Shown here piece by piece: positions 1-64,000 of a stretch of DNA of 64,000 nucleotides. The DNA is from Methanobrevibacter millerae (GTDB lineage Archaea > Methanobacteriota > Methanobacteria > Methanobacteriales > Methanobacteriaceae), in the NCBI RefSeq assembly GCF_001477655.1, contig NZ_CP011266.1, positions 607,001 to 671,000 of the forward strand, in the 5' to 3' direction. The notes under the pieces are model-generated. The model did not search any database and was not told the origin of the DNA. It saw only the letters and a list, made by a program, of their open reading frames with translations. The translations under genes were made by a program, and so were the position numbers. The stretch's first letter is position 1, and each line of letters begins with the position of its first letter.

Positions 1-225
1 AGACATAAGGCAATGTCTATGAAAGACTGGGCTGAAAGATTAGATAAATTCTTAGAATTCAACGAATATCAAATTTTAAATGGTCGTGAAAAGGTTTTAA
101 GAAAAGCTGCGGATGAGTTTGTAAAGACTGAATTTGAAAAATTTAAACCGGTACAGGATAAAAATTATAAATCTGATTATAATAAATTTGAAGAAAGAAC
201 AAGGAAATTGATGCTTGAAAAATAA
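1..225 (+). CDS. RhuM-family protein, C-terminal part
   Basis: The frame is open from the left window edge, so only the C-terminal 74 or so residues are visible. The segment SMKDWAERLDKFLEFNEYQIL, followed by a lysine/glutamate-rich helical tail, matches my memory of the C-terminus of RhuM (virulence RhuM) proteins, a family often found in genomic islands and defence-type neighbourhoods. The biochemical role of the family is not established. The ATG at position 13 is internal, because codons upstream of it continue in frame. It is followed by more than 500 bases without a convincing gene. The family call rests on a short stretch and is moderate. Confidence 0.6.
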   Translation, partial: RHKAMSMKDWAERLDKFLEFNEYQILNGREKVLRKAADEFVKTEFEKFKPVQDKNYKSDYNKFEERTRKLMLEK

Positions 226-763
226 GAGAATTATTTTTCATATCAATTTTCATTATAAATTTTTTCATATTTCTACAGAAATATAAAGGATTTCAGAGCC
301 AAAAGTACTGAATATTTTGTATAGTATATGGACAACAAGATTTTTAAATGATTTTTAGAGTTTATATTCTTTATTAATGTTCTATAATTATTTTTAATTA
401 TTTTAACGTAATGTCAGTTATTGTATGGTTTAATTGATAATCTTTAATTATTATAAAAAGAGTTTTTTAAATAAAATTTTTAAAGGCCGTTTTGGTCGTT
501 TCTAGATGAGAACTTATTTGACATATCTTTCAACAGTGTGTTCCTTGTTTGTTCTAAACTACAATTTGTATCATCTGCAGGTATCTGTGTTCTTATTATT
601 ATACAAAATGACTGTTGGGAGGAGTTATAATGAAGTCCTGTAACGAAACAGTATTGAAGCTTTTTCAAATACCCATTGACATATGAATTGAACAGCAAAA
701 TAATTTTCATTTTCATGCAGTGATGGAATAACATTTATTATTATTAAAAACTAAATTAGTATT
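226..763. other. 538-base gap with no supported gene
   Basis: The stretch is very AT-rich. An 84-codon minus-strand reading frame (480-734) has no visible ribosome binding site and an unusual composition. Its first part loosely resembles the N-terminal helix of a MarR-type regulator, but the resemblance does not continue in any frame, so I do not call it. I see no tRNA, CRISPR or clear terminator. The right end serves as the upstream region of the ABC-like gene at 764, which has no good Shine-Dalgarno sequence. Confidence 0.5.
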
Positions 764-2752
764 ATGAAAAAGTTTTTGAATGTTGCATTAAAATCCCAAT
801 GGAAAACAATATTATTTATTGCAGTGTTATCAATTATTCAAACAATATTTCAAGTGGAAATAATTGATCTGTTCAGCCATGCTTTGACTGGAGTTAAAAA
901 TCAGAATAGTGATTTGCTTTTCAAATCAGGATTATATATGATAATATTCACAGTCCTTTCAATGATTTCTATGTATGCAGTTTATAGTCTCTCGGTAAGG
1001 GTATCTTCAAATGCAACATTTAATATCCGTGAAAAAATCTTTCATATTTTAATGAACTTGCCTGATGAAGAACTTGGCAAATTTAAAAATACATCGCTAA
1101 TTACCTGGTCAACAAGATCGATGTACATAGAACAGGGATTTATAGTGATGATACTCGAACAGTTAATGCTGATTCCATTTACTTTCATAGCAATTCTATA
1201 TGAAATAGCATTGATTGATGGTACTTTTGCACTTTTCTTCTTAGCATTTCTTAGCATTCTTACCGGAATCGTATTTTGGAAAATGAAACAACTTGTAGAA
1301 ATATTCTTTAAAATTAAAAAGACATATGGAAAACTAAACCTATTATTCCTATCCAAAATAACTAATATAGCCAACAATATTCCATTTAAAAAACAGAAGG
1401 CGGAAGCCGAATTTGAAAAGGCATGTGAGAATTCCTACGATATAAGCATCAAGTATATCTTAAGTCAGTATTACATCGGACCACTGTTATTATGGGGTTT
1501 ATATATTCTTGTTTTGATTACATTGGCACTGGTTAATTCCGGATATTCCATTGGCTTTGAAACTGACCGTATAATTGATTCATTGATAATTCTGATTTAT
1601 GTTGCATACTTCATTTCTACCCTGACGGTTATTCCGGCATTGATTGGTATATGGCCAAGTGCATATTCCAATTCAGTGATTTTAGAGGACATCTTTGATC
1701 TTGAAGATAAAATCATAAAATCTAAAAACACAAATGATAATCTGAAAAGAATAGAAATTGTTGAGGAAGACATTGTCCAAGAGGATAAAGACATATGGGT
1801 GGAAAGAAAAAACATCTTCCATAAATTCACTAGAATATTAAAAGAGGATAAAACCAAAGTAATAATATCAATGGTATTACTTATGGCATCTACATTGTGC
1901 ATGGTTTATGCTCCTAAAGTTGCAGGAAAGACGGTTGATTTATTGATTTCTAATTCGAATGCATCCAACGATATTGCAATCTACACTAATATTGCCTTGC
2001 TAATTGTTTTATATTCTGTAGGCTTTCTGTTTCAATTACCTCCGAAGAAAACAATGGGGATTATTGGTGAAAAAGTATCCTATAATTTAAGAATGGAACT
2101 GTTTGATAAGATTGATGTTATAGGTTCCGAATTCATTCAAGAAAATTCAAAAGGCCATATTCTATCTAGACTAAACAATGATTTAATGGTCATCAAGGGG
2201 TTCGTCTCTTCTCGCCTTTCCGAAATCTATGCGCAAATTCTGTTAATAGCTTTTGTATTTGTGTTGATTTTAATGACGGACTGGAGATTCGGTTTGATAT
2301 ATCTGGTGATATTGCCGATTCATGCAATTTGCTTATACATATGTCATGTTAAATCTAAAACCAATTTTAATGGTCATCAAAAGCATTTGGGGCGAATGAT
2401 GGGCTATTTTGAAAGGGGGCTCGCAAATCGTGATTCATTCCATGAAATAGGGTTTGAAAAAATCAATCAAACTGTAACTAGCTATTATGTCAAATCCAGA
2501 AACATTACTAAGGTTATGGGGCCTATTACAACATTTTTAATAAATCTGAGTAATATAACTGTTTATATTGCAGGTATTTACTTTTTAATAGCTAATGAAA
2601 TACACCTGGGAACCCTATTGGCGATTATTATGTATGGGCAATTATTAACAAATCCTATTAAAAAATTAAGTACTTCGATGGATTCTATTGAAACCGCATT
2701 CTCCAGTATCAAAAGGATATTTGCGATTATTGACTATCAAAAAGAAAAATAA
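764..2752 (+). CDS. tandem ABC-exporter transmembrane protein lacking both ATPase domains
   Basis: This 662-residue integral membrane protein consists of two ABC-type-1 exporter membrane domains fused head to tail (about 1-320 and 350-662). No Walker A, signature or Walker B motif is present anywhere. The first half resembles the membrane domain of the gene at 4632-6242 (compare WKTILFIAVLSIIQTIFQVEI with WKILTLIVIFMFIYTYCQIEI). The second half resembles that of 3038-4642 (shared core LSRLNND or MSRLNND, preceded by YAPKVAGK or YAPKLVGK). The join (about 310-350) keeps a charged linker like the one that precedes the ATPase in the paralogue, as if the nucleotide-binding domain had been cut out cleanly. 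It may need a separate ATPase, act as a regulatory subunit, or work without ATP. Its substrate is unknown. Confidence 0.75.
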   Translation: MKKFLNVALKSQWKTILFIAVLSIIQTIFQVEIIDLFSHALTGVKNQNSDLLFKSGLYMIIFTVLSMISMYAVYSLSVRVSSNATFNIREKIFHILMNLPDEELGKFKNTSLITWSTRSMYIEQGFIVMILEQLMLIPFTFIAILYEIALIDGTFALFFLAFLSILTGIVFWKMKQLVEIFFKIKKTYGKLNLLFLSKITNIANNIPFKKQKAEAEFEKACENSYDISIKYILSQYYIGPLLLWGLYILVLITLALVNSGYSIGFETDRIIDSLIILIYVAYFISTLTVIPALIGIWPSAYSNSVILEDIFDLEDKIIKSKNTNDNLKRIEIVEEDIVQEDKDIWVERKNIFHKFTRILKEDKTKVIISMVLLMASTLCMVYAPKVAGKTVDLLISNSNASNDIAIYTNIALLIVLYSVGFLFQLPPKKTMGIIGEKVSYNLRMELFDKIDVIGSEFIQENSKGHILSRLNNDLMVIKGFVSSRLSEIYAQILLIAFVFVLILMTDWRFGLIYLVILPIHAICLYICHVKSKTNFNGHQKHLGRMMGYFERGLANRDSFHEIGFEKINQTVTSYYVKSRNITKVMGPITTFLINLSNITVYIAGIYFLIANEIHLGTLLAIIMYGQLLTNPIKKLSTSMDSIETAFSSIKRIFAIIDYQKEK

Positions 2753-3037
2753 TCGAATTTAAATTTCTTTTGATTGCTATGGTATTTCAAGGAATTGGTT
2801 AGGTTTTGTTTTCATCACCAAACAATCGGTTTGTATTAACAAATCTGATTTTTGTAATGGATTTCACAATAGTTTTTTTTTCTAAATCACAACTGTGTTT
2901 TTTCATCAGCTCGCTGTTGGAAAATATTTATATAATTATGAAGCATCAATAATCATTTAAATGAATTATATTTGACAGAAATTTACTAATTTTAAAAATT
3001 AATAAAAATAAATTTAGTGGACTCTTAAATAAAAAAT

Positions 3038-4642
3038 CTAATTTAATGATAATGTCTTCATATTTAACATATCTCCCACATCATCATCCGGAGCCAATAC
3101 AATGGCGGTCCTACTCTCAATAATTTTTATAAGCAAATCAACTCCTAAATTATTATTGTAGTCAATAATCAGCAGTTCAGGATCATGTATCAGTGCTCTT
3201 GCGATACATATCAGTTTTCTTTCATGGGTGCTTATATTATTTGAGTCATAAGATATTTTGGTCTCATACTTGTCAGGGAATTTTTCAATTAGGCTATGCA
3301 ATCCAATCAATTCGCAGACTCCTATTACTTCTTCAGGGTCAAATTCATCTCCGCAAATAATATTTTCCTTAACAGTTCCATCAAACACGTAATTTTCCTC
3401 TGTTGAAACTCCAATAAGATTTTTGTTTGAATTTATATCATATTGACTTAAATCAAAATCATTCACTCTGACGCTTCCGTTTTCAGCTTCAAGAAGGCCT
3501 AAAAATATCTTAATTAAATTGTTCCTGTTGTCTCCTGTAAGAGAGACATGTTCGCCGGGCATGATTTTTAGATTGAAATCTTTTATCTCACAATATGAAA
3601 TGTTTTCAAATTTGATTTCATTAATGCCGTCAACTTCCGGAAACTCTTTTTTTCTCTTTTCAGGCATATCCAAAATTTCATATATTCTATCCAAACATGC
3701 ATATGAAGTTCTTATACTATTCAATGTATTTCCAATTGATATTATTGGTTTTTTCATTAGTTGATAGTATAAGACAAAGGTTGTGAATGTTCCCATATCT
3801 ATGCTTCCGGTATATACCAAATATCCTCCATAAACATATAGAATCACCTGCAGAGTAATTGTTATAAATGAGTTGACCGGATACATTATCTCAGTATAAA
3901 ACCGGGACTTTTTATAACTGTCCTTTTGTTTGACATTATATTCTCTGAACCTTTTTCGGGAATATTCTTCACTGTTGAATGATTCAATCATCTTACGATT
4001 TTTCAGGAAATCTCCAATGAAACCCATTATATTGCCCAAATCATTTTGATGGATTTTATAGTAGTTTCTTGTTTTTTTGTGGAATGGATATATCACAAGA
4101 GGATAAACTATAACCAGCGCAAAAAGTATTCCCGATAATTTGAAATCAATATCACTGCTCATCCAAAGGACAAATATTATTATTGTAATATCACTGAGGA
4201 AAAGAATTATCGTGTTACTTATAAATGCCTTGAGGTTGGGAACATCATTGTTGAGTCTAGACATTATGTAGCCGTCGAATTCTGACTTATCAATGTTAAT
4301 ATAGCTTAATTTTGCATATAGCTGATTTCTCAATTTCTGAACTACACTTTCACTTGTTTTAGCCATTATTCTATTGGTAGGTATTCTAATCAGATAGCTT
4401 GCGGCAAACAGTATCACTATAAGTATAATGTCATTGTATAAAGTTTTTGATGGAGCATCGCTTAAATCTAACGCATACCTCATTAGTGAATTTATCAATT
4501 TTCCGACAAGTTTTGGAGCATAAACTGATAAAACAACAGATATTACCATCATAATGATGGCTGCCAGTATTTGATATTTATAATCCTTAAGAAGATTAAT
4601 CAGTTTGGAGGTCAGCTGCCTTGTGGAATACTTATAAACCAT
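3038..4642 (-). CDS. ABC exporter subunit with a degenerate ATPase domain
   Basis: This has the half-transporter layout: a six-helix membrane domain (about 15-315) and then a nucleotide-binding domain (about 340-534). It is second in a two-gene operon and overlaps the end of the upstream partner. ATG 4642 is chosen because GGTGAG lies just upstream; an ATG at 4657 has no such site. The ATPase motifs are ruined. The Walker A position reads TGDNRNNLIK, with no GK[ST]. The signature position reads NISTHERKLICIAR. Walker B is LLIIDY, with no catalytic Glu. The switch-histidine position reads LAPDDD. The fold is intact over its full length, so this is a drifted pseudo-ATPase and not a broken gene. 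It probably pairs with 4632-6242. Confidence 0.75.
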   Translation of the reverse strand: MVYKYSTRQLTSKLINLLKDYKYQILAAIIMMVISVVLSVYAPKLVGKLINSLMRYALDLSDAPSKTLYNDIILIVILFAASYLIRIPTNRIMAKTSESVVQKLRNQLYAKLSYINIDKSEFDGYIMSRLNNDVPNLKAFISNTIILFLSDITIIIFVLWMSSDIDFKLSGILFALVIVYPLVIYPFHKKTRNYYKIHQNDLGNIMGFIGDFLKNRKMIESFNSEEYSRKRFREYNVKQKDSYKKSRFYTEIMYPVNSFITITLQVILYVYGGYLVYTGSIDMGTFTTFVLYYQLMKKPIISIGNTLNSIRTSYACLDRIYEILDMPEKRKKEFPEVDGINEIKFENISYCEIKDFNLKIMPGEHVSLTGDNRNNLIKIFLGLLEAENGSVRVNDFDLSQYDINSNKNLIGVSTEENYVFDGTVKENIICGDEFDPEEVIGVCELIGLHSLIEKFPDKYETKISYDSNNISTHERKLICIARALIHDPELLIIDYNNNLGVDLLIKIIESRTAIVLAPDDDVGDMLNMKTLSLN

Positions 4643-6242
4643 TAATCTCACCGCCATTTAATTCTATGACATTATCAATTTGAGGATAGCTTTTAGTGTC
4701 ATTATCGATGAATATTACCGTTTTGTTATCAAGTAGGTTTAGGATATTTTTGATTATGATTTTCTTATCATCAGAATTGATGGAGGAAAATGAATTGTCA
4801 AAAACATAGATTTTTCTTTTATGGGCTATGCTTCTTGCAATGGACAGTTTCTGCTTTAGGTCACTATTCAAATTTTCTCCGTTTTCATAAACCTCAAAAT
4901 CCAAATCCCTGTCAAAAAGTGAAATCCTGCAGGCTTCAGCCGCATCATCTAGATTTATGCGATCATCACCCAGCCGAATATTTTCCAACACGCTGTCCTT
5001 TAAGAAGTTGGAGTTGTCCGGAGCATAGGAAATCAATCTTCTTAAGCTTTTGGGAGATACGACTTTATTGTCTACTAGGACTTCTCCTTCAAATTCCCGG
5101 TAAAATCCCATAAGGAAATTCATCAGACTGCTTTTACCACTGCCAGCATCACCAGTAATCAATGTATGCGAACCCTTTTTAATTTCAAGAGACATGTTTG
5201 AAAGAATATGTCTTTCACCGTAAACAAGTGTTATATCATTTAATCTGATTTCTTTAAAATCATTTATTTTTTCAATTTCATTGTTTTCACTTTTTTCTAA
5301 AATTAAAACATCTTCAATACGGGTTGCACCAGTGCATGTCATATGAAAAGTGTTTGTAAATGAAATCAATCCATTCAAGCTTCTTATAAAGTAGCTTATA
5401 ATCAATAGAATTAAAATTATATCTATGATTTTCAGGGAGTCCAGGCTGAAGTTGGTGATGAAATAGGATATAATAAGAATTAATATAGTGTTCATCACGG
5501 TTATAAACACAAGGAAAATGTTCAGTTTGTACTGAAAACGGTAGCCTTTATGGTATGACTCATCTGTAACGCTTTTAAATCCGTTTTCACCCAATTTTTC
5601 TTTATTGTATTGCTTAAATAAATTTATAACCATGATTTTATCACGGAATCTCCTGTTGATTTTACCTAGAATTTTCTTGACGGGGTAATAACTGATTGCT
5701 AAACTCCGTAGTTTATAAATAAAAATGTTTAAAAAAATCAGTGCGAATAATGCGAAAATTAACGACACCATTGGATCTATATCATACAAACCAATAATTA
5801 TGCTGATTGTCAAAAGCAAAACGAACAATACTTTCTTAATGAATGTCATCAGTGCAGCTTGGAATGATGCAATTCCCCTTACTGTCCTTGTCATCAAACC
5901 GGAAAAAGCGATTTTGTCAAATTCATCCATGGAATCCATACTTGCATATATGTCAAAGAGCTTTTCACGGATGTCATAGCCGAAATCGGATGTGAATCTC
6001 ACTGAAAGATATGAAACTATTCCTGAAGATATAACCAGCAGTATTAATGTAATAAATGTGGTCAACAATCTCATTTCAAGTAGACTTTGGAGTTCTATCG
6101 TATATTCCTTAATAACCAACATCAATATAGGCAAGTCGCTGATAATTTCAATTTGACAGTAGGTATAAATGAACATAAAGATTACAATCAATGTCAGTAT
6201 TTTCCAATATTCTCTAAGCATATATTTGATTAAGATTTTCAT
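4632..6242 (-). CDS. ABC exporter subunit, Walker A kept but catalytic residues lost
   Basis: This is the first gene of the exporter pair, with a membrane domain (about 1-310) followed by an ATPase domain (about 330-536). Walker A is canonical (GDAGSGKSS, about 364-372), so ATP binding is plausible. The Q-loop Gln is replaced by Asp (SYAPDNS), the signature is NLNSDLKQKLSIARS and not LSGGQ, Walker B is YVFDN with Asn for the catalytic Glu, and the switch histidine is missing (FIDNDTK). I chose ATG 6242 because AGGA lies upstream and the N-terminus then aligns with the paralogue at 764; ATG 6287 would add 15 residues. Pairing with 3038-4642 would give two non-canonical ATP sites. The substrate is unknown. 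Confidence 0.75.
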   Translation of the reverse strand: MKILIKYMLREYWKILTLIVIFMFIYTYCQIEIISDLPILMLVIKEYTIELQSLLEMRLLTTFITLILLVISSGIVSYLSVRFTSDFGYDIREKLFDIYASMDSMDEFDKIAFSGLMTRTVRGIASFQAALMTFIKKVLFVLLLTISIIIGLYDIDPMVSLIFALFALIFLNIFIYKLRSLAISYYPVKKILGKINRRFRDKIMVINLFKQYNKEKLGENGFKSVTDESYHKGYRFQYKLNIFLVFITVMNTILILIISYFITNFSLDSLKIIDIILILLIISYFIRSLNGLISFTNTFHMTCTGATRIEDVLILEKSENNEIEKINDFKEIRLNDITLVYGERHILSNMSLEIKKGSHTLITGDAGSGKSSLMNFLMGFYREFEGEVLVDNKVVSPKSLRRLISYAPDNSNFLKDSVLENIRLGDDRINLDDAAEACRISLFDRDLDFEVYENGENLNSDLKQKLSIARSIAHKRKIYVFDNSFSSINSDDKKIIIKNILNLLDNKTVIFIDNDTKSYPQIDNVIELNGGEINGL

Positions 6243-6588
6243 TTCAATATTTCCTGCAGGGTAAGTATAATAAATTTTCTCATCCATTACTGAATATATT
6301 AATTTATAATTTTATTTTATATAGATTTTTTTAATTAAAATCCAATCAAAAAATCGGATTATTAGATGAACTAGTTATTATAATTAAATTGAAATTTTAA
6401 CTAAATTTTCATGTCGTAATATTAAAACTTTATGGATTGTAGTGGTTTTGGTGTGATTCTATGCAAAAAAGGTGTTTTGATAGAAATTTATCAGATTCAA
6501 AAATGGGTGGATTGAAAAAATAGAGTTAACATATGGATAGTCCTTTTGTTAGTAATCTTTTTATTAAATATAAACTATAATTAATATT
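6243..6588. other. 346-base divergent intergenic region
   Basis: The region is AT-rich upstream sequence shared by the ABC exporter operon (leftward) and the PAP2 gene (rightward). A TATA-like element, TTAAATATAAAC, lies about 20-25 bases before the PAP2 ATG, consistent with a leaderless message. Two tiny overlapping reading frames (6432-6515 and 6461-6523) occur, the second with a GGTGTGAT site before it, but neither resembles anything I know. No RNA gene is visible. Confidence 0.4.
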
Positions 6589-7482
6589 ATGTTTGAAACA
6601 GTTTTCTATTTTCAATGGGAAGTTTGGCTGATACTATTCATGCAAAGTTCCTTTCCAGATTGGGTATTCGGATTCTTTAAACTTGTAGCAAATGTCGTTT
6701 CTAAAAATGTTCTTGCCTTTTTATTCATTTCAATCTATTTGGCATATAACAAGGAATGGGGAAAATTCACATTGCTTTCATTGGGTGTGGCCGGTGTGTG
6801 CTGTGAATTTGTCAAGGTGACTGTTGCACGTTTAAGACCATATGCTGCAGTCGATAAAATAAAGTGTATCTATCCCAATGAACCAGGCCAGGATCCTTTA
6901 AACTTTAAAATCCAGGGATATTCCTTTCCAAGCGGGCATTCTATGATGGCAACCAATTTGTTTTTGGCCATTCCAATATACGTCAGGAATATTCAATATA
7001 TCGCTATTGGATTGGTTGGTGTTTTGATTGTTGCACTTTCAAGGGTTGGATTAGGTGTTCATTTTCCGACTGATACTATTGCGGGTTTCATCATTGCTTT
7101 GGTGATAATTTTAATATTATCCTGTGTTTTCGACAAGATTGAAAATAGGAAATATATCTATTTGGGTATTGTCGTACTGTCTTTGGTGGGAATCGTATTC
7201 TGTCCAGCAATAAGTTATATTAAATATGTGGCTTTGGCTTGTGGAATTTCATTGGGTTTTCTTGTTGAGGAAAAATACGTTAACTTCGAAAACCCTAAAA
7301 GCAGGAGGGATGCGATAGTCAGGTTTGCAGGAGCAATTATATTGTTTGCATTGCTTTTTGTCTTAATCCCGAAACTTGCAGGAAACACTGACTTGGTTAA
7401 ATGTATCGAGTATTCTCTATTTACATTTATAATGCTTGCAATATATCCTTTAGCATTTAAAAAGATTGATAGGGATGGATAA
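6589..7482 (+). CDS. PAP2-family membrane phosphatase
   Basis: The three PAP2 signature motifs are all present: K76 with R83-P84 (KVTVARLRP), PSGH at 114-117, and SR at 151-152 with H158 and D162 (SRVGLGVHFPTD). The two histidines act as nucleophile and acid/base in this superfamily. The remainder is hydrophobic with several membrane helices, and the C-terminal 110 residues add further helices. Likely substrates are lipid phosphates or isoprenoid diphosphates at the membrane; in archaea, dephosphorylation of a polyprenyl carrier or archaeal lipid intermediate is possible. Nothing in the neighbourhood narrows the substrate. The start lies about 20 bases after a TATA-like element, so the message may be leaderless. 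Confidence 0.85.
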   Translation: MFETVFYFQWEVWLILFMQSSFPDWVFGFFKLVANVVSKNVLAFLFISIYLAYNKEWGKFTLLSLGVAGVCCEFVKVTVARLRPYAAVDKIKCIYPNEPGQDPLNFKIQGYSFPSGHSMMATNLFLAIPIYVRNIQYIAIGLVGVLIVALSRVGLGVHFPTDTIAGFIIALVIILILSCVFDKIENRKYIYLGIVVLSLVGIVFCPAISYIKYVALACGISLGFLVEEKYVNFENPKSRRDAIVRFAGAIILFALLFVLIPKLAGNTDLVKCIEYSLFTFIMLAIYPLAFKKIDRDG

Positions 7483-7537
7483 TCAACTCCCTTTAATCAA
7501 TTTTACTTTTTTTGGTTTTTGCATTTTAAAAAACATA

Positions 7538-9807
7538 TTATTCGTTGGCTTTTAGTGATTCAACCATATCCAATTTCTTGATTTTACCTGAAAACATTAA
7601 ATTTACAAGTATTGACAATGAAAATGTTATTGCAGCAGATATTATGATATTTGTATTAGTTAATGAAGGTATTATATAAAATGAAGTTCCTGAAGACGTC
7701 CACATGAGGTTTGGGATATACATGCCTAAAGGTACACCTAATAGGAATCCTATGGCTGTAAATATCAGGTTTTGTGTTAACAATAATCTTCTTAATGCGC
7801 TGCTTTTAAATCCCAGAACTTTAAGTGTCGCAATTTCTCTTTCAATTTCTGTAAATGACATCAATCCTAAATTATACAAAACAATAATTGCTAAAACACA
7901 AGCGAAGAATGATAATATGTATATGAATAACCACATGTTCTGGCTTATTCCGTCCCAATCTTTTTCAATATCCTCATGTGTATTGGTTGTTTTAATGATA
8001 TCATATGTTTTATTTACATGATCTGAGGTTATGATGCTAGTTGGTGTGTAATTCAAACCCAACTCTTCCAATTTATAGGGGGACATGATTAAACCCTGTG
8101 ATATTGGATCTGCATGGATTCTATCAATTTTTGTATTGACCCATTTGTCTGATTCCATGATATGCCAATTAACGGTATCGCCAATGCCTACATTTAATGT
8201 ATCAGACATTTTTTGTGAAATTGAAACTTCATCATTTCCGATTTCTATATGATTTTTATCCTTATCAGTTGGCGTTATTAAATCCGTGTCATTTAAAACT
8301 AGAATCGATCCCGATTTTTTTGCATTGCCAGATTCGAGTTCAATTCTTTCATCCATTATTTTATCTCCATTAACATCGCTGGCCACTTTATCAATTTGTG
8401 ATATTGATGCGTTGTCATCGATTATTAATTTTGATTCATAATGATTTATTTGACTATATTCCCATTCTTTTACATCATTTAACCCATCATATAATCCAAA
8501 TGCACCAATTAAAAGTGCACTACAACCCATAACTCCGATAATAGTCATGATACTTCTCAATTTATTTCATTTAGCATCCCTGTAATTCCATCGGACATTA
8601 AAGGATAATCTTTTCCAAATCCTTAATCTTTCAACAAATCCTGAAGTTGATACTTTAGGTACTTTTGGTTTAATTGCCTCTGAAGGTTTTTCATTAGAAA
8701 TGCTTGAAACGGCATAATTTGAAACAGCTAGTGAAAATATGGTTATTAAAGCTATTAAAAATATAAAACTCATATTCCATGAAGGACTCCACACTGGTAG
8801 TTGATATACCGCAATCATTGATGGATAAAATAGTTTTGGTATTATCATTGGCCCTAAAATCAAACCTAAAATGGATCCCGATAAAACTAAGCAGAATCCA
8901 TATGATATGTAATGGAATGTTATCGTGCTGTTTTTAAATCCATTGGCTTTTAATATGCCTATTTGTGTTCTTTGATGTGTAATTATCCTTGTCATTGTTG
9001 TCAAAAGTATTAACAGTGCAACTATGATGAATACAATTGGAAAAATATCTGCCATCATTTTGTGTTTTGCAATTTTGTCTGAAAACTGATAAACGCTTGG
9101 ATGGTCGGATTGTTTAACAAATGTGCTATAGTATCCATTTAAACGATAATCTAACAATTTATAATATGTGTCTGGTGAACCCTCAAATTTAACGTTTAAA
9201 ACATTTTATGGGATGTTATCATCAGGGAATGCTTTATTGGACATGTACGCAAAGCCGATTTTGTTATAATCAGGCATTACTGAATAAGATGATGAATGAT
9301 AAACATATTCTGGTGAATATCCTAATCCTTTAATTTCCTTATCAATTGTATATCCTTCACTTTCAAAGCTGATGCGGTCTCCAACTTTTAATCCTTTGAC
9401 ATCGGCAAAGTTTTTATCAAGCCATACTCCATCACGGTCATTAATGTCTAATTCTTTGCCTTCCAATAAATAAAATTTTGATATTGTGTTGTTTTCAATT
9501 AAATGCAGTGTAATTTCGGGGTCATTTTCAAAGTTCGCTATCGAATCAACAACCAATTGCCTTTCCATTTGTGTAGTTGCACCTAAATGATTAACTTGTT
9601 CCAAAAACAATCATTCAGGTATGGTGAATAAATCCAGCCATCAGCCAAATTGGTTTCTTCATAATAGTCGTTTATGTTATCTTCAAGACCGATGTATTCG
9701 CCGCTTATGCCTGTAAAAACAAAAACTCCTAAAAATGCCATTAAAAAGATGGATAGGAATTGGGTTTTGTGTTTGAATATGTCTCTTATCATTTTTTTTC
9801 CGAGCAT
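7538..9807 (-). pseudogene. FtsX/MacB-type ABC permease, broken by one frameshift and two stops
   Basis: The pieces read in order as one permease of about 750 residues: an N-terminal membrane helix plus extracellular part (from ATG 9807, preceded by GGTGGG), an FtsX core of several helices (LLTTMTRIITHQRTQIGILK), a second extracellular region, and a C-terminal FtsX core (FTEIEREIATLKVLGFK). The lesions are a one-base loss in a short homopolymer near 9603-9607, an in-frame TAA at 9206-9208 and an in-frame TGA at 8567-8569. After each stop the same frame continues with family-like sequence. Such permeases work with a LolD/MacB-type ATPase, and none is adjacent. Three independent lesions argue for decay and against a sequencing slip. 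Confidence 0.85.
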
Positions 9808-10033
9808 CTTCCCACCATTATGATTCATTAGTATTTTTTGGATTTTAATTAAAATGGTTGAAGATTTCAAAAATGTGTATATCTCAATTTTATCCAACAT
9901 TATTAATGCTGATGCATCTTCCTACTTGAGTGATATCTTAAATTAGTTTTTTTTGAATTTAAATAAAAATTAAGGTTTGATTGCACGAATATCTGTATTA
10001 ATGAAATATTATGGGTTTGTCAGATATTTCTTT

Positions 10034-11692
10034 TTAATCCGGGTTATACATGATAAATTGTACTACAAGATACATTCCCAATGCAAAACTTATTACATAT
10101 CCGAATAATCCTAATAGTGGTATATCTATAAAGGCAGGACCCTTGTCTGCAAACAATGCCAGTGAAGATCCAACAATCAATGCCGCAATGATGATTGCTG
10201 TTGTCAGTTGTTTTGATATTTCATTTATTCCTTCTAATTTTAATTTTAAGGTGATTTCGCCACCTTCTAATTTTGACAATGTGCTATTTACTGTTGTAGG
10301 CAGTCCTTTTGTCAAATGTCCAAGTTCTAAAAGATGGTTATATCCTACTTTTACCAATCTGCTTGGTGATAATTTATGGGTAACTATTTTTTTAGATAAT
10401 CTTTTCAGTTCTTTTGCGGTATCAAATTCTGGATTTAATTTTTTACCGCTTTCTTCTACTAATGCCAGCCCCCTTCCAATCATTACAAATTCTCTTGGCA
10501 TTGATATATTATGTTTTATCATTGTATTAAGCAAGTCTTCTATGCTTCCATTAATATTTTTCAACTTATTTCCATAATATTTTTTCATTAAATCATCAAT
10601 ATCCTCTTTAAGCTCAGGAGTATTCTGAGTGGGTGCAATTATATCCATGTATATTAATTGATTGATGATGTTATCCGCATTACCGTTTACTAAAAGCATA
10701 ATCAATTCTGCAAGGTTTTCTTTAAATCCTTCGCTCAATATTCCCATCATTCCCATATCTATATAACAGATTGTATTATTGTCCTTGATAATTATATTTG
10801 CAGGATGGGGGTCTGCATGGAAGAATCCATCAATCATGATCTGTTTGAAAAATGAATTTGTTCCTCTTTTGGCAATTAATTTTTTATCGTATTTTCCACT
10901 TTCATCTTCGATTACTTTACTTAAATCATCTCCTTCAATCAATTCCATGTTGATGACCTTTCCGGAACAGTAATCGTTATAAACTTCTGGAATATAAACG
11001 TAAGGGATGCTTTTAAAATTTGATTGCATAATTTCTATATTTCTAACTTCTTCAAGATAATTTATTTCTTTCAATATAGACTTTTCAAATTCGCTAACGA
11101 TTGCAGGCAAATTGTAAATTTTTGTTTTATTGATATATTTGTCAATTCTTAAAGCCAAAAATTTCATTATCCTAAGGTCTGTTTTAATAATCTCATCACT
11201 ATTTGGCTTTTGAACTTTAACTGCAACTTTTTTTTCGTTATTTTTTAAAGTAGCCGTATATACCTGTGCAATGGATGCAGAACCTATTGGTACTTCATCA
11301 AAATCAGTATAAATATTTTCTAAATCCTGTCCCAATTCAGATTCAATGACTTTCCTGATTTCTTCAAAATCGGTTACTGGTGTATTGTCTCTTAATTTCT
11401 GAAGTTCTTCAGATATTTCAATACCCACTAAATCAGGTCTTGTAGATAGCATCTGACCTAATTTGATGTATGCCGGACCTAAATCCTCAAACACCCTCCT
11501 TATTCTTACAGGAACAGTATTATCAACGAATGGCATTTCTTCATTTATTTTACGGTTTCTTAGAAAAGGAAATGTTTTAAAAAAAGTATTTTCTTCAATC
11601 AAGTATCCGAAATCGTTCTTTTTTAAAACTTTATAAATTTGATTTATTCGCTGAATATCAGAATTGGTCGATTTATTAATAATTTTCATCAT
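10034..11692 (-). CDS. ABC1/UbiB-family atypical kinase
   Basis: Family hallmarks are in order: the KxGQ motif (K77 to Q80, KLGQMLSTRPDLVG), the alanine-type loop GSASIAQV (137-144) in place of a glycine-rich loop, the lysine of VAVKVQKP (K159), HADPHPANI (292-300), and DMG (312-314), the equivalent of the kinase DFG. Two C-terminal hydrophobic helices (about 490-550) should anchor it in the membrane, as in bacterial UbiB. Characterised relatives support quinone or isoprenoid-lipid metabolism. This organism would not be expected to make ubiquinone, so the client is probably another isoprenoid or lipid process. It lies just downstream of the MutS-like gene, with no strong operon evidence. Confidence 0.85.
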   Translation of the reverse strand: MMKIINKSTNSDIQRINQIYKVLKKNDFGYLIEENTFFKTFPFLRNRKINEEMPFVDNTVPVRIRRVFEDLGPAYIKLGQMLSTRPDLVGIEISEELQKLRDNTPVTDFEEIRKVIESELGQDLENIYTDFDEVPIGSASIAQVYTATLKNNEKKVAVKVQKPNSDEIIKTDLRIMKFLALRIDKYINKTKIYNLPAIVSEFEKSILKEINYLEEVRNIEIMQSNFKSIPYVYIPEVYNDYCSGKVINMELIEGDDLSKVIEDESGKYDKKLIAKRGTNSFFKQIMIDGFFHADPHPANIIIKDNNTICYIDMGMMGILSEGFKENLAELIMLLVNGNADNIINQLIYMDIIAPTQNTPELKEDIDDLMKKYYGNKLKNINGSIEDLLNTMIKHNISMPREFVMIGRGLALVEESGKKLNPEFDTAKELKRLSKKIVTHKLSPSRLVKVGYNHLLELGHLTKGLPTTVNSTLSKLEGGEITLKLKLEGINEISKQLTTAIIIAALIVGSSLALFADKGPAFIDIPLLGLFGYVISFALGMYLVVQFIMYNPD

Positions 11693-11716
11693 GATAATTT
11701 TTGCATGAACTAGTAT

Positions 11717-13642
11717 TTAGAATTTTTCTAAAATTCTTGCATACACCACTTTTAGCTCATCATCAGATTTTTCATAAATTCTTTTTAAAATCAATTCAGG
11801 TGTACTTTTTGCAAGGAAATTCATTTTTGGTGTTCTGTCAACGATTAGATTATAGTTTTCATCCAAACCTTTTGCTTCTATTCCATCAACTCTAACATCA
11901 GTATAATTCATCAGTTCCCTTGCCATATGGGTTACTATTATTCCATATGAGTGTGATTCCTTAATCATGTCTATGAATGTTGATATGATTTTAACTGCAG
12001 CTTCAAGCTCGGTTATGCCTTCAAGCTCGTCAAGCAATACCAGTTTTTCGCTGTTGGTTGTTACAATTGGAATGAACACGTTCAGGAATGATTCGAATGC
12101 TCCAGCATCAAGTGACCGTTTTTTGGAAAAGTGATAAATCTCATCAAACAGCTTGATTTCACAATATTTTGCACTTACTGGAAGTCCCATCTGTGCCATT
12201 ATTGAAATCTGCGTCAATGTTTCAAGAAGTGTTGTTTTACCTCCGCTGTTTGCTCCGGTCAGTAATGCGATATTTTCATTTTTTGTCAGTTCATAGTCAA
12301 TCTTTTGGATGTTTTCATCATCCTTTTTAAGGGATAAGTCTAAATGGAGTGCTCCTTTTAATTTTATTCCATCACCAAATTCTGGTTCTGTTAATTCATA
12401 TTCGTAGGCAAAACTTCCCAGGCTGAATTCATAGTCGAATTTTATTGCATCCTGGACTTCTTCAATTGCCTTTTGCTTTATTGAATTGAGCTGTATTGCA
12501 GCACTTTTCTTAATGTCGAAAATGTCATTTTCCTTTTTGGATGAGCGTTCCAGTTTCACCCTTTCAATTTCCTGTTCGTCTATTTCAATAGGATACTTTC
12601 GGAGGTACGGATCAAAGTCCATCCCAGTTTTTTCCTTGATTATTGCCTTCCGTTTATTTATAATTTCGTCAAATATTTTACTTATCTTTGGAGGAAAATT
12701 ATTGTTTAATAGGTTGAGAATTTCATCTCCTTCAAGGTCAACATTTTTCATTGACTTTTCAAGTTCCTCATCCATCTCATATTTCAGTGAGTTGACAAGT
12801 TCGTCAATATCAACTTCTTTTTTGTCGACTATGTTCAATTCGTCTATAATTGGAATTATGTCGCCTAAAACGCTTTCCTTATTTCTTATTTTTTGGATTT
12901 CATGAACTCTTTGGAAGGTATCCTGGTTTTGGATAAAAAAGTTAATTATTTTTTCAGGAACGATTTCATAGTCATTTTCATCAATGTTAATCATTACAAG
13001 ATTTGGCATTCCTTCAAAATCAAGAATTCCCTGTGAATAAACATAAAATATTAAATCATAATTCATCAATTCTTCCTGGAGCAGTGGAGAATCGCTTGCA
13101 GTAAGGATTGGGTAGTATTGGTTCAGGCCTAAATCACATAAATATGAATTGTCCTCTTCGCTTTCAACTAAAATTACTTTGCTCGCATCATATTCTGCTT
13201 TTGCGTCTTCAAGCTCTTTTAAGTTTTTCATCAGGCCTCTCAATTTGATGATGGGCATTTGGGATACTTCTTTTTTGGCATCCATTACAAACTTAACCTG
13301 CTTTTTAATCTTATTCAGGTCTTTTGAAGGTGACAACAATAATATTCTGTTTTTGGAGTATGAAGTATTGGAATAGGCTAATATCTTGTTAATTATGTCT
13401 TCATATATTTCCAGTGCCCTGTCGCTTTTCATGAATTCATAATTGTCATTATTCAATAATTGATTCATAATTTGAATAGCTTTTCTTTGGCTGATGCCGT
13501 CAATATTAATGATTCTTTCCACATCAACATCATCAATTATTTTTTGGAGTTCTTCTTCCCCTCCAACGCTTTTTATTATTTTTTCAGAGATCTTATCTCC
13601 GATACCTTTTATTTCTTGCAATGTATGTAAGTCTCCTTCCAT
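11717..13642 (-). CDS. MutS-family ATPase with N-terminal helix-hairpin-helix domain
   Basis: The N-terminus holds a double helix-hairpin-helix segment (about 8-65, with IKGIGDK and NIDGISQRKA), a non-specific DNA-binding module. The middle is a long helical lever/clamp-like region. The C-terminal MutS ATPase has Walker A GANSGGKTT (about 463-471), Walker B LVLLDELEG (about 534-542) and the switch THMA. The mismatch-recognition Phe-x-Glu domain and the C-terminal Smr nuclease of MutS2 are absent. It is an archaeal MutS-related protein, probably acting on branched or recombining DNA. Mismatch repair here is more likely carried out by NucS (34675-35457). ATG 13642 is preferred over TTG 13651 because AAGGG lies upstream. 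Confidence 0.8.
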   Translation of the reverse strand: MEGDLHTLQEIKGIGDKISEKIIKSVGGEEELQKIIDDVDVERIINIDGISQRKAIQIMNQLLNNDNYEFMKSDRALEIYEDIINKILAYSNTSYSKNRILLLSPSKDLNKIKKQVKFVMDAKKEVSQMPIIKLRGLMKNLKELEDAKAEYDASKVILVESEEDNSYLCDLGLNQYYPILTASDSPLLQEELMNYDLIFYVYSQGILDFEGMPNLVMINIDENDYEIVPEKIINFFIQNQDTFQRVHEIQKIRNKESVLGDIIPIIDELNIVDKKEVDIDELVNSLKYEMDEELEKSMKNVDLEGDEILNLLNNNFPPKISKIFDEIINKRKAIIKEKTGMDFDPYLRKYPIEIDEQEIERVKLERSSKKENDIFDIKKSAAIQLNSIKQKAIEEVQDAIKFDYEFSLGSFAYEYELTEPEFGDGIKLKGALHLDLSLKKDDENIQKIDYELTKNENIALLTGANSGGKTTLLETLTQISIMAQMGLPVSAKYCEIKLFDEIYHFSKKRSLDAGAFESFLNVFIPIVTTNSEKLVLLDELEGITELEAAVKIISTFIDMIKESHSYGIIVTHMARELMNYTDVRVDGIEAKGLDENYNLIVDRTPKMNFLAKSTPELILKRIYEKSDDELKVVYARILEKF

Positions 13643-13710
13643 TTTAACCAAACCCTTAATGATATTTAATATTATATATTAATTAGATATTTGCCTAGAG
13701 CATTTGACAA

Positions 13711-16053
13711 CTAATAATTGCCTTTTGTAAAATTCTTTATAATTCCTTTATTTTTTGCATTGCCATTCAATGCATCGTTATATAAATCAATCATTTTAAT
13801 GTAGTCTTTATTTTTATATCTTCCGTCAATCGAAAAGTTAACATAACCGATGGACTTCAAATATCCAATTTCATCAATTAATGATAAATCCTCGTTATTA
13901 AAAATAATCAGTTCTTCACCGGATAAGCTGGGTCTTATTGGATATTCTCCATTTAAACTTGCATTTTTTATATTTTCCTTAAATCCGTATCTGGTTTTCA
14001 TAAGTTCTAGTGAACCCTGAACTAGAATCTCTATTTTTGAGTTGTCTTCACAGTTTTTTATTATGTCTTCATAATCTCTCTTTCTAAGCTCTGGAGATAT
14101 TGTAATTATTTTATAACCTTTAAGAGAGTTTATTGACTCTGTATTTGCAATGTTCATGGAATAAGGTCCATATTCTCCTTTGAAATCATTGGACATGATT
14201 TTTATCGGATAATTCAGTTTATTTAAAATGCCCTTAACTTTCGTCAGGGATTTTACTAAATTGTCATGGGCAATGTCCGGCCATTTCCAAATCAGCTCAT
14301 AGTCCTTATTGAATGCAGTCTCTATGGATTGTTTCAGGAAATTAACCATAAAGTTAATGCTGTCGTTTGGAGGAATTTCCAAATAAACTCTTTTGACATC
14401 AGCAATTTCTTTTAAATCGTCTAAATTATTAGTATAGTATGAAAGAGAAATTTCATCACTTCTTTTCATTTCTATTTGTCTTAAATTAATCTTTTCCTTT
14501 TTATTTTCATATAACTTATGGATTTCAGATTCCAAACCTTCAAACAGTTCTCTTCTTATCTTATTGATTTCCTTGATTGGAATAAACAGGCTTCCATCAT
14601 AATTCATATTGATTTGTGTAATTTCAAATGGATAGTTGTCCAGCTTGGACAATTGTTTTTCAATCGTTTCGCCCGTAACATTCCTTTTGAGAGGAGTTTC
14701 AAATTTTGCGGTTCCGACTACTTCATAAGTTACTTCCCTATGGTTTGCTAAGGTTAATCTTCCTTTGACTTTCGGATATTTGTTTTTAAGAGAAAATGTC
14801 AATATCAGTTTTGATTTTACAAAGCTTGATCCGCTGTTTTCTATTTCTTTTGCTTTTCTGGTCAGTGAATTTCTTTTGGTTAAATAAACATCACTGTTTT
14901 CAAGTTTAAAGTTATTTTTCTTGTTTTGCCTAACTTTTTTTATAATCAAAACTTTATTTTTTCTTGTCAAATCCTTTACTTGCTTGATTTTATTCTTGTT
15001 GAAATGATTAAGTGTTGTGACTATTGGATTTTGTGAAATTTCCATTCCGTAGTCATTGTCTTTTTTAATGAATAAGAGTCCATCGCCTTTGTCAGGAATA
15101 GTTTTCAAATCATCGTTTAGTTTAATGGCGATTTGGGATTTTTTGGTTTCAATTACTTTTCCAATTTTCAAGCCCAAATGTCCCGGACGGATACTTCGTT
15201 CATACGTGCTTTTGAACTGTCCTTTGGTAAATCCGCGATTGAAAACAAGTTTCAAATTTTCAGTTTTTGAAGTTTTATTGCTTTTCAGTTTGTTCAGTGC
15301 CTTTCTATATTCGCTTATGACAATGGCCAGATATTGCTTTGAACGCATCCTTCCTTCAATTTTGATGCATCTTATGTTCATTTCGCTGATTTCTTTCAAT
15401 TCATCATATAGACATAAGTCTCTTGGTGATAAATAGTAATCCTCTTTATTGTTTAATCGGTATTTTTGCCTGCATGGCTGAGCACATGTTCCTCTGTTCC
15501 CGCTTCTTCCACCTTTAAAGCTGCTCATCAAGCACTGTCCTGAGTATGAATAGCATAACGCACCATGAGCAAAGATTTCAAGTTCCATATTTGTTTTCAG
15601 GTTTTCTATTTCTTCTTTTCTCATCTCACGTGTCAAAACAACTCTTTTAACGTTTTTGCTTTCAAGATAATCTAGTTTTCTTTGGTTTTCACATGTCAAT
15701 TGCGTTGAGGCATGAATCTTAAGCTTTGGCAGGTGTCTGTTGATCAGTTCAATCAGACCCAAATCCTGAACCAGGACCGCATCAACGCCTATTGCATATA
15801 ACTCATTCAAATAATTCAAAACGCTTTCAAGCTCACTTTCCTTAATTAATGTATTGACTGTAACATAGACTCTCACATTATGCAGGTGTGCAAGCTTTAC
15901 CGCTTCGTGAATTTCATCTAACGTAAAGTTCTGGGCAAATTTCCTGGCCCCGTAATTCTTTCCGGATAAATAAACGGAACTGGCTCCTGCATTAATTGCA
16001 ATTTTTAGATGTTCCATGGATCCGGCAGGTGCAAGCAATTCAGGTATCTTCAT
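13711..16053 (-). CDS. U32-family protein, downstream copy
   Basis: The protein begins with the U32 core PELLAPAGSMEHLK and has the four-cysteine block HGALCYSYSGQC...GTCAQPC (C167, C174, C190, C194). The block is typical of the RlhA/TrhP branch, now linked to RNA hydroxylation and probable metal or cluster binding, and not to collagen degradation. A long C-terminal half is mostly beta-rich. ATG 16053 is chosen because AAGGAAG stands upstream and it matches the N-terminus of its paralogue; ATG 16068 is less supported. The gene overlaps the 3' end of the paralogue by 14 bases, so they are surely cotranscribed. The RNA target in archaea is unknown to me. Confidence 0.82.
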   Translation of the reverse strand: MKIPELLAPAGSMEHLKIAINAGASSVYLSGKNYGARKFAQNFTLDEIHEAVKLAHLHNVRVYVTVNTLIKESELESVLNYLNELYAIGVDAVLVQDLGLIELINRHLPKLKIHASTQLTCENQRKLDYLESKNVKRVVLTREMRKEEIENLKTNMELEIFAHGALCYSYSGQCLMSSFKGGRSGNRGTCAQPCRQKYRLNNKEDYYLSPRDLCLYDELKEISEMNIRCIKIEGRMRSKQYLAIVISEYRKALNKLKSNKTSKTENLKLVFNRGFTKGQFKSTYERSIRPGHLGLKIGKVIETKKSQIAIKLNDDLKTIPDKGDGLLFIKKDNDYGMEISQNPIVTTLNHFNKNKIKQVKDLTRKNKVLIIKKVRQNKKNNFKLENSDVYLTKRNSLTRKAKEIENSGSSFVKSKLILTFSLKNKYPKVKGRLTLANHREVTYEVVGTAKFETPLKRNVTGETIEKQLSKLDNYPFEITQINMNYDGSLFIPIKEINKIRRELFEGLESEIHKLYENKKEKINLRQIEMKRSDEISLSYYTNNLDDLKEIADVKRVYLEIPPNDSINFMVNFLKQSIETAFNKDYELIWKWPDIAHDNLVKSLTKVKGILNKLNYPIKIMSNDFKGEYGPYSMNIANTESINSLKGYKIITISPELRKRDYEDIIKNCEDNSKIEILVQGSLELMKTRYGFKENIKNASLNGEYPIRPSLSGEELIIFNNEDLSLIDEIGYLKSIGYVNFSIDGRYKNKDYIKMIDLYNDALNGNAKNKGIIKNFTKGNY

Positions 16054-18532
16054 GTAATCTTCCTTCAATATAATTTCCTTTATTTATGTATGACTGTGAG
16101 AAATCCATTATCTTGAATTTATATTCCTCTAATTTTTCATCGCTGATTTCACTTAAGCTTTCATTATAAATGGATAAAATCTGTTTGGTGTATTTTTCAT
16201 TCGAATATCTGCAGTCAACAATTAAATTGTCCAAATTAAGATTTTTAATGTCATTCATCTCCTCAATCAAACACAGGCAATCCTTATTCAATATGTGGCT
16301 TTGCCTATTGTAGTCGAAAAATATTTTATATTTGAATTTCTTTCTTTTCTTATCTTCGAGGGTTGCGTATTCCGCATCATTTGAAATGATAAAGTCCCGT
16401 CCATCATTAAGGTTTGTAAAGTCATCACGGCTAACGATAACCTCCAGATTACCGTGAACAATCATTTCCAAATCGATATTTTTGATATAGTTTTTGCGGG
16501 TTATTTCTTTTATTTCTCTTCCGGAAAGCTCTGATGATAATATCAGTCCTTTATATTTTGACAGATTTTCGACAGCGTATGAATTCCACACGTTAAGGTT
16601 ATGGTTTCCATATATTGGGCAGCTGAAGATTTTTTCTGCTCCCGGTGAGTCTACCATGACGGAAATAAGATATCCTTCACTTTCAAGTTCTTTAATAATT
16701 TCATTTGCTTTAATCAGTTCAAATTCATTGATGAATGATGATAAAACCCATACGATTTCAATTTCGGGAGCAATCTGTATTGCTTCTTTTAAAATATCTT
16801 TTATGTTATTATAATAATCATCTTTGCTGTTGTATGAACAGTTAACATCCAGATAAATCCTTTTCAAATCAAAACCGTTTGCAGCCCTGACCTGGCTTAG
16901 GTCATTTGCAAAAAGGGAGAGTCTGGTTTTTTTGTTTGTCTTGTTTTCATAAGTTTCATAATTCTTTTTGAACTCTTCAATTCTTTTTCTTGCAGCTTTT
17001 ACAGATTTTTTTGTTGGAGTATAATGATTTAGGAGTAATTCTTGAGCTTTATCAAGGATTTCTCTTCTAATTTTATTCAAACCGCTGATTGGTATAAATA
17101 AGTTATCAGGCATATCATTAAACTTGATTTTTTCCATATAAAACGGTGTTCCTCCTGTTTTTTCTAATTGTTTTTCAATTGACTCTTTGGTTATTGGTCT
17201 GTTTTTGGCCTTTTCAAATCTGGCTATTGCCTTATGTCTGAAGTTAATCAGTTCATCATCCAAGTAATACTCCACTTTGACTGATGCGGTCAAATCCTTT
17301 TGGAAATTGAATGTCACATTAATAGGAATTTTGCTTTTGATTGTTTCATTTTTAAACTGCTTTAGGCTTTCATGGGTTTTTGCTGAATAGCTGATGAACA
17401 CCTCAGTTCCCACTTTAACACGTCTGGTCGTATCAATAACGATTTCGTTTTCGTCCTGTTTTATTATGTTTTCAAGATATATTCCCTTGATTTTGCCGTT
17501 GTATTTGAATGCTATGCCGTCGCCCTTTTCTAAAATGACTGGTATTTCCTTGTTCTTTATTTCTATTGTCACTTTGGTATCTTCAATATTGACAATATCT
17601 CCAATGTATAGTCCTTCATGGCCGGAACTTCCTCTTCCCATGACTTCTCCTGGTTTGTCGTTCATTATGTATCCGTTGGTGAATCTTCTGTTGAAAACAA
17701 GGTGCAAATCCTTTTCCCAGTCGCCGGGATTTCCGTCAATAATGTTTCTGTAGCTGTTGACGATAGTTCCAATATAGTCTCCGGATTTCATCCTTCCTTC
17801 CAGTTTTAGGGAGGTTACGCCCGCATCGGATATTGCTTTGATATTATTGTATGTTGCAAGGTCATGTGTGGACAGTAAAAATCCGTTTCCCACGTTATAT
17901 CCTCTGTATTTCAGACGGTATTCTCTTCTGCAGGGCTGAGCACATGCTCCACGATTGCCGCTTCTTCCGCTATTGTATGATGACATGTAACAGTTTCCTG
18001 ATACACAATAGCATAATGCACCATGTCCAAATGCCTCTAAATCCATTTTCAAATTATCTTTTTCAAGTTGGTCATGTATCTGTTTGATTTCTTCAATGGA
18101 TTTTTCCCTTGGAAGAACAATCCTTTTGATGTTGTTGTCATAAGCCCATTTGATAGCACTGTAATTGCTTAAAGCCATCTGGGTGGATGCATGAACTTCC
18201 AAATCAGGAATTAATTTCTTTAAGAGTTGGATAATTCCAAAATCCTGAACGATGACTGCATCAACACCTATCTGGTATAATTTGAATAGGTAGCTTATTA
18301 CATCAATAATCTCGAAGTTATTTATTAAAGTATTTACTGTAACATGAATCTTAACATCATTCAAATGAGCATAATTAACAGCTTTTTCGATTTCTTCAAT
18401 TGTAAAGTTTTTTGCAAAGGCTCTAGCACCATAATTCTGTCCTGCAAGATAAACTGCATTAGCACCTGCATTGACTGCAATAACTAAAATATCATAAGAA
18501 CCTGCTGGAGCCAATAATTCTGATAAAACCAT
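16040..18532 (-). CDS. U32-family protein, upstream copy
   Basis: This 830-residue paralogue of the next gene has the same N-terminus (SELLAPAGSYDILVIAVNAG), a conserved HASTQM strand and the cysteine block (C174, C176, C181, C197, C201; GNRGACAQPCRREYRL). The C-terminal half diverges from the downstream copy, which suggests different RNA or protein partners. The start is ATG 18532 with GGTG nine bases upstream. By family knowledge RlhA hydroxylates 23S rRNA and TrhP/YegQ hydroxylates tRNA wobble uridine using prephenate; whether either reaction applies here is inference. It overlaps the downstream copy, giving a two-gene operon that faces away from tmk. Confidence 0.82.
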   Translation of the reverse strand: MVLSELLAPAGSYDILVIAVNAGANAVYLAGQNYGARAFAKNFTIEEIEKAVNYAHLNDVKIHVTVNTLINNFEIIDVISYLFKLYQIGVDAVIVQDFGIIQLLKKLIPDLEVHASTQMALSNYSAIKWAYDNNIKRIVLPREKSIEEIKQIHDQLEKDNLKMDLEAFGHGALCYCVSGNCYMSSYNSGRSGNRGACAQPCRREYRLKYRGYNVGNGFLLSTHDLATYNNIKAISDAGVTSLKLEGRMKSGDYIGTIVNSYRNIIDGNPGDWEKDLHLVFNRRFTNGYIMNDKPGEVMGRGSSGHEGLYIGDIVNIEDTKVTIEIKNKEIPVILEKGDGIAFKYNGKIKGIYLENIIKQDENEIVIDTTRRVKVGTEVFISYSAKTHESLKQFKNETIKSKIPINVTFNFQKDLTASVKVEYYLDDELINFRHKAIARFEKAKNRPITKESIEKQLEKTGGTPFYMEKIKFNDMPDNLFIPISGLNKIRREILDKAQELLLNHYTPTKKSVKAARKRIEEFKKNYETYENKTNKKTRLSLFANDLSQVRAANGFDLKRIYLDVNCSYNSKDDYYNNIKDILKEAIQIAPEIEIVWVLSSFINEFELIKANEIIKELESEGYLISVMVDSPGAEKIFSCPIYGNHNLNVWNSYAVENLSKYKGLILSSELSGREIKEITRKNYIKNIDLEMIVHGNLEVIVSRDDFTNLNDGRDFIISNDAEYATLEDKKRKKFKYKIFFDYNRQSHILNKDCLCLIEEMNDIKNLNLDNLIVDCRYSNEKYTKQILSIYNESLSEISDEKLEEYKFKIMDFSQSYINKGNYIEGRLHEDT

Positions 18533-18665
18533 TATTTGTTACACCTTGATATTTTTATAATATTTTAATCTATGTTTTTCGTATTATTTATCTATTTTGA
18601 GAAAAATTATTATTTCCAGTATTTTGAAATTAAATTTAAATATTATCTGAAATAAACTTATTTTT

Positions 18666-19244
18666 ATGTATATAGTTTTTGAAGGAATTGACGGAGCAGG
18701 TAAATCCACTCAAATCCAATTATTAAAAGAATGGTTGGAAGATAATGGATTGGAAGTAGAAACAATGGTCGAACCAACAGATTCTGAAGTTGGAAAATTG
18801 ATTAGGAAGATACTGCAAAGACCTGATGCAACAACAGACAGTGTTCAAAAAACTTTAGGTTTGCTTTTTGCAGCAGATAGGATGCTTATTATGGATAAAT
18901 TGAGTGATGATAAGAAAGTTATCATATCTGACAGGTCATTTATTTCATCTCTTGCTTATCAGGAGCCTGCAGATTGGATTAGTGTCTTAAATAAATATGC
19001 AAAAAAACCTGATTTGTTGCTTTTGCTTGACTTGGATGTTAAAACTTCTGTTTCTAGAACTTCTGGTGAAGATACATTTGAAAACGAGGAGTTCTTAACA
19101 AATGTCAAATCCAATTATTTGGATTTGGTAAAAGATTTTAATCACGAAATAATTGATGCAAATAATGGAATCAATAAGGTTTCATCAGACATTAAAAAGG
19201 CTGTGGCATCACATGTTGGATTGTGCAGGGATTGCATTTTATAA
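18666..19244 (+). CDS. tmk: thymidylate kinase
   Basis: The 192-residue protein phosphorylates dTMP to dTDP with ATP. The P-loop is EGIDGAGKST (5-14), and the DRS motif (SDRSFISSLAYQ) and a short lid with TSGED follow in the usual order and spacing; the length is normal for the family. A TATA-like TTTAAATAT lies about 30 bases before the ATG and there is no Shine-Dalgarno site, so the transcript is probably leaderless or nearly so. The stop is followed after two bases by the remnant of an adhesin-like gene, which appears to have fused to its 3' side by rearrangement. Confidence 0.95.
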   Translation: MYIVFEGIDGAGKSTQIQLLKEWLEDNGLEVETMVEPTDSEVGKLIRKILQRPDATTDSVQKTLGLLFAADRMLIMDKLSDDKKVIISDRSFISSLAYQEPADWISVLNKYAKKPDLLLLLDLDVKTSVSRTSGEDTFENEEFLTNVKSNYLDLVKDFNHEIIDANNGINKVSSDIKKAVASHVGLCRDCIL

Positions 19245-19246
19245 AA

Positions 19247-20387
19247 ATGATTATTATTTCAAATAAAGAATTTTGTTTGGATAAAAAATTAATATTAACT
19301 CAAATGACTTCTAATGATACAATAACAAACTCTATGATTAAATTTGTTTCTGGGAGTGATAATTCAACTATCCATAATATAAAAATATTAAATAATAAAT
19401 CCACTTCTTTCAAGAATACCATATTATTGGAAAATTCTAATAATATTGTAATACATGATTGTTATTTAAATTCAACTAATCCTATTGAATATAATATAAT
19501 GGTTTTTTCATCCAATTTTACCACTATTTGTAATACCACATTTGTTAAAAAGGGAATAAATGTAACTGACAATCTTATTTTAAATATGAATAATAATCAT
19601 TTTTTGGATTTTGAACCACCAAAAGTCAATACTATAATATCTGAAAATCTAACAAAAATAGAAAAAAATGCTTCACATTTTGAAGCGAAATTTTTATATG
19701 TAATACCCTTTTCAGAAAATGATAAAGTTATTTTTAAAATTAATGATATTGAATATATGAGATCTATTAATGGTGAGGGAATTGCTAAAATTTCTATTAA
19801 TCTTGATCCTGGAGAATATATTATCCAATCTATTAATCCAGTAACCCACGAAATAAAAAATAATACTATAACTGTTTTACCAAGAATTGTTGAAAATAAT
19901 GATTTGGAAAAGTTCTATAGAAATGGGTCTCAATATTGGATAAAAATTTTAGATGATTATGGAAATCCTGCAAAAGCAAATGAAACAGTAACTTTAATAT
20001 AAATGGGGTATTCTACAATCGTACAACAAATGCATCAGGTTACGTAAAACTTAACATTAATTTACAGCCAGGAGATTATGTAATTACTGCTGAATATAAA
20101 GGATGTAAAGTATCCAATAAAATCAAAGTAAAACCAGTTTTATCTGCTATAGATTTAACTAAAAAATATGGAACTCTAAATCAATTTAAAGCTAAATTAT
20201 TGGATGGTCATGGAAATTCTTTAATAAATACTAATGTGACTTTTAATATAAATGGTGTATTTTATATTCGTGCAACAGATATTAACGGTACTGCAAATTA
20301 AATATTAACTTACAACCTGGGAAATATATTATAACATCTAGTTATGATGATGCTAATATTTCAAATGACGTAATAGTCACTAATTAA
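19247..20387 (+). pseudogene. adhesin-like surface protein remnant with two frameshifts
   Basis: Asn- and Thr-rich sequence first shows beta-helix-like repeats (NNIVIHDCYLNST), then at least three Ig-like repeats of the type VTFNINGVFYNRTTNASGY and LNINLQPGxYxIT, which are typical of methanobrevibacterial adhesin-like proteins. There is no signal peptide, so the 5' part is missing. A one-base loss at TTT 19993-19995 moves the frame to an early stop at 20002. Putting one T back restores the repeat until 20295-20297, where a loss from an A run again creates a stop. Restoring it leads to the natural end at 20387. It is therefore truncated and doubly frameshifted. It directly abuts tmk. Confidence 0.82.
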
Positions 20388-20408
20388 GAAGTTAACACTT
20401 CTTTTTTT
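20386..20408 (+). terminator. hairpin plus T-tract terminator
   Basis: AAGAAG (20386-20391) pairs with CTTCTT (20398-20403) around a six-base loop and runs into a T tract to 20408. It overlaps the stop codon of the adhesin-like remnant and is positioned to end that transcript. Confidence 0.6.
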
Positions 20409-20504
20409 ATATTTTTTTAGATACATTAAAATTTAGATTATTTTGTATCGATTTATTAAATAAAATTAAATTTTTTCATTAATAAAATAAAAAATGGATA
20501 ATAA

Positions 20505-20708
20505 TTATCCTTGTAATTCTTTTAGTCTTTTAGCTATGGCGTCTGCTATGTATTGTTTTGCTTTTTCAAGTTCTTCATAAGAACCTACTAATTTCGGGCC
20601 AAATTCTGTGTGTTCTAGTTTCACATCGAATTTTTCAATAGTATGTGCAAGCATAGCTTCCCCAACACCATTTGGCAATCCCATTTCAAATTCTTGTTCT
20701 TCTTCCAT
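20505..20708 (-). CDS. small acidic protein of unknown function, last gene of the tyrS cluster
   Basis: This 67-residue acidic protein has a predicted helix-strand-helix pattern (MLAHTIEKFDVKLEHTEFG, then a C-terminal amphipathic helix EELEKAKQYIADAIAKRLKE). The ATG directly abuts the tyrS stop codon and is preceded by GGAGG, so it is a real translated gene cotranscribed with tyrS. I do not recognise the family. Its place at the end of an mcm-aIF2-nmd3-tyrS cluster hints at a role linked to translation, but that is only context. Confidence 0.7.
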   Translation of the reverse strand: MEEEQEFEMGLPNGVGEAMLAHTIEKFDVKLEHTEFGPKLVGSYEELEKAKQYIADAIAKRLKELQG

Positions 20709-21671
20709 TTAATTTTCCTCCATGTATTTTCTTACAGGAGCAAAGAATTCAATTAAGAAATCTTTAATTCCATTTTTCAAATCCATTGGATGTAAGTTGC
20801 CTTCACTGAATTCCTTAATTAATTCGTCGTGAGTTAATTCAATGTCTCCGCCGAATTTTTCAGGTCTTTTGATAAGTAAGGTATCTTGATTTGGATAAAC
20901 AAAAGTTTCTGCAATTTCAATCATTGGGTTGTCTTCAATTTCTCCCTGTGGACAGTAACTCTTGTTGATTTTTTTACTGATTTCTTCAACGGAGTCATCT
21001 ACTGCAATGTAATTACCTTTACTTGATGACATTTTCGCATCTCCGTCAAGTCCATGTAATAATGGGGTGTGGATACAAACAGGAACATTTTCTCCAATTT
21101 TTTCCAGGTTTTCACGTGCCAACATTTGGATTTTTCTCTGTTCCATACCTCCCAATGCAATGTCCACTTCAAGTGCCGCCATATCCACAGTTTGCATTAT
21201 TGGATAAATTACGCTAGCTACTTTAGGATTGTCATCAGCACGACTTACTTGGTCCATACTTCTTCTGGCTCTTTTTAATGTGGTCATTGTAGCTAATTGG
21301 TAAACTTTATCAGTATAATCGGAATCTAATTGAAAAGATGAACCATATACATATTCTGTTGTTTCATCAAGACCTAATGCCTGGAAACATTTCTTATTGT
21401 ATTCTGCAGTTTCTGCGATTTCTTCAACGCTTCCTTTTCCATTTAAAAATGCATGGTAATCTGCAAGCAATATTTTAATCTTAAAACCTAATTTTTGTAA
21501 TGTTTTAAGTTTTTGTACAGTCACGGCATGTCCTAAATGGATTTTACCTGAAGGTTCATAACCTGTATAAGCTATAGGATGATCTTTTTTAAGTACTTCT
21601 TTTAATTCTTCTTTATCTATAACTTCTAAGGTTCCTTCTTCAATTAACTGAATTTTTTCTTCAATATTCAT
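20709..21671 (-). CDS. tyrS: tyrosyl-tRNA synthetase, archaeal type
   Basis: This class I aminoacyl-tRNA synthetase charges tRNA-Tyr. At 320 residues it has the length of the compact archaeal/eukaryotic-core enzyme without the bacterial S4 domain. The HIGH motif is HLGH (45-48), after YTGYEPSG, where Y36 and later Y156, Q160 and D163 ([10 protein letters not shown]) shape the tyrosine pocket. The second signature is KMSSS (213-217). AAGTGAT stands before the ATG. The gene sits 8 bases after nmd3 and abuts the small gene downstream, so it belongs to the information-processing operon. Confidence 0.96.
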
Positions 21672-21679
21672 TTTATCAC

Positions 21680-22723
21680 TTATTTAATCAAGTAAATGTA
21701 ATTATCAATTTTAATGATTTTGACTTCATCGCCAATATTATAATCTTTAAAATCATCTTTCATTTCCAAATCAACTGCTGAATAGTCTGCAGGATCCAAT
21801 ATTTGAATTATCTTTGGAGACATTGATATTATTGTAGTCGTTTCAATATCCGTTGATTTTTTAATAAGTTTTATATTGTCCATATTCTTCAGTGGAATAT
21901 TGTGTTTTTTATTGGTTTTGATGTCAATTCCGACAACTCTGTTTTTGTCAATATCACTCACTTGGATAATTCTGTCTTCAAATTCAATAATGTCATTGTT
22001 TTCAAATTCCGGAATTCTAACAGAAATCCAGATTCTATAAAGGCCTTTTCCTGTTGATTTGTCTTCGCTGATGAGTCTTGGAGATTCTTTAATCACTCCT
22101 CCAAATTCATCTTTCAAGTTCTCGGCAACTTTCCGGCCTGTTTTAAAAGACCCGATATAATAATCATAACCTTCTTTTAGCTTTGCAACCTGCGGACAAT
22201 AAGCTAATTTATCTACTTTTGCCTGTTTATCCAAAGTTCTTGCAACTATTTTATCAGCTTTAGCATATTCTTCAGATTTAATTTCACGGTTATCTGCTCT
22301 GAATTGTATCACTGTTTCATAATAGCCTGATTGCATCTTGCTGCATGGTGGACAAACAGTTTTTTTGATTCTAACTTCACAATCATGAGTTTCATCAAGA
22401 CTAACTCCGTAGACATCACCTACAACTTCAACAAAACAGTTCGCAATTGTTCCTTTAATCTGGTCAATTTCAAGGTTAATTTCTTCATTTTCAACCAAAT
22501 CACTGATTTTTATATTTCGTTCCAATGCTCTGTAGATAATTTCATCTTCGGGAAGATATGATTCACTCCATTTTCCTTCTTCTAGACGGCTATTGCAGTG
22601 ACTGCAAATTTCGACATTAATATTTTTGGGAATTTCAATCATTTGAAAATCCTTTAAAAAACAATCGATGCAGATTTCTCCAACCATCTGTTTATCTTTG
22701 CTTCCACATTCTATACAAAACAT
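21680..22723 (-). CDS. nmd3: NMD3-family protein
   Basis: The N-terminus starts with [11 protein letters not shown] and a second pair ICIDC, then SHCNSRL and later VCPPCSKM, giving the zinc-finger series typical of NMD3. The rest matches the archaeal NMD3 core with OB-like and SH3-like parts ([20 protein letters not shown]). The eukaryotic protein is a large-subunit export adaptor that binds the 60S joining face; the archaeal protein lacks the export tail and probably acts as a late 50S biogenesis or anti-association factor. ATG 22723 is chosen over an in-frame TTG at 22732 because the cysteine motif starts there. It lies in an operon with aIF2-beta and tyrS. Confidence 0.9.
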
Positions 22724-22758
22724 AAAAATCAACTAAAAATAAGTAAAAAGATAAAAAA

Positions 22759-23166
22759 TTATAATTGTTTAAGCGGAGCAGTCGCACCACAAGCAGAACA
22801 TTTTAATAAGAAAATTCTGCCTTCCCTTATAATTTTAGTATCTGGTCTGTTACATTCGTGGCAAATAACATATTTGTCCACATAATCTTCAATTCTTTCA
22901 TTAATTAAGTAATGGGTAAATTTACCTTGCAATATTGCTCTTGCACCATCCACATTACCTGCAGTACCTAATTCTCTCATTAAAAATTTCAATAAATGTT
23001 GAGGGTCTCTGTTTAAACCTTCACAAACATCTTTAAAGTTTTTAATAAATGTTCTATTACCTTGGATATCTGAATAAGCTTTAGGAATTTTAAATCTTTT
23101 ATGTTCAAATACTTCAGGAGGTAATTGGTCTATTGCTCTTTCCAATAAATCTTCATATTTATCCAT
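22759..23166 (-). CDS. eif2b: translation initiation factor aIF2 beta subunit
   Basis: The 135-residue protein carries the IF2-beta/IF5 fold and a C-terminal zinc ribbon with C102, C105, C123 and C126 ([11 protein letters not shown] and [13 protein letters not shown]). It is the beta subunit of the trimeric factor that delivers initiator Met-tRNA to the 30S subunit. It has full archaeal length, and GGAG lies before ATG 23166. It is 90 bases downstream of mcm and 35 bases upstream of nmd3, on the same strand. Confidence 0.95.
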
Positions 23167-23256
23167 ATTATCGCTCCATAAAAATTAGTATAAGTATAAT
23201 ATATTAAATATGATTTTAATCATTTATTAAGTTATTGTTAAAAATCATTATAATAA

Positions 23257-25263
23257 TTATACTCTTTTAACATTTCCCGGACTTGGTTCGTATAAGATTC
23301 CTCTTTGTGTCATGTTCCTTATGAGATTTTCAACTTTATCTTCACTTACACCATGTTTCTCTTCCATATTGGATTTTAAAACAGTTAATGGAGCTTGTCC
23401 ATTGTACTCTTCTTCAATCAACTTGATTTCATCTACAAGAGTACTCATCTTATCCCTTTCTGATTTTGGTCTTCCTCCACTGACAATGTCGGCTTCAATT
23501 TCACCGGTTTCCGGATCAACTCCTGCATCTTTAAGGGATGCCATTTGCAATCTTACGGCTTTTTTAGCATCTTCTCTTTCAACAACTTCTTTTAATTTTA
23601 TTTTAGCACATGCTTCTGCCAGACGAATGATTGCCTCGAGCTGTCTTGCGGTAATTGGAACTGCTGAATTTTCTTCAGTATTGCTGCTGCTGTTTCTTGT
23701 ATCTACATAGAAATTCTTCAATACTTCATTTGCTTCATCACTTAAAACAGGATTAACGTTTTTACGAGCATATGCGATGTATTTTCTAAGTAAATCGGGT
23801 TCAATTTCATAATCTACGGTATTTGACTGGTGGATATTAAGGATGTGCTGTGCAAGTTCTGAATCTCCTTTTCTACTTGGCTTGTCTTCAACAATCCATA
23901 TTAAATCAAAACGGGATAAAATTGGTGGCGGCAGTTCAATTTGATCTGCTAAAACTTTAAATCTGTCAAATCTTCCAAATTTTGGGTTTGCTGCTGCAAG
24001 AACTGAACATCTTGAATTTAAAGTTGCCATAATTCCTGCTTTCGCAATACTTACAGTTTGCTGTTCTAAAGCTTCGTGAAGTGCTGATCGGTCTTCTGAA
24101 CGCATTTTATCCAATTCGTCAACACAAACGTTACCCTGGTCTCCTAAAACCAATGCACCTGCTTCCAAAGACCATCCGCCTAATTCGTCGCGAACAGCAG
24201 CTGCAGTTAAACCCGCACCGGTAGTACCTTTACCACTTGTATAAATACTTCTTGGAGCCAATTTGGAAACGTATTTCAAAATCTGGGACTTACCGATACC
24301 TGGATCTCCTACAATAAGGATGTGGATATCTCCTCTCAAACGGGTTTCATCTTCCAATTGTTTGGCAGATCCTCCAAATAACTGCAATGCGATAGATTCT
24401 TTCACGTCACGATAACCTCTAATTGAAGGAGCTGTTGATTTGATAATTTTTTCATAGATGTTTGGGTCTCTTGACAACTCTAAAATTTCCTCTTCATCCT
24501 CTTCGGATAAATGCAACTCTTCAAATTCCTGTTCTAAAGGTTCGATATGATTTACATAAATGTAATTCTTAAATTTGCCGCTGCGCTCTTCTCTAAATGT
24601 CTTTAAAGTTCCAGTAATTCTTACTTTGTCTCCGGGATTTAATTCATCTACTAAATCATCTTCTAAAATCATCAACATCTGTTTAGGTTCAGTTCCCCCG
24701 GATAAATTCTCTAAAGGTTCCTGCATTCTTGCAGTCTGTGTATCTATATAATGTGATTCCTCCTGAAGCAGTCTGAAGGATCTTCCACCACATTCCCCAC
24801 ATAATGAAGGCTCCAGAATTGTTCTATCTGAAGTCTGCTCAACTTCATGTAAACGCATGCACCCTCGGCATTCAAAAACCGCAGTTTCAATACGTGGCCT
24901 TATTTCATCTGTTTTTCTGACGATACCTTCCGCTGCAACAAATGACCCAATATACTTACTTAACAATATTTTTAAAGGAATGACGTTTGTCACATTTTTA
25001 AATCGAATGTTCAAATCAGCGTCTTTAGCTAATGGGTCGATGTTTTTGACAGCAATTTTTGCGGCTTCAATAACTTCTTCAGGTTTTTCAATCAATAAAT
25101 CCGCCAGGTCTGGATCAAATATTTCTAAAGTATTATAATCTACAGTCAGCGATCTATTGTCTGGATACGTTTCGAGAATTTCAAATACATCATCCTTATA
25201 TGATGTTGCAAAAAATTCTTCGAATTTCGCAATTGATGTTTGTGATTTATTAGTAGATTTCAT
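23257..25263 (-). CDS. mcm: replicative helicase MCM
   Basis: This 668-residue MCM subunit forms the hexameric 3'-5' replicative helicase. The order is an N-terminal A domain, a C4 zinc motif (C132, C135, C155, C158), an OB region, then the AAA+ core with Walker [10 protein letters not shown] (319-327), Walker B VDELDK (381-386), the NP sensor in [11 protein letters not shown] and the arginine finger SRFD (450-453). A C-terminal winged helix (about 600-668) completes it. No intein or internal insertion is visible and the length is standard. It is the only MCM in the window and leads the cluster toward aIF2-beta, although the 90-base gap could hold a separate promoter. Confidence 0.97.
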
Positions 25264-25380
25264 TAATATTACATTATCTTTTCATACTTAAAAAATAATT
25301 GGATAGAGCATTTGATAAGTAAAAATTATATATTAAAATAAATAAAAAATATTATTAATATCATTTAAAATGAGGTTATT

Positions 25381-25800
25381 ATGAGAAAATCAAGATTAAA
25401 CTTATTTAAATCCACTTCTATGTTAATTGCAGTCGTTGGAATTATCATGGTTATTGCTACAATAATTGTAGTGGCATATGTCGGATTTAGTATTGCAAAC
25501 GAGTCAATCACTGACCAGATTTCTTCAGGAAATCAATATGATGACCTGGCTAATTTAAAATCGCAATATGGCGATATACAATCAAAATTTGATTCCGTTA
25601 AATCAACATATTATTCTGGTGGAAGTGATGATGTTGAAAAATATAATAATGCCAGATTAGAACTTTCACGGGCAAGTTCGGCCATTGACAATGTTCAGTC
25701 TGCATTGGATGCCAATAAGCCATCAAATGAGGTTGATAGTAGAATCGCTTTTGCTAATCAAAAATTATCTGATGCTCGTCAAGCATACGAAAATCTTTAA
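25381..25800 (+). CDS. small membrane-anchored coiled-coil protein of unknown function
   Basis: At 139 residues, it has a short basic N-terminus (MRKSRLNLFKS), one strong membrane helix (about 16-40) and an outer part rich in heptad-like leucine, alanine and serine (about 55-139, LKSQYGDIQSKFDSVKST), which suggests a coiled coil. GAGGTTATT lies upstream of the ATG, with a TATA-like AAAATTATATATTA about 60 bases before it. The topology would place the coil outside the membrane if the positive-inside rule holds. I do not recognise the family. It is divergent from mcm and converges on the FtsJ gene. Confidence 0.7.
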   Translation: MRKSRLNLFKSTSMLIAVVGIIMVIATIIVVAYVGFSIANESITDQISSGNQYDDLANLKSQYGDIQSKFDSVKSTYYSGGSDDVEKYNNARLELSRASSAIDNVQSALDANKPSNEVDSRIAFANQKLSDARQAYENL

Positions 25801-25807
25801 TCTTTTT

Positions 25808-26431
25808 TTATTTATTTTTTATCCTGTGTTTATAGCCCAAGCCAACAACATACATTTCAGAACTTTTTTTACGTGATGACGGTGGTTTTGTTGTTTTAAC
25901 CTGTCTGAATTTCTTTTTAAGACCATCTAACATTTTCTTATATTCTGGGCCCTGAAATACTTTCATAACAAGATTTCCTTTTTGTTCTAGGATATTGTCC
26001 GCTATTCCAATAACTGCATTTGTCAGGTCAATTGATCTGAGCTGGTCAAGGTTTTTAATGCCGCATAATTCCGGAGATGCATCGCTCATAACCACTTTTG
26101 CCTTTCCTCCAATTACACGCATGATTTTTCCCTGAACTTCCTGTGTGGTGAAGTCCCCTTTTATTCTGAAGTAATTTTCTTCGGGAAGTGTTCTTATATG
26201 GTTCAAATCAACACCAACAACAATGCCTTCTTCACCCACTTTCTCTAAGGCTACCTGTGACCATCCTCCTGGTGCAGCTCCAAGGTCAACTACGGTATTT
26301 GATTGTTTTATTATTTTGTATTTTTTGTCTAATTGTTTTAGTTTATATGATGCTCTTGAGCGATAATCTTCCGCTTTTGCACGTTTGTAATATGGGTCTT
26401 TTTTTCTCTCCATCTGCCATTTGCTTCCCAT
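25808..26431 (-). CDS. rlmE: FtsJ/RlmE-type 2'-O-ribose RNA methyltransferase
   Basis: The Rossmann SAM site is [13 protein letters not shown]. The K-D-K-E catalytic set of FtsJ enzymes is visible as [25 protein letters not shown] and the glutamate in [11 protein letters not shown]. By homology it methylates a ribose 2'-OH in 23S rRNA. ATG 26431 ([12 protein letters not shown]) has GGAGG seven bases upstream; a longer frame reaching 26482 lies inside the neighbour and is not used. It starts one base after the stop of the phosphodiesterase gene, so they form an operon. Confidence 0.93.
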
Positions 26432-26432
26432 G

Positions 26433-26963
26433 TTATTCCTCCGGGTATTGGCTGAAATCCAGTGCACTGCATACTGGTGCACCTATCTTAACAATTTCCA
26501 CATCAACATTTTTATCATTAATTTCAAGCAGCATTACAGTTCTGTCTGCAAGTCTGGGGACAATCGGACTTCCAGGATTTAAAAGAAGAACATCTTCTAC
26601 CTGTTCTATTTTAGGCTGGTGAGAATGTCCTGTAACTAAAATATTGACATCCAACTGCTTTGCCAGGTATAATAATTGCTGTGTGTCTGCTCTTGGATAA
26701 ACTTCGCCGTGTGCCACTCCAATTTTCACACCTTCACATTCAATCACTCGGGCTTTAGGCAAATCCAGACCAGCAACCCTATCCATATTTCCCTGGATAG
26801 CAACTACTGGTGCTGTTTCTTCAAGTTTATTAATAACATCCATTGTTGTCAAATCCCCTGCATGTATTATCAAATCAACATTTTCAAATGATTGCAAAAC
26901 TTTTTCAGGTATCTGTCTGGCCCTGTCGGGAATGTGTGTATCTGAAATTAATCCTATTAGCAT
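26433..26963 (-). CDS. YfcE/MJ0936-type metallophosphoesterase
   Basis: This is a compact calcineurin-like phosphoesterase with the five metal motifs: SDTH (D8, H10), HAGD, GNMD, AHGE and GHSH, in standard order. MJ0936 and YfcE hydrolyse phosphodiester model substrates; the natural substrate is unknown. The 176-residue length is normal for the family. GAGG precedes ATG 26963. The next gene, the FtsJ-type methyltransferase, starts one base past its stop, so an RNA-related role is possible but unproven. Confidence 0.9.
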
Positions 26964-27028
26964 AATATTTTCCTCAAATATATTTTGTTTATCATCACTA
27001 TTAAATTTAAAATAAAAACAGTTATTAA

Positions 27029-27041
27029 TTTATAAATATAT
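27029..27041 (+). promoter_or_regulatory. TATA box of purP
   Basis: A run of TTTATAAATATAT lies about 35-45 bases before the purP ATG at 27075, consistent with a short 5' leader that contains GAGG at 27061-27064. Confidence 0.5.
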
Positions 27042-27074
27042 AAATATTATTATCATCTTCGAGGATTGATTTTT

Positions 27075-28166
27075 ATGGGAGAAGTAAAAAAAGAAGATAT
27101 TTTGGAGATTTTAAGTAAATATGATAAAGACGAAATAACCCTCGCTACATTAGGAAGCCACACTTCTTTACATATTTTGCAAGGTGCAAAAGAAGAAGGT
27201 TTCAGAACCGCTATCGTCTGTGAAAAAGGAAGGGAAGTTCCTTATCAAAGATTTGATGTAGCTGACGAATATATTATTGTTGATGAATTTAAGGACATTG
27301 TAAATGAAGATGTTCAGCAGCAATTAAGGGATATGAATGCTATTGTAATTCCGCATGGTTCCTTTGTAGCTTACGCAGGTTTGGATAATGTCGAAGACAA
27401 ATTCAATGTTCCTATGTTTGGTAATAGGGATGTTTTAAGATGGGAAGCAGAAAGAGATAAGGAAAGAGCATTGCTTGTAGAAGGAAATGTACGTATTCCT
27501 TATAAATATGATAATCCATCACAAATCGACAGACCAGTAATGGTTAAATTCCCTGGAGCAAGAGGAGGAAGAGGTTATTTTGTAGCATCATCTCCAGAAG
27601 AATTTGATTCCAAAATCGAAGCAATGAAATCTCGTGGCTGGTTGGAAGACTCTGATGTTGAAGCAGCACACATTGAAGAATATGTTTCAGGATGTAATTA
27701 CTGTATTCACTATTTCTACTCCGCATTGGAAGATAAAGTTGAATTGATGGGTATGGATACAAGATATGAATCAAGTATTGATGGTTTTGTAAGAATGCCT
27801 GCTAAAGATCAATTGGATATTGATTTAAGTCCTTCCTATGTTGTAACCGGTAATCACCCTGCTGTAATCAGAGAATCATTACTTCCACAGGTATTTGATA
27901 TGGCTGATAAGTTAGTTGAAAGCGCTAAAAAATTAGTACAGCCAGGTTTAAACGGACCGTTCTGTATGCAGACTTTAGTCAACGATAACTTGGAAGTAAT
28001 TTGTTTTGAAATCAGTGCAAGAACTGATGGTGGAACAAACACCTTTATGGACGGATCTCCTTATTCATACTTAACTTACGGAAAACCGATGAGTATGGGA
28101 AGAAGAATTGCTTTAGAAATTAAAAATGCTATAGAAAAAGAAGAATTAGAAAAAATAATAACATAA
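27075..28166 (+). CDS. purP: FAICAR synthetase PurP
   Basis: This is the archaeal formate-dependent enzyme that converts AICAR to FAICAR with ATP in purine synthesis, replacing the folate-dependent PurH step. It has an ATP-grasp fold of about 363 residues; characteristic stretches include TLGSHTSLHILQGAKEEGF, KFPGARGGRGYF in the nucleotide loop and EISARTDGGTNTFM in the metal/ATP site. ATG 27075 (MGEVKKED) is chosen because GAGG lies ten bases upstream; the in-frame TTG at 27066 would sit on that site. The 3' end shares a strong hairpin with the convergent gene at 28169. Confidence 0.95.
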   Translation: MGEVKKEDILEILSKYDKDEITLATLGSHTSLHILQGAKEEGFRTAIVCEKGREVPYQRFDVADEYIIVDEFKDIVNEDVQQQLRDMNAIVIPHGSFVAYAGLDNVEDKFNVPMFGNRDVLRWEAERDKERALLVEGNVRIPYKYDNPSQIDRPVMVKFPGARGGRGYFVASSPEEFDSKIEAMKSRGWLEDSDVEAAHIEEYVSGCNYCIHYFYSALEDKVELMGMDTRYESSIDGFVRMPAKDQLDIDLSPSYVVTGNHPAVIRESLLPQVFDMADKLVESAKKLVQPGLNGPFCMQTLVNDNLEVICFEISARTDGGTNTFMDGSPYSYLTYGKPMSMGRRIALEIKNAIEKEELEKIIT

Positions 28167-28190
28167 ATTCAGTTATTATTTTTATTTTTA
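28152..28190. terminator. bidirectional hairpin between purP and a membrane-protein gene
   Basis: AATAATAAC (28154-28162) pairs with GTTATTATT (28172-28180) around a nine-base loop, extendable by flanking A/T pairs, and is followed by repeated TTTATT units. The stem contains the last codons of both convergent genes, so it could end transcripts from either side. Confidence 0.65.
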
Positions 28191-28579
28191 TTTTTATTTT
28201 TACCGATTTTTTGCTTTTTTTCCTGTTCTTTCAATGCTTTTTCACGGCTTCTTTTAGCCCATGCACCAACAAAACCAATAAATGCACCTACAAGAAGGAT
28301 AATCAACACTAATGAAACTGTTCCTGTTGGTGTTGAAAAGAATCCGCTAAATTCTCCAAATGTTCCCTGAAATGCCAAAACTACAATTGGCGTTGCTGCA
28401 AGAGCACCTAATATAATACCATATTTGATGTTTTTAGCTGTATATCCAACATATATTAATCCTATGGCTGAAAATAGGAATAACCAATCATATGTATGTG
28501 CTGCAAGAATAATCAATCCTGCAGTAACTGCAGCACCAATTATCAATGATTTCCAATCAATATCCATTTTTGAACTCAT
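28169..28579 (-). CDS. membrane protein of unknown function with Asn-Lys tail
   Basis: This 136-residue protein has about four hydrophobic helices (from residue 10 to 108) and a charged cytoplasmic-looking tail (KRSREKALKEQEKK) ending in alternating Lys-Asn. That tail is encoded by the repeated hexamer that also forms the terminator T-runs of the region. GGGAG precedes ATG 28579, three bases past the stop of the upstream membrane gene, so the two are cotranscribed. It resembles small archaeal multi-helix proteins of the DUF5518 type, but I am not sure of the family. Confidence 0.65.
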   Translation of the reverse strand: MSSKMDIDWKSLIIGAAVTAGLIILAAHTYDWLFLFSAIGLIYVGYTAKNIKYGIILGALAATPIVVLAFQGTFGEFSGFFSTPTGTVSLVLIILLVGAFIGFVGAWAKRSREKALKEQEKKQKIGKNKNKNKNNN

Positions 28580-28582
28580 ATA

Positions 28583-28960
28583 TTATCTCCCATCTTTTTT
28601 TGAAGAAATTGCTCCTCCGACTGCTCCAGTAATTCCCATTACTATTGCATAGTAAATTAAATCTTTAACTACTTCAATTAAGCTGGCCACTCCGGAAATT
28701 GTAAATCCGCTAAGTCCACCTAAAACTCCCATAAAGCTTCCGCCAACTGTGGCAAGTATAATAAAAAGTATCGCGGCTACTATCGTACCAAATGCTCCGG
28801 CAACAGCGGCATTCCATAGTCCACCAGTTATGCCTGAATGGGCAATATAACCAACTATAAATCCAACAATCAATAATCCTATAAATTCATAGTGTGAAAA
28901 GAATGCTCTAACACCTAATGTTAATATAAAACCAACGATTACCGCACTCCATTTAGTCAT
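28583..28960 (-). CDS. small glycine-rich membrane protein, DUF5518-like
   Basis: This 125-residue protein is almost entirely membrane helices rich in Gly and Ala (GITGGLWNAAVAGAFGTIVAA, GITGAVGGAIS), the pattern I associate with DUF5518-like archaeal membrane proteins. GGTGAAATA precedes ATG 28960. It is first in a two-gene operon with the next membrane gene. The function is unknown; no catalytic residues are evident. Confidence 0.65.
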   Translation of the reverse strand: MTKWSAVIVGFILTLGVRAFFSHYEFIGLLIVGFIVGYIAHSGITGGLWNAAVAGAFGTIVAAILFIILATVGGSFMGVLGGLSGFTISGVASLIEVVKDLIYYAIVMGITGAVGGAISSKKDGR

Positions 28961-29022
28961 TATTTCACCTTAAATAAATTACTGAATAATAATTTGTATT
29001 TTCATATTAAATAATTTATGAT

Positions 29023-31620
29023 TTAATATATGTCAGACAGTTTGTCTTTAATCTTTTCAAGCACTGCCAAATGCATTCTTTTTGTAAACTCTGCCCTATC
29101 ATTCTGGTTCAATACATCAAGATATCCCTGTGAAACAAGATTAAATGCAAATGGTGTTGGAATTACTGTATTAATGGTTTTTATTTCCATTTCTTCTGAT
29201 GCAATCCATTCTATTACTTTCTGTGCATTTTCAACATCCATATAATCTTCTAAGGCTTCTCTTTTAGCTTCCTTTAATATTGAGAAATTTTCATCCATTT
29301 CCTGGACAAACTTCAGCAGTATTTTTCCCCGCACCTGCTGGCGGCCAACGGATTTTGATTCCCCTTTGTATCTTCTCAGCGTCATCAATGATCTTCCGGC
29401 ACAATGTCTGAATCTGCTGGCAAGTGTTTCTGTCTTGTCCAGTGACTGCGTAAGTATCGGACGGAAATTTTCAGGAGTCAATTCATTAAATGATTCAAGT
29501 CCTCCAATTTTGCTGTCTGAACTTAAGTAAAATCCGTTGTCTGATATGGATATTGTAACATTCATATTGTATCTTCTTGCTACCAAGTAAGCTACTGCAC
29601 GTGACAGTGCATCATTCACCTTTCTTCCGAACAAACTATGAAATATTACAAAGCGTCTGTCACCAAAACCGCGGTAATATTCAACCAACATTTTTCTGTT
29701 GCTTGGAATCTGAGCATATTTGAACTGTTCAACAAAATATTCATATATTGAATTGGCCGCAAAGTCATCAACATAGAGGTAATCATAAATAAACTCCATA
29801 ATATCTTCTTTGCTTCTTCGGTATTGGAACTTTGAATCCATGAGTGCTCTAAAGCGTTGAATGTCCATGGCCAAATCAAAGGACAATGGTAGCTGTTGTG
29901 AAAACCATGATGGGATTGTTGGCGGGCCGCTTGATGGTGAAACATTAATTGTCATTCCTTTTCCATAATTAAATCTGTATGTGCTTCCTCCTAAAACGAA
30001 TGTATCTCCTTTTTTGAGTCTTTCCATAAATTCCGATTCAATTTTACCTACAGTTTCACCGTCACACTTAACCAAAACGCCAGAACTGTCTGGAATTGTA
30101 CCGATATTTGTTGAATATAACATTCTGGCTAGTTTTCCTCTTTTTCCAAATGTTCTTTTCTCATAATCTATCCATATTTTAGCATAGACATATCTTTCTT
30201 CAAGCTGAGGATATTCTCCCGCCATATAACTTAAAACATCTTCGTAATCATCTTTTGTTAAGTCTTTATAACAGTAGCTTTTTCTTATCACGTCATATGC
30301 ATAGTCAATATCCCAAACGTTTTCAATGCTCATTCCATAAATATGCTGGGCTAAAACATCAAGGCAATTTTTAGGAATCTGTATTTTATCTATTTTTCCT
30401 TCTTTGGCATTTTTTAAAAGAACAGAGCATTCAACCAAATCATCTCTATCGGTTACAATAATTTTTCCTCTGGACTTTTCATGCAGTCTATGGCCGCTTC
30501 GACCAATTCTTTGCAGTGCTCTTGAAACGGATTTTGGCGAGTTAATTAAAACGACCAAGTCTATATATCCGATGTCAATTCCCAGCTCAAGGGATGTTGA
30601 AGATACAACAGCTTTGAGATTTCCCTCCTTTAAATTATTTTCTGTTTCAAGGCGAACTTCCTTTGAAAGGGAGGAATGGTGTGCCATGATATTTTTGCTG
30701 TTGTAGTTCATTGGAAACATTTTTTTAAGATTATAGACAAATCTTTCAGTTCCGCTACGGGTATTGGTAAAGATAAGTGTTGTTTTATTTTCCTGGATTA
30801 AATCGTCAAGTAAACTGTATAATCCTAAACGGGTATCCTCTTCATCTGCAATGGTGATGTCGCTAACCGGACACATCACTTCCATATCAAGGTCTTTTAA
30901 ATAATTGATGTTTACAATTTCACAGTCACGTTCAACGCCATATTCATATCCAACCAAAAAACGCGCTACTTCTTTAAGCGGACTGACTGTAGCAGAAAGA
31001 CCAATCCTTGTAAAATTTCCAACAAGATGTTGAAGTCTCTCAAGTGACAAGCTTAAGTGAACTCCACGCTTATTTTCAGCTAATGAATGTATCTCATCAA
31101 TGATTACATATTTCACATGACTCAATTTTTCCCTAAACTTAGGCGCAACAAGAAGAATGGACAGGGTTTCGGGTGTTGTAATCAGGATGTGTGGCGGAAC
31201 CTTAAGCATTTTTTGCCTTTGATACTGTGTTGTATCTCCTGTCCGCACGGCTTTCCTAATGCCTAAGGGTTTACCTGCAATTTCTTCTATTTCTCGCAAT
31301 GGTTCATCAAGGTTTTTTTCAATATCGTTATCCAATGCTTTTAGGGGAGAAATATATATGCAGTATACCTTATCTTCAAGCTTTCCATTTTCGGACAGTG
31401 CTGTTAATTCGCTTATGATTGATAGAAATGATGTTAATGTTTTTCCGGAACCTGTTGGTGAAGAAACTAAAATGTTTTTATTTTTATGGATTTCAACAAT
31501 TGATCTTTTTTGAGCAGGAGTAAAATCATCAAATTTTGAATCAAACCATTTCCTTACCCATGGATGAAGTGTTTTATAAATTGCCTTTTTAGAATAATTT
31601 TTTGTTTGCTCATGAATCAT
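29023..31620 (-). CDS. lhr: Lhr-type large superfamily 2 helicase
   Basis: This protein of about 865 residues has a DEAD/H-like ATPase with motif I SPTGSGKT near 55-62, motif II DEIHSLA, motif III LSATVSP and motif [11 protein letters not shown], then the winged-helix and Lhr-specific C-terminal region ([17 protein letters not shown]). Lhr-core enzymes are 3'-5' translocases on DNA and DNA:RNA hybrids, linked to repair. The length fits Lhr-core, without the bacterial Lhr-CTD extension. ATG 31620 (MIHEQTKN) is chosen over a TTG at 31629. It is a single gene, divergent from the HEAT-repeat gene. Confidence 0.93.
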
Positions 31621-31697
31621 AGTAATCAATTTTTTGTCTTAAAGATTATATATTTACGAAATCTAATATTAATATACTGATATTAGAGGTTATAAAA

Positions 31698-32549
31698 ATG
31701 TCTAATTTAACAATGACTGAAGCGATTGAAAATCTTCAAAATGATGATGTAAGTATTAGAAAAGAAGCTATTGAATCATTAATTGGTGTAACTGATGAGG
31801 CAGCTATCGACCCGTTAATTGAAGCTACAACAGATGAAAATGCACAGATTAGATTTAAAGCTGCTGAAATTTTAGGAAATATGGGAAATGTTGCATTTGA
31901 TAGATTGGTTTCTAAATTTGAATCTGAAACTGGTAAAAATAAAAGATTTTTAGCATTCGCTTTAAAAGAAACTAACAACGAAAAAGCTATTCCTCTATTT
32001 GCACAGGCAGTCAGTGATGAAGATTTTGGTGTTAGAAAAGTTTCAATTCGTGCTTTGGGTGAACTTCAGGCTCATGATGAATTGGATACTATAGCTAAAG
32101 GATTGGATGATGAAGACTGGGGTGTTAGATTGGCTGCAATTTATGCTTGTGCTGATTTGGCCTCTGACGATTCAATTGCATTAATCAAAAAAGCAAGAAG
32201 GGATGAATCAGATAAGGACTTTAAGAAATCCTGTAACAAGGCCATCAAAAAAGCTGAGAAAAATCAAAAAGCTAAAGCTGAAGGAAAGGTTGTCTCCAAT
32301 ACAATTCCTATGAAAACAATTAAGGAAATGGAAAAGACTAATCCTCAAAAAGCCATTAAAGAATATAAAAAATATGTTCAATCTGAAAGTGATAAGGATG
32401 CACCATATAAAAGATTGGCTATTCTATACAGAAAATTGCGCCAGGATGAAAATGAAATTGCCGTGCTTGAAAAAGCTATTGAAGTGCTGTCCGTAAAAAA
32501 ACCTGGAAAAGAAGATTGGTTTGTTAAAAGGTTAGCAAAAATGAAATAA
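31698..32549 (+). CDS. HEAT-repeat protein
   Basis: Four or five HEAT/PBS-lyase-type repeats fill residues 1-165 (for example DEDFGVRKVSIRALGELQ and DEDWGVRLAAIYACADLA), followed by a lysine-rich helical linker and a TPR-like C-terminal helix pair (YKRLAILYRKLRQDENEIAVL). Such proteins are protein-binding scaffolds; the partner cannot be read from sequence. GAGGTTAT stands before ATG 31698. Its stop codon directly touches the stop of the convergent nitrilase gene, leaving no intergenic terminator. Confidence 0.85.
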   Translation: MSNLTMTEAIENLQNDDVSIRKEAIESLIGVTDEAAIDPLIEATTDENAQIRFKAAEILGNMGNVAFDRLVSKFESETGKNKRFLAFALKETNNEKAIPLFAQAVSDEDFGVRKVSIRALGELQAHDELDTIAKGLDDEDWGVRLAAIYACADLASDDSIALIKKARRDESDKDFKKSCNKAIKKAEKNQKAKAEGKVVSNTIPMKTIKEMEKTNPQKAIKEYKKYVQSESDKDAPYKRLAILYRKLRQDENEIAVLEKAIEVLSVKKPGKEDWFVKRLAKMK

Positions 32550-33377
32550 TTATTTTTCAATTATTTCATATAAATCATTTCTTTTATTTTTTAAAATAGG
32601 GATTTCCTGTCTTACTTTTTTTATTTCGTTTAAATCAATTTCAACTATTTTAAGTTCTTCTTTTTGTTTTAATTGACAAATTACCTCTCCCCAGGGGTTA
32701 ACTAGAATTGAATGCCCATAACTGTGATAGCTTGCATTCTCATTCAATGCAGGTGCAACACCGATACAGAAAACTTGGTTATCAAGGGCTCTTGATCTAA
32801 ATAACAGCTCCCAGTGGGCAGGGCCTGTTGTCATATTGAATGCTCCTGGATAAACTAATATTTGAGCACCTTTTTCAACATTTATTTGTGCCAATTGGGG
32901 GAATCTGACATCATAACATATTCCAAGACCTACAGTTCCAAAATCACACTCGCAGACATTGAACTTATTACCTGGTGTTAATGTGTCTGATTCTTTAAAA
33001 TAAATTCCACCTTTAACGTCAACATCGAAGAGATGCATCTTTCTATGTTTGCCAATAATACGGCCATTTTTATCAAACATGTAACTTGTATTGTATATCT
33101 TGCTTTCTTCTTTTTCGGGAATGGATCCTGCTAAAATATACATTTCATGTTTTTTGGCTAATTTGGAAATACTTTTGATGGTGGGGCTGGTTTTTTCTTC
33201 TTCAGCATACTCTGTAAACTTATCGTTTGAATAAGGACAGTTAAACATTTCTGGAAGAACAACAAAATTAGCATTATAACTAGCAGCTTCATCTATCATT
33301 GAAGTTGCTTTTAATATATTTTTCTGCTTATTGTCAACCACATTCATTTGACATAAAGCTATTTTAATTTTACTCAT
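32550..33377 (-). CDS. carbon-nitrogen hydrolase, Nit2/omega-amidase-like
   Basis: This is a nitrilase-superfamily enzyme of 275 residues with the Glu-Lys-Cys triad: E43 (VVLPEMFNCPYS), K113 (KHRKMHLFDVD) and C154 (GLGICYDVRFP). The sequence around the cysteine and the LFDVDV loop resemble Nit2/omega-amidases and related metabolite-repair amidases, which deaminate alpha-ketoglutaramate or deaminated glutathione. The true substrate in a methanogen is open. It is a single gene, converging on the HEAT protein with no spacing. Confidence 0.88.
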   Translation of the reverse strand: MSKIKIALCQMNVVDNKQKNILKATSMIDEAASYNANFVVLPEMFNCPYSNDKFTEYAEEEKTSPTIKSISKLAKKHEMYILAGSIPEKEESKIYNTSYMFDKNGRIIGKHRKMHLFDVDVKGGIYFKESDTLTPGNKFNVCECDFGTVGLGICYDVRFPQLAQINVEKGAQILVYPGAFNMTTGPAHWELLFRSRALDNQVFCIGVAPALNENASYHSYGHSILVNPWGEVICQLKQKEELKIVEIDLNEIKKVRQEIPILKNKRNDLYEIIEK

Positions 33378-33417
33378 TTTAATTCAAAAATAAATTGAAA
33401 AGTATGAGTTTATCATA

Positions 33418-34110
33418 CTATTCAATATGTGCTGTTTTTAATACTGAATCAATTTCACTAGATGTAATGTCATTCATTGTTTTTCCATCTATTTTAAATA
33501 CATATAGGTTACCGTTATTGAGTAAGGATATGTATCTTGTGAAATTACCGTTTGCATTTTCAACAATAACATCTGATGCATTTTTTCCATCTAGTTGCAT
33601 TGGTTGAATTGTATTAATATGAGCACCACTTTCTTGAGCAGAACTTATTCTTTGACTATTTATATCATATATTGATGAAAATCCACTAGTGACATTGTAA
33701 TATTCAATTACAGTACCATTGCTACCTTCAAAAAATATGGCTCCTGTGTGTAATGAATCACTTCCATTTACCTCATTCCAACTGGAGGGGTATGAGAATG
33801 TGAAGTTCGCATCTGAAAATTTGTTTGATCCATTTACATTGGATGTTGTATTGGTGGCTGGTCCTGTAGCTATAATTATTCCAATTACAATTATGGTTAT
33901 AAGTAATATTGCTCCAATAACGATTTTATTTTCTTTAATTATATCAAGTGTACTTGGTTCATTTCCACTTTTTTTAATTATTGGTCTATCTTCGAAGATA
34001 TCCTCTTGTACAGGAGCTTTTGTTTTAGGTTTGGGGAATTTATATCCACAATTTCCACAAACCGGAGCACCATCATAACTAGGATTTCCACATTCAGGAC
34101 ATTTTTTCAC
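33418..34110 (-). CDS. zinc-ribbon membrane-anchored protein with extracellular PsbP-like domain
   Basis: The N-terminus has a zinc ribbon (C4, C7, C18, C21; KKCPECGNPSYDG and CGNCGYKFP), a linker, one membrane helix (about 60-84, IVIGAILLITIIVIGIIIA) and an outer domain of about 135 residues starting FSYPSSWNEV, which has the look of PsbP-like domains seen on many methanobrevibacterial surface proteins. The ribbon would be cytoplasmic and the second domain outside. The function is not known. A purine-rich stretch with GGAGGTAAATC lies before ATG 34110. Confidence 0.75.
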   Translation of the reverse strand: MKKCPECGNPSYDGAPVCGNCGYKFPKPKTKAPVQEDIFEDRPIIKKSGNEPSTLDIIKENKIVIGAILLITIIVIGIIIATGPATNTTSNVNGSNKFSDANFTFSYPSSWNEVNGSDSLHTGAIFFEGSNGTVIEYYNVTSGFSSIYDINSQRISSAQESGAHINTIQPMQLDGKNASDVIVENANGNFTRYISLLNNGNLYVFKIDGKTMNDITSSEIDSVLKTAHIE

Positions 34111-34195
34111 AGATTTACCTCCATTAAATTTTAATTATATTACTTATAATATTTAAACTAAATGATTATAATATATATATTAAGAAGTGGTAGAA

Positions 34196-34678
34196 ATGTC
34201 TGATGATAAAAAAATTGATGTTAATGATATTAATTATGCTGTTTATAAATTAGGAAATTGGAAAAATGATTATGAAATCAATCAAATTGGATTGTCAAAA
34301 GAAATTCCAGTTACTGAACCAACTATTACTCATATTAAGTTTTCCATGGATGAAATAAGAAAATCCCAATTTGATATTTCAACAAAAACTGTTAACGGTT
34401 TTGTAGCTATTGCATTACAGCTAAATCCTAAAGTTCAGGAGATGGATTTGGATGATGTAATTGAATTGGAACAGAAGGAATATGATAATATAATTGATGA
34501 GTTGGATAATCTGGAATTACTGGCTGATGGTTCAACAATAGATCTTGATGATGATACTTATCTTATATATAAGTTAGAAAAAGAGTGTCATGTGACAACA
34601 TCCATTCCTGCTAATGAGCATACTAAAAAATATTATGAAGCAGAAATGAAAAGAATTGATGATGCGGTTTTAAATTAA
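34196..34678 (+). CDS. acidic protein of unknown function
   Basis: This protein of about 160 residues is acidic, without membrane segments or a recognisable motif. Its second half is dominated by acidic helices (EMDLDDVIELEQKEYDNIID). ATG 34196 (MSDDKKID) is preferred over TTG 34187 because GTGGTAG lies immediately upstream; a TATA-like ATAATATATATATT lies about 25 bases before that. Its 3' end overlaps the end of nucS by four bases, tail to tail. I do not recognise the family. Confidence 0.65.
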   Translation: MSDDKKIDVNDINYAVYKLGNWKNDYEINQIGLSKEIPVTEPTITHIKFSMDEIRKSQFDISTKTVNGFVAIALQLNPKVQEMDLDDVIELEQKEYDNIIDELDNLELLADGSTIDLDDDTYLIYKLEKECHVTTSIPANEHTKKYYEAEMKRIDDAVLN

Positions 34679-35457
34679 AACGCATCCAATGTTACTTTTT
34701 TATCTCTTTTCAATTCGCGGGGAGGTTCGACACTAACGAATTCAATGCCTTCCTCTTCAATCATTTCACGGGCATCTTCCATGATTGACGGTGCAACAAG
34801 TATTCCCCTAATTTTCTTTTTTTGAGCTTTGCATTCTTTCAGATAATCATTTTCGGTATTTTCCAAGTCTTGCAAATACCTTCTTATCTGTTTGACGGCA
34901 CTGACTCCCGCTTTACGTGCTTTTAGTTCTAAAACCATCAGATTTCCATCATTATCTTTACCTAAAATATCAATGAAACCATGTTCAACACTGTACTCTC
35001 TGGTTTTTGGAGTAAAACCCTCTTCGATAAGGTGCGGCCTTTCCATTATCATGTCGCTCATGTCCTTTTCATATCCTGCCTGTTCGAGTTCTTCAAAGTC
35101 CTCCATATTGGCATAACTGATGAATTGTATTTGTCTGACTTCAACGGTCAACAATTCTTTAGGTGTACGTCTATGACTTTCAAGAATCAGTCTCTCTCCG
35201 CTCAGATAACTTCTAGTTTTGGATTTTGGAGGCTGCCAATTGACCGGTTCTACTTTTTTGTCTTGATGAATTAAAAATGAACCGTCAGGTTTAATTAATA
35301 TTATCCGTTCTCCCCAGTTCAATTGACTTAAAGCACGTCCTTCGTATTCCACTTTACAGCAGGCAAAAAGAGTGATTGTTGCTCTTTTACGCATTGCCTC
35401 TTCAACTAATTCATAAGCTTTTTCACAATCGGGTTTTTCTAAAATTTTATATTTCAT
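34675..35457 (-). CDS. nucS: mismatch endonuclease NucS/EndoMS
   Basis: This 260-residue protein has the N-terminal DNA-binding beta domain and a C-terminal RecB-like nuclease. Catalytic candidates are D163 (GFIDILGKD), E177 and K179 (VLELKARKAG), in the spacing of the Pyrococcus enzyme. EndoMS cuts both strands at mismatched bases, replacing the MutSL pathway in many archaea and actinobacteria, where it is recruited by the clamp. The extreme C-terminus (KKVTLDAF) ends in the type of hydrophobic tail that could act as a PCNA-binding motif. It is transcribed alone and overlaps the convergent acidic gene by four bases. Confidence 0.93.
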   Translation of the reverse strand: MKYKILEKPDCEKAYELVEEAMRKRATITLFACCKVEYEGRALSQLNWGERIILIKPDGSFLIHQDKKVEPVNWQPPKSKTRSYLSGERLILESHRRTPKELLTVEVRQIQFISYANMEDFEELEQAGYEKDMSDMIMERPHLIEEGFTPKTREYSVEHGFIDILGKDNDGNLMVLELKARKAGVSAVKQIRRYLQDLENTENDYLKECKAQKKKIRGILVAPSIMEDAREMIEEEGIEFVSVEPPRELKRDKKVTLDAF

Positions 35458-35525
35458 TACTTTTTACATTGGTTAGATTAATTTAAATATTTTGTTTTCA
35501 AAAAGTAATTTCAAGAAAACTATAT

Positions 35526-36533
35526 ATGGTGGGATTAAAAATTTGTGAAGATGAGTATTTCGATGAAAAAAGACAGGAATATGTGATGGAATCTTTTGAA
35601 TTTTCAAATGGAAAGGTTCTTGAAAATGTTAATGTTGAGTATATGACATTTGGAACTCCAAAATATGATGATGACATCATTACTAATGCAATTATTTATT
35701 GCCATGGTTCTTTAGGCAATTTCACTGGAGTTAAAAAGATTTTTCCATTAATTCATGATGGAGCACCATTTGATGAGAAAAAGTATTTTTTCATTTCAAT
35801 GTCTGCTCTGGGATCTCCGGGATCATGCAGTCCGTCTTCAACAGATTTGAAAAATAATTTTCCCTCTTATTCTATTGAGGATGTAGTAAATTTCCAAAAA
35901 CAATTTTTGGAAGAAAAATTCAATATAAAACATGTTTTAGGTATTATTGGAAATTCCATGGGAGGATTTGTAGCTTTAACTTCAGCTATTCTTTACCCTG
36001 ATTTTGCGGAATTTATAATGCCTGGTGTAAGCAGCTATAAGGTTGCAGGGCATGATTATATATTATCCAAATTTGTCAATGAAATCATCACTTCTGATGA
36101 AAACTATGAAAAGGGAATTGTCAACGATTCACTTAAAAGAACATTAAAGCTCGCCAGTTTGGCCGAATTTAATTTTGGTCTTTCAAAAGAAGCCTTAAGG
36201 GCAACTCCAAAAGATGAATTGTCACAAAACTTTGATGAATTCGGTGAGGAAAGTGAATTTTTGGATATTTATGATGTTAAATATTGCAATGAGGCCTGCA
36301 TGAATTATGATGTTGAAAATGACTTGGATAAAATTGAATCTAGTGTTTTAATTATTTCATGTGCTCAGGATCCTCATTTTCCACCGGAACTTGATGGAAT
36401 TCCAATGTCTAAAATGATTAAAAATTCTGAATTGATTGTCATGGATTCCGAATTGGGACATTTATGTTTTAATGAACTTGAAAATATTTCTGATGAATTA
36501 AGCAAATTTATGGGGAAATTTGTGATTAGATGA
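35526..36533 (+). CDS. MetX-like alpha/beta hydrolase, catalytic triad intact
   Basis: This 335-residue alpha/beta-hydrolase resembles homoserine O-acyltransferases in layout (GTPKYDDD, CHGSLGNF, then SCSPSSTDL). The nucleophile elbow is GNSMGG, a candidate acid is the Asp of SCAQDPHFPPE and the His is in ELGHLCF, so the triad looks complete. Loops normally binding homoserine and acyl-CoA are not clearly conserved, so the substrate is uncertain. It overlaps by four bases with a 90-residue gene and is followed by a paralogue (36949-37935) that has lost triad residues. The start is ATG 35526, without a strong Shine-Dalgarno site. Confidence 0.78.
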   Translation: MVGLKICEDEYFDEKRQEYVMESFEFSNGKVLENVNVEYMTFGTPKYDDDIITNAIIYCHGSLGNFTGVKKIFPLIHDGAPFDEKKYFFISMSALGSPGSCSPSSTDLKNNFPSYSIEDVVNFQKQFLEEKFNIKHVLGIIGNSMGGFVALTSAILYPDFAEFIMPGVSSYKVAGHDYILSKFVNEIITSDENYEKGIVNDSLKRTLKLASLAEFNFGLSKEALRATPKDELSQNFDEFGEESEFLDIYDVKYCNEACMNYDVENDLDKIESSVLIISCAQDPHFPPELDGIPMSKMIKNSELIVMDSELGHLCFNELENISDELSKFMGKFVIR

Positions 36534-36802
36534 TAGTTAAAATAACAAATTTTGATGAAACAGCTGAAATTCCATTCATTGATTATGAAATTTCTGGATT
36601 ATCACAAAATCAGATGGATTTTCTAAATGAAAATTTGGATGAGGAAACTTCTATTGGTGAAGGCATTTTAAAAATTAGACTTTACTTTAAAGAGGTTTTT
36701 CCTTTTCAAAGTGAAGTTGCTAAAATCCGTTTAGATGATTTTATCGCTCGTGAAGAAATTGAAATGAACGTGTTCCTATCTAGTTTTTTAGATGATATGT
36801 GA
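36530..36802 (+). CDS. 90-residue protein of unknown function, coupled to the hydrolase
   Basis: This short acidic protein starts at ATG 36530, overlapping the stop of the MetX-like gene by four bases (ATGA), the classic arrangement for translational coupling. It has no membrane helix and no recognised motif; its strand-helix pattern ends with FLSSFLDDM. The coupling suggests it works with the hydrolase at its 5' side or with the paralogue downstream. I do not recognise the family. Confidence 0.65.
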   Translation: MIVKITNFDETAEIPFIDYEISGLSQNQMDFLNENLDEETSIGEGILKIRLYFKEVFPFQSEVAKIRLDDFIAREEIEMNVFLSSFLDDM

Positions 36803-36948
36803 ACATTTTTTAGTGATTTTTATTAAATTAAAATTAAAATAATAAAGTCTTTTTATTAACATGTCATCATTCATTATTTTTTTACTATTATTATATATAT
36901 TATAAAACTACAAAATATTATTACATATCCACTTTTGGAGTTGACTTT

Positions 36949-37935
36949 ATGAATAAGGAAAAATATTTTTTAAAAAATGAACAGCATTTTTTCGAAGAGT
37001 TTAAATTTAAAAATGGTTTTGTCATTAAAAATGCAAAAGTGGATTATGGCTTTGTAGGCACTCCGAAATATGATGATGAGGGCAATATTGTAAATGCGGT
37101 CTTGTTTTGTCATAATTTTATGGGTAATTACTCAACTATTTCTGATTTTGGAGAATTGGTATCTGAAGATAAGAGTTTTAATAATGAGGATTATTTTTTT
37201 ATTTCAGTTACTTCTTTGGGTTTTCCAGAATCCTGTTCGCCATCAACTTCCGGATTAAATCATGATTTTCCAAATTATGAAATTGAAGATCTGGTAAATT
37301 TCCAAAAACAATTATTGAAAGAAAAATTTCCAAAGGTTAAGAAGTTGCTGGGAATTGTAGGTTATTCTTTTGGAGGATTTATAGCATTGGGATGGTCTAT
37401 TTTTTATCCTGACGACATGGATTTTGTGATTCATTTTAACAGTTCTTATAAATCTCAGGGAAATAAATATATTTTTGCAAAATTAGCTAATCAGATTATT
37501 GAAGACTCCGGACAATATTTTTCTGATATATATAATGAATCAATTTCTAATGTATTGATTTTAGTTTCACAACTGCACTATATTTTGAGTTTTTCAAATG
37601 ATTATATTAATAGTTTATCCATTGAAGAAATAAATTTTTCAATTGAAAATTTTGCTGATGAGATTTTATTCTTTGATATTCATGATATTAAAGTATGCAA
37701 TGACTTTTTGTTGTCTTTTAATTTAGAAAATTTGCTGGATAGGATAAAATGCAAATTGCTTGTTATTGGTGTTGGAAATAATAACTATTATATTCCGGAA
37801 TATGATTCAATTCCTTTACATGAGTTAGTTGAAGGATCCGAGTATTTATTTTTGGATACTGAATACAATCCAAATGAATTGGAATACTTATATAAAATAG
37901 AAAAGGATATTAAAAATTTCGTTGATTCAGTTTAA
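36949..37935 (+). CDS. MetX-like alpha/beta-hydrolase paralogue, triad Asp and His lost
   Basis: This 328-residue paralogue of 35526-36533 shares GTPKYDDEG, CHNFMGNY, SCSPSTSGL and the elbow GYSFGG with its serine. At the acid position it reads GVGNNNYYIPE where the partner has SCAQDPHFPPE, so Asp has become Asn. At the His position it reads LDTEYNPNELEY where the partner has MDSELGHLCFNE, so His is gone. It is full length and in frame, so this looks like a pseudoenzyme or a changed chemistry, not a dead gene. A TATA-like TATATATTATAAAAC lies about 45-60 bases upstream of ATG 36949, so it may be transcribed on its own. Confidence 0.78.
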   Translation: MNKEKYFLKNEQHFFEEFKFKNGFVIKNAKVDYGFVGTPKYDDEGNIVNAVLFCHNFMGNYSTISDFGELVSEDKSFNNEDYFFISVTSLGFPESCSPSTSGLNHDFPNYEIEDLVNFQKQLLKEKFPKVKKLLGIVGYSFGGFIALGWSIFYPDDMDFVIHFNSSYKSQGNKYIFAKLANQIIEDSGQYFSDIYNESISNVLILVSQLHYILSFSNDYINSLSIEEINFSIENFADEILFFDIHDIKVCNDFLLSFNLENLLDRIKCKLLVIGVGNNNYYIPEYDSIPLHELVEGSEYLFLDTEYNPNELEYLYKIEKDIKNFVDSV

Positions 37936-37948
37936 AAAAAGAAAATTT

Positions 37949-37971
37949 AAGCTAGTAAAACTAGCTATTTT
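37949..37971. terminator. bidirectional hairpin between hydrolase paralogue and nadA
   Basis: AGCTAGT (37950-37956) pairs with ACTAGCT (37960-37966) around a three-base loop. A-rich sequence lies on the left and ATTTT on the right. It sits between two convergent genes and includes the nadA stop codon. Confidence 0.6.
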
Positions 37972-38882
37972 GATGCATCAAGCATATGCTGAACTGCCTT
38001 AAGTGATTTGCTTGCAACATCTTCAGGTACAACAACTTCCGGTGCTTCATTTTTAAGTGCATCTCTTACTTTTTCCAATGTATGAAGTTTCATTGTTTCA
38101 CAGATTGCACCTTCAAGTAATGGGTATAATTTTTTGCCCGGAATTTCACTGTTAAGTCTTGTAATCATATCTACTTCTGTTCCAATCACAAATTCCTCAG
38201 CATCACTTTCAGCAATGAATTTCAGCATTCCTCCTGTGGACAGCGTTTCATCACATGCCTCCTGAACATCATCATTACATTCAGGATGGCAGATTATGAT
38301 TGCATTAGGATGCTCTTTTCTTTTAAGCTCAACATCTTCAACATGGAATAATTTATGAACATAACAGTGACCGCCTTTTGGAACAGGAATTATTTCCTTA
38401 TCCACTCTTTTTTGAACATGTTTTCCCAAGTTATTGTCGGGTCCAAATAGGATTTTTTCATGAGGTAGGCTCTCGGTTACTTTTACTGCATTTGCGGAGG
38501 TACATAGTGTATCCGCATGTTGTTTTGACTCAGCAATACTGTTTACATAAAGAATGACTCCTGCATCAGGATGTTCTTTTTTAGCTTTTATTAACTCTTC
38601 TTCAGGCAACATGTGTGCCATAGGACATTCTGCTTCTAAATCAGGAATGACAATTTTTTTATCAGGATTTAAAATGTATGCAGTTTCTGCCATAAAGTCT
38701 ACGCCACAGAATACTACTAAATCCTTATCATCAATTTCAGATGCTTTAATACATAATTCCAATGAATCACCTAAAAAATCAGCGATTTCTTGAATTTCTT
38801 TCGGTTGATAGTTATGTGCAAGAATTATTGCATTCTTTTCTTCTTTCAACTGCTTTATTTCTTCATGTAATGGGCTGCTCAT
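37965..38882 (-). CDS. nadA: quinolinate synthase NadA
   Basis: This enzyme condenses iminoaspartate with dihydroxyacetone phosphate to quinolinate. At 305 residues it is the standard archaeal length. The three cysteines that hold the [4Fe-4S] cluster are C86 (EAECPMAHM), C173 (GGHCYVH) and C261 (EGAICETMK), with spacing like the Pyrococcus and Thermotoga enzymes. GGTG precedes ATG 38882. Its pathway neighbours in this window are nadX (60637) and nadC (40591), but they are not in one operon. It follows the mechanosensitive channel gene on the same strand. Confidence 0.95.
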   Translation of the reverse strand: MSSPLHEEIKQLKEEKNAIILAHNYQPKEIQEIADFLGDSLELCIKASEIDDKDLVVFCGVDFMAETAYILNPDKKIVIPDLEAECPMAHMLPEEELIKAKKEHPDAGVILYVNSIAESKQHADTLCTSANAVKVTESLPHEKILFGPDNNLGKHVQKRVDKEIIPVPKGGHCYVHKLFHVEDVELKRKEHPNAIIICHPECNDDVQEACDETLSTGGMLKFIAESDAEEFVIGTEVDMITRLNSEIPGKKLYPLLEGAICETMKLHTLEKVRDALKNEAPEVVVPEDVASKSLKAVQHMLDASK

Positions 38883-38890
38883 AGTTACAC

Positions 38891-39619
38891 CTATTCAATA
38901 AATTTTCTTATTTCGTTTATAATAATTAATTTATAATCATCTTTATTATTAAATTCTTTTATCCAAAAGGATACTTTAATGATTGTTTGCTCAAAAGTTA
39001 TTTCTTTTGCAAATATTCTTGGTTTGGGTTTATCCAAAACACCATCTAATTTTTCAATTTTTTCAATAATGTATGGGGTAAATTCATCCAAATCAATATT
39101 CAAAGGCAATCCTGCTATAATATCCACACGATATTTTTCAGGAGCCTTATACAGTTTAAATAGATTATTCGTTAAAATGGAGTTAGGTATAGTACTGACA
39201 ATTCCATCATCATCCTTTATGGATGTGGTTCTTAAATGAATCTTTTCAATAACTCCTTTTGTTTTATTTAATTCTATCGTGTCGCCTACCTTGATACTTT
39301 TACCGATAATCAGAATTATTCCAGAAAAGAGGTTGGATATCAAATCTTTTGCAGCAAGGCTCACTGCAATACCTACAATACCTAAACTTAATAATGTTCC
39401 ATATAAATTAATTCCAAAAAGTTGTAATATGTCCATCAATGCTATAAAATAAATGATATATACGATAATGTCTCTTATAAGATATATTCCAGTCATGTCA
39501 TCTTTAAAACGTTCGATATTATTTAATATATTGGTAATAACTCGAGATATGATGGTTGTTATGATTATAATTATTATTATTTTACATATTGCCCATATGG
39601 GATCTGTTGGAATATCCAT
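38891..39619 (-). CDS. MscS-family mechanosensitive channel
   Basis: This 242-residue protein has three N-terminal membrane helices, the third being the glycine/alanine-rich pore helix (LGIVGIAVSLAAKDLISNLF), followed by the beta domain (VGDTIELNKTKGVIEKI) and the alpha/beta tail. It is a small MscS-type osmotic safety valve in the cytoplasmic membrane. GGAG precedes ATG 39619, one base past the end of rnz, so the two are cotranscribed; the nadA gene follows nine bases after its stop. Confidence 0.92.
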   Translation of the reverse strand: MDIPTDPIWAICKIIIIIIITTIISRVITNILNNIERFKDDMTGIYLIRDIIVYIIYFIALMDILQLFGINLYGTLLSLGIVGIAVSLAAKDLISNLFSGIILIIGKSIKVGDTIELNKTKGVIEKIHLRTTSIKDDDGIVSTIPNSILTNNLFKLYKAPEKYRVDIIAGLPLNIDLDEFTPYIIEKIEKLDGVLDKPKPRIFAKEITFEQTIIKVSFWIKEFNNKDDYKLIIINEIRKFIE

Positions 39620-39620
39620 A

Positions 39621-40514
39621 TTATAACTCCACTTTCATTAAATCTTCAGCTATTTTTGTATTTTCAAAAACTTCTTTTGCTTCGCCAAGCAAATCTTTAA
39701 TATCCTTATATCGTGTACTTATGTGAGTTAATATTAATTCTTTTGAATTGGAATAAAGCGCAATATTTGCCGCATCGACTGAAGTTGAATGGGAATGTAA
39801 TTCTGCTTTGTCCTTGTCTTCATCTTTGTATGTTGATTCATGTATTAATAGTGTTGAATCGCGTGCAAAATCAATCAATTCTTCACAAGGCATTGTATCG
39901 CCGGAATATGTTAGTTTATTGCCTTTTCGTGGAGGTCCTAAAACCTGTTCAGGTTTTATAATATTTCCATTGATTTCAACAGGAACTCCATTATGAAGTT
40001 TTCCGAAAGCAGGACCCACAGGAACACCTAATTCAATTGCTTTTTCACGTAAAAATCTTGGTTTTTTTATCTCTTCAACAGAATATGCTAAAGTTAGGGT
40101 ATTATGCTTTACTCTTTGGGCTTTAACAACATACTCCTCAGTTTCTACAATTGTTCCACTATCAATTTCAATCCATTCTAGGGGAAAATCAAAATTGGGA
40201 AAACCCAAGTTAGCTATTGCTTGTTGCAGGTTATCTAAACCTTTTGGCCCATATATTGTTAATTTAGTTTCGCGCCCTCTAAAATTCATTGACTGCAATA
40301 GCCCAGGAATGCCTAATATGTGGTCTCCATGAAAATGTGTAATGAAAATCTTTGAAATCTTCATAGGACTTATTTTTGCATAAATCAGTTGTCTTTGTGT
40401 TCCTTCACCACAATCAAATAACATTGTTTCCCCAAAAGCCTTTAAAGCTATTGAAGGGTGACTTCTTTTATATGAATGTACTGCTGAAGAGGTTCCTAAA
40501 AATGTAATTTCCAT
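39621..40514 (-). CDS. rnz: ribonuclease Z
   Basis: This is the metallo-beta-lactamase-fold endonuclease that removes tRNA 3' trailers. The zinc motif THFHGDH is at 59-65, with MLFDCGEGTQRQ upstream and SGDTMPCEELIDFA and HSHST downstream, as in tRNase Z short forms. ATG 40514 (MEITFLGTSSAV) is chosen because the conserved beta strand begins there; an in-frame ATG at 40559 would add 15 residues and lie in the promoter. It is first in an rnz-MscS-nadA run and divergent from nadC. Confidence 0.95.
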   Translation of the reverse strand: MEITFLGTSSAVHSYKRSHPSIALKAFGETMLFDCGEGTQRQLIYAKISPMKISKIFITHFHGDHILGIPGLLQSMNFRGRETKLTIYGPKGLDNLQQAIANLGFPNFDFPLEWIEIDSGTIVETEEYVVKAQRVKHNTLTLAYSVEEIKKPRFLREKAIELGVPVGPAFGKLHNGVPVEINGNIIKPEQVLGPPRKGNKLTYSGDTMPCEELIDFARDSTLLIHESTYKDEDKDKAELHSHSTSVDAANIALYSNSKELILTHISTRYKDIKDLLGEAKEVFENTKIAEDLMKVEL

Positions 40515-40590
40515 AATATAATCACTTATTTTATATTGTATTTTAAATATATATTTCATATGATATATTAAATTTTTTTAAGGTGATTTT

Positions 40591-41412
40591 TTGGATAAAA
40601 TACTTGAATATATGCTTGAAGAAGATGAAGGTTTTGGTGATGTGACTTCCAACAGTGTCATTGATAAAAATGAAGAAGTTAATGCATATATCGTTTCAAA
40701 AGATGATGGTATTTTAGCAGGTATCGACGTGGCAAAACAATTATTTGAATCAAAAGATGTTAGAGTTATATTTCATTTAAATGATGGTTGTGGGATTAAA
40801 AAAGGCGATTTATTAATGTCTCTTAGAGGTAATGCAAGGGACATTTTATTGGTTGAGAGAACTGCACTTAATCTATTAATGCGCATGAGTGGTGTGGCTA
40901 GTGCAGCCAATCAATATGTTAATCTTGTTGATGGAAAAGTTATAATTGCAGGTACTCGTAAAACCCAGCCGGCTATTGGTAAATTTGATAAAATGGCTTT
41001 AGAAATTGGTGGTGCTGATACTCACAGATTTAGTCTTGATGATATGGTTCTAATTAAGGATAATCATATTGCAGTAGTTGGATCTCCTATAAAAGCACTT
41101 AAAAAAGCACAGGAAAATGTAAGCTTTTCTAAAAAGATAGAAATAGAAGTGGAAAGTTTGGAAGATGCAATATTGTGTGTTGAAAATAAAGCAGATATTG
41201 TCATGCTGGATAATATGGATGCTTTGGCTGTAAGCGAAGTCATTAAAGAACTGAAAAATAGAAATATACGTAATAATTCATTAATTGAAATATCTGGTGG
41301 AATTAATCAGGATAATATATTGGATTATGTTGATTTGGGTGTAGATATTATTTCAATTGGTGCACTGACTCATTCCTCAAGAAGTCTTGACTTCAGCCTT
41401 AAAATTAAATAA
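40591..41412 (+). CDS. nadC: nicotinate-nucleotide pyrophosphorylase NadC
   Basis: This enzyme makes nicotinate mononucleotide from quinolinate and PRPP. At 273 residues it contains the NadC core GTRKTQPAIGKFDKMALEIGGADTHR (in part) and VMLDNMD, then ISGGINQDN at the phosphate site. The start codon is TTG at 40591, supported by GGTGAT four bases upstream and by the absence of an ATG before the conserved LEYMLEEDEGFGD. It is divergent from rnz. Confidence 0.95.
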   Translation: MDKILEYMLEEDEGFGDVTSNSVIDKNEEVNAYIVSKDDGILAGIDVAKQLFESKDVRVIFHLNDGCGIKKGDLLMSLRGNARDILLVERTALNLLMRMSGVASAANQYVNLVDGKVIIAGTRKTQPAIGKFDKMALEIGGADTHRFSLDDMVLIKDNHIAVVGSPIKALKKAQENVSFSKKIEIEVESLEDAILCVENKADIVMLDNMDALAVSEVIKELKNRNIRNNSLIEISGGINQDNILDYVDLGVDIISIGALTHSSRSLDFSLKIK

Positions 41413-41538
41413 TTGAGTTTCATTTTTTAAAAAATTTAATATTTTTTGGGCATGTGTGTTAAGATTTTGTTAATATTATGTCAATTGTGTGCTATATAGT
41501 GTATATTCATACCATTATCTTTTGATAAATATGTTTAT

Positions 41539-41805
41539 ATGACTGCTGATGGTGATTTTTTAGAATTGGTTGCCTATGTTAAGGCATCAAATCATAGAAA
41601 AAATATTATTGAATATCTTAATTATGGATTGAAAACTCCAAAAGAAATTGGTGTAGCATTGAATGTTAGAACTAATCATATTTCTAACCTGTTGGCAGAT
41701 TTAAGGAAACATAATCTTGTCGTTTGTTCTACTCCTAATGTTAGAAAAGGTAGGTTGTATGAACTTACCGAAAATGGAATTAATGTTCTTGAATATCTTG
41801 AATGA
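41539..41805 (+). CDS. winged-helix DNA-binding regulator
   Basis: This 88-residue archaeal winged helix-turn-helix protein has helix 2-turn-recognition helix LKTPKEIGVALNVRTNHISNLLADLRK (in part), then the wing GRLYELTENGINVL. Proteins like this bind promoter DNA as dimers. A TATA-like CTATATAGT lies about 40 bases before ATG 41539 and no Shine-Dalgarno site is seen. It sits directly upstream of carAB but has its own promoter and the carA promoter lies between them; a role in pyrimidine or arginine control is only a guess. Confidence 0.82.
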   Translation: MTADGDFLELVAYVKASNHRKNIIEYLNYGLKTPKEIGVALNVRTNHISNLLADLRKHNLVVCSTPNVRKGRLYELTENGINVLEYLE

Positions 41806-41860
41806 TTTTTCATTAATTACCATTATTCTTTTAAAAAAACAAACTTTTAATAATATTGTA

Positions 41861-41914
41861 AAAGATATATAATAGAGATAGATAATAATTTATATTTTTC
41901 TTATAAATGGTGAT
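41861..41914 (+). promoter_or_regulatory. carAB promoter and ribosome binding site
   Basis: The archaeal TATA element AAAGATATATAATA (41861-41874) lies about 45 bases upstream of carA, and GGTGAT (41909-41914) lies four bases before its ATG. This predicts a short leader of roughly 20 bases. Confidence 0.55.
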
Positions 41915-41917
41915 TTA

Positions 41918-43000
41918 ATGGTAAAAATAGCTAAATTGGCTTTAGAAGATGGAACTGTTATTAAAGGGGAAGGATTTGGTTATGAAACTACTAAATTAGG
42001 AGAACTTGTTTTTTCAACAGGTATGGGTGGTTATACTGAATCTTTAACTGATCCTTCTTTTAAAGGAGAAATTTTAATGTCAACTTATCCTTTGGAAGGA
42101 AATCATGGGGTAAGTGAAGAGTGGTATCAATCTGATAATATTCAGGTTGAAGGATTTGTGTGTCGGGAGGTTTGTCGTGAATTATCAAATTTCGGACCTC
42201 AAAAAACTTTGGATGAATTTTTAAAAGAATTTAAAACACCTGGAATTACTGGTGTTGATACGAGGGATTTAACTTTAAAAATTCGTGAAAGAGGTTCTCT
42301 TAAAGCAGCTATCACTACTGAAGATATAGCTGATGATAAATTAATTGAAATGGCAAAATCACAACCAAGCATTGAGGATAAAGATATAGTTCCTTTGGTA
42401 TCCACTAAAGAAATTAAAGTATTCAATGAAGATTGTGATAAAAAAGTTGCTTTAATTGATTGTGGTGTTAAAAAGAATATCATTAACTCCTTTTTAGAAA
42501 GGGATATTGGAGTTGTTTTATTCCCTTATGATACTGATTATAAAACTATTTTGGATTATTCTCCGAGTGGGTTAATGATTACATCTGGTCCTGGAAACCC
42601 TGATAGGGTATATGAAACTATTTCAACCATGAAAAAATTATCCAATAGATTGCCAATATTTGGTATTTGTATGGGTCAACAGTTAATTGCTAAATCTTTT
42701 GGAGCTAAATCTTATAAAATGAAATTTGGACATAGGGGAGAAAATCAACCAGTTAAAGATTTAAAATCTGGTAAAGTCTTTATAACATCTCAAAATCATG
42801 GATTTACAATTGATAAAGAGTCATTGGATGAAACTGATTTGGTTTTAACTCAAATTAACTTAAATGATGGAACTCCGGAAGGTATTTCTCATAAAGAATT
42901 GCCTTTACATTGTATACAGTACCATCCTGAAGCAGGACCTGGTCCAAATGATACAAGAAGTATTTTTGATGAATTTAACCAAATGATGGAAAATTATTAA
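41918..43000 (+). CDS. carA: carbamoyl-phosphate synthase small subunit
   Basis: This is the glutamine amidotransferase subunit that supplies ammonia to CarB. It has an N-terminal CarA domain ([17 protein letters not shown]) and a class I GATase with the nucleophile in [11 protein letters not shown] and the His-Glu pair in [10 protein letters not shown]. The 360-residue length is normal. It lies 21 bases before carB in a two-gene operon. Carbamoyl phosphate feeds pyrimidine and arginine synthesis. Confidence 0.96.
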
Positions 43001-43021
43001 AAAAATTAATGAGGATTACAT

Positions 43022-46000
43022 ATGCCAGTAGATAAAGATATTAAAAAAGTTTTAATTATTGGTTCTGGACCTATTCAAATCGGACAAGCTGCTGAGTTCG
43101 ATTATTCAGGATCACAAGCTTGTAAATCACTAAGGGAAGAGGGAATTGAAACAGTACTTGTTAACAGTAATCCCGCTACTATTCAAACTGATATTGACAT
43201 GGCAGATACTGTTTATACCGAACCATTAACTCCTGAAGTTGTTGCTAAAATTATAAAAGAAGAAGAAGTTGATGCTATTTTACCAACCATGGGTGGACAA
43301 ACTGGATTAAATATAGCAACAGGTCTTGGAGATTTAGGATTATTGGATGGTATTAAAGTTTTAGGATCTGATGTTCAAACTATTAAGGATGTAGAGGACC
43401 GTGACTTATTTGCTAATTTAATGGATGAAATTGGAGAAGAGATTCCTAAATGTCAGGCTGTTGAAAGTGTTGAAGATGCGCTTAAAGCTGTTGAAGAAAT
43501 CGGTTATCCTGTAATTGTAAGGCCGGCATTCACATTAGGTGGAACTGGTGGTGGAATTGCCCATAATGAAGAAGAATTAATTGAAATTGCAAACCATGGG
43601 TTAGATATGAGTTTCATTAATCAGGTTCTTATTGATGAATCCGTTCTCGGATGGAAAGAAATCGAATTTGAAGTAATGAGGGATAAGGAAGATACCTGTA
43701 TCATTGTATGTACCATGGAAAATATTGACCCTATGGGAATCCACACTGGAGACAGTGTTGTAGTTGCTCCAATTCAAAACTTATGTGATGAAACCATCCA
43801 AAAAATGCGTGATGCATCAATCAAAATCATCAGAGCATTAGGTATTCGTGGAGGATGTAATATTCAATTTGCATTAAATCCATATACTGATGAATATAAG
43901 GTCATTGAGGTTAACCCTCGTGTATCAAGAAGTAGTGCACTCGCATCTAAAGCTACGGGTTATCCGATTGCAAAAATATCATCAAAAGTTGCACTTGGAA
44001 TGACTTTGGATGAAATTAGAAATGACATTACCAAAGAAACCCCTGCATCATTTGAACCGGCTATTGATTATGTTGTAGTAAAAATCCCAAGATGGCCATT
44101 TGATAAATTCAAAGGAATTAGCCGTGAAGTCGGAGTTCAAATGAAAGCAACTGGTGAAGTAATGGCTATTGGAAGAACTTTTGAGGAAGCATTCCAAAAA
44201 GCACTCAGATCACTTGACATGGGCTTTGACGGATTTGAATATGTTGAATACACCGAACAAGATTTGGCAAATCCAACTGATTTAATCTATTTCCAAATTT
44301 ATTCCGCTATTAAAGATGGAATGGACTTGGATAAAATCCATGAATTGACTAATATTGATAAATTCTTCTTATATAAAATCAGAAATATAGTGAACTTTGA
44401 AAATGAAGTAACTGCCGATAAATTAGATGATGAAAATTATTTAAGAACAGCAAAACAAATTGGCTGTTCTAATGCAAGATTAGCTAATTTAACTGGCCAA
44501 ACTGAAGAATATATTAGAAATTTACTTAAAAGATATAATATTAATCAATCATATAAAATGGTAGACACATGTGCTGCTGAATTTGAAGCTAAAACTCCAT
44601 ATTATTACAGCAGCTATGATATTGGAAATGAACTTACTTCAACTACCAAGAAAAAAGTTGTTATTTTAGGTGCAGGTCCAATCAGAATTGGTCAGGGTAT
44701 AGAATTTGATTACTGCTGTGTTCACTCATCATTAGCATTAAAAGAAGATGGTATTGAAACAATTTTAATCAACAACAACCCTGAAACCGTAAGTACAGAT
44801 TATGATATTTCCGATAAATTGTTCTTTGAACCAATTACATTTGAGGATGTGATGGGGGTAATTGACCAGGAAAAACCTGATGGTGTAATTGTACAATTTG
44901 GTGGACAAACTTCTATTAACTTGGCAGTACCTCTTGCAAATGCAGGAGTAAAAATATTGGGTACTCCATATGAAAGTATCGATAGGGTAGAAGACAGAGA
45001 ATTGTTTGCAGAGTTATTGGAAAAGTTACATATCCATCAAGCACCATATGGAACCGCAAACTCATTTGAAGAAGCTCGTGAAATTGCAGAAAAAATTACA
45101 TTCCCGGTACTCGTACGTCCATCATATGTTATTGGTGGAAGAGCTATGGAAATTGTTTATGATAACCATGAGCTTGAAGAATATATGAAAGAAGCCGTAA
45201 AAGTTTCACCAGAACACCCAATTCTTGTCGATAAATTCTTAGAAGATGCAATCGAATTGGATGTGGATATTTTATGTGATGGTGAGGATGTATTTATTGC
45301 AGGAATTATGGAACATATTGAGGAAGCAGGTGTTCACTCAGGAGATTCTGCATGTGTAATTCCGCCGCAAACTGTTCCAGAACATATTTTAAATACTATT
45401 CGTGAAAATTCAAGAAAATTGGCTTTGGAATTAGATGTTAAAGGTTTAATGAATATTCAATATGCAGTTAAACTTGACGAAGAAATGGTTTACATTATTG
45501 AAGCAAACCCTCGTGCAAGTAGAACTGTTCCATTTGTAAGTAAAGCTATTGGTGTACCATTGGCAAAAGTAGCTACATGGATTATGAATGGTGCTAAACT
45601 CAAAGACTTTGATTTAACAAAAGAAATTAAGATTGACCATGTTGCTGTTAAAGAATCAGTATTCCCATTCTTGAAATTGCCTGAATCCGACACTGTGTTA
45701 GGTCCTGAAATGAAATCTACTGGTGAAAGTATCGGTATCGATGAAAGCTTTGGAATGGCATTCTATAAATCACAGCTCTCAGCAGGAATGGATTTACCAA
45801 AAGAAGGTAAAATATTCATCAGCGTAAAAGAAGATGACAAGAAAAAAATCAGAGCTATTGCTGAGAAAGCCGATACATTAGGATTTAAAATTGTCGCTAC
45901 TTCAGGAACCGGTGATGCAACCGGACTTGATAATGTTGAAAAAGTCAAAAAGGTATCTGAAGGATCCCCTAATATCAGGGATGCAATTTTAAACAAAGAG

Positions 46001-46198
46001 ATTGATTTGATTATTAACACTTCTGAAGGAAAACAATCTGCTAAAGATGGATACATCATCAGACGTTTAGCTATTGAACTTGGTATTCCATATGTCACCA
46101 CATTATCTGGTGCAAGAGCAGCATTGAATGCTATTGAAGCTGTTCAAAATAGTGAAATCAATGTCAAATCTTTAAATGAATATAATGGTGAAGAATAA
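43022..46198 (+). CDS. carB: carbamoyl-phosphate synthase large subunit
   Basis: This full 1058-residue large subunit has two ATP-grasp halves, each starting with a GSGPIQIGQAAEFDYSG or GAGPIRIGQGIEFDY signature, and a C-terminal MGS-type allosteric domain (about 930-1058). Both phosphorylation sites appear intact. Some archaea split this gene, but here it is a single frame. A GAGG-type site lies before ATG 43022. A hairpin terminator overlaps its last codons. Confidence 0.97.
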   Translation: MPVDKDIKKVLIIGSGPIQIGQAAEFDYSGSQACKSLREEGIETVLVNSNPATIQTDIDMADTVYTEPLTPEVVAKIIKEEEVDAILPTMGGQTGLNIATGLGDLGLLDGIKVLGSDVQTIKDVEDRDLFANLMDEIGEEIPKCQAVESVEDALKAVEEIGYPVIVRPAFTLGGTGGGIAHNEEELIEIANHGLDMSFINQVLIDESVLGWKEIEFEVMRDKEDTCIIVCTMENIDPMGIHTGDSVVVAPIQNLCDETIQKMRDASIKIIRALGIRGGCNIQFALNPYTDEYKVIEVNPRVSRSSALASKATGYPIAKISSKVALGMTLDEIRNDITKETPASFEPAIDYVVVKIPRWPFDKFKGISREVGVQMKATGEVMAIGRTFEEAFQKALRSLDMGFDGFEYVEYTEQDLANPTDLIYFQIYSAIKDGMDLDKIHELTNIDKFFLYKIRNIVNFENEVTADKLDDENYLRTAKQIGCSNARLANLTGQTEEYIRNLLKRYNINQSYKMVDTCAAEFEAKTPYYYSSYDIGNELTSTTKKKVVILGAGPIRIGQGIEFDYCCVHSSLALKEDGIETILINNNPETVSTDYDISDKLFFEPITFEDVMGVIDQEKPDGVIVQFGGQTSINLAVPLANAGVKILGTPYESIDRVEDRELFAELLEKLHIHQAPYGTANSFEEAREIAEKITFPVLVRPSYVIGGRAMEIVYDNHELEEYMKEAVKVSPEHPILVDKFLEDAIELDVDILCDGEDVFIAGIMEHIEEAGVHSGDSACVIPPQTVPEHILNTIRENSRKLALELDVKGLMNIQYAVKLDEEMVYIIEANPRASRTVPFVSKAIGVPLAKVATWIMNGAKLKDFDLTKEIKIDHVAVKESVFPFLKLPESDTVLGPEMKSTGESIGIDESFGMAFYKSQLSAGMDLPKEGKIFISVKEDDKKKIRAIAEKADTLGFKIVATSGTGDATGLDNVEKVKKVSEGSPNIRDAILNKEIDLIINTSEGKQSAKDGYIIRRLAIELGIPYVTTLSGARAALNAIEAVQNSEINVKSLNEYNGEE

Positions 46199-46225
46199 TC
46201 TTTCTTCATTAATTTCTTTTTTTTT
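46189..46225 (+). terminator. carAB terminator
   Basis: TGAAGAA (46189-46195) pairs with TTCTTCA (46202-46208) around a six-base loop, and a run of nine T ends at 46225. It closes the carAB operon. Confidence 0.65.
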
Positions 46226-46261
46226 AAGCTATTTTTACATTACCAATAAAAACGAAGTTAA

Positions 46262-46553
46262 TTAGAAATAAATGGATGAATAATATCCTTGAAGTTTATA
46301 ATTATTGTTATTCCAATTAACAACTTCGCCCAATGAGTTTCTGCGATTAATTGAATCACTAACGATCCAAATACCATCTATTAATACTTGTGTCCATACA
46401 TGGCCGCCAGTGTCCCCATTATTAAATATGCAAGTTCTGTGCACATATCTTGCAGGAAGACCTCGCCTATAAAGCAATTGATAAATGTGATAGATCAACA
46501 CAATTTCCAGTTTTGTGATGTAATGTTTCTATAGCACCATATTTAGTATCATA
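46262..46553 (-). pseudogene. transglutaminase-domain remnant of a surface protein
   Basis: Two frames together give the end of a transglutaminase-like domain: YDTKYGAIETLHHKTGNCVD with the catalytic-type Cys, then, after a frame change near 46480, GLPARYVHRTCIF and GGHVWTQVLIDGIWIVSDS with the His and Asp, ending LGEVVNWNN. Such domains cap large methanobrevibacterial surface and pseudomurein-binding proteins. The upstream part of the gene is missing and replaced, on the same strand, by the gene at 46556. It is truncated and frameshifted, so no product is expected. Confidence 0.75.
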
Positions 46554-46555
46554 AA

Positions 46556-47149
46556 TTAATTTGAATATAGGTATTCTTTAATATTAATACCACATGACGG
46601 ACAGTCTTCCTGGTTAATTTTTAATTTGCTTCTGCAGTTGGGACAATAATTTAGTTTAACTTCATACTCTTTATTCAAGTCAAGTTTTTTGTTAATTTCA
46701 ATTCTAAGTGTGATTTTGCTTTTTATTGCATTTTCATCCCAATTGTTTTCCATTAAAATCTTTTTATAATAATAGGCTTCTGTCATTGAAGCATAATATC
46801 CAAAGATGGTTTCTCCCTTTTGGATGTAAAATCCTCTTTTTTTGTGGTCAAAAAGAATTTCTCCTTCACGTTCCTTTTTGTTTACTTTTATTCCTTTAAT
46901 CCTTCCTTTTGACCTTTTTTCGGGAAATGGTGGTAGTGTCATATTTTCATATTTGTTTTCAAGGTCACATTCTACAAGCAAATCATAATCGAAATTACAG
47001 TAGAATAGTGCATCTCTTTCATATAATGCATCAGATAATTTTTTAAACTCACCATAATCTTTATTGTTATATTTGATACGGTATACATTACCGCTTTTAA
47101 CAATATTTCTGTAAAAATACCTAATTTCCTGGGAGTTAATTTTAATCAT
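46556..47149 (-). CDS. AP2-like repeat protein with C-terminal zinc ribbon
   Basis: This 197-residue protein contains two copies of a pattern I read as AP2-like DNA-binding repeats: YRIKYNNKDYGEFKKLSDAL with RDALFYCNFD, and later FYIQKGETIFGYYASMTEAY with NNWDENA. The C-terminus is a zinc ribbon (CPNCRSKLK and CPSCGINIK). It is probably a DNA- or RNA-binding protein. The family name is unknown to me. Its stop codon touches the transglutaminase remnant, which implies that a rearrangement joined them. Confidence 0.65.
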   Translation of the reverse strand: MIKINSQEIRYFYRNIVKSGNVYRIKYNNKDYGEFKKLSDALYERDALFYCNFDYDLLVECDLENKYENMTLPPFPEKRSKGRIKGIKVNKKEREGEILFDHKKRGFYIQKGETIFGYYASMTEAYYYKKILMENNWDENAIKSKITLRIEINKKLDLNKEYEVKLNYCPNCRSKLKINQEDCPSCGINIKEYLYSN

Positions 47150-47254
47150 CTCGTTAATTTTTGATGGTAAACATTATTTATGTATCTTGTTAATTAATAT
47201 ATTTTTTTAAATTCCCATAACATTTAAATATTTTCAATTAAAAACTTCTTTTTA

Positions 47255-48394
47255 ATGTTTACTATAACTAATGGGATAATTTTAAGGGGATTAAATTTAG
47301 AACCAGTTAAATCAAATATAACAGTGGATGATGGCATTATCATAAATATTTCTAAAGATTCCAAAGAAGGTAGGCTAATTGATGTTGATGGCGCAATTGT
47401 ATGTCCTTCTTTTTTAAATGGCCATACTCATATTGGAGATTCAATTATTAAGGATGAAGGGTATGGATTGTCTTTGGGTGAAATGGTAAAACCTCCCAAT
47501 GGAGTTAAACATCGTGCTTTAGCATCTGCTGGCGATGATGATATTATCGAGGCAATGAAATCATCAATGTTGGAGATGGCCGAATCAGGTATTTCTCACT
47601 TCATCGACTATAGGGAAGGGGGAATTAAAGGAGTTAAATTACTGAAAGAGGCTTCAAAAGATATTCCAATCACACCAATAATTCTTGGCCGTGATGATAG
47701 TTTTTATGGTGATGATCCTGACTTGTCAAAAGTTAAAAAAGCAATTCATAAATTATTAAAATTGGCCGATGGTATTGCTCCAAGTGGTTTTGGTGAAATA
47801 ACTGATGATGTTGCTAATTTAATTGTTGAAGAATGCAGAAAAGCAGGTAAAATTTCATCCATTCATGTTGCAGAGTCAGAATCTACACAAATCGAATCAT
47901 TGGATAAATGTGGCCAAACTGAAATTGAGCGTGGTGTCAATTCTAATTTCAATCAATTGGTGCATTGTACCAATCCAAAAAATAATGATTTGGAATTAAT
48001 TAAAAATTCAAAGGCTAACGTTGTTGTCTGTCCGAGAGCTAATGCCACTTTGAATGTTGGAATCGCGCCTTTAAATGAAATGCTGAAGTTGGGCATAAAA
48101 CCAATTTTGGGAACAGACAATTTGATGCTTAATTCTCCTAATATGTTTAGAGAACTAGAATTTACTCTTAAATTAATGTCTGTTACTTATAAAAATTATT
48201 TAAGTCCCTGTGAACTATTAAAAATGGCAACAACTAATGCTTGTCTTTATGATTTCAACAAATCTTGCATTGATGTCGGTCAGGTTGCCCAGTTCAATGT
48301 TATAAAACATTTTTCTAAAAATCCTCATTTATCTATAATAAATCGTTCAGAAACAAAAAATATATTATATACTATTGACAGATATATAAATTAA
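47255..48394 (+). CDS. amidohydrolase, cytosine/SAH-deaminase-like
   Basis: This metal-dependent amidohydrolase has 379 residues. The metal ligands are HTH (H57, H59 in FLNGHTHIGD), the histidine of SSIHVAES, the histidine of QLVHCTN and the aspartate of LGTDN. The closest classes are the aminohydrolase/deaminase group acting on nucleobase-like compounds; the substrate is not readable. It is shorter than typical SAH deaminases. A TATA-like CATTTAAATATTTT lies about 25-35 bases before ATG 47255, so the message is probably leaderless. Confidence 0.82.
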   Translation: MFTITNGIILRGLNLEPVKSNITVDDGIIINISKDSKEGRLIDVDGAIVCPSFLNGHTHIGDSIIKDEGYGLSLGEMVKPPNGVKHRALASAGDDDIIEAMKSSMLEMAESGISHFIDYREGGIKGVKLLKEASKDIPITPIILGRDDSFYGDDPDLSKVKKAIHKLLKLADGIAPSGFGEITDDVANLIVEECRKAGKISSIHVAESESTQIESLDKCGQTEIERGVNSNFNQLVHCTNPKNNDLELIKNSKANVVVCPRANATLNVGIAPLNEMLKLGIKPILGTDNLMLNSPNMFRELEFTLKLMSVTYKNYLSPCELLKMATTNACLYDFNKSCIDVGQVAQFNVIKHFSKNPHLSIINRSETKNILYTIDRYIN

Positions 48395-48439
48395 TAATAT
48401 ATTGAACATATAGAATCATATATTATTGGAGATGTAAAT

Positions 48440-48862
48440 ATGTACACGAAGATTTTAGTCCCTACAGATGGGTCTGAATTTGCAAGAAAAGCTGAATTAC
48501 ATGCATTATTCTTAGCTAAAGTTAGTGGAGCTGAGATTGTTGCATTAAGCGTATCTGAAAATCATTTTATTAATGGAATTTCCTTAAACGAAGAAGTAGA
48601 ACAATTAAATCAAATATTAACTGATCGTTGTAAAGAAGATCTAAAAGAATTTGAAGACATGAATGAAGAAGGTGTTAAAATATCCTCAGTTATTAGAGAA
48701 GGTTCTCCAGCTAAAGTCATATTGGATGTTGCTGCTGAAGAGGATATTGATTTAATCGTTATTGGTAGTTCTGGTAAATCTGGTTTTGATAGATTTATTC
48801 TTGGTAGTGTTAGTGATAAGGTTGTTAACACTGCTAAATGTCCTGTTTTAGTTGTACATTAA
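48440..48862 (+). CDS. universal stress protein UspA family
   Basis: This 140-residue single Usp domain starts MYTKILVPTDGSEFARKA and ends with the ATP-binding loop VIGSSGKSGFDRFILGSVSDKVV, which fits G-2X-G-9X-G(S/T). It is probably an ATP-binding dimer in stress or signalling. GGAGATG stands before ATG 48440. A four-CBS protein follows 42 bases later on the same strand; the two adenine-nucleotide-binding proteins may share a role. Confidence 0.92.
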   Translation: MYTKILVPTDGSEFARKAELHALFLAKVSGAEIVALSVSENHFINGISLNEEVEQLNQILTDRCKEDLKEFEDMNEEGVKISSVIREGSPAKVILDVAAEEDIDLIVIGSSGKSGFDRFILGSVSDKVVNTAKCPVLVVH

Positions 48863-48904
48863 TTATTATAATTTTTCATGTAAATACTGCATGAGGTGTT
48901 TTTA

Positions 48905-49744
48905 ATGTTAGTAAAAAGAGTAATGTCTAAAAAAGTAGTTAGTGTTTCTGTTCCTGGTAGCAGAGAAAAAGTTTTAGACTTGATGAGAAAAGAAAATAAA
49001 GCTGTTCTTCCTGTAGTTAAAGAAGAAGATAATAAATTAGTTGGTGTTGTAACCCGTTCTGATTTAATCAATAATCCTGATGAAGAACAAATAGCAATGT
49101 TGATGAGTAGAAATCTAATTATTGCAAGTCCTGATGAAGATGTTAAAGATGTTGCTAAAAAAATGATTGATAATGATGTTAGAAGAGTTCCTGTCGTAAA
49201 TGATGATGGGGAATTGGTTGGTATTATCACTTCATTTGATTTAGTGTCTCAAGCGTTAACAAAACTTGACATCGATGATGCTGTTGAAAATTATATGATC
49301 ACTACTGTTCCTACTACATGGGAAAAAACTCCTCTAAACGTTGCTTTTGAATCAATGAAACAATTTGGTCTCAAATCAATTTTAGCATTAGATGATGATT
49401 CACAATTATCTGGAATTTTAACTGAAACTGATTTCATTGCAGAAAGTGAAATTATTTCTGAAAGAAGTGAACACAGTTCTACAGTTGGTACTGAAGGAGA
49501 CAAATGGTCTTGGGACAGTACTTCTGTTTTATACATTGAAAAAAATCATTTAAAATTCACTGATAAAGTTGTAAGTGATGTTGCTGTGGGTAATGTTGAA
49601 GTAGCTAACTCAAAAACAAAAGTTTGTGATTGTGCTAAAAAAATGAAAACATTACATATTGAGCAAATTCCGGTCATTGGTGTTGAAGGAGATTTAGTAG
49701 GTCTTGTCAGAGCTAGTGACTTAATTAAAGCTTTAGTTGAATAA
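48905..49744 (+). CDS. four-CBS-domain protein
   Basis: Four CBS motifs fill the 279 residues: about 5-60 (VMSKKVVSVSVPGSREKVLD), 70-120 (LMSRNLIIASPDEDVKDVAK), 130-180 and 225-278 (VGNVEVANSKTKVCDCAKKM). Tandem CBS pairs form Bateman modules that bind adenine nucleotides or S-adenosylmethionine. No enzyme domain is attached, so it is probably a regulatory partner. ATG 48905 is chosen because GAGGTG lies seven bases before it; GTG 48896 overlaps that site. Confidence 0.9.
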   Translation: MLVKRVMSKKVVSVSVPGSREKVLDLMRKENKAVLPVVKEEDNKLVGVVTRSDLINNPDEEQIAMLMSRNLIIASPDEDVKDVAKKMIDNDVRRVPVVNDDGELVGIITSFDLVSQALTKLDIDDAVENYMITTVPTTWEKTPLNVAFESMKQFGLKSILALDDDSQLSGILTETDFIAESEIISERSEHSSTVGTEGDKWSWDSTSVLYIEKNHLKFTDKVVSDVAVGNVEVANSKTKVCDCAKKMKTLHIEQIPVIGVEGDLVGLVRASDLIKALVE

Positions 49745-49754
49745 TTGTGATACG

Positions 49755-50216
49755 ATGGCAGTTAGTCCAGTTTTAGTTATTAAGATTGTCGATGACAGTT
49801 CTGTTGGTGTTAGGGCTAGATGGAGAGATGATTATAGTGAACACCATATTGTTTTGAACTCTGTTCTTACATATTGGTGGGCGAATGACATGCCTCCTGC
49901 TGTTAAATTCTTGGAACTTTTCGAATCTGTTATTAAAAGAACTATTAATGAGCTAACTCCTCACAAAAATTTAAATATAAAATACGAAGTTCAAGCGGAC
50001 AATAGTCTGGAAAAGGCTTCTGAAATTGAAATTAATTTAATTGAAGTTCAGGCGGATGATATTGGATTTAAAATAGATGGTAAAACTTTATCTTTAAAAG
50101 GCCTTAGAAATTCAATTGATGATGATGAAAAAACTCCTTTCACTGAGAGTTATGATAAAGTTATAGAAACGCCAGACATTGTTTTAAAGAAATATCTCGA
50201 AATGCAAAATAAATAA
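49755..50216 (+). CDS. protein of unknown function downstream of the CBS gene
   Basis: This protein of about 153 residues has an alpha/beta pattern without membrane helices (VVSPVLVIKIVDDSS-like start, LTYWWANDMPPAVKFLELFE, later DDIGFKIDGKTLSLKGLRN). ATG 49755 follows GTGAT and begins 11 bases after the CBS stop, so it is cotranscribed with the CBS gene. I do not recognise the family. The TTG at 49737 would overlap the CBS gene and is less likely. Confidence 0.65.
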   Translation: MAVSPVLVIKIVDDSSVGVRARWRDDYSEHHIVLNSVLTYWWANDMPPAVKFLELFESVIKRTINELTPHKNLNIKYEVQADNSLEKASEIEINLIEVQADDIGFKIDGKTLSLKGLRNSIDDDEKTPFTESYDKVIETPDIVLKKYLEMQNK

Positions 50217-50245
50217 TTTCTTGATTTTTTTTACTTTTTCTTAAA

Positions 50246-51259
50246 TTAAACATTTCTTCTAATTTTTGGCAGTACGTTCATAAATTCAAATAGTGCATCA
50301 TCGTAATTTTTTAAATCATATCCCTCAATCAGACCGTTTCTATTTATGATTATTTTTTCCAGTTTTAACCTGTTCTGATTTTTTTCATGAATAATATTTT
50401 TTTTGAGATGCTTTTTTGTATTTTCAATATCTATTGTGAATGGTAACTGGTATTGGAATTGATTTGATTTATATTGTAAAATTATTTCTTCATTATCATC
50501 AAGAGGTGATAAATTTAGACAAACTTTTTCATACCCAACTAATTTTAATTGATTATTGAGTTCATTAAATGAATTGTTATTAATAATTTTAGAAAAGTTA
50601 TTTATTTCACATACACTAACTTTATTAAAATTCCTAACTTTCACTAATTCACATCCACTTATTTTGGATAGAATTTTTTCACTTTTTTTAATTTTTTCAA
50701 TTTTGTCCTTTGTGATTTTTGTGTTTGTTGGAATTCTTGTGGCAAGGCATGTTGTTGATCTTGAATATGGTATATTATTTTTTTCAAGATATTCATGAAT
50801 TTCTTTTGAAGTTAATTTAGCTTCAATTAATGGTGTGTTAAATTCCATTCCATAAGTTATCAGAATACCTGGTCGGTCTGCAACCAAATCGCTAATGTTA
50901 TTTCCATCGCAGATATAGTCAAAGCCATTTTCCAGAGCATATCTTTTAATCTTTTCATACATTAAATTTCGACAGGAATGGCATCTGCTTTTCAAATTCC
51001 TTAAAAATTCTTCATTTTCGTAAAAATTAATATCGATAATGTGGTGTTTTACTCCGAATTCAGAGGTCATGTCCTTGGTGTGTTTAAGAAAATTTTCTGG
51101 AAACAGATGATTATCAATAGTTATTGCCAGAACATCTTTGCTTACCTTTGATGCAAGATAAGCTATTAAAGTGCTGTCTGCACCACCGGAAAATCCTATT
51201 GCCACTTTTTTATCTTTTAAAATATCTTTAACAATATTTATTTTATCTTCTAAATTCAT
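50246..51259 (-). CDS. larE: LarE-like PP-loop sulfurtransferase with C-terminal extension
   Basis: The ATP pyrophosphatase motif is SGGADS (24-29). Three cysteines stand out: C93 and C96 (SRCHSCRNLM) and C171 (STTCLATRIP), the last at the position of the sacrificial cysteine of Lactobacillus LarE. Relatives with this three-cysteine set hold a [4Fe-4S] cluster and use external sulfide. LarE normally sulfurises the nickel-pincer cofactor. Here it overlaps tfuA by four bases (ATGA), so thioamidation is a more likely destination. At 337 residues it is about 60 longer than LarE, owing to a C-terminal region (about 235-337) that I do not recognise. Confidence 0.8.
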   Translation of the reverse strand: MNLEDKINIVKDILKDKKVAIGFSGGADSTLIAYLASKVSKDVLAITIDNHLFPENFLKHTKDMTSEFGVKHHIIDINFYENEEFLRNLKSRCHSCRNLMYEKIKRYALENGFDYICDGNNISDLVADRPGILITYGMEFNTPLIEAKLTSKEIHEYLEKNNIPYSRSTTCLATRIPTNTKITKDKIEKIKKSEKILSKISGCELVKVRNFNKVSVCEINNFSKIINNNSFNELNNQLKLVGYEKVCLNLSPLDDNEEIILQYKSNQFQYQLPFTIDIENTKKHLKKNIIHEKNQNRLKLEKIIINRNGLIEGYDLKNYDDALFEFMNVLPKIRRNV

Positions 51260-51909
51260 TTTATCATATTGGCAATATATGTAATTAATTCTTTAGCATC
51301 TTCTTTTTTAATGTCAACAGACCTGCGAATAAAATCAATTAACTTACTTTTTGTTTCATCATCTAAAGAAGAACTATTCAAAGTTTGTGAATAATTTCTT
51401 TTTGGATAAAATGTAGATTTGGCTATTTTTATCAATTCATCTTTTTGATTTTCTGTTATGATGTTTTCACTGACAGCATTTTCAAAAACATATTCCATAT
51501 TAATCAATGGTTCAGATAATGCTTCCAGGGTTTCGCTGTCAAGCATAACTGCCACATCATCATCTGATGCAACTTTTCCTGTTGCATACTGTTCATAAAC
51601 ATAACCTATACCTGTCATTCCTAATGTATCCAGTTCAGATGCTCTTAAAGCACCCATGCTGGATGCACCAACTACTGTAATTCCTTTATTGATAACATTT
51701 AATATTTCCTTATGTCCAACAGATGAATTTTGATGGAATACTCCGTCAATTATTCCAATGATATCGGGATTTTCTTTGATGTCATGGCCTAAATCCCCTC
51801 TTTTGATGGGCCTTTTATAAATTACCTCAACATCATCATGTGAGTCAAGAATTTCTTTTGCCTCATCAAATGAAAGTGACAATCCAGTATAAATAATAAT
51901 TTTAACCAT
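51256..51909 (-). CDS. tfuA: TfuA-like protein
   Basis: This 217-residue TfuA-like protein has the core IIYTGLSLSFDEAKEIL, GIIDGVFHQNSSVGHKEIL and GASSMGALRASEL. TfuA partners YcaO in thioamide formation. Genetic work in Methanosarcina (Nayak and colleagues) showed that ycaO and tfuA are needed for the thioglycine in methyl-coenzyme M reductase McrA. TfuA is thought to deliver sulfur. It lies four bases after the ycaO stop and overlaps the LarE-like gene, so all are coupled. Confidence 0.92.
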   Translation of the reverse strand: MVKIIIYTGLSLSFDEAKEILDSHDDVEVIYKRPIKRGDLGHDIKENPDIIGIIDGVFHQNSSVGHKEILNVINKGITVVGASSMGALRASELDTLGMTGIGYVYEQYATGKVASDDDVAVMLDSETLEALSEPLINMEYVFENAVSENIITENQKDELIKIAKSTFYPKRNYSQTLNSSSLDDETKSKLIDFIRRSVDIKKEDAKELITYIANMIK

Positions 51910-51913
51910 GTAA

Positions 51914-53119
51914 TCATACTCTTAAAAATCTGTATCCTGCACGGCTCGGGTCAATGGAATATAGCTCCATGGTAGGAATGATAACTCTTACAACATTGAC
52001 ATTAAGCTCAGGACGTGTCAAATCATAATACAGCACATGTTCTATTTCATTGCTTTTCAATTCATCTAAAACGATATCTATATCTTTAGTGATGGAATCA
52101 GTACTTCTGTTTTCAATATCGCTTAATCTAATTTTTTCATCTTCTTCTTGGAAATAATATTTATTGATACGTTTCATACGTTCATATCCGGCAGTTCTTG
52201 CAAAATCTGCTCTAACAGTATCTTCACGAGCTCCATGAATTTGGGTTGCTCTGCTTTGAGCTACTTCAGTCAATGCCCTTAGAACTGCAACTTCCGGATC
52301 CAAATGTGTCCCAATACCTAATGTTAAAAGTCCAGCATCTTTGAGCAATGTATCATCTGCTGATGCAGCTATTGTTGGAATATTTACATCAGCCGTAAAA
52401 TCCATCAGTTTGATTTTAATGTCATTTTCACTAAATTTTGAAATGGCATCATTTACAGTTTCACTTTCAATACTGTCCAGGTCAATTTGTTTGTAGTTTT
52501 TATGAGTTAATTCAAAAATACTCCATGCATCCCTTTCAATCACCTCAAACATACCGTGCAGTATCGCTTCTTCTAAACTATTTCCTGAAGCAAGGCCGTT
52601 TGTGTTGGACTTGAATAGGCTTTTGCATGAATTATCCTCTAAAACATAGGGGTGATAAATTGCGTTAGACGGAACATAATAATCATCACCGCTAATTAGG
52701 TCATGGCAGATATTCCATTCAAGATTAAATAATTCGATATTTTCCTTTTTAAAATCTTTCGGCAGGTTAAGTGATTCAACATCGATTGTATTTCCTTTAC
52801 TAGAAATCTCAGAAACTGTTCCAGTAACTAAATTCTCACACTGTTTTTCAGCAGAATATCTTTCAAAACCTTCCATCATGGCAGATGCCTTTGCATGTTC
52901 GCTGCTTATTCCTTTACCTCCATAAATACTAATGGCACCATCTTGTGAAGTCGGTCGGATAGCCGAAAAAACAGGAAGTCCTATCCTGTCCAAATGTGTA
53001 ATTTCAGTGATACGCGTGATTCCTGCAATTTTACATTTTTCTTCATTATTTTTGATAGTTTCATTAGGTGGGATAATTCTGTGGGTTCCCTTAAAATATT
53101 TAATTTCCTTTGATGTCAT
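51914..53119 (-). CDS. ycaO: YcaO-family thioamide-forming ATPase
   Basis: YcaO enzymes phosphorylate a peptide backbone amide. The ATP-binding elements are SAMMEGFERYSAE (S79, E83, E86) and FEVIERDAWS (E192, E195, R196). Together with TfuA directly downstream, the likely product is the thioglycine of McrA in this methanogen. At 401 residues it is a full stand-alone YcaO, and no RiPP precursor-binding domain is obvious. It starts one base after the stop of the membrane protease gene, with GGATT upstream. Confidence 0.93.
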   Translation of the reverse strand: MTSKEIKYFKGTHRIIPPNETIKNNEEKCKIAGITRITEITHLDRIGLPVFSAIRPTSQDGAISIYGGKGISSEHAKASAMMEGFERYSAEKQCENLVTGTVSEISSKGNTIDVESLNLPKDFKKENIELFNLEWNICHDLISGDDYYVPSNAIYHPYVLEDNSCKSLFKSNTNGLASGNSLEEAILHGMFEVIERDAWSIFELTHKNYKQIDLDSIESETVNDAISKFSENDIKIKLMDFTADVNIPTIAASADDTLLKDAGLLTLGIGTHLDPEVAVLRALTEVAQSRATQIHGAREDTVRADFARTAGYERMKRINKYYFQEEDEKIRLSDIENRSTDSITKDIDIVLDELKSNEIEHVLYYDLTRPELNVNVVRVIIPTMELYSIDPSRAGYRFLRV

Positions 53120-53120
53120 T

Positions 53121-53765
53121 TTATAATCCTAAAATCATTCTAATTATATTTTCAGCACCCATTGTCATAGATAAGTATGTCATAACTCCTGCAATAGCAA
53201 TTGTAATAATCCATACAATAATATTCCATGCTAAAACTTTAGATCCGTCTAAATTCCATATAGGAATTAAATTAAAAACAGCCAAATAACTGTTTGTTGA
53301 AAAACCTAATGTACATACGATGAATATATATTGCATTGTAGCATTATAATGTGCTGGGCCGTAGATGGCTGCACCAATTAGCAGAAATACTAATGCAAGC
53401 ACAATATTTACAACAGGTCCTGCAATTGAGATTATTCCATTTGTTTTATCGTCTAAGTTATGTCCAGCATAGGTATATACAGCTCCTGGCGCTGCAAATA
53501 CGAAACCGAAAAATGAGGATATTAAAGCAAATATTAATCCTGTAGGCCATAATTTAAATTCAGCCCAATATCCATAATGCATTGAAGTAAATTTATGTCC
53601 TAATTCGTGTAATATAAAACCTAAACCTAATCCGATCATCACGATAGGAAGAATGCTCATTAGTAAGTTTACATTACGGCCTGAGTAAAGAATTGAAAAA
53701 CTCAGTGAAATAAAAATAAATGCAATAATCAAATCTCTTAATTCACTTGCGGTTACTTTAAACAT
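53121..53765 (-). CDS. site-2-protease-like membrane metalloprotease (M50)
   Basis: This membrane protein of 214 residues has the zinc site HELGH (53-57) and the third ligand region NLIPIWNLDG (165-174, D173), in the S2P order. It would cleave within the membrane. It is the first gene of the YcaO operon, with only one base between the stop and the next start. Whether it is functionally linked to thioamidation is unknown. There is no Shine-Dalgarno site before ATG 53765; a TATA element 25 bases upstream suggests a leaderless transcript. Confidence 0.88.
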   Translation of the reverse strand: MFKVTASELRDLIIAFIFISLSFSILYSGRNVNLLMSILPIVMIGLGLGFILHELGHKFTSMHYGYWAEFKLWPTGLIFALISSFFGFVFAAPGAVYTYAGHNLDDKTNGIISIAGPVVNIVLALVFLLIGAAIYGPAHYNATMQYIFIVCTLGFSTNSYLAVFNLIPIWNLDGSKVLAWNIIVWIITIAIAGVMTYLSMTMGAENIIRMILGL

Positions 53766-53784
53766 ACTTTTTAAATATCTAATT

Positions 53785-53797
53785 CTATATATAAAAG
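53785..53797. promoter_or_regulatory. symmetrical TATA element serving two divergent genes
   Basis: TATATATA (53786-53793) lies midway in a 52-base gap, about 24 bases from the M50 protease start on the minus strand and about 28 from the M24 peptidase start on the plus strand. Both lack Shine-Dalgarno sites, as expected for leaderless messages. Confidence 0.55.
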
Positions 53798-53817
53798 TTT
53801 TTTCTAAATAATTAAAT

Positions 53818-54825
53818 ATGCATATAAAAAATATTTTAAATGATATGGAAAAAGATAATATTCAAGCTTATTTACTTACTCAATTTACTAATGTGGAGTA
53901 TATTTCTAATTATAAGCCGACTAGCTTTGCTTTTTGTGTAATAAAAGAAAATCCTATTATTTATGCTTCACAAATGGATATGGAAATTGCAAATAGGGAT
54001 TCTTCAATTGAGGTTAAACAATATGAAAAATTTGAAACTATGATTGAGGAATTGAAAAAAGAGGGCATCAGAAACTTGGCCATTGAACCTAGCCTTGTTT
54101 ATAGCAATTATGAAAAATTTAAGGATGATTTCAAGATAGAATCTAAAAATTATGTTGATAAACAAAGAATGATTAAATCATCCTCAGAAATTGAAAATAT
54201 TAAAAAAGCAACACAAATTGCACAAACAGCTTTTAAAGAGTTGGATGTTGCCAATAGGAAAGAAACAGAAGATGTTTTGGCATTTGATCTGGTTCGATTA
54301 ATGATTGAAAATGGAGCATCAGGCGAATCATTTGATACAATTCTTGTAAGCGGGTCTAATACAAGTCTTCCTCATGCAATTCCTCAATCTAAAACTTTAG
54401 AAACACCAATATTGGTTGATTGGGGTGCAAAATATAATGGCTATTGTTCGGATAATACAAGAACTATTGTTTACAACGAAAAGGAACAGGAAATATTGGA
54501 TATTGTTCGCGAATCTCATGACAAGGCCATTAAAGCTATAAAACCTGGACTTAAATGCTGTGAAATAGATAAAGTTTCAAGAGATATTATTAAGGAATAT
54601 GGATATGGTGATAAGTTTATTCACTCAACTGGCCATAGTTTGGGTTTGGATATTCATGAAACTCCAACATTCAATGCCCGTGATGATACAATTATTGAAA
54701 AAGGTATGGTGATAACGGTAGAACCTGGAATTTATTTGGAAGGGGAATTTGGAGTTCGTTTGGAGGATACGGTAGCTATTGGTAATAACGCTAAAATTAT
54801 CGGAGATTTGCCTATTGAATTATGA
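53818..54825 (+). CDS. pepQ: M24 aminopeptidase, Xaa-Pro type
   Basis: This 335-residue protein has an N-terminal creatinase-like domain and a C-terminal pita-bread domain with metal ligands in LVDWGAKYNGYCSDNTRT, HSTGHSLGLDIHETP, ITVEPGIYLEGEFG and VRLEDTVAI. It probably cleaves X-Pro peptides in the cytoplasm. The start is ATG 53818 without a Shine-Dalgarno site. It shares a TATA region with the divergent protease gene. Confidence 0.9.
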   Translation: MHIKNILNDMEKDNIQAYLLTQFTNVEYISNYKPTSFAFCVIKENPIIYASQMDMEIANRDSSIEVKQYEKFETMIEELKKEGIRNLAIEPSLVYSNYEKFKDDFKIESKNYVDKQRMIKSSSEIENIKKATQIAQTAFKELDVANRKETEDVLAFDLVRLMIENGASGESFDTILVSGSNTSLPHAIPQSKTLETPILVDWGAKYNGYCSDNTRTIVYNEKEQEILDIVRESHDKAIKAIKPGLKCCEIDKVSRDIIKEYGYGDKFIHSTGHSLGLDIHETPTFNARDDTIIEKGMVITVEPGIYLEGEFGVRLEDTVAIGNNAKIIGDLPIEL

Positions 54826-54929
54826 TTATTCATTAAAATGTAATTTTTATACATTATTTCTTTTTATTTAAATATAATGTCATGTTAAATATAACTATGT
54901 AAAATATTTAATTTATGGGATGTAAAATT

Positions 54930-55268
54930 ATGGTTTCTGTAAATGAGTTTCCAATATCAACTGCAAACAATATTCCAGGATTTCGAATTGTTGAAACAAA
55001 AGGTTTTATCTACGGATTAACTGTTAGAAGTAGGGGTGTTGGAGGACAATTTGGTGCCGGTATCAAATCCATATTTGGTGGTGAAATCACTCAATATGTT
55101 ACTATGATGGAAGAATCAAGAGATGAAGCATTAAATAGGGCAATTCAACATGCAAAGGAATTGGGCGCTAATGCTATTGTTGCTATCAGATTTGATTCAA
55201 ATGAAATTTCTGATGTAATGCAAGAAATTTTGGTATACGGTACAGCAGTTATTGTTGAAAGAGAATAG
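54930..55268 (+). CDS. UPF0145/YbjQ-family protein
   Basis: This protein of about 112 residues with the YbjQ signature (NIPGFRIVETKGFIYGLTVR and ELGANAIVAIRFD) forms a small pentameric alpha/beta shell in known structures; its function is unsettled and heavy-metal binding has been proposed. ATG 54930 (MVSVNEFPIST) has GGGATG upstream; ATG 54915 overlaps that site. A hairpin terminator follows directly. Confidence 0.9.
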   Translation: MVSVNEFPISTANNIPGFRIVETKGFIYGLTVRSRGVGGQFGAGIKSIFGGEITQYVTMMEESRDEALNRAIQHAKELGANAIVAIRFDSNEISDVMQEILVYGTAVIVERE

Positions 55269-55286
55269 GATTATATTCCTATTTTT
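55263..55286 (+). terminator. hairpin terminator after the UPF0145 gene
   Basis: AATAGGA (55264-55270) pairs with TCCTATT (55277-55283) around a six-base loop, followed by T bases to 55286. It overlaps the stop codon of the gene. Confidence 0.6.
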
Positions 55287-55385
55287 AACTATTTTTTTTA
55301 TTCATTAATAATCTTATAATAACCAAATAATTTTGATTTAACTCATAACTAGGGTTTTATATACTTTAAAATTAATAATAAATCT

Positions 55386-56312
55386 ATGAAATTTAAAAGT
55401 ATAATTGTAATATCTGAAATTTTAGAAAATCAAATTCCTGAAAAATTTTTATTATCTTTAAGGGAATTTTTACTTAGCGGGTCTATTTTTACCGAAGCAT
55501 CTGAATTTTTAGCGGGAATAATAATTTTCATCATTGTTACTGAAACTGTTCTAGTAACTATTTCTTTTATATTTAATCTGCCATCATCTTTATTATTTGC
55601 GCCTTTTTTAATTTTTCCAGCAGTTTATACATATGTTTCTGTAAAACATGAAAAAAATGTGGCGGAAATCGAACAGTCAGCCCCGGATTTCTTAAGGCAG
55701 TTGTCTTCGATGTTAAAGGTGGGTCTGAGTTTCGAAAATGCAATGGAAGACATATCTAAATACGGTAAAGGACCTCTTTACGATGAAATGCGTAGGGCAA
55801 TCTTGGAAATAAGGATGGGAAGAAATTTTGATGAGTCATGGATTGCAATGAGCAAGAGATTGAAGTCTCGGGAACTTGAAAGAATTTTTATCATAATTCT
55901 TGATGGCCGTAAAAGTGGATCCAGCATGGCTGATGTAATCATGAATGTTTCTGATGATTTGAGGGAGCTGCTTGCAATCAAACGTGAGAGAAAATCTTCA
56001 GTTATGATGGCAGTCATGTTTTTAATCATTTCTGCTGTTATTGCAACTCCATTTGCTTTGGGTATGGTTAGTGTCTATTCCGGATTCATGGAAAGTTTCG
56101 GTCAGGTAACTGATTTGGTAGCTATTGCGCCTCTTGCAGGACAATTTTATTTAATTATCCATTCTTTTTTGGTTGGGATGATTATAAGCGTTATCATGTA
56201 TGGAAGTTTTAGGAAAGGCATTAAGTTTTCTGTACCTATTGTTGTGGTGGCTTATGTAATATTTTATTTTATATCTAATTTTGGCAGTGTAATGCTTACT
56301 GGAGGATTTTAA
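55386..56312 (+). CDS. TadC/type II secretion F-like pilus platform protein
   Basis: This 308-residue membrane protein has the T2SSF domain (DFLRQLSSMLKVGLSFENAM and SWIAMSKRLKSRELERIF) and about five hydrophobic helices, the platform of archaeal type IV pili. It is shorter than the double-domain FlaJ type. No PilB-like ATPase or pre-pilin peptidase is near, so it must use components encoded elsewhere. The small class III pilin gene follows 107 bases later. Confidence 0.85.
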   Translation: MKFKSIIVISEILENQIPEKFLLSLREFLLSGSIFTEASEFLAGIIIFIIVTETVLVTISFIFNLPSSLLFAPFLIFPAVYTYVSVKHEKNVAEIEQSAPDFLRQLSSMLKVGLSFENAMEDISKYGKGPLYDEMRRAILEIRMGRNFDESWIAMSKRLKSRELERIFIIILDGRKSGSSMADVIMNVSDDLRELLAIKRERKSSVMMAVMFLIISAVIATPFALGMVSVYSGFMESFGQVTDLVAIAPLAGQFYLIIHSFLVGMIISVIMYGSFRKGIKFSVPIVVVAYVIFYFISNFGSVMLTGGF

Positions 56313-56419
56313 TTAATATTACTTTTTTAGGCCAATTTTTATCTAAAGAGGTTATATTGTATCTAAAATAAGCAAAAACTTATATTTTTCTTTTTATTAT
56401 AATTTATAATGGTGATTAA

Positions 56420-56602
56420 ATGGATAATAATGCTCAAGCTTCGGCAGAATTAATTTTATTATTTGGTGGTATTATGGTGGTGGTATTGCTTGCAGTTTAT
56501 ATGTACAAGAATTACATTAATGATTTGGGTGGTGAAATCCAATCCAGGGAAACTGCTGAGTTAAATAATAAATTAGAAGAAATTTCTGAACTTTTTACCT
56601 AA
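56420..56602 (+). CDS. class III signal-peptide pilin-like protein
   Basis: This 60-residue protein starts MDNNAQASAELILLFGGI: a short polar head, Q-x-S-x-E and a hydrophobic helix, the class III (Q/E) pre-pilin signal cleaved by EppA in methanogens. The mature part has a short charged tail only. A GGTGAT site precedes the ATG. With the TadC-like gene just upstream it likely builds a small pilus or minor pilin. Confidence 0.85.
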   Translation: MDNNAQASAELILLFGGIMVVVLLAVYMYKNYINDLGGEIQSRETAELNNKLEEISELFT

Positions 56603-57161
56603 ATGCATATTTGCCAATAATCCATAAGGAAGGTATTGAAATTAAACAGAATAATGTTATTGCAGGAGGGTAAACGAAATAACCTAGGATATAACCAATA
56701 AGCATTAATGCTAGCATGCAATATAATGATTTATTGTCTTTAAAAGCAACTTGCAAAGCAATATTTCCTTTGTCTGATCTTTTAAGGGCTTCGGCAATGA
56801 ATATTGATATTATTGCAGTTGTTACAAAGTCAAGGCCATATGCTGCATGCGCGATAAATGAATTGAAGTTTTCTGCGACAAATATTGTTAAATACGGAAG
56901 CAATGATAAAACAAATAAAGATAATGCAGTTAACCAAATGACTTCACGACTTACCTTATTTACAATGCTGAATAGGTTGTTGTTATAATTCCAGAAATTA
57001 AAAATGACTAAAAAACTTAAAGCATAAATTATAAATTCAAGATGAATTTCAAATAATGCTTGCCAGCTTCCATCAGCCGCCATAGGTATTTCCAGGACTA
57101 TAATAGTTAATATGATAGCTAAAATCGCATCAATCAACGCTTCGAACCTTTCGCTATTCAT
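56595..57161 (-). CDS. TMEM175-like potassium channel, second copy
   Basis: This six-helix membrane protein of about 188 residues starts RFEALIDAILAIILTIIVLEIP, matching the TMEM175/DUF1211 family, where the first helix usually carries RxxxFSD. Here the position reads LID. ATG 57161 is chosen because it overlaps the stop of the preceding copy (ATGA), giving translational coupling. Its end overlaps the pilin end by eight bases, tail to tail. Selectivity cannot be judged from sequence. Confidence 0.8.
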   Translation of the reverse strand: MNSERFEALIDAILAIILTIIVLEIPMAADGSWQALFEIHLEFIIYALSFLVIFNFWNYNNNLFSIVNKVSREVIWLTALSLFVLSLLPYLTIFVAENFNSFIAHAAYGLDFVTTAIISIFIAEALKRSDKGNIALQVAFKDNKSLYCMLALMLIGYILGYFVYPPAITLFCLISIPSLWIIGKYAFR

Positions 57162-57724
57162 TGTCCTGACCTCCATCCAATAATTATCCAGAATATTATG
57201 GAAAGTAAGCATGAAATGTAGATTCCTGGTCTATAAACTGTGTATGTTAATATAAAACCTATTATAATTATGAATAGTGGGGAAATCTGATAGTATATTT
57301 TTGAATTTGTTTCTTGCAGTTCTTTATTGTATGGATTGCTTCTGTAAATTGCTTTGACAGATAATATGTAAAGAATATTTGTTATAATAAATAACAATCC
57401 AAACATTGTTTCTGCAGCAATTGAATTAACATTTCGTGCCACCCATATTGTGAAATATGGCACTAATGAAATAATAAATGTCATGATTCCAAAAATCCAT
57501 ACTGCAGTATTGTCAATATTATTTACTTTTTTGAAAAGGTTGTGGTTATTATACCATATATTGAATAATGTTAAAAAACTTATTAAATAAGCCAGATAAG
57601 ATACTCTCAAAGCCCATATTGCAGATAATGTTGGTTCTGCAGGTTGGGATATTTTTAACACTAAAACAGTCATTATGATTGCTATTATCGCATCAAAAAA
57701 TGTTTCGAATCTGTCGGTTTCCAT
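57158..57724 (-). CDS. TMEM175-like potassium channel, first copy
   Basis: This 188-residue six-helix protein starts METDRFETFFDAIIAIIMTVLVLKI, with the family Asp kept but the FSD motif reading FFD. The remainder follows the family (LTLFNIWYNNHNLF). It is a paralogue of the next gene, with which it overlaps at ATGA, so the two products might form mixed channels. No Shine-Dalgarno site is seen before ATG 57724. Confidence 0.8.
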   Translation of the reverse strand: METDRFETFFDAIIAIIMTVLVLKISQPAEPTLSAIWALRVSYLAYLISFLTLFNIWYNNHNLFKKVNNIDNTAVWIFGIMTFIISLVPYFTIWVARNVNSIAAETMFGLLFIITNILYILSVKAIYRSNPYNKELQETNSKIYYQISPLFIIIIGFILTYTVYRPGIYISCLLSIIFWIIIGWRSGQ

Positions 57725-57775
57725 ATGATAATATTTTAATTTTAAAATATAAATAGTTAAAATAAAGGTGATAAA

Positions 57776-59188
57776 ATGGATATGCTAATTGATGGTGAAT
57801 ATGTAAACGACATGGATAGGGAAGATGTAATAAATCCTTACACTGGTGAAGTAATAGATACGGTTCCAATTTCTCATTTAAATAATGTTGATAAAGCTAT
57901 TGAAGCAGCAAATAATGCTAAAAAATTTTTACAAGAAATGTCTGCTTTTAAAATTTCAAATAAACTGTTTAATGTATGTGATAAATTAAAAGAAAATCGT
58001 GATGATTTTGCAGAATTATTGACAAAAGAAGTTGGAAAGCCAATAAATGAATCTTATGTGGAACTGGACAGATCTGTTGAAACATTAAAGCTTGCGGCTG
58101 AAGAAGCTAAAAGAATCTATGGTGAGTCTGTACCTTTGGATGCGGGGTTAAATGGGAAAGGATTTTTCGCATTCACTCAAAAATTGCCGTTGGGGGTAGT
58201 TGCAGCAATAACTCCATTTAATTATCCATTAAATTTAACTATTCATAAAATTGCACCTGCAATCGCAGCTAAAAATACAGTTATCATTAAACCTCCAACA
58301 AATGCACCACTGACAGTCATGAAATTTGCCGAGCTTGTAAATGAGGAGTTTCCTGATGGAGTAATTAACGTAATAACAGGATATGGCTCTGAAGTAGGTG
58401 ATGCATTGGTTGCATCAGATAAAATTGATAAAATTTCATTTACTGGAAGTGTTCTCACAGGTTTATTGATAGCTCAAAGAGCAGGAATGAAAAAAGTAAC
58501 TCTGGAACTTGGTGGAAATGATCCTCTGGTTGTTTTGGATGATGCAAATGTTGATGCTGCGGTAAAAGGAGTAATAAATGGAGCATATTTAAATGCGGGT
58601 CAAGTATGTATGGGTGTTAAAAGAATCATTGTTCAGGAAGGAATTTATAATAAATTCAAGACTAGATTGGTTGAAGAAACTTCAAAAATTAAGATGGGAA
58701 ATCCAATGGATAAATCAACCCAGCTTGGAACATTAATCAGTGAAAAAGCAGCTATGCAAGTTGAAGAAACAGTAAATAATGCTGTTAATGCCGGTGCGGA
58801 AATTTTGACTGGTGGAAAAAGAAATGGTGCATTCTATGAAGCTACAGTAATTGACAAAGTAACTCCTGATATGGATTTGGTTGTTAATGAAACATTTGGT
58901 CCTGTAGCCCCTTTAATCAAAGTTAAGACAGTGGATGAGGCAATTCAAATTGCAAATGCAACTGAATACGGTCTTCAGGCGGGTGTATTTACGGAAAATT
59001 ATATGAATGCTATGCGTTGTGCAAATGAAATTGAGGCAGGAACAGTATTTATAAATAAACAATCCACTTTCAGAACAGATAATATGCCTTTTGGTGGATT
59101 TAAAAATAGTGGCTGTGGAAAAGAAGGAATAAAATATGCTGTTGAAGAAATGACAAAAACAAAATTGATAGGGTTGAATTTAAGATAG
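57776..59188 (+). CDS. cofA: aldehyde dehydrogenase, probable lactaldehyde dehydrogenase
   Basis: This NAD(P)-dependent aldehyde dehydrogenase has 470 residues, with N149, K172, E244 (LELGGNDP) and the catalytic C278 (NAGQVCMG). The closest family I know is the methanogen lactaldehyde dehydrogenase that makes lactate for the coenzyme F420 side chain; non-phosphorylating GAPDH is the main alternative. GGTGAT precedes ATG 57776. A strong terminator closes it. Confidence 0.82.
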   Translation: MDMLIDGEYVNDMDREDVINPYTGEVIDTVPISHLNNVDKAIEAANNAKKFLQEMSAFKISNKLFNVCDKLKENRDDFAELLTKEVGKPINESYVELDRSVETLKLAAEEAKRIYGESVPLDAGLNGKGFFAFTQKLPLGVVAAITPFNYPLNLTIHKIAPAIAAKNTVIIKPPTNAPLTVMKFAELVNEEFPDGVINVITGYGSEVGDALVASDKIDKISFTGSVLTGLLIAQRAGMKKVTLELGGNDPLVVLDDANVDAAVKGVINGAYLNAGQVCMGVKRIIVQEGIYNKFKTRLVEETSKIKMGNPMDKSTQLGTLISEKAAMQVEETVNNAVNAGAEILTGGKRNGAFYEATVIDKVTPDMDLVVNETFGPVAPLIKVKTVDEAIQIANATEYGLQAGVFTENYMNAMRCANEIEAGTVFINKQSTFRTDNMPFGGFKNSGCGKEGIKYAVEEMTKTKLIGLNLR

Positions 59189-59207
59189 TTTTCACTATCT
59201 TTTTTTT
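59183..59207 (+). terminator. hairpin terminator after the aldehyde dehydrogenase
   Basis: AGATAGT (59183-59189) pairs with ACTATCT (59194-59200) around a four-base loop, followed by an eight-T run. It overlaps the stop codon. Confidence 0.7.
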
Positions 59208-59220
59208 AATTTTTCGAAGC

Positions 59221-59943
59221 TTAATCAAGATAAGCTTCTACTAAATTGCGTGTTTCGTTTAATGATTCCATAGGAATTCCTTTAGGCATTCCACCAAGTT
59301 CACCATCAACTTCTTTTAGGATACTTCCATCCATTCCTAAAAACATTCCTTCACTTACAGTATCCATAAAGCTTTGTGGAGGTAATAATGAGACACCTAC
59401 ACGATTTTCTTCTTTCACATTCAAATCGTTGGTAACAACTGTAATTGCACGCTTACCTAAATTGACGTTACATATCATTAGAGAATCTGCTTTTGGATGT
59501 TTTGTAACACTCATTACCTCTCCGACTTTAATATCAATTCCAATAATCGGGTCGTTAATAGGTCCAAGTGCTAAGCGGTCTTTAAGGCCTAATAATGTAT
59601 CAATAAAGAATCTTACTTTTGCAATGTTTTCTGCAGTTTTTTCTCGTTCTTCTTTAGGTGCTCCATTTAAAAATGTTTTATTCCAACCTTCTCCACCTAA
59701 GCACTCTACAATCTTTTCTGTTTTTTCAGTTAAACTCGCAACATCTGGTGAGTTGACGAGGTCTTCTCCTTCAAGATAAGAATAAAGTAATGATTGAAAA
59801 TCACTATTCATTTGTTTTCCTGTTTCAACAGCAAGTTTCTTATTCCAATTTCCTCTAAATGATGCAGTTGGAATAAGATTCAAATAATTTTCTCTTGCCT
59901 TATTTGCTACTAAAATTCTATAATCTTTCGTTGTATCCCACAA
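59221..59943 (-). CDS. tRNA-binding OB-fold protein (MetG-C/EMAPII-like)
   Basis: This 240-residue protein has a unique helical N-terminal half (about 1-120) and a C-terminal tRNA-binding domain of the MetRS-C/Trbp111/EMAP-II type (DIKVGEVMSVTKHPKADSLM and GMDGSILKEVDGELG). It probably recruits tRNA to a partner protein. No aminoacylation domain is attached. It is a single gene. Confidence 0.85.
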   Translation of the reverse strand: MWDTTKDYRILVANKARENYLNLIPTASFRGNWNKKLAVETGKQMNSDFQSLLYSYLEGEDLVNSPDVASLTEKTEKIVECLGGEGWNKTFLNGAPKEEREKTAENIAKVRFFIDTLLGLKDRLALGPINDPIIGIDIKVGEVMSVTKHPKADSLMICNVNLGKRAITVVTNDLNVKEENRVGVSLLPPQSFMDTVSEGMFLGMDGSILKEVDGELGGMPKGIPMESLNETRNLVEAYLD

Positions 59944-60083
59944 TGTTTAATCTCCTTAAAATATAATTAATATAATATTTGACTCGAAGTTTTATAAGTT
60001 TTATTAATTTTTTCTATCTAATAAATGTATTTTATAATAATTCGCTAGTTTTTTAATTGTAATTAGCTTTTAAATCACAAACT

Positions 60084-60154
60084 ATTTATATAAACAAATA
60101 ATATAAAGTTATACATATTTATTTAATTATATTAATTATTAATTAATCTGTGGT
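60084..60154 (+). promoter_or_regulatory. promoter of the PRC-barrel gene
   Basis: A strong TATA element, TTTATATAAA (about 60084-60094), lies about 70 bases before the ATG, predicting a leader of roughly 45 bases with GTGGTGTT just before the start. Confidence 0.5.
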
Positions 60155-60160
60155 GTTATA

Positions 60161-60586
60161 ATGGTAGAAGTTTCAAATTTACGTAATTTAAGTATATATA
60201 CAAACACTGGTCATTATGTAGGTCAAGTAGAAGACATTGTTTTAAATATTAGATTAGGAACTATTTCAAAATTACAAGTTAGGGCAGTCGAACCAGAAAG
60301 AAAACAAATTGGTTTACTTGATAATATTAAAGGTGCTTTTCAAGGAATTCCTGAAGAAAATGTTGGTGCAAGGTCTTTCCAACAGGATTTATTAACCGTT
60401 GATTTTGATAAAGTACAAGCAATTGGAGACATTATGTTAATCAATCCAAGAGATATTAAAAAAGTTAATCCTGAACCACCTATGCCTGACACAGTTGCTC
60501 CAAATCATGCTCCACAACAACCTCCAAAACCTGAAACTCAACCACAATTTGAAGATAAACCTAATTTTGGCTCTGAAAGATTATAA
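60161..60586 (+). CDS. PRC-barrel domain protein with Pro-rich tail
   Basis: This 141-residue protein has a PRC-barrel at its N-terminus (VEVSNLRNLSIYTNTGHYVG and ISKLQVRAVEP) and a low-complexity Pro- and Gln-rich tail (PQQPPKPETQPQFEDK). In Haloferax, PRC-barrel proteins CdpB1 and CdpB2 are part of the cell-division machinery, and euryarchaeal homologues of this size exist, so a division or RNA-processing link is possible. It has a strong TATA box and a terminator of its own. Confidence 0.8.
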   Translation: MVEVSNLRNLSIYTNTGHYVGQVEDIVLNIRLGTISKLQVRAVEPERKQIGLLDNIKGAFQGIPEENVGARSFQQDLLTVDFDKVQAIGDIMLINPRDIKKVNPEPPMPDTVAPNHAPQQPPKPETQPQFEDKPNFGSERL

Positions 60587-60608
60587 TTTCAATCTTTCAA
60601 CTTTTTTT
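60574..60608 (+). terminator. hairpin terminator after the PRC-barrel gene
   Basis: TGAAAGATT (60574-60582) pairs with AATCTTTCA (60591-60599) around an eight-base loop, then a seven-T run. It overlaps the last codons of the gene. Confidence 0.65.
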
Positions 60609-60636
60609 ATTTAATTATTTTTTTGCAGTGATTTTA

Positions 60637-61401
60637 ATGAATGTAGGAATTATAGGCTGTGGAGCTATTGCTAATATTATTGCAAGTAGAATAGTTCCTG
60701 AAGACAATAATATTGAAATTAAATACTTTTATGATAAAGATGTGGAAAGAGCAGAAAATTTAGCTACCTTTGCTGGGGGTGTTGCTGTTCTTGATTTTGA
60801 TGCGATGCTTGATGATGTTGATTTAGTATTGGAATGTGCTTCTCCGGATTCTGTTAAACTATTGGCTCCTAAAGTATTGGAAAAAGGAATTGATATGATT
60901 GTTATGAGTATTGGGGCTTTTATGGATACTGGCTTTTACACTAAAGTATTAAATATTGCTCGTGAAAATGATGCGCACATTCATTTGCCTTCCGGTGCTA
61001 TTGTTGGATTGGATGGTATTAAGGCTGTTGCAGATTTCGGTTTAAAAGAGGTTACATTAGTTACTCGTAAATCCCCAAAATCTTTGGGTAAAGATATTGG
61101 TACTGAAGAAATATTATTTGAGGGTAAGGCTTCACAGGCGGTGAAAGAATTTCCATTAAATATTAATGTAGCAGCAACAATCAGCATGGCATGTAATCGT
61201 GACATTGATGTTAAAATCATTGTTGATCCGAATGTTGACCGTAATGTTCATGAAATTACTGCAAAAGGAGATTTTGGTGAGTTTAAAACAATCACTATGA
61301 ATCATCCGTGTGCAGCTAATCCAAAGACCAGTATGCTGGCTGCAATTTCTGCAATTAAATTGCTTAAAAGTTTTGATGAAACTATATCTGTTGGATTATA
61401 A
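60637..61401 (+). CDS. nadX: aspartate dehydrogenase NadX
   Basis: This enzyme oxidises aspartate to iminoaspartate, the substrate of NadA. It has 254 residues with an N-terminal Rossmann GIIGCGAIAN and a C-terminal catalytic region (NHPCAANPKTSMLAA). ATG 60637 follows GTGAT; TTG/ATT alternatives at 60628 are not needed. It overlaps thg1 by one base (TAATG). With nadA and nadC in this window the de novo NAD path is complete. Confidence 0.93.
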   Translation: MNVGIIGCGAIANIIASRIVPEDNNIEIKYFYDKDVERAENLATFAGGVAVLDFDAMLDDVDLVLECASPDSVKLLAPKVLEKGIDMIVMSIGAFMDTGFYTKVLNIARENDAHIHLPSGAIVGLDGIKAVADFGLKEVTLVTRKSPKSLGKDIGTEEILFEGKASQAVKEFPLNINVAATISMACNRDIDVKIIVDPNVDRNVHEITAKGDFGEFKTITMNHPCAANPKTSMLAAISAIKLLKSFDETISVGL

Positions 61402-62111
61402 TGAAAGAATATGAAATTTTCTCTGATTTGAGAGTTCCTGTTAATTCTAAAATCATTGTTCGGTTAGATGGTAGAAGTTTTCATTCATTTGCAAAAAAGA
61501 TGGAACTTGTAAAGCCATATGATGATGCTTTTTATAATGTAATGGTGAATGTTTCAAAGGAACTGTTTGAAGAGTTTTCACCACTTTTTATTTATACTTT
61601 TTCTGATGAAATCAGTGTTCTTTTAGATAAAGTTCCTTTTAATGGTCGTGTTGAGAAAATAAATTCTGTTTTTGCCAGTTTCGCTTCATCTTCATTTACA
61701 TTAAACTATGATAAAAAGTTTTCCAAGCCAGTTGCTTTTGATTCAAGGGTTATTCCCATTAATGATGATGTTTATGATTACTTCAAATGGAGGCAGGATG
61801 AGGCTTGGAGAAACTGTGTTAATGGATATGGAATTCATTTTTTAAAGTCCAAATACTCTTCTGATGAAGCAAATCAAAAGATTAATGGTTTAGGATTATC
61901 GGATATTCATGAATTATTGTTTCAAAACGGTTTAAATTTGAATGATGTTGAAACATGGAAAAAAAGAGGTATAGGTGTATATAGGAAAAATAAGGAAGTG
62001 ATTGGATTCAATAAAAAAGAATCAAAAGAACAAATCTCATATCGTAGTTTTGTTCATGTTGATTGTAATCTTCCGATTTTTTCAAAAGATTTCTTTAACA
62101 GTCTTTTTTGA
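61401..62111 (+). CDS. thg1: tRNA-His guanylyltransferase-like protein (Thg1)
   Basis: This 236-residue Thg1/TLP has metal carboxylates in IVRLDGRSFHSFAKK and YTFSDEISVLL. Archaeal members add nucleotides 3'-5' and may repair tRNA 5' ends or provide G-1 of tRNA-His. It overlaps nadX by one base and is followed after 9 bases by a JAMM-protease gene, so the three form one operon. Confidence 0.93.
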   Translation: MKEYEIFSDLRVPVNSKIIVRLDGRSFHSFAKKMELVKPYDDAFYNVMVNVSKELFEEFSPLFIYTFSDEISVLLDKVPFNGRVEKINSVFASFASSSFTLNYDKKFSKPVAFDSRVIPINDDVYDYFKWRQDEAWRNCVNGYGIHFLKSKYSSDEANQKINGLGLSDIHELLFQNGLNLNDVETWKKRGIGVYRKNKEVIGFNKKESKEQISYRSFVHVDCNLPIFSKDFFNSLF

Positions 62112-62120
62112 GGTGATTTG

Positions 62121-62822
62121 GTGGGTTTTTTATCAAGGATATTTAGCAGTGATGGTGATGAGGAATTTGATGAAATATGTGTTGATAGGGAAGTTCTTGA
62201 CGCTGTAATTTATTATGCTAAAAAATCTTATCCAAATGAGTTTTTATCATTTTTTGATGGGGAAATCATCGATAAGAAACTTTATATTAATAGTCTTATT
62301 TTTATTCCTGGTGAAACAGGTGCTACTGGTGCTGTTGTTCACACAGAAATGTTGCCTCCAACCATGAAGTATTGGGGTTCTGTTCATTCACATCCAGGTC
62401 CTAGCGCTCAACCTTCTGGTGCTGATTTAAAAACTTTTTCAAAACATGGGGTTTTTCACATGATAGTATGTTTGCCATATAGCTATGATACTTTCAAATC
62501 TTATGATAAATATGGTAATCCTTGTAAATACACTGTAGGTGATTACAGCAGCATGTTCGATGATGACATTGATGATTTCTTTGATGAAAGTGATGTTTTA
62601 AAAGAAGGTGAAGTTATTAAGCCAGGATTCTTTGATGAGGATGCAAACTTTGATGATGATCCAAATACTGCATATGAAGAATATGAAAAAAGACAAAAAC
62701 CTAAAAACAATCTTAAGATAATTTCTAATAATTCATTAGAACCGATATTCATTACAAATGATTCTTCTCTTAAAATAGAATTTGATGAAAACGGCAACAT
62801 TAAAAAGATTCATAAAAAATAG
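62121..62822 (+). CDS. JAMM/MPN-domain metalloprotease-like protein
   Basis: The MPN core carries a complete JAMM set: E40, H89 and H91 (WGSVHSHPGPS), S99 and D102. The C-terminal 110 residues are acidic and disordered-looking. Such archaeal proteins can remove SAMP-type ubiquitin-like modifiers or sulfur-carrier conjugates. The start is probably GTG 62121 after GAGGTGAT; TTG 62118 touches that site. It is third in the operon with nadX and thg1. Confidence 0.85.
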   Translation: MGFLSRIFSSDGDEEFDEICVDREVLDAVIYYAKKSYPNEFLSFFDGEIIDKKLYINSLIFIPGETGATGAVVHTEMLPPTMKYWGSVHSHPGPSAQPSGADLKTFSKHGVFHMIVCLPYSYDTFKSYDKYGNPCKYTVGDYSSMFDDDIDDFFDESDVLKEGEVIKPGFFDEDANFDDDPNTAYEEYEKRQKPKNNLKIISNNSLEPIFITNDSSLKIEFDENGNIKKIHKK

Positions 62823-62835
62823 TTTTTTTGATGGT

Positions 62836-62882
62836 TAGGGTGTCCGCCAAAATTAAATTTTAGTTTTGAACCCTATTTTTTT
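62836..62882. other. hairpin at the edge of the insertion sequence
   Basis: TAGGGT (62836-62841) pairs with ACCCTA (62870-62875), and inside it CAAAA (62848-62852) pairs with TTTTG (62864-62868); a T-run follows. It may be part of the terminal repeat of the IS or a terminator for the JAMM gene. The other end of the element lies outside the window. Confidence 0.4.
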
Positions 62883-64000
62883 TAGAATATGGTTGCTGTG
62901 AGTTGTAATTGATTTTTAATGGATGTACTTTCACAGAAATCTTCTAAATCTTCCGTTGTATTTTCTATTTCTTGTTTTATGTTGTATAATCTGATTAGAT
63001 TGTATGCTAATGCATCTAGGTTTATTCTTTCTTCTGTTTTTATCATTCCGACGACTACTTCTTTTTCTATTTGGAATTGTTCTTTGAATATTCCGAATGG
63101 TCCTTCAACGCTTGATCTTTTTGCGTATTCGTCTTTATATTTTTGTTTTTCCATTTTGTGGTTCATTGCTTTTTGTAATTCTGAACCGTATTCTGTGATT
63201 GTTTTGTGTGTTTGTGAGGATGCACAGCATTTTGTTCGTGCATTACAGTTTTTACATGCATTGTAATTGTTGTATATCCTTTTTACTTTGACTGGTTTTT
63301 TTGAATCTTTGTGTGGTTCTGTGTATTTCGCGTAGAAATGTAAGTATTGGTTTTCTGGGCATTTAAATGCATCTTGTTCATAATCGTATTCAAAGTGGTC
63401 TTTATGGTATGGATTTTCGTTTAATTTTCCTATTTTTTCTTTTGATTGTTTTCTTGTTGGTATTAATCCTTCTATTTTTTCATCTGCTAGGTATGATAGT
63501 GATATTTGATTTAAATATATTGTATCTGCGCTTATGTATTTTGGTTTGGTGTTTACGTTTTGTATTGCTTTTTTAGCGATTGCTGGTAGTTCATAATGGT
63601 CTGTTGGGCTTTGTGTGACGTTTATTGCGCAGATTAGTTTGGTGTCGTAATCGACTGCAGATTGGATATTGTAGGCAACCATGTAATTTCCTTTCTTTCC
63701 TTTCATAAAACGTGCTTCAATATCGTTTACTGGTATTCTATCTTGTCCTGTGAATGTGAATTGTGTTTCTATTCCATACAATAGTTCTAATTTATCTTCA
63801 TCACTCATGTCCTTTTTTTCCAATATTCTTTGGGCAGGTTTATGGAGTTTTTCAAGGCTTTCAGGACTAACTGGGCGTCCTTCGTAGTAATCAACTAATA
63901 TTTTGGTTTCTTTTTTGGAGATTGTGTTGTTGTTGGAATTATATGCTTTTTTGATGGTTCCATCAATAGCAACGTGATTAAATTCCGTAAAACCTTCATC
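62882..64000 (-). mobile_element. IS1182-like transposase, N-terminus beyond the window
   Basis: The frame is open to the window end, so at least 372 residues of the transposase are visible. The DDE-type region (SAVDYDTKLICAINVTQ and KYISADTIYLNQIS), the zinc-type cysteines (CKNCNARTKCCAS) and the end (KRSSVEGPFGIFKEQFQIEK) match the IS1182-type group. The start, the rest of the N-terminal domain and the second terminal repeat lie beyond position 64000. The visible part has no stop codon or frameshift. Confidence 0.85.

Follow-up and report, generated by a model that had tools for sequence, protein, structure and literature searches.

How a primary pump can lose its motor yet remain useful is an open question; SbmA shows that bacteria have done so. 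SbmA is a proton-driven protein derived from an ABC exporter, and it has neither nucleotide-binding domains (NBDs) nor coupling helices (PMC13316013). The proteins most closely related to it are full ABC transporters, and the intermediate steps between the two are unclear. For LmrA, ethidium-proton symport by the isolated membrane domain has been reported (PMC6155054). In TM287/288, the degenerate site binds nucleotide tightly and does not hydrolyse it (PMC5216877; reviewed in PMC7756269), and the residual turnover of a consensus-site E-to-Q mutant (0.022 per min) was not ascribed to that site (PMC5216877).

Here we describe a locus in a 64,000-nucleotide stretch of DNA (the window, to which all positions refer) of a complete archaeal genome of 2,543,538 bases, whose close named relatives are rumen and gut Methanobrevibacter. 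It encodes two adjacent half-transporters, one A-type and one B-type (subunits A and B, together AB), and a fusion protein, T. The window pair has no complete composite catalytic site (P-loop, Q-loop, Glu and His with the partner's LSGGQ). Most likely, AB and T are ATP-hydrolysis-independent transporters that resemble SbmA but have a separate origin. One group of gut methanogens retains candidate intermediates, so the order of steps, with hydrolysis lost before the domain, is readable and testable. The open-licence papers searched included none on doubly dead exporters or on these Methanobrevibacter genes. Each part is of a known kind; for a conserved pair with two dead sites and a natural ATPase-free fusion as its sister, the same literature gave no earlier description.

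The half-transporter pair and its ATPase motifs

Both reading frames are present and open in an ORF check of the window, and they overlap by 26 nt. The start of A (Table 1) was chosen because its orthologues start at a Met whose codon lies at 6242; an alternative upstream ATG at 6287 is probably not used. Pfam detects ABC_tran in A (65.7 bits) and in B (46.4 bits; cut-off 25 for both), while ABC_membrane scores 110 bits in B, above the cut-off, and 20.4 bits (E 0.0005) in A, under it. When compared with solved exporters, however, the A family profile aligns over most of the length of A. The best solved relative of B, by sequence and by fold, is TM288; the predicted structure of B has a mean pLDDT of 58, mostly below 55 in the ATPase domain, and was for that reason used for this fold match alone.

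Table 1. Positions in the window of the three genes and of the motif regions discussed in the text
Feature	Position	Strand	Basis
T, A-type and B-type membrane domains in one fused protein, neither ATPase domain present, gene convergent with B	764..2752	+	Pfam, alignment, tree
T, second-half TM4-TM5 cytoplasmic loop, 8 residues shorter than in intact exporters	2426..2467	+	alignment
Subunit B, half-transporter of exporter type, ATPase domain without any catalytic motif, C-terminally truncated	3038..4657	-	ORF, Pfam, alignment
B, switch region IVLAPDDD, His lost	3080..3103	-	alignment
B, Walker B/D-loop remnant LLIIDYNNNLGV, catalytic Glu lost, 8-residue deletion	3140..3175	-	alignment
B, signature remnant NISTHERK	3215..3238	-	alignment
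B, Walker A remnant GDNRNN (aligned G---DNRNN), 3-residue deletion, no Lys	3518..3535	-	alignment
Subunit A, half-transporter of exporter type, degenerate ATPase domain, P-loop kept	4632..6242	-	ORF, Pfam, orthologue alignment
A, switch region IFIDNDTK, Asp-Asn here versus Gln in intact relatives	4692..4715	-	alignment
A, Walker B VFDNSFSS, Asp retained and followed by Asn (by Asp in intact relatives)	4782..4805	-	alignment
A, signature region LNSDLKQ, LSGGQ lost	4851..4871	-	alignment
A, Q-loop region APDNSNFL, Gln lost	5001..5024	-	alignment
A, Walker A GDAGSGKSS, kept, Lys in every aligned dead pair	5127..5153	-	alignment

An earlier, sequence-only reading of the locus had proposed that both ATPase domains are catalytically degenerate, and motif alignment of A and B confirmed this. 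It had A keeping only Walker A; the Q-loop Gln, LSGGQ, the catalytic Glu and the switch His are indeed absent from A, but the Walker B Asp is kept as well. Subunit B, described as lacking Walker A and all the other motifs, has lost the P-loop, the Q-loop Gln (the region reads TEENYVF), the catalytic Glu, a D-loop segment and the His, its Walker B region now reading LLIIDYNN, with the 8-residue deletion in the D-loop region. The absence of Glu and His from A is inherited, since the A subunits of intact relatives already have Asp and Gln at these positions; the loss of LSGGQ and of the Q-loop Gln in A is new relative to the same relatives.

Loss of motifs predicts, and does not prove, an absence of turnover. 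It is nevertheless decidedly improbable, in our judgement, that AB is still driven by ATP, whether through non-canonical hydrolysis at the site of A or through a separate ATPase acting in trans. Subunit A does retain the Walker A Lys and the Walker B Asp, and the coupling loops are largely kept, but none of the catalytic Glu, switch His, Q-loop Gln and LSGGQ is present, the residual turnover of the TM287/288 mutant was not ascribed to its degenerate site (PMC5216877), and the genome holds no exporter-type orphan ATPase gene, its stand-alone ATPases matching weakly at 23-34% identity.

Conservation of the losses among relatives

A survey of A/B pairs across the family yielded 58 pairs, of which 9 have the window pattern (the window included), 7 form a second dead group and 42 are others. 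In intact pairs, according to the motif table of all 58, B carries LDEATS and the switch His and A carries FDD, Gln and SGGQ. In all 16 dead pairs B is without the catalytic Glu and the switch His and A is without LSGGQ, while the Walker A Lys of A is present in 16 of 16. The losses of the window pair recur in 8 homologous pairs from 6 other genomes of two genera, with 82-85% identity in three genomes (G022, G044, G041) and 37-41% in G063 (two pairs), G019 and G089 (two pairs; another genus). A further window-type pair, in G050, is split across frames. The named matches to the pair are Methanobrevibacter metagenome genomes. The second dead group comes from another genus (G128, G132, two in G133, G140, G141 and G142; loci L113, L114, L115, L116, L117 and L136) and keeps both P-loops; its A subunits have FDN and a signature of the LSTSIKN type, its B subunits have IIDN or IIEN, and the switch position holds Asp, so that Asn and Asp stand in for the catalytic Glu and the switch His.

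The full set of losses is seen in none of the 42 pairs that belong to neither dead group. They have the ordinary one-site arrangement with a few single deviations, the nearest to full loss being the pair at L141 in G002, with SDSQ in A and LDDATS in B and with the His and both P-loops kept; G007 (L142) has SSSQ in A, and the pair at L128 in G127 is cut short. The G002 and G007 pairs make up a third, separate exporter lineage with early signs of degeneration, in which the P-loops and the His are kept. The intact pairs closest to the dead clade (L071, L072, L073, L074) adjoin GH3-like, ATP-grasp (RimK-like) and STAS-like genes; this neighbourhood is possibly a biosynthetic cluster whose product the ancestral exporter may have carried. 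When the losses were mapped in orthologues, the pattern proved common to every clade member, and the search for orthologues with intact motifs found none, the intact pairs falling outside the clade. The label 'ABC transporter ATP-binding protein' is probably functionally wrong for the whole conserved clade.

The dead ATPase domains are under purifying selection. In the window clade dN/dS is 0.18-0.25 for the ATPase domain of A and 0.23-0.34 for that of B, similar to or below the values for the membrane domains, and in the second group the ATPase domains give 0.10-0.24; in most pairs of both groups the dead ATPase domains do not exceed their own membrane domains. Constraint on the dead pairs is relaxed but clear, as intact exporters have dN/dS values (mostly 0.03-0.08) of about a third of theirs, although part of this gap may come from saturation of dS in the intact comparisons. 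Decay in a single strain is ruled out by the conserved orthologues together with dN/dS. A wider form of the same idea, that these genes are on their way to becoming pseudogenes, could draw on the frameshifts or stops in some T copies and in the pairs of G057 and G050, on the weaker constraint than in intact exporters and on a broken FtsX-type permease gene nearby in the same genome. We consider it most improbable, given that frames have stayed open over approximately 60% residue divergence and two genera, that dN/dS lies well below 1 and that shared deletions have been inherited by all members.

The ATPase-free fusion and its place in the clade

The sequence-only reading had also noted an ATPase-free paralogue on the opposite strand, and T fits that description: Pfam finds two stretches of ABC_membrane (114 bits) and no ABC_tran match. 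Its halves are joined by a short linker in the place of the first ATPase domain, and the protein ends where the second would begin. Of the 67 genomes of the genus, 34 carry T, in some cases as a partial or broken copy, and so do three genomes from two further genera. Identity is mostly 58-84%, and dN/dS is 0.21-0.37. Its shortened second-half loop corresponds to what we take, by homology to exporter structures, to be the region of coupling helix 2. The 8-residue loss is found in all aligned T proteins except the early-branching T of G008; the other coupling loops are kept, being of nearly full length in A and in the N-terminal membrane domain of T. Acidic residues in or near TM segments that are specific to T (D35 and E123) are only suggestive of a conserved proton-coupling glutamate ladder like that of SbmA. 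Membership of T in the SbmA/BacA family was rejected, with no such Pfam match at E 0.001, as was an orphan ATPase serving T, none of exporter type being found in the genome of the window. A single-sequence structure prediction for T had a mean pLDDT of 41, and the model was not used.

In G022, T adjoins AB in the same convergent order and is frameshifted. The two are not obligate partners, since G044 and G041 have AB without T. Genes near T are often TetR-like, MFS or large adhesin-like (named by eye from sequence), and in five genomes (L085-L088, L090) a very long adhesin-like gene of about 2600-2900 aa directly follows T. The T proteins at L096 (G101, about 5500-12000) and L083 (G080) are identical in the aligned protein and have the same neighbours in two genera, and the L096 segment is flanked by two copies of a five-gene block (clusters 58-62); this points to a recent horizontal transfer, perhaps on a mobile element. 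AB lies in housekeeping contexts that differ between groups, and across the AB and T loci compared no conserved partner gene was found as a clue to substrate. On the minus strand of the window (7538-9900), the FtsX-type permease gene has come apart into four ORFs, of 340, 196, 134 and 105 aa; intact copies of approximately 760 aa are present elsewhere in the same genome and in relatives.

A tree of concatenated membrane domains was built from the dead groups, the G057 pair, all T proteins and the 38 other pairs used. A single branch separates both dead groups, G057 and all T from every one of the 38 (SH-aLRT 99), and a reduced set returned the same clade (SH-aLRT 100); this support covers the joint grouping, not the order in which the two dead groups and T split off. 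Placing either dead group or T with its nearest intact pairs was rejected (AU p 0.0002-0.0009). G057 and T are sister lineages (support 100/99; p 0.004 for the alternatives); the A of G057 is frameshifted just before the P-loop, with GPYSSGKT in another frame (L069, 5900-6700), either through decay or through an assembly error. Both dead groups and G057 also share a B subunit cut short at the C-terminus (537-556 aa versus mostly 585-632), which is an argument for the clade independent of the tree. Because the grouping joins long branches, a single origin of the dead pairs, G057 and T is likely rather than proven. The suggestion that this lineage has been moving away from ATP hydrolysis is well supported, by losses conserved across species and genera, by selection and by one clade that includes T. 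As for the further suggestion of a sensing or passive role, the sequences do not distinguish a sensor from a facilitator or an ion-driven transporter.

It is possible but unlikely that AB, and perhaps T, is instead an ATP/ADP sensor or regulator that reports nucleotide level or a ligand by way of a retained non-hydrolytic ATP site and transports nothing, like the SUR subunits of KATP channels. A full P-loop and the Walker B Asp in A of all dead pairs, P-loops in both subunits of the second group, and window-clade ATPase domains conserved at least as strongly as the membrane domains would suit such a role. No partner channel or signalling gene is conserved beside the pair across loci, however, and in the window subclade the B signature that faces the P-loop of A is without its Gly. 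T has no ATP site, and ATP sensing is therefore not common to the whole clade.

A proposed route away from ATP hydrolysis and its known parallels

The ancestor would have been an ordinary TM287/288-type exporter, with the hydrolytic P-loop, Glu and His in B and LSGGQ in A, and with a site of A's own that only bound ATP. Since it is intact B that holds Glu and His and the site of A is the non-hydrolysing one, the ancestral hydrolytic site has lost all of its elements in the window pair, while every dead A retains the P-loop that belonged to the non-hydrolysing site. From this combination, the ATPase domains probably now serve as a clamp or a ligand-gated brace, and those of AB may bind ATP without turnover. 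We infer that A and B form a heterodimer that does not hydrolyse ATP, with ATP still bound by A; for exporters without any catalytic site, ATP, if used at all, would be a non-hydrolysed ligand. Any transport by AB would, speculatively, be downhill or coupled to an ion gradient. Along the sister branch, complete removal of the ATPase domains and fusion of the two membrane domains would have given T, an outcome that SbmA/BacA came to independently. The graded stages would then be P-loops only (the second group), one P-loop (the window pair), decaying domains (G057) and excision with fusion (T). To our minds the chances are even that AB is an exporter-fold heterodimer without ATP hydrolysis and T the end point without ATPase domains. 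That an ABC exporter heterodimer turned into ATP-independent transporters once, in archaea, leaving living graded stages and independently of SbmA, is put forward tentatively, at slightly less than an even chance. The nearly full-length coupling loops in A and in the N-terminal half of T might count against the first of these two readings, being unexpected if the ATPase domains are mechanically idle.

SUR1/SUR2 and CFTR, as AB would, use the ABC exporter scaffold for a non-pumping role, but they each retain one complete catalytic site and AB has none. TM287/288 shares with AB the fold, the two adjacent half-transporters and the ancestral asymmetry; in AB the consensus site is destroyed too, and B is C-terminally truncated. 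The membrane domain of LmrA resembles T in consisting of exporter membrane domains without ATPase domains, with ion-coupled transport reported for it (PMC6155054), but it was engineered by truncation in the laboratory, whereas T occurs naturally and has been conserved. Lastly, SbmA/BacA (SLiPT) likewise has an exporter membrane domain without ATPase domains, and the partial loss of one coupling loop in T may be a further likeness. T differs in being a fused heterodimer, where SbmA consists of two protomers with an additional TM0 domain, in keeping most of its coupling loops, and in deriving from archaeal A/B exporter pairs.
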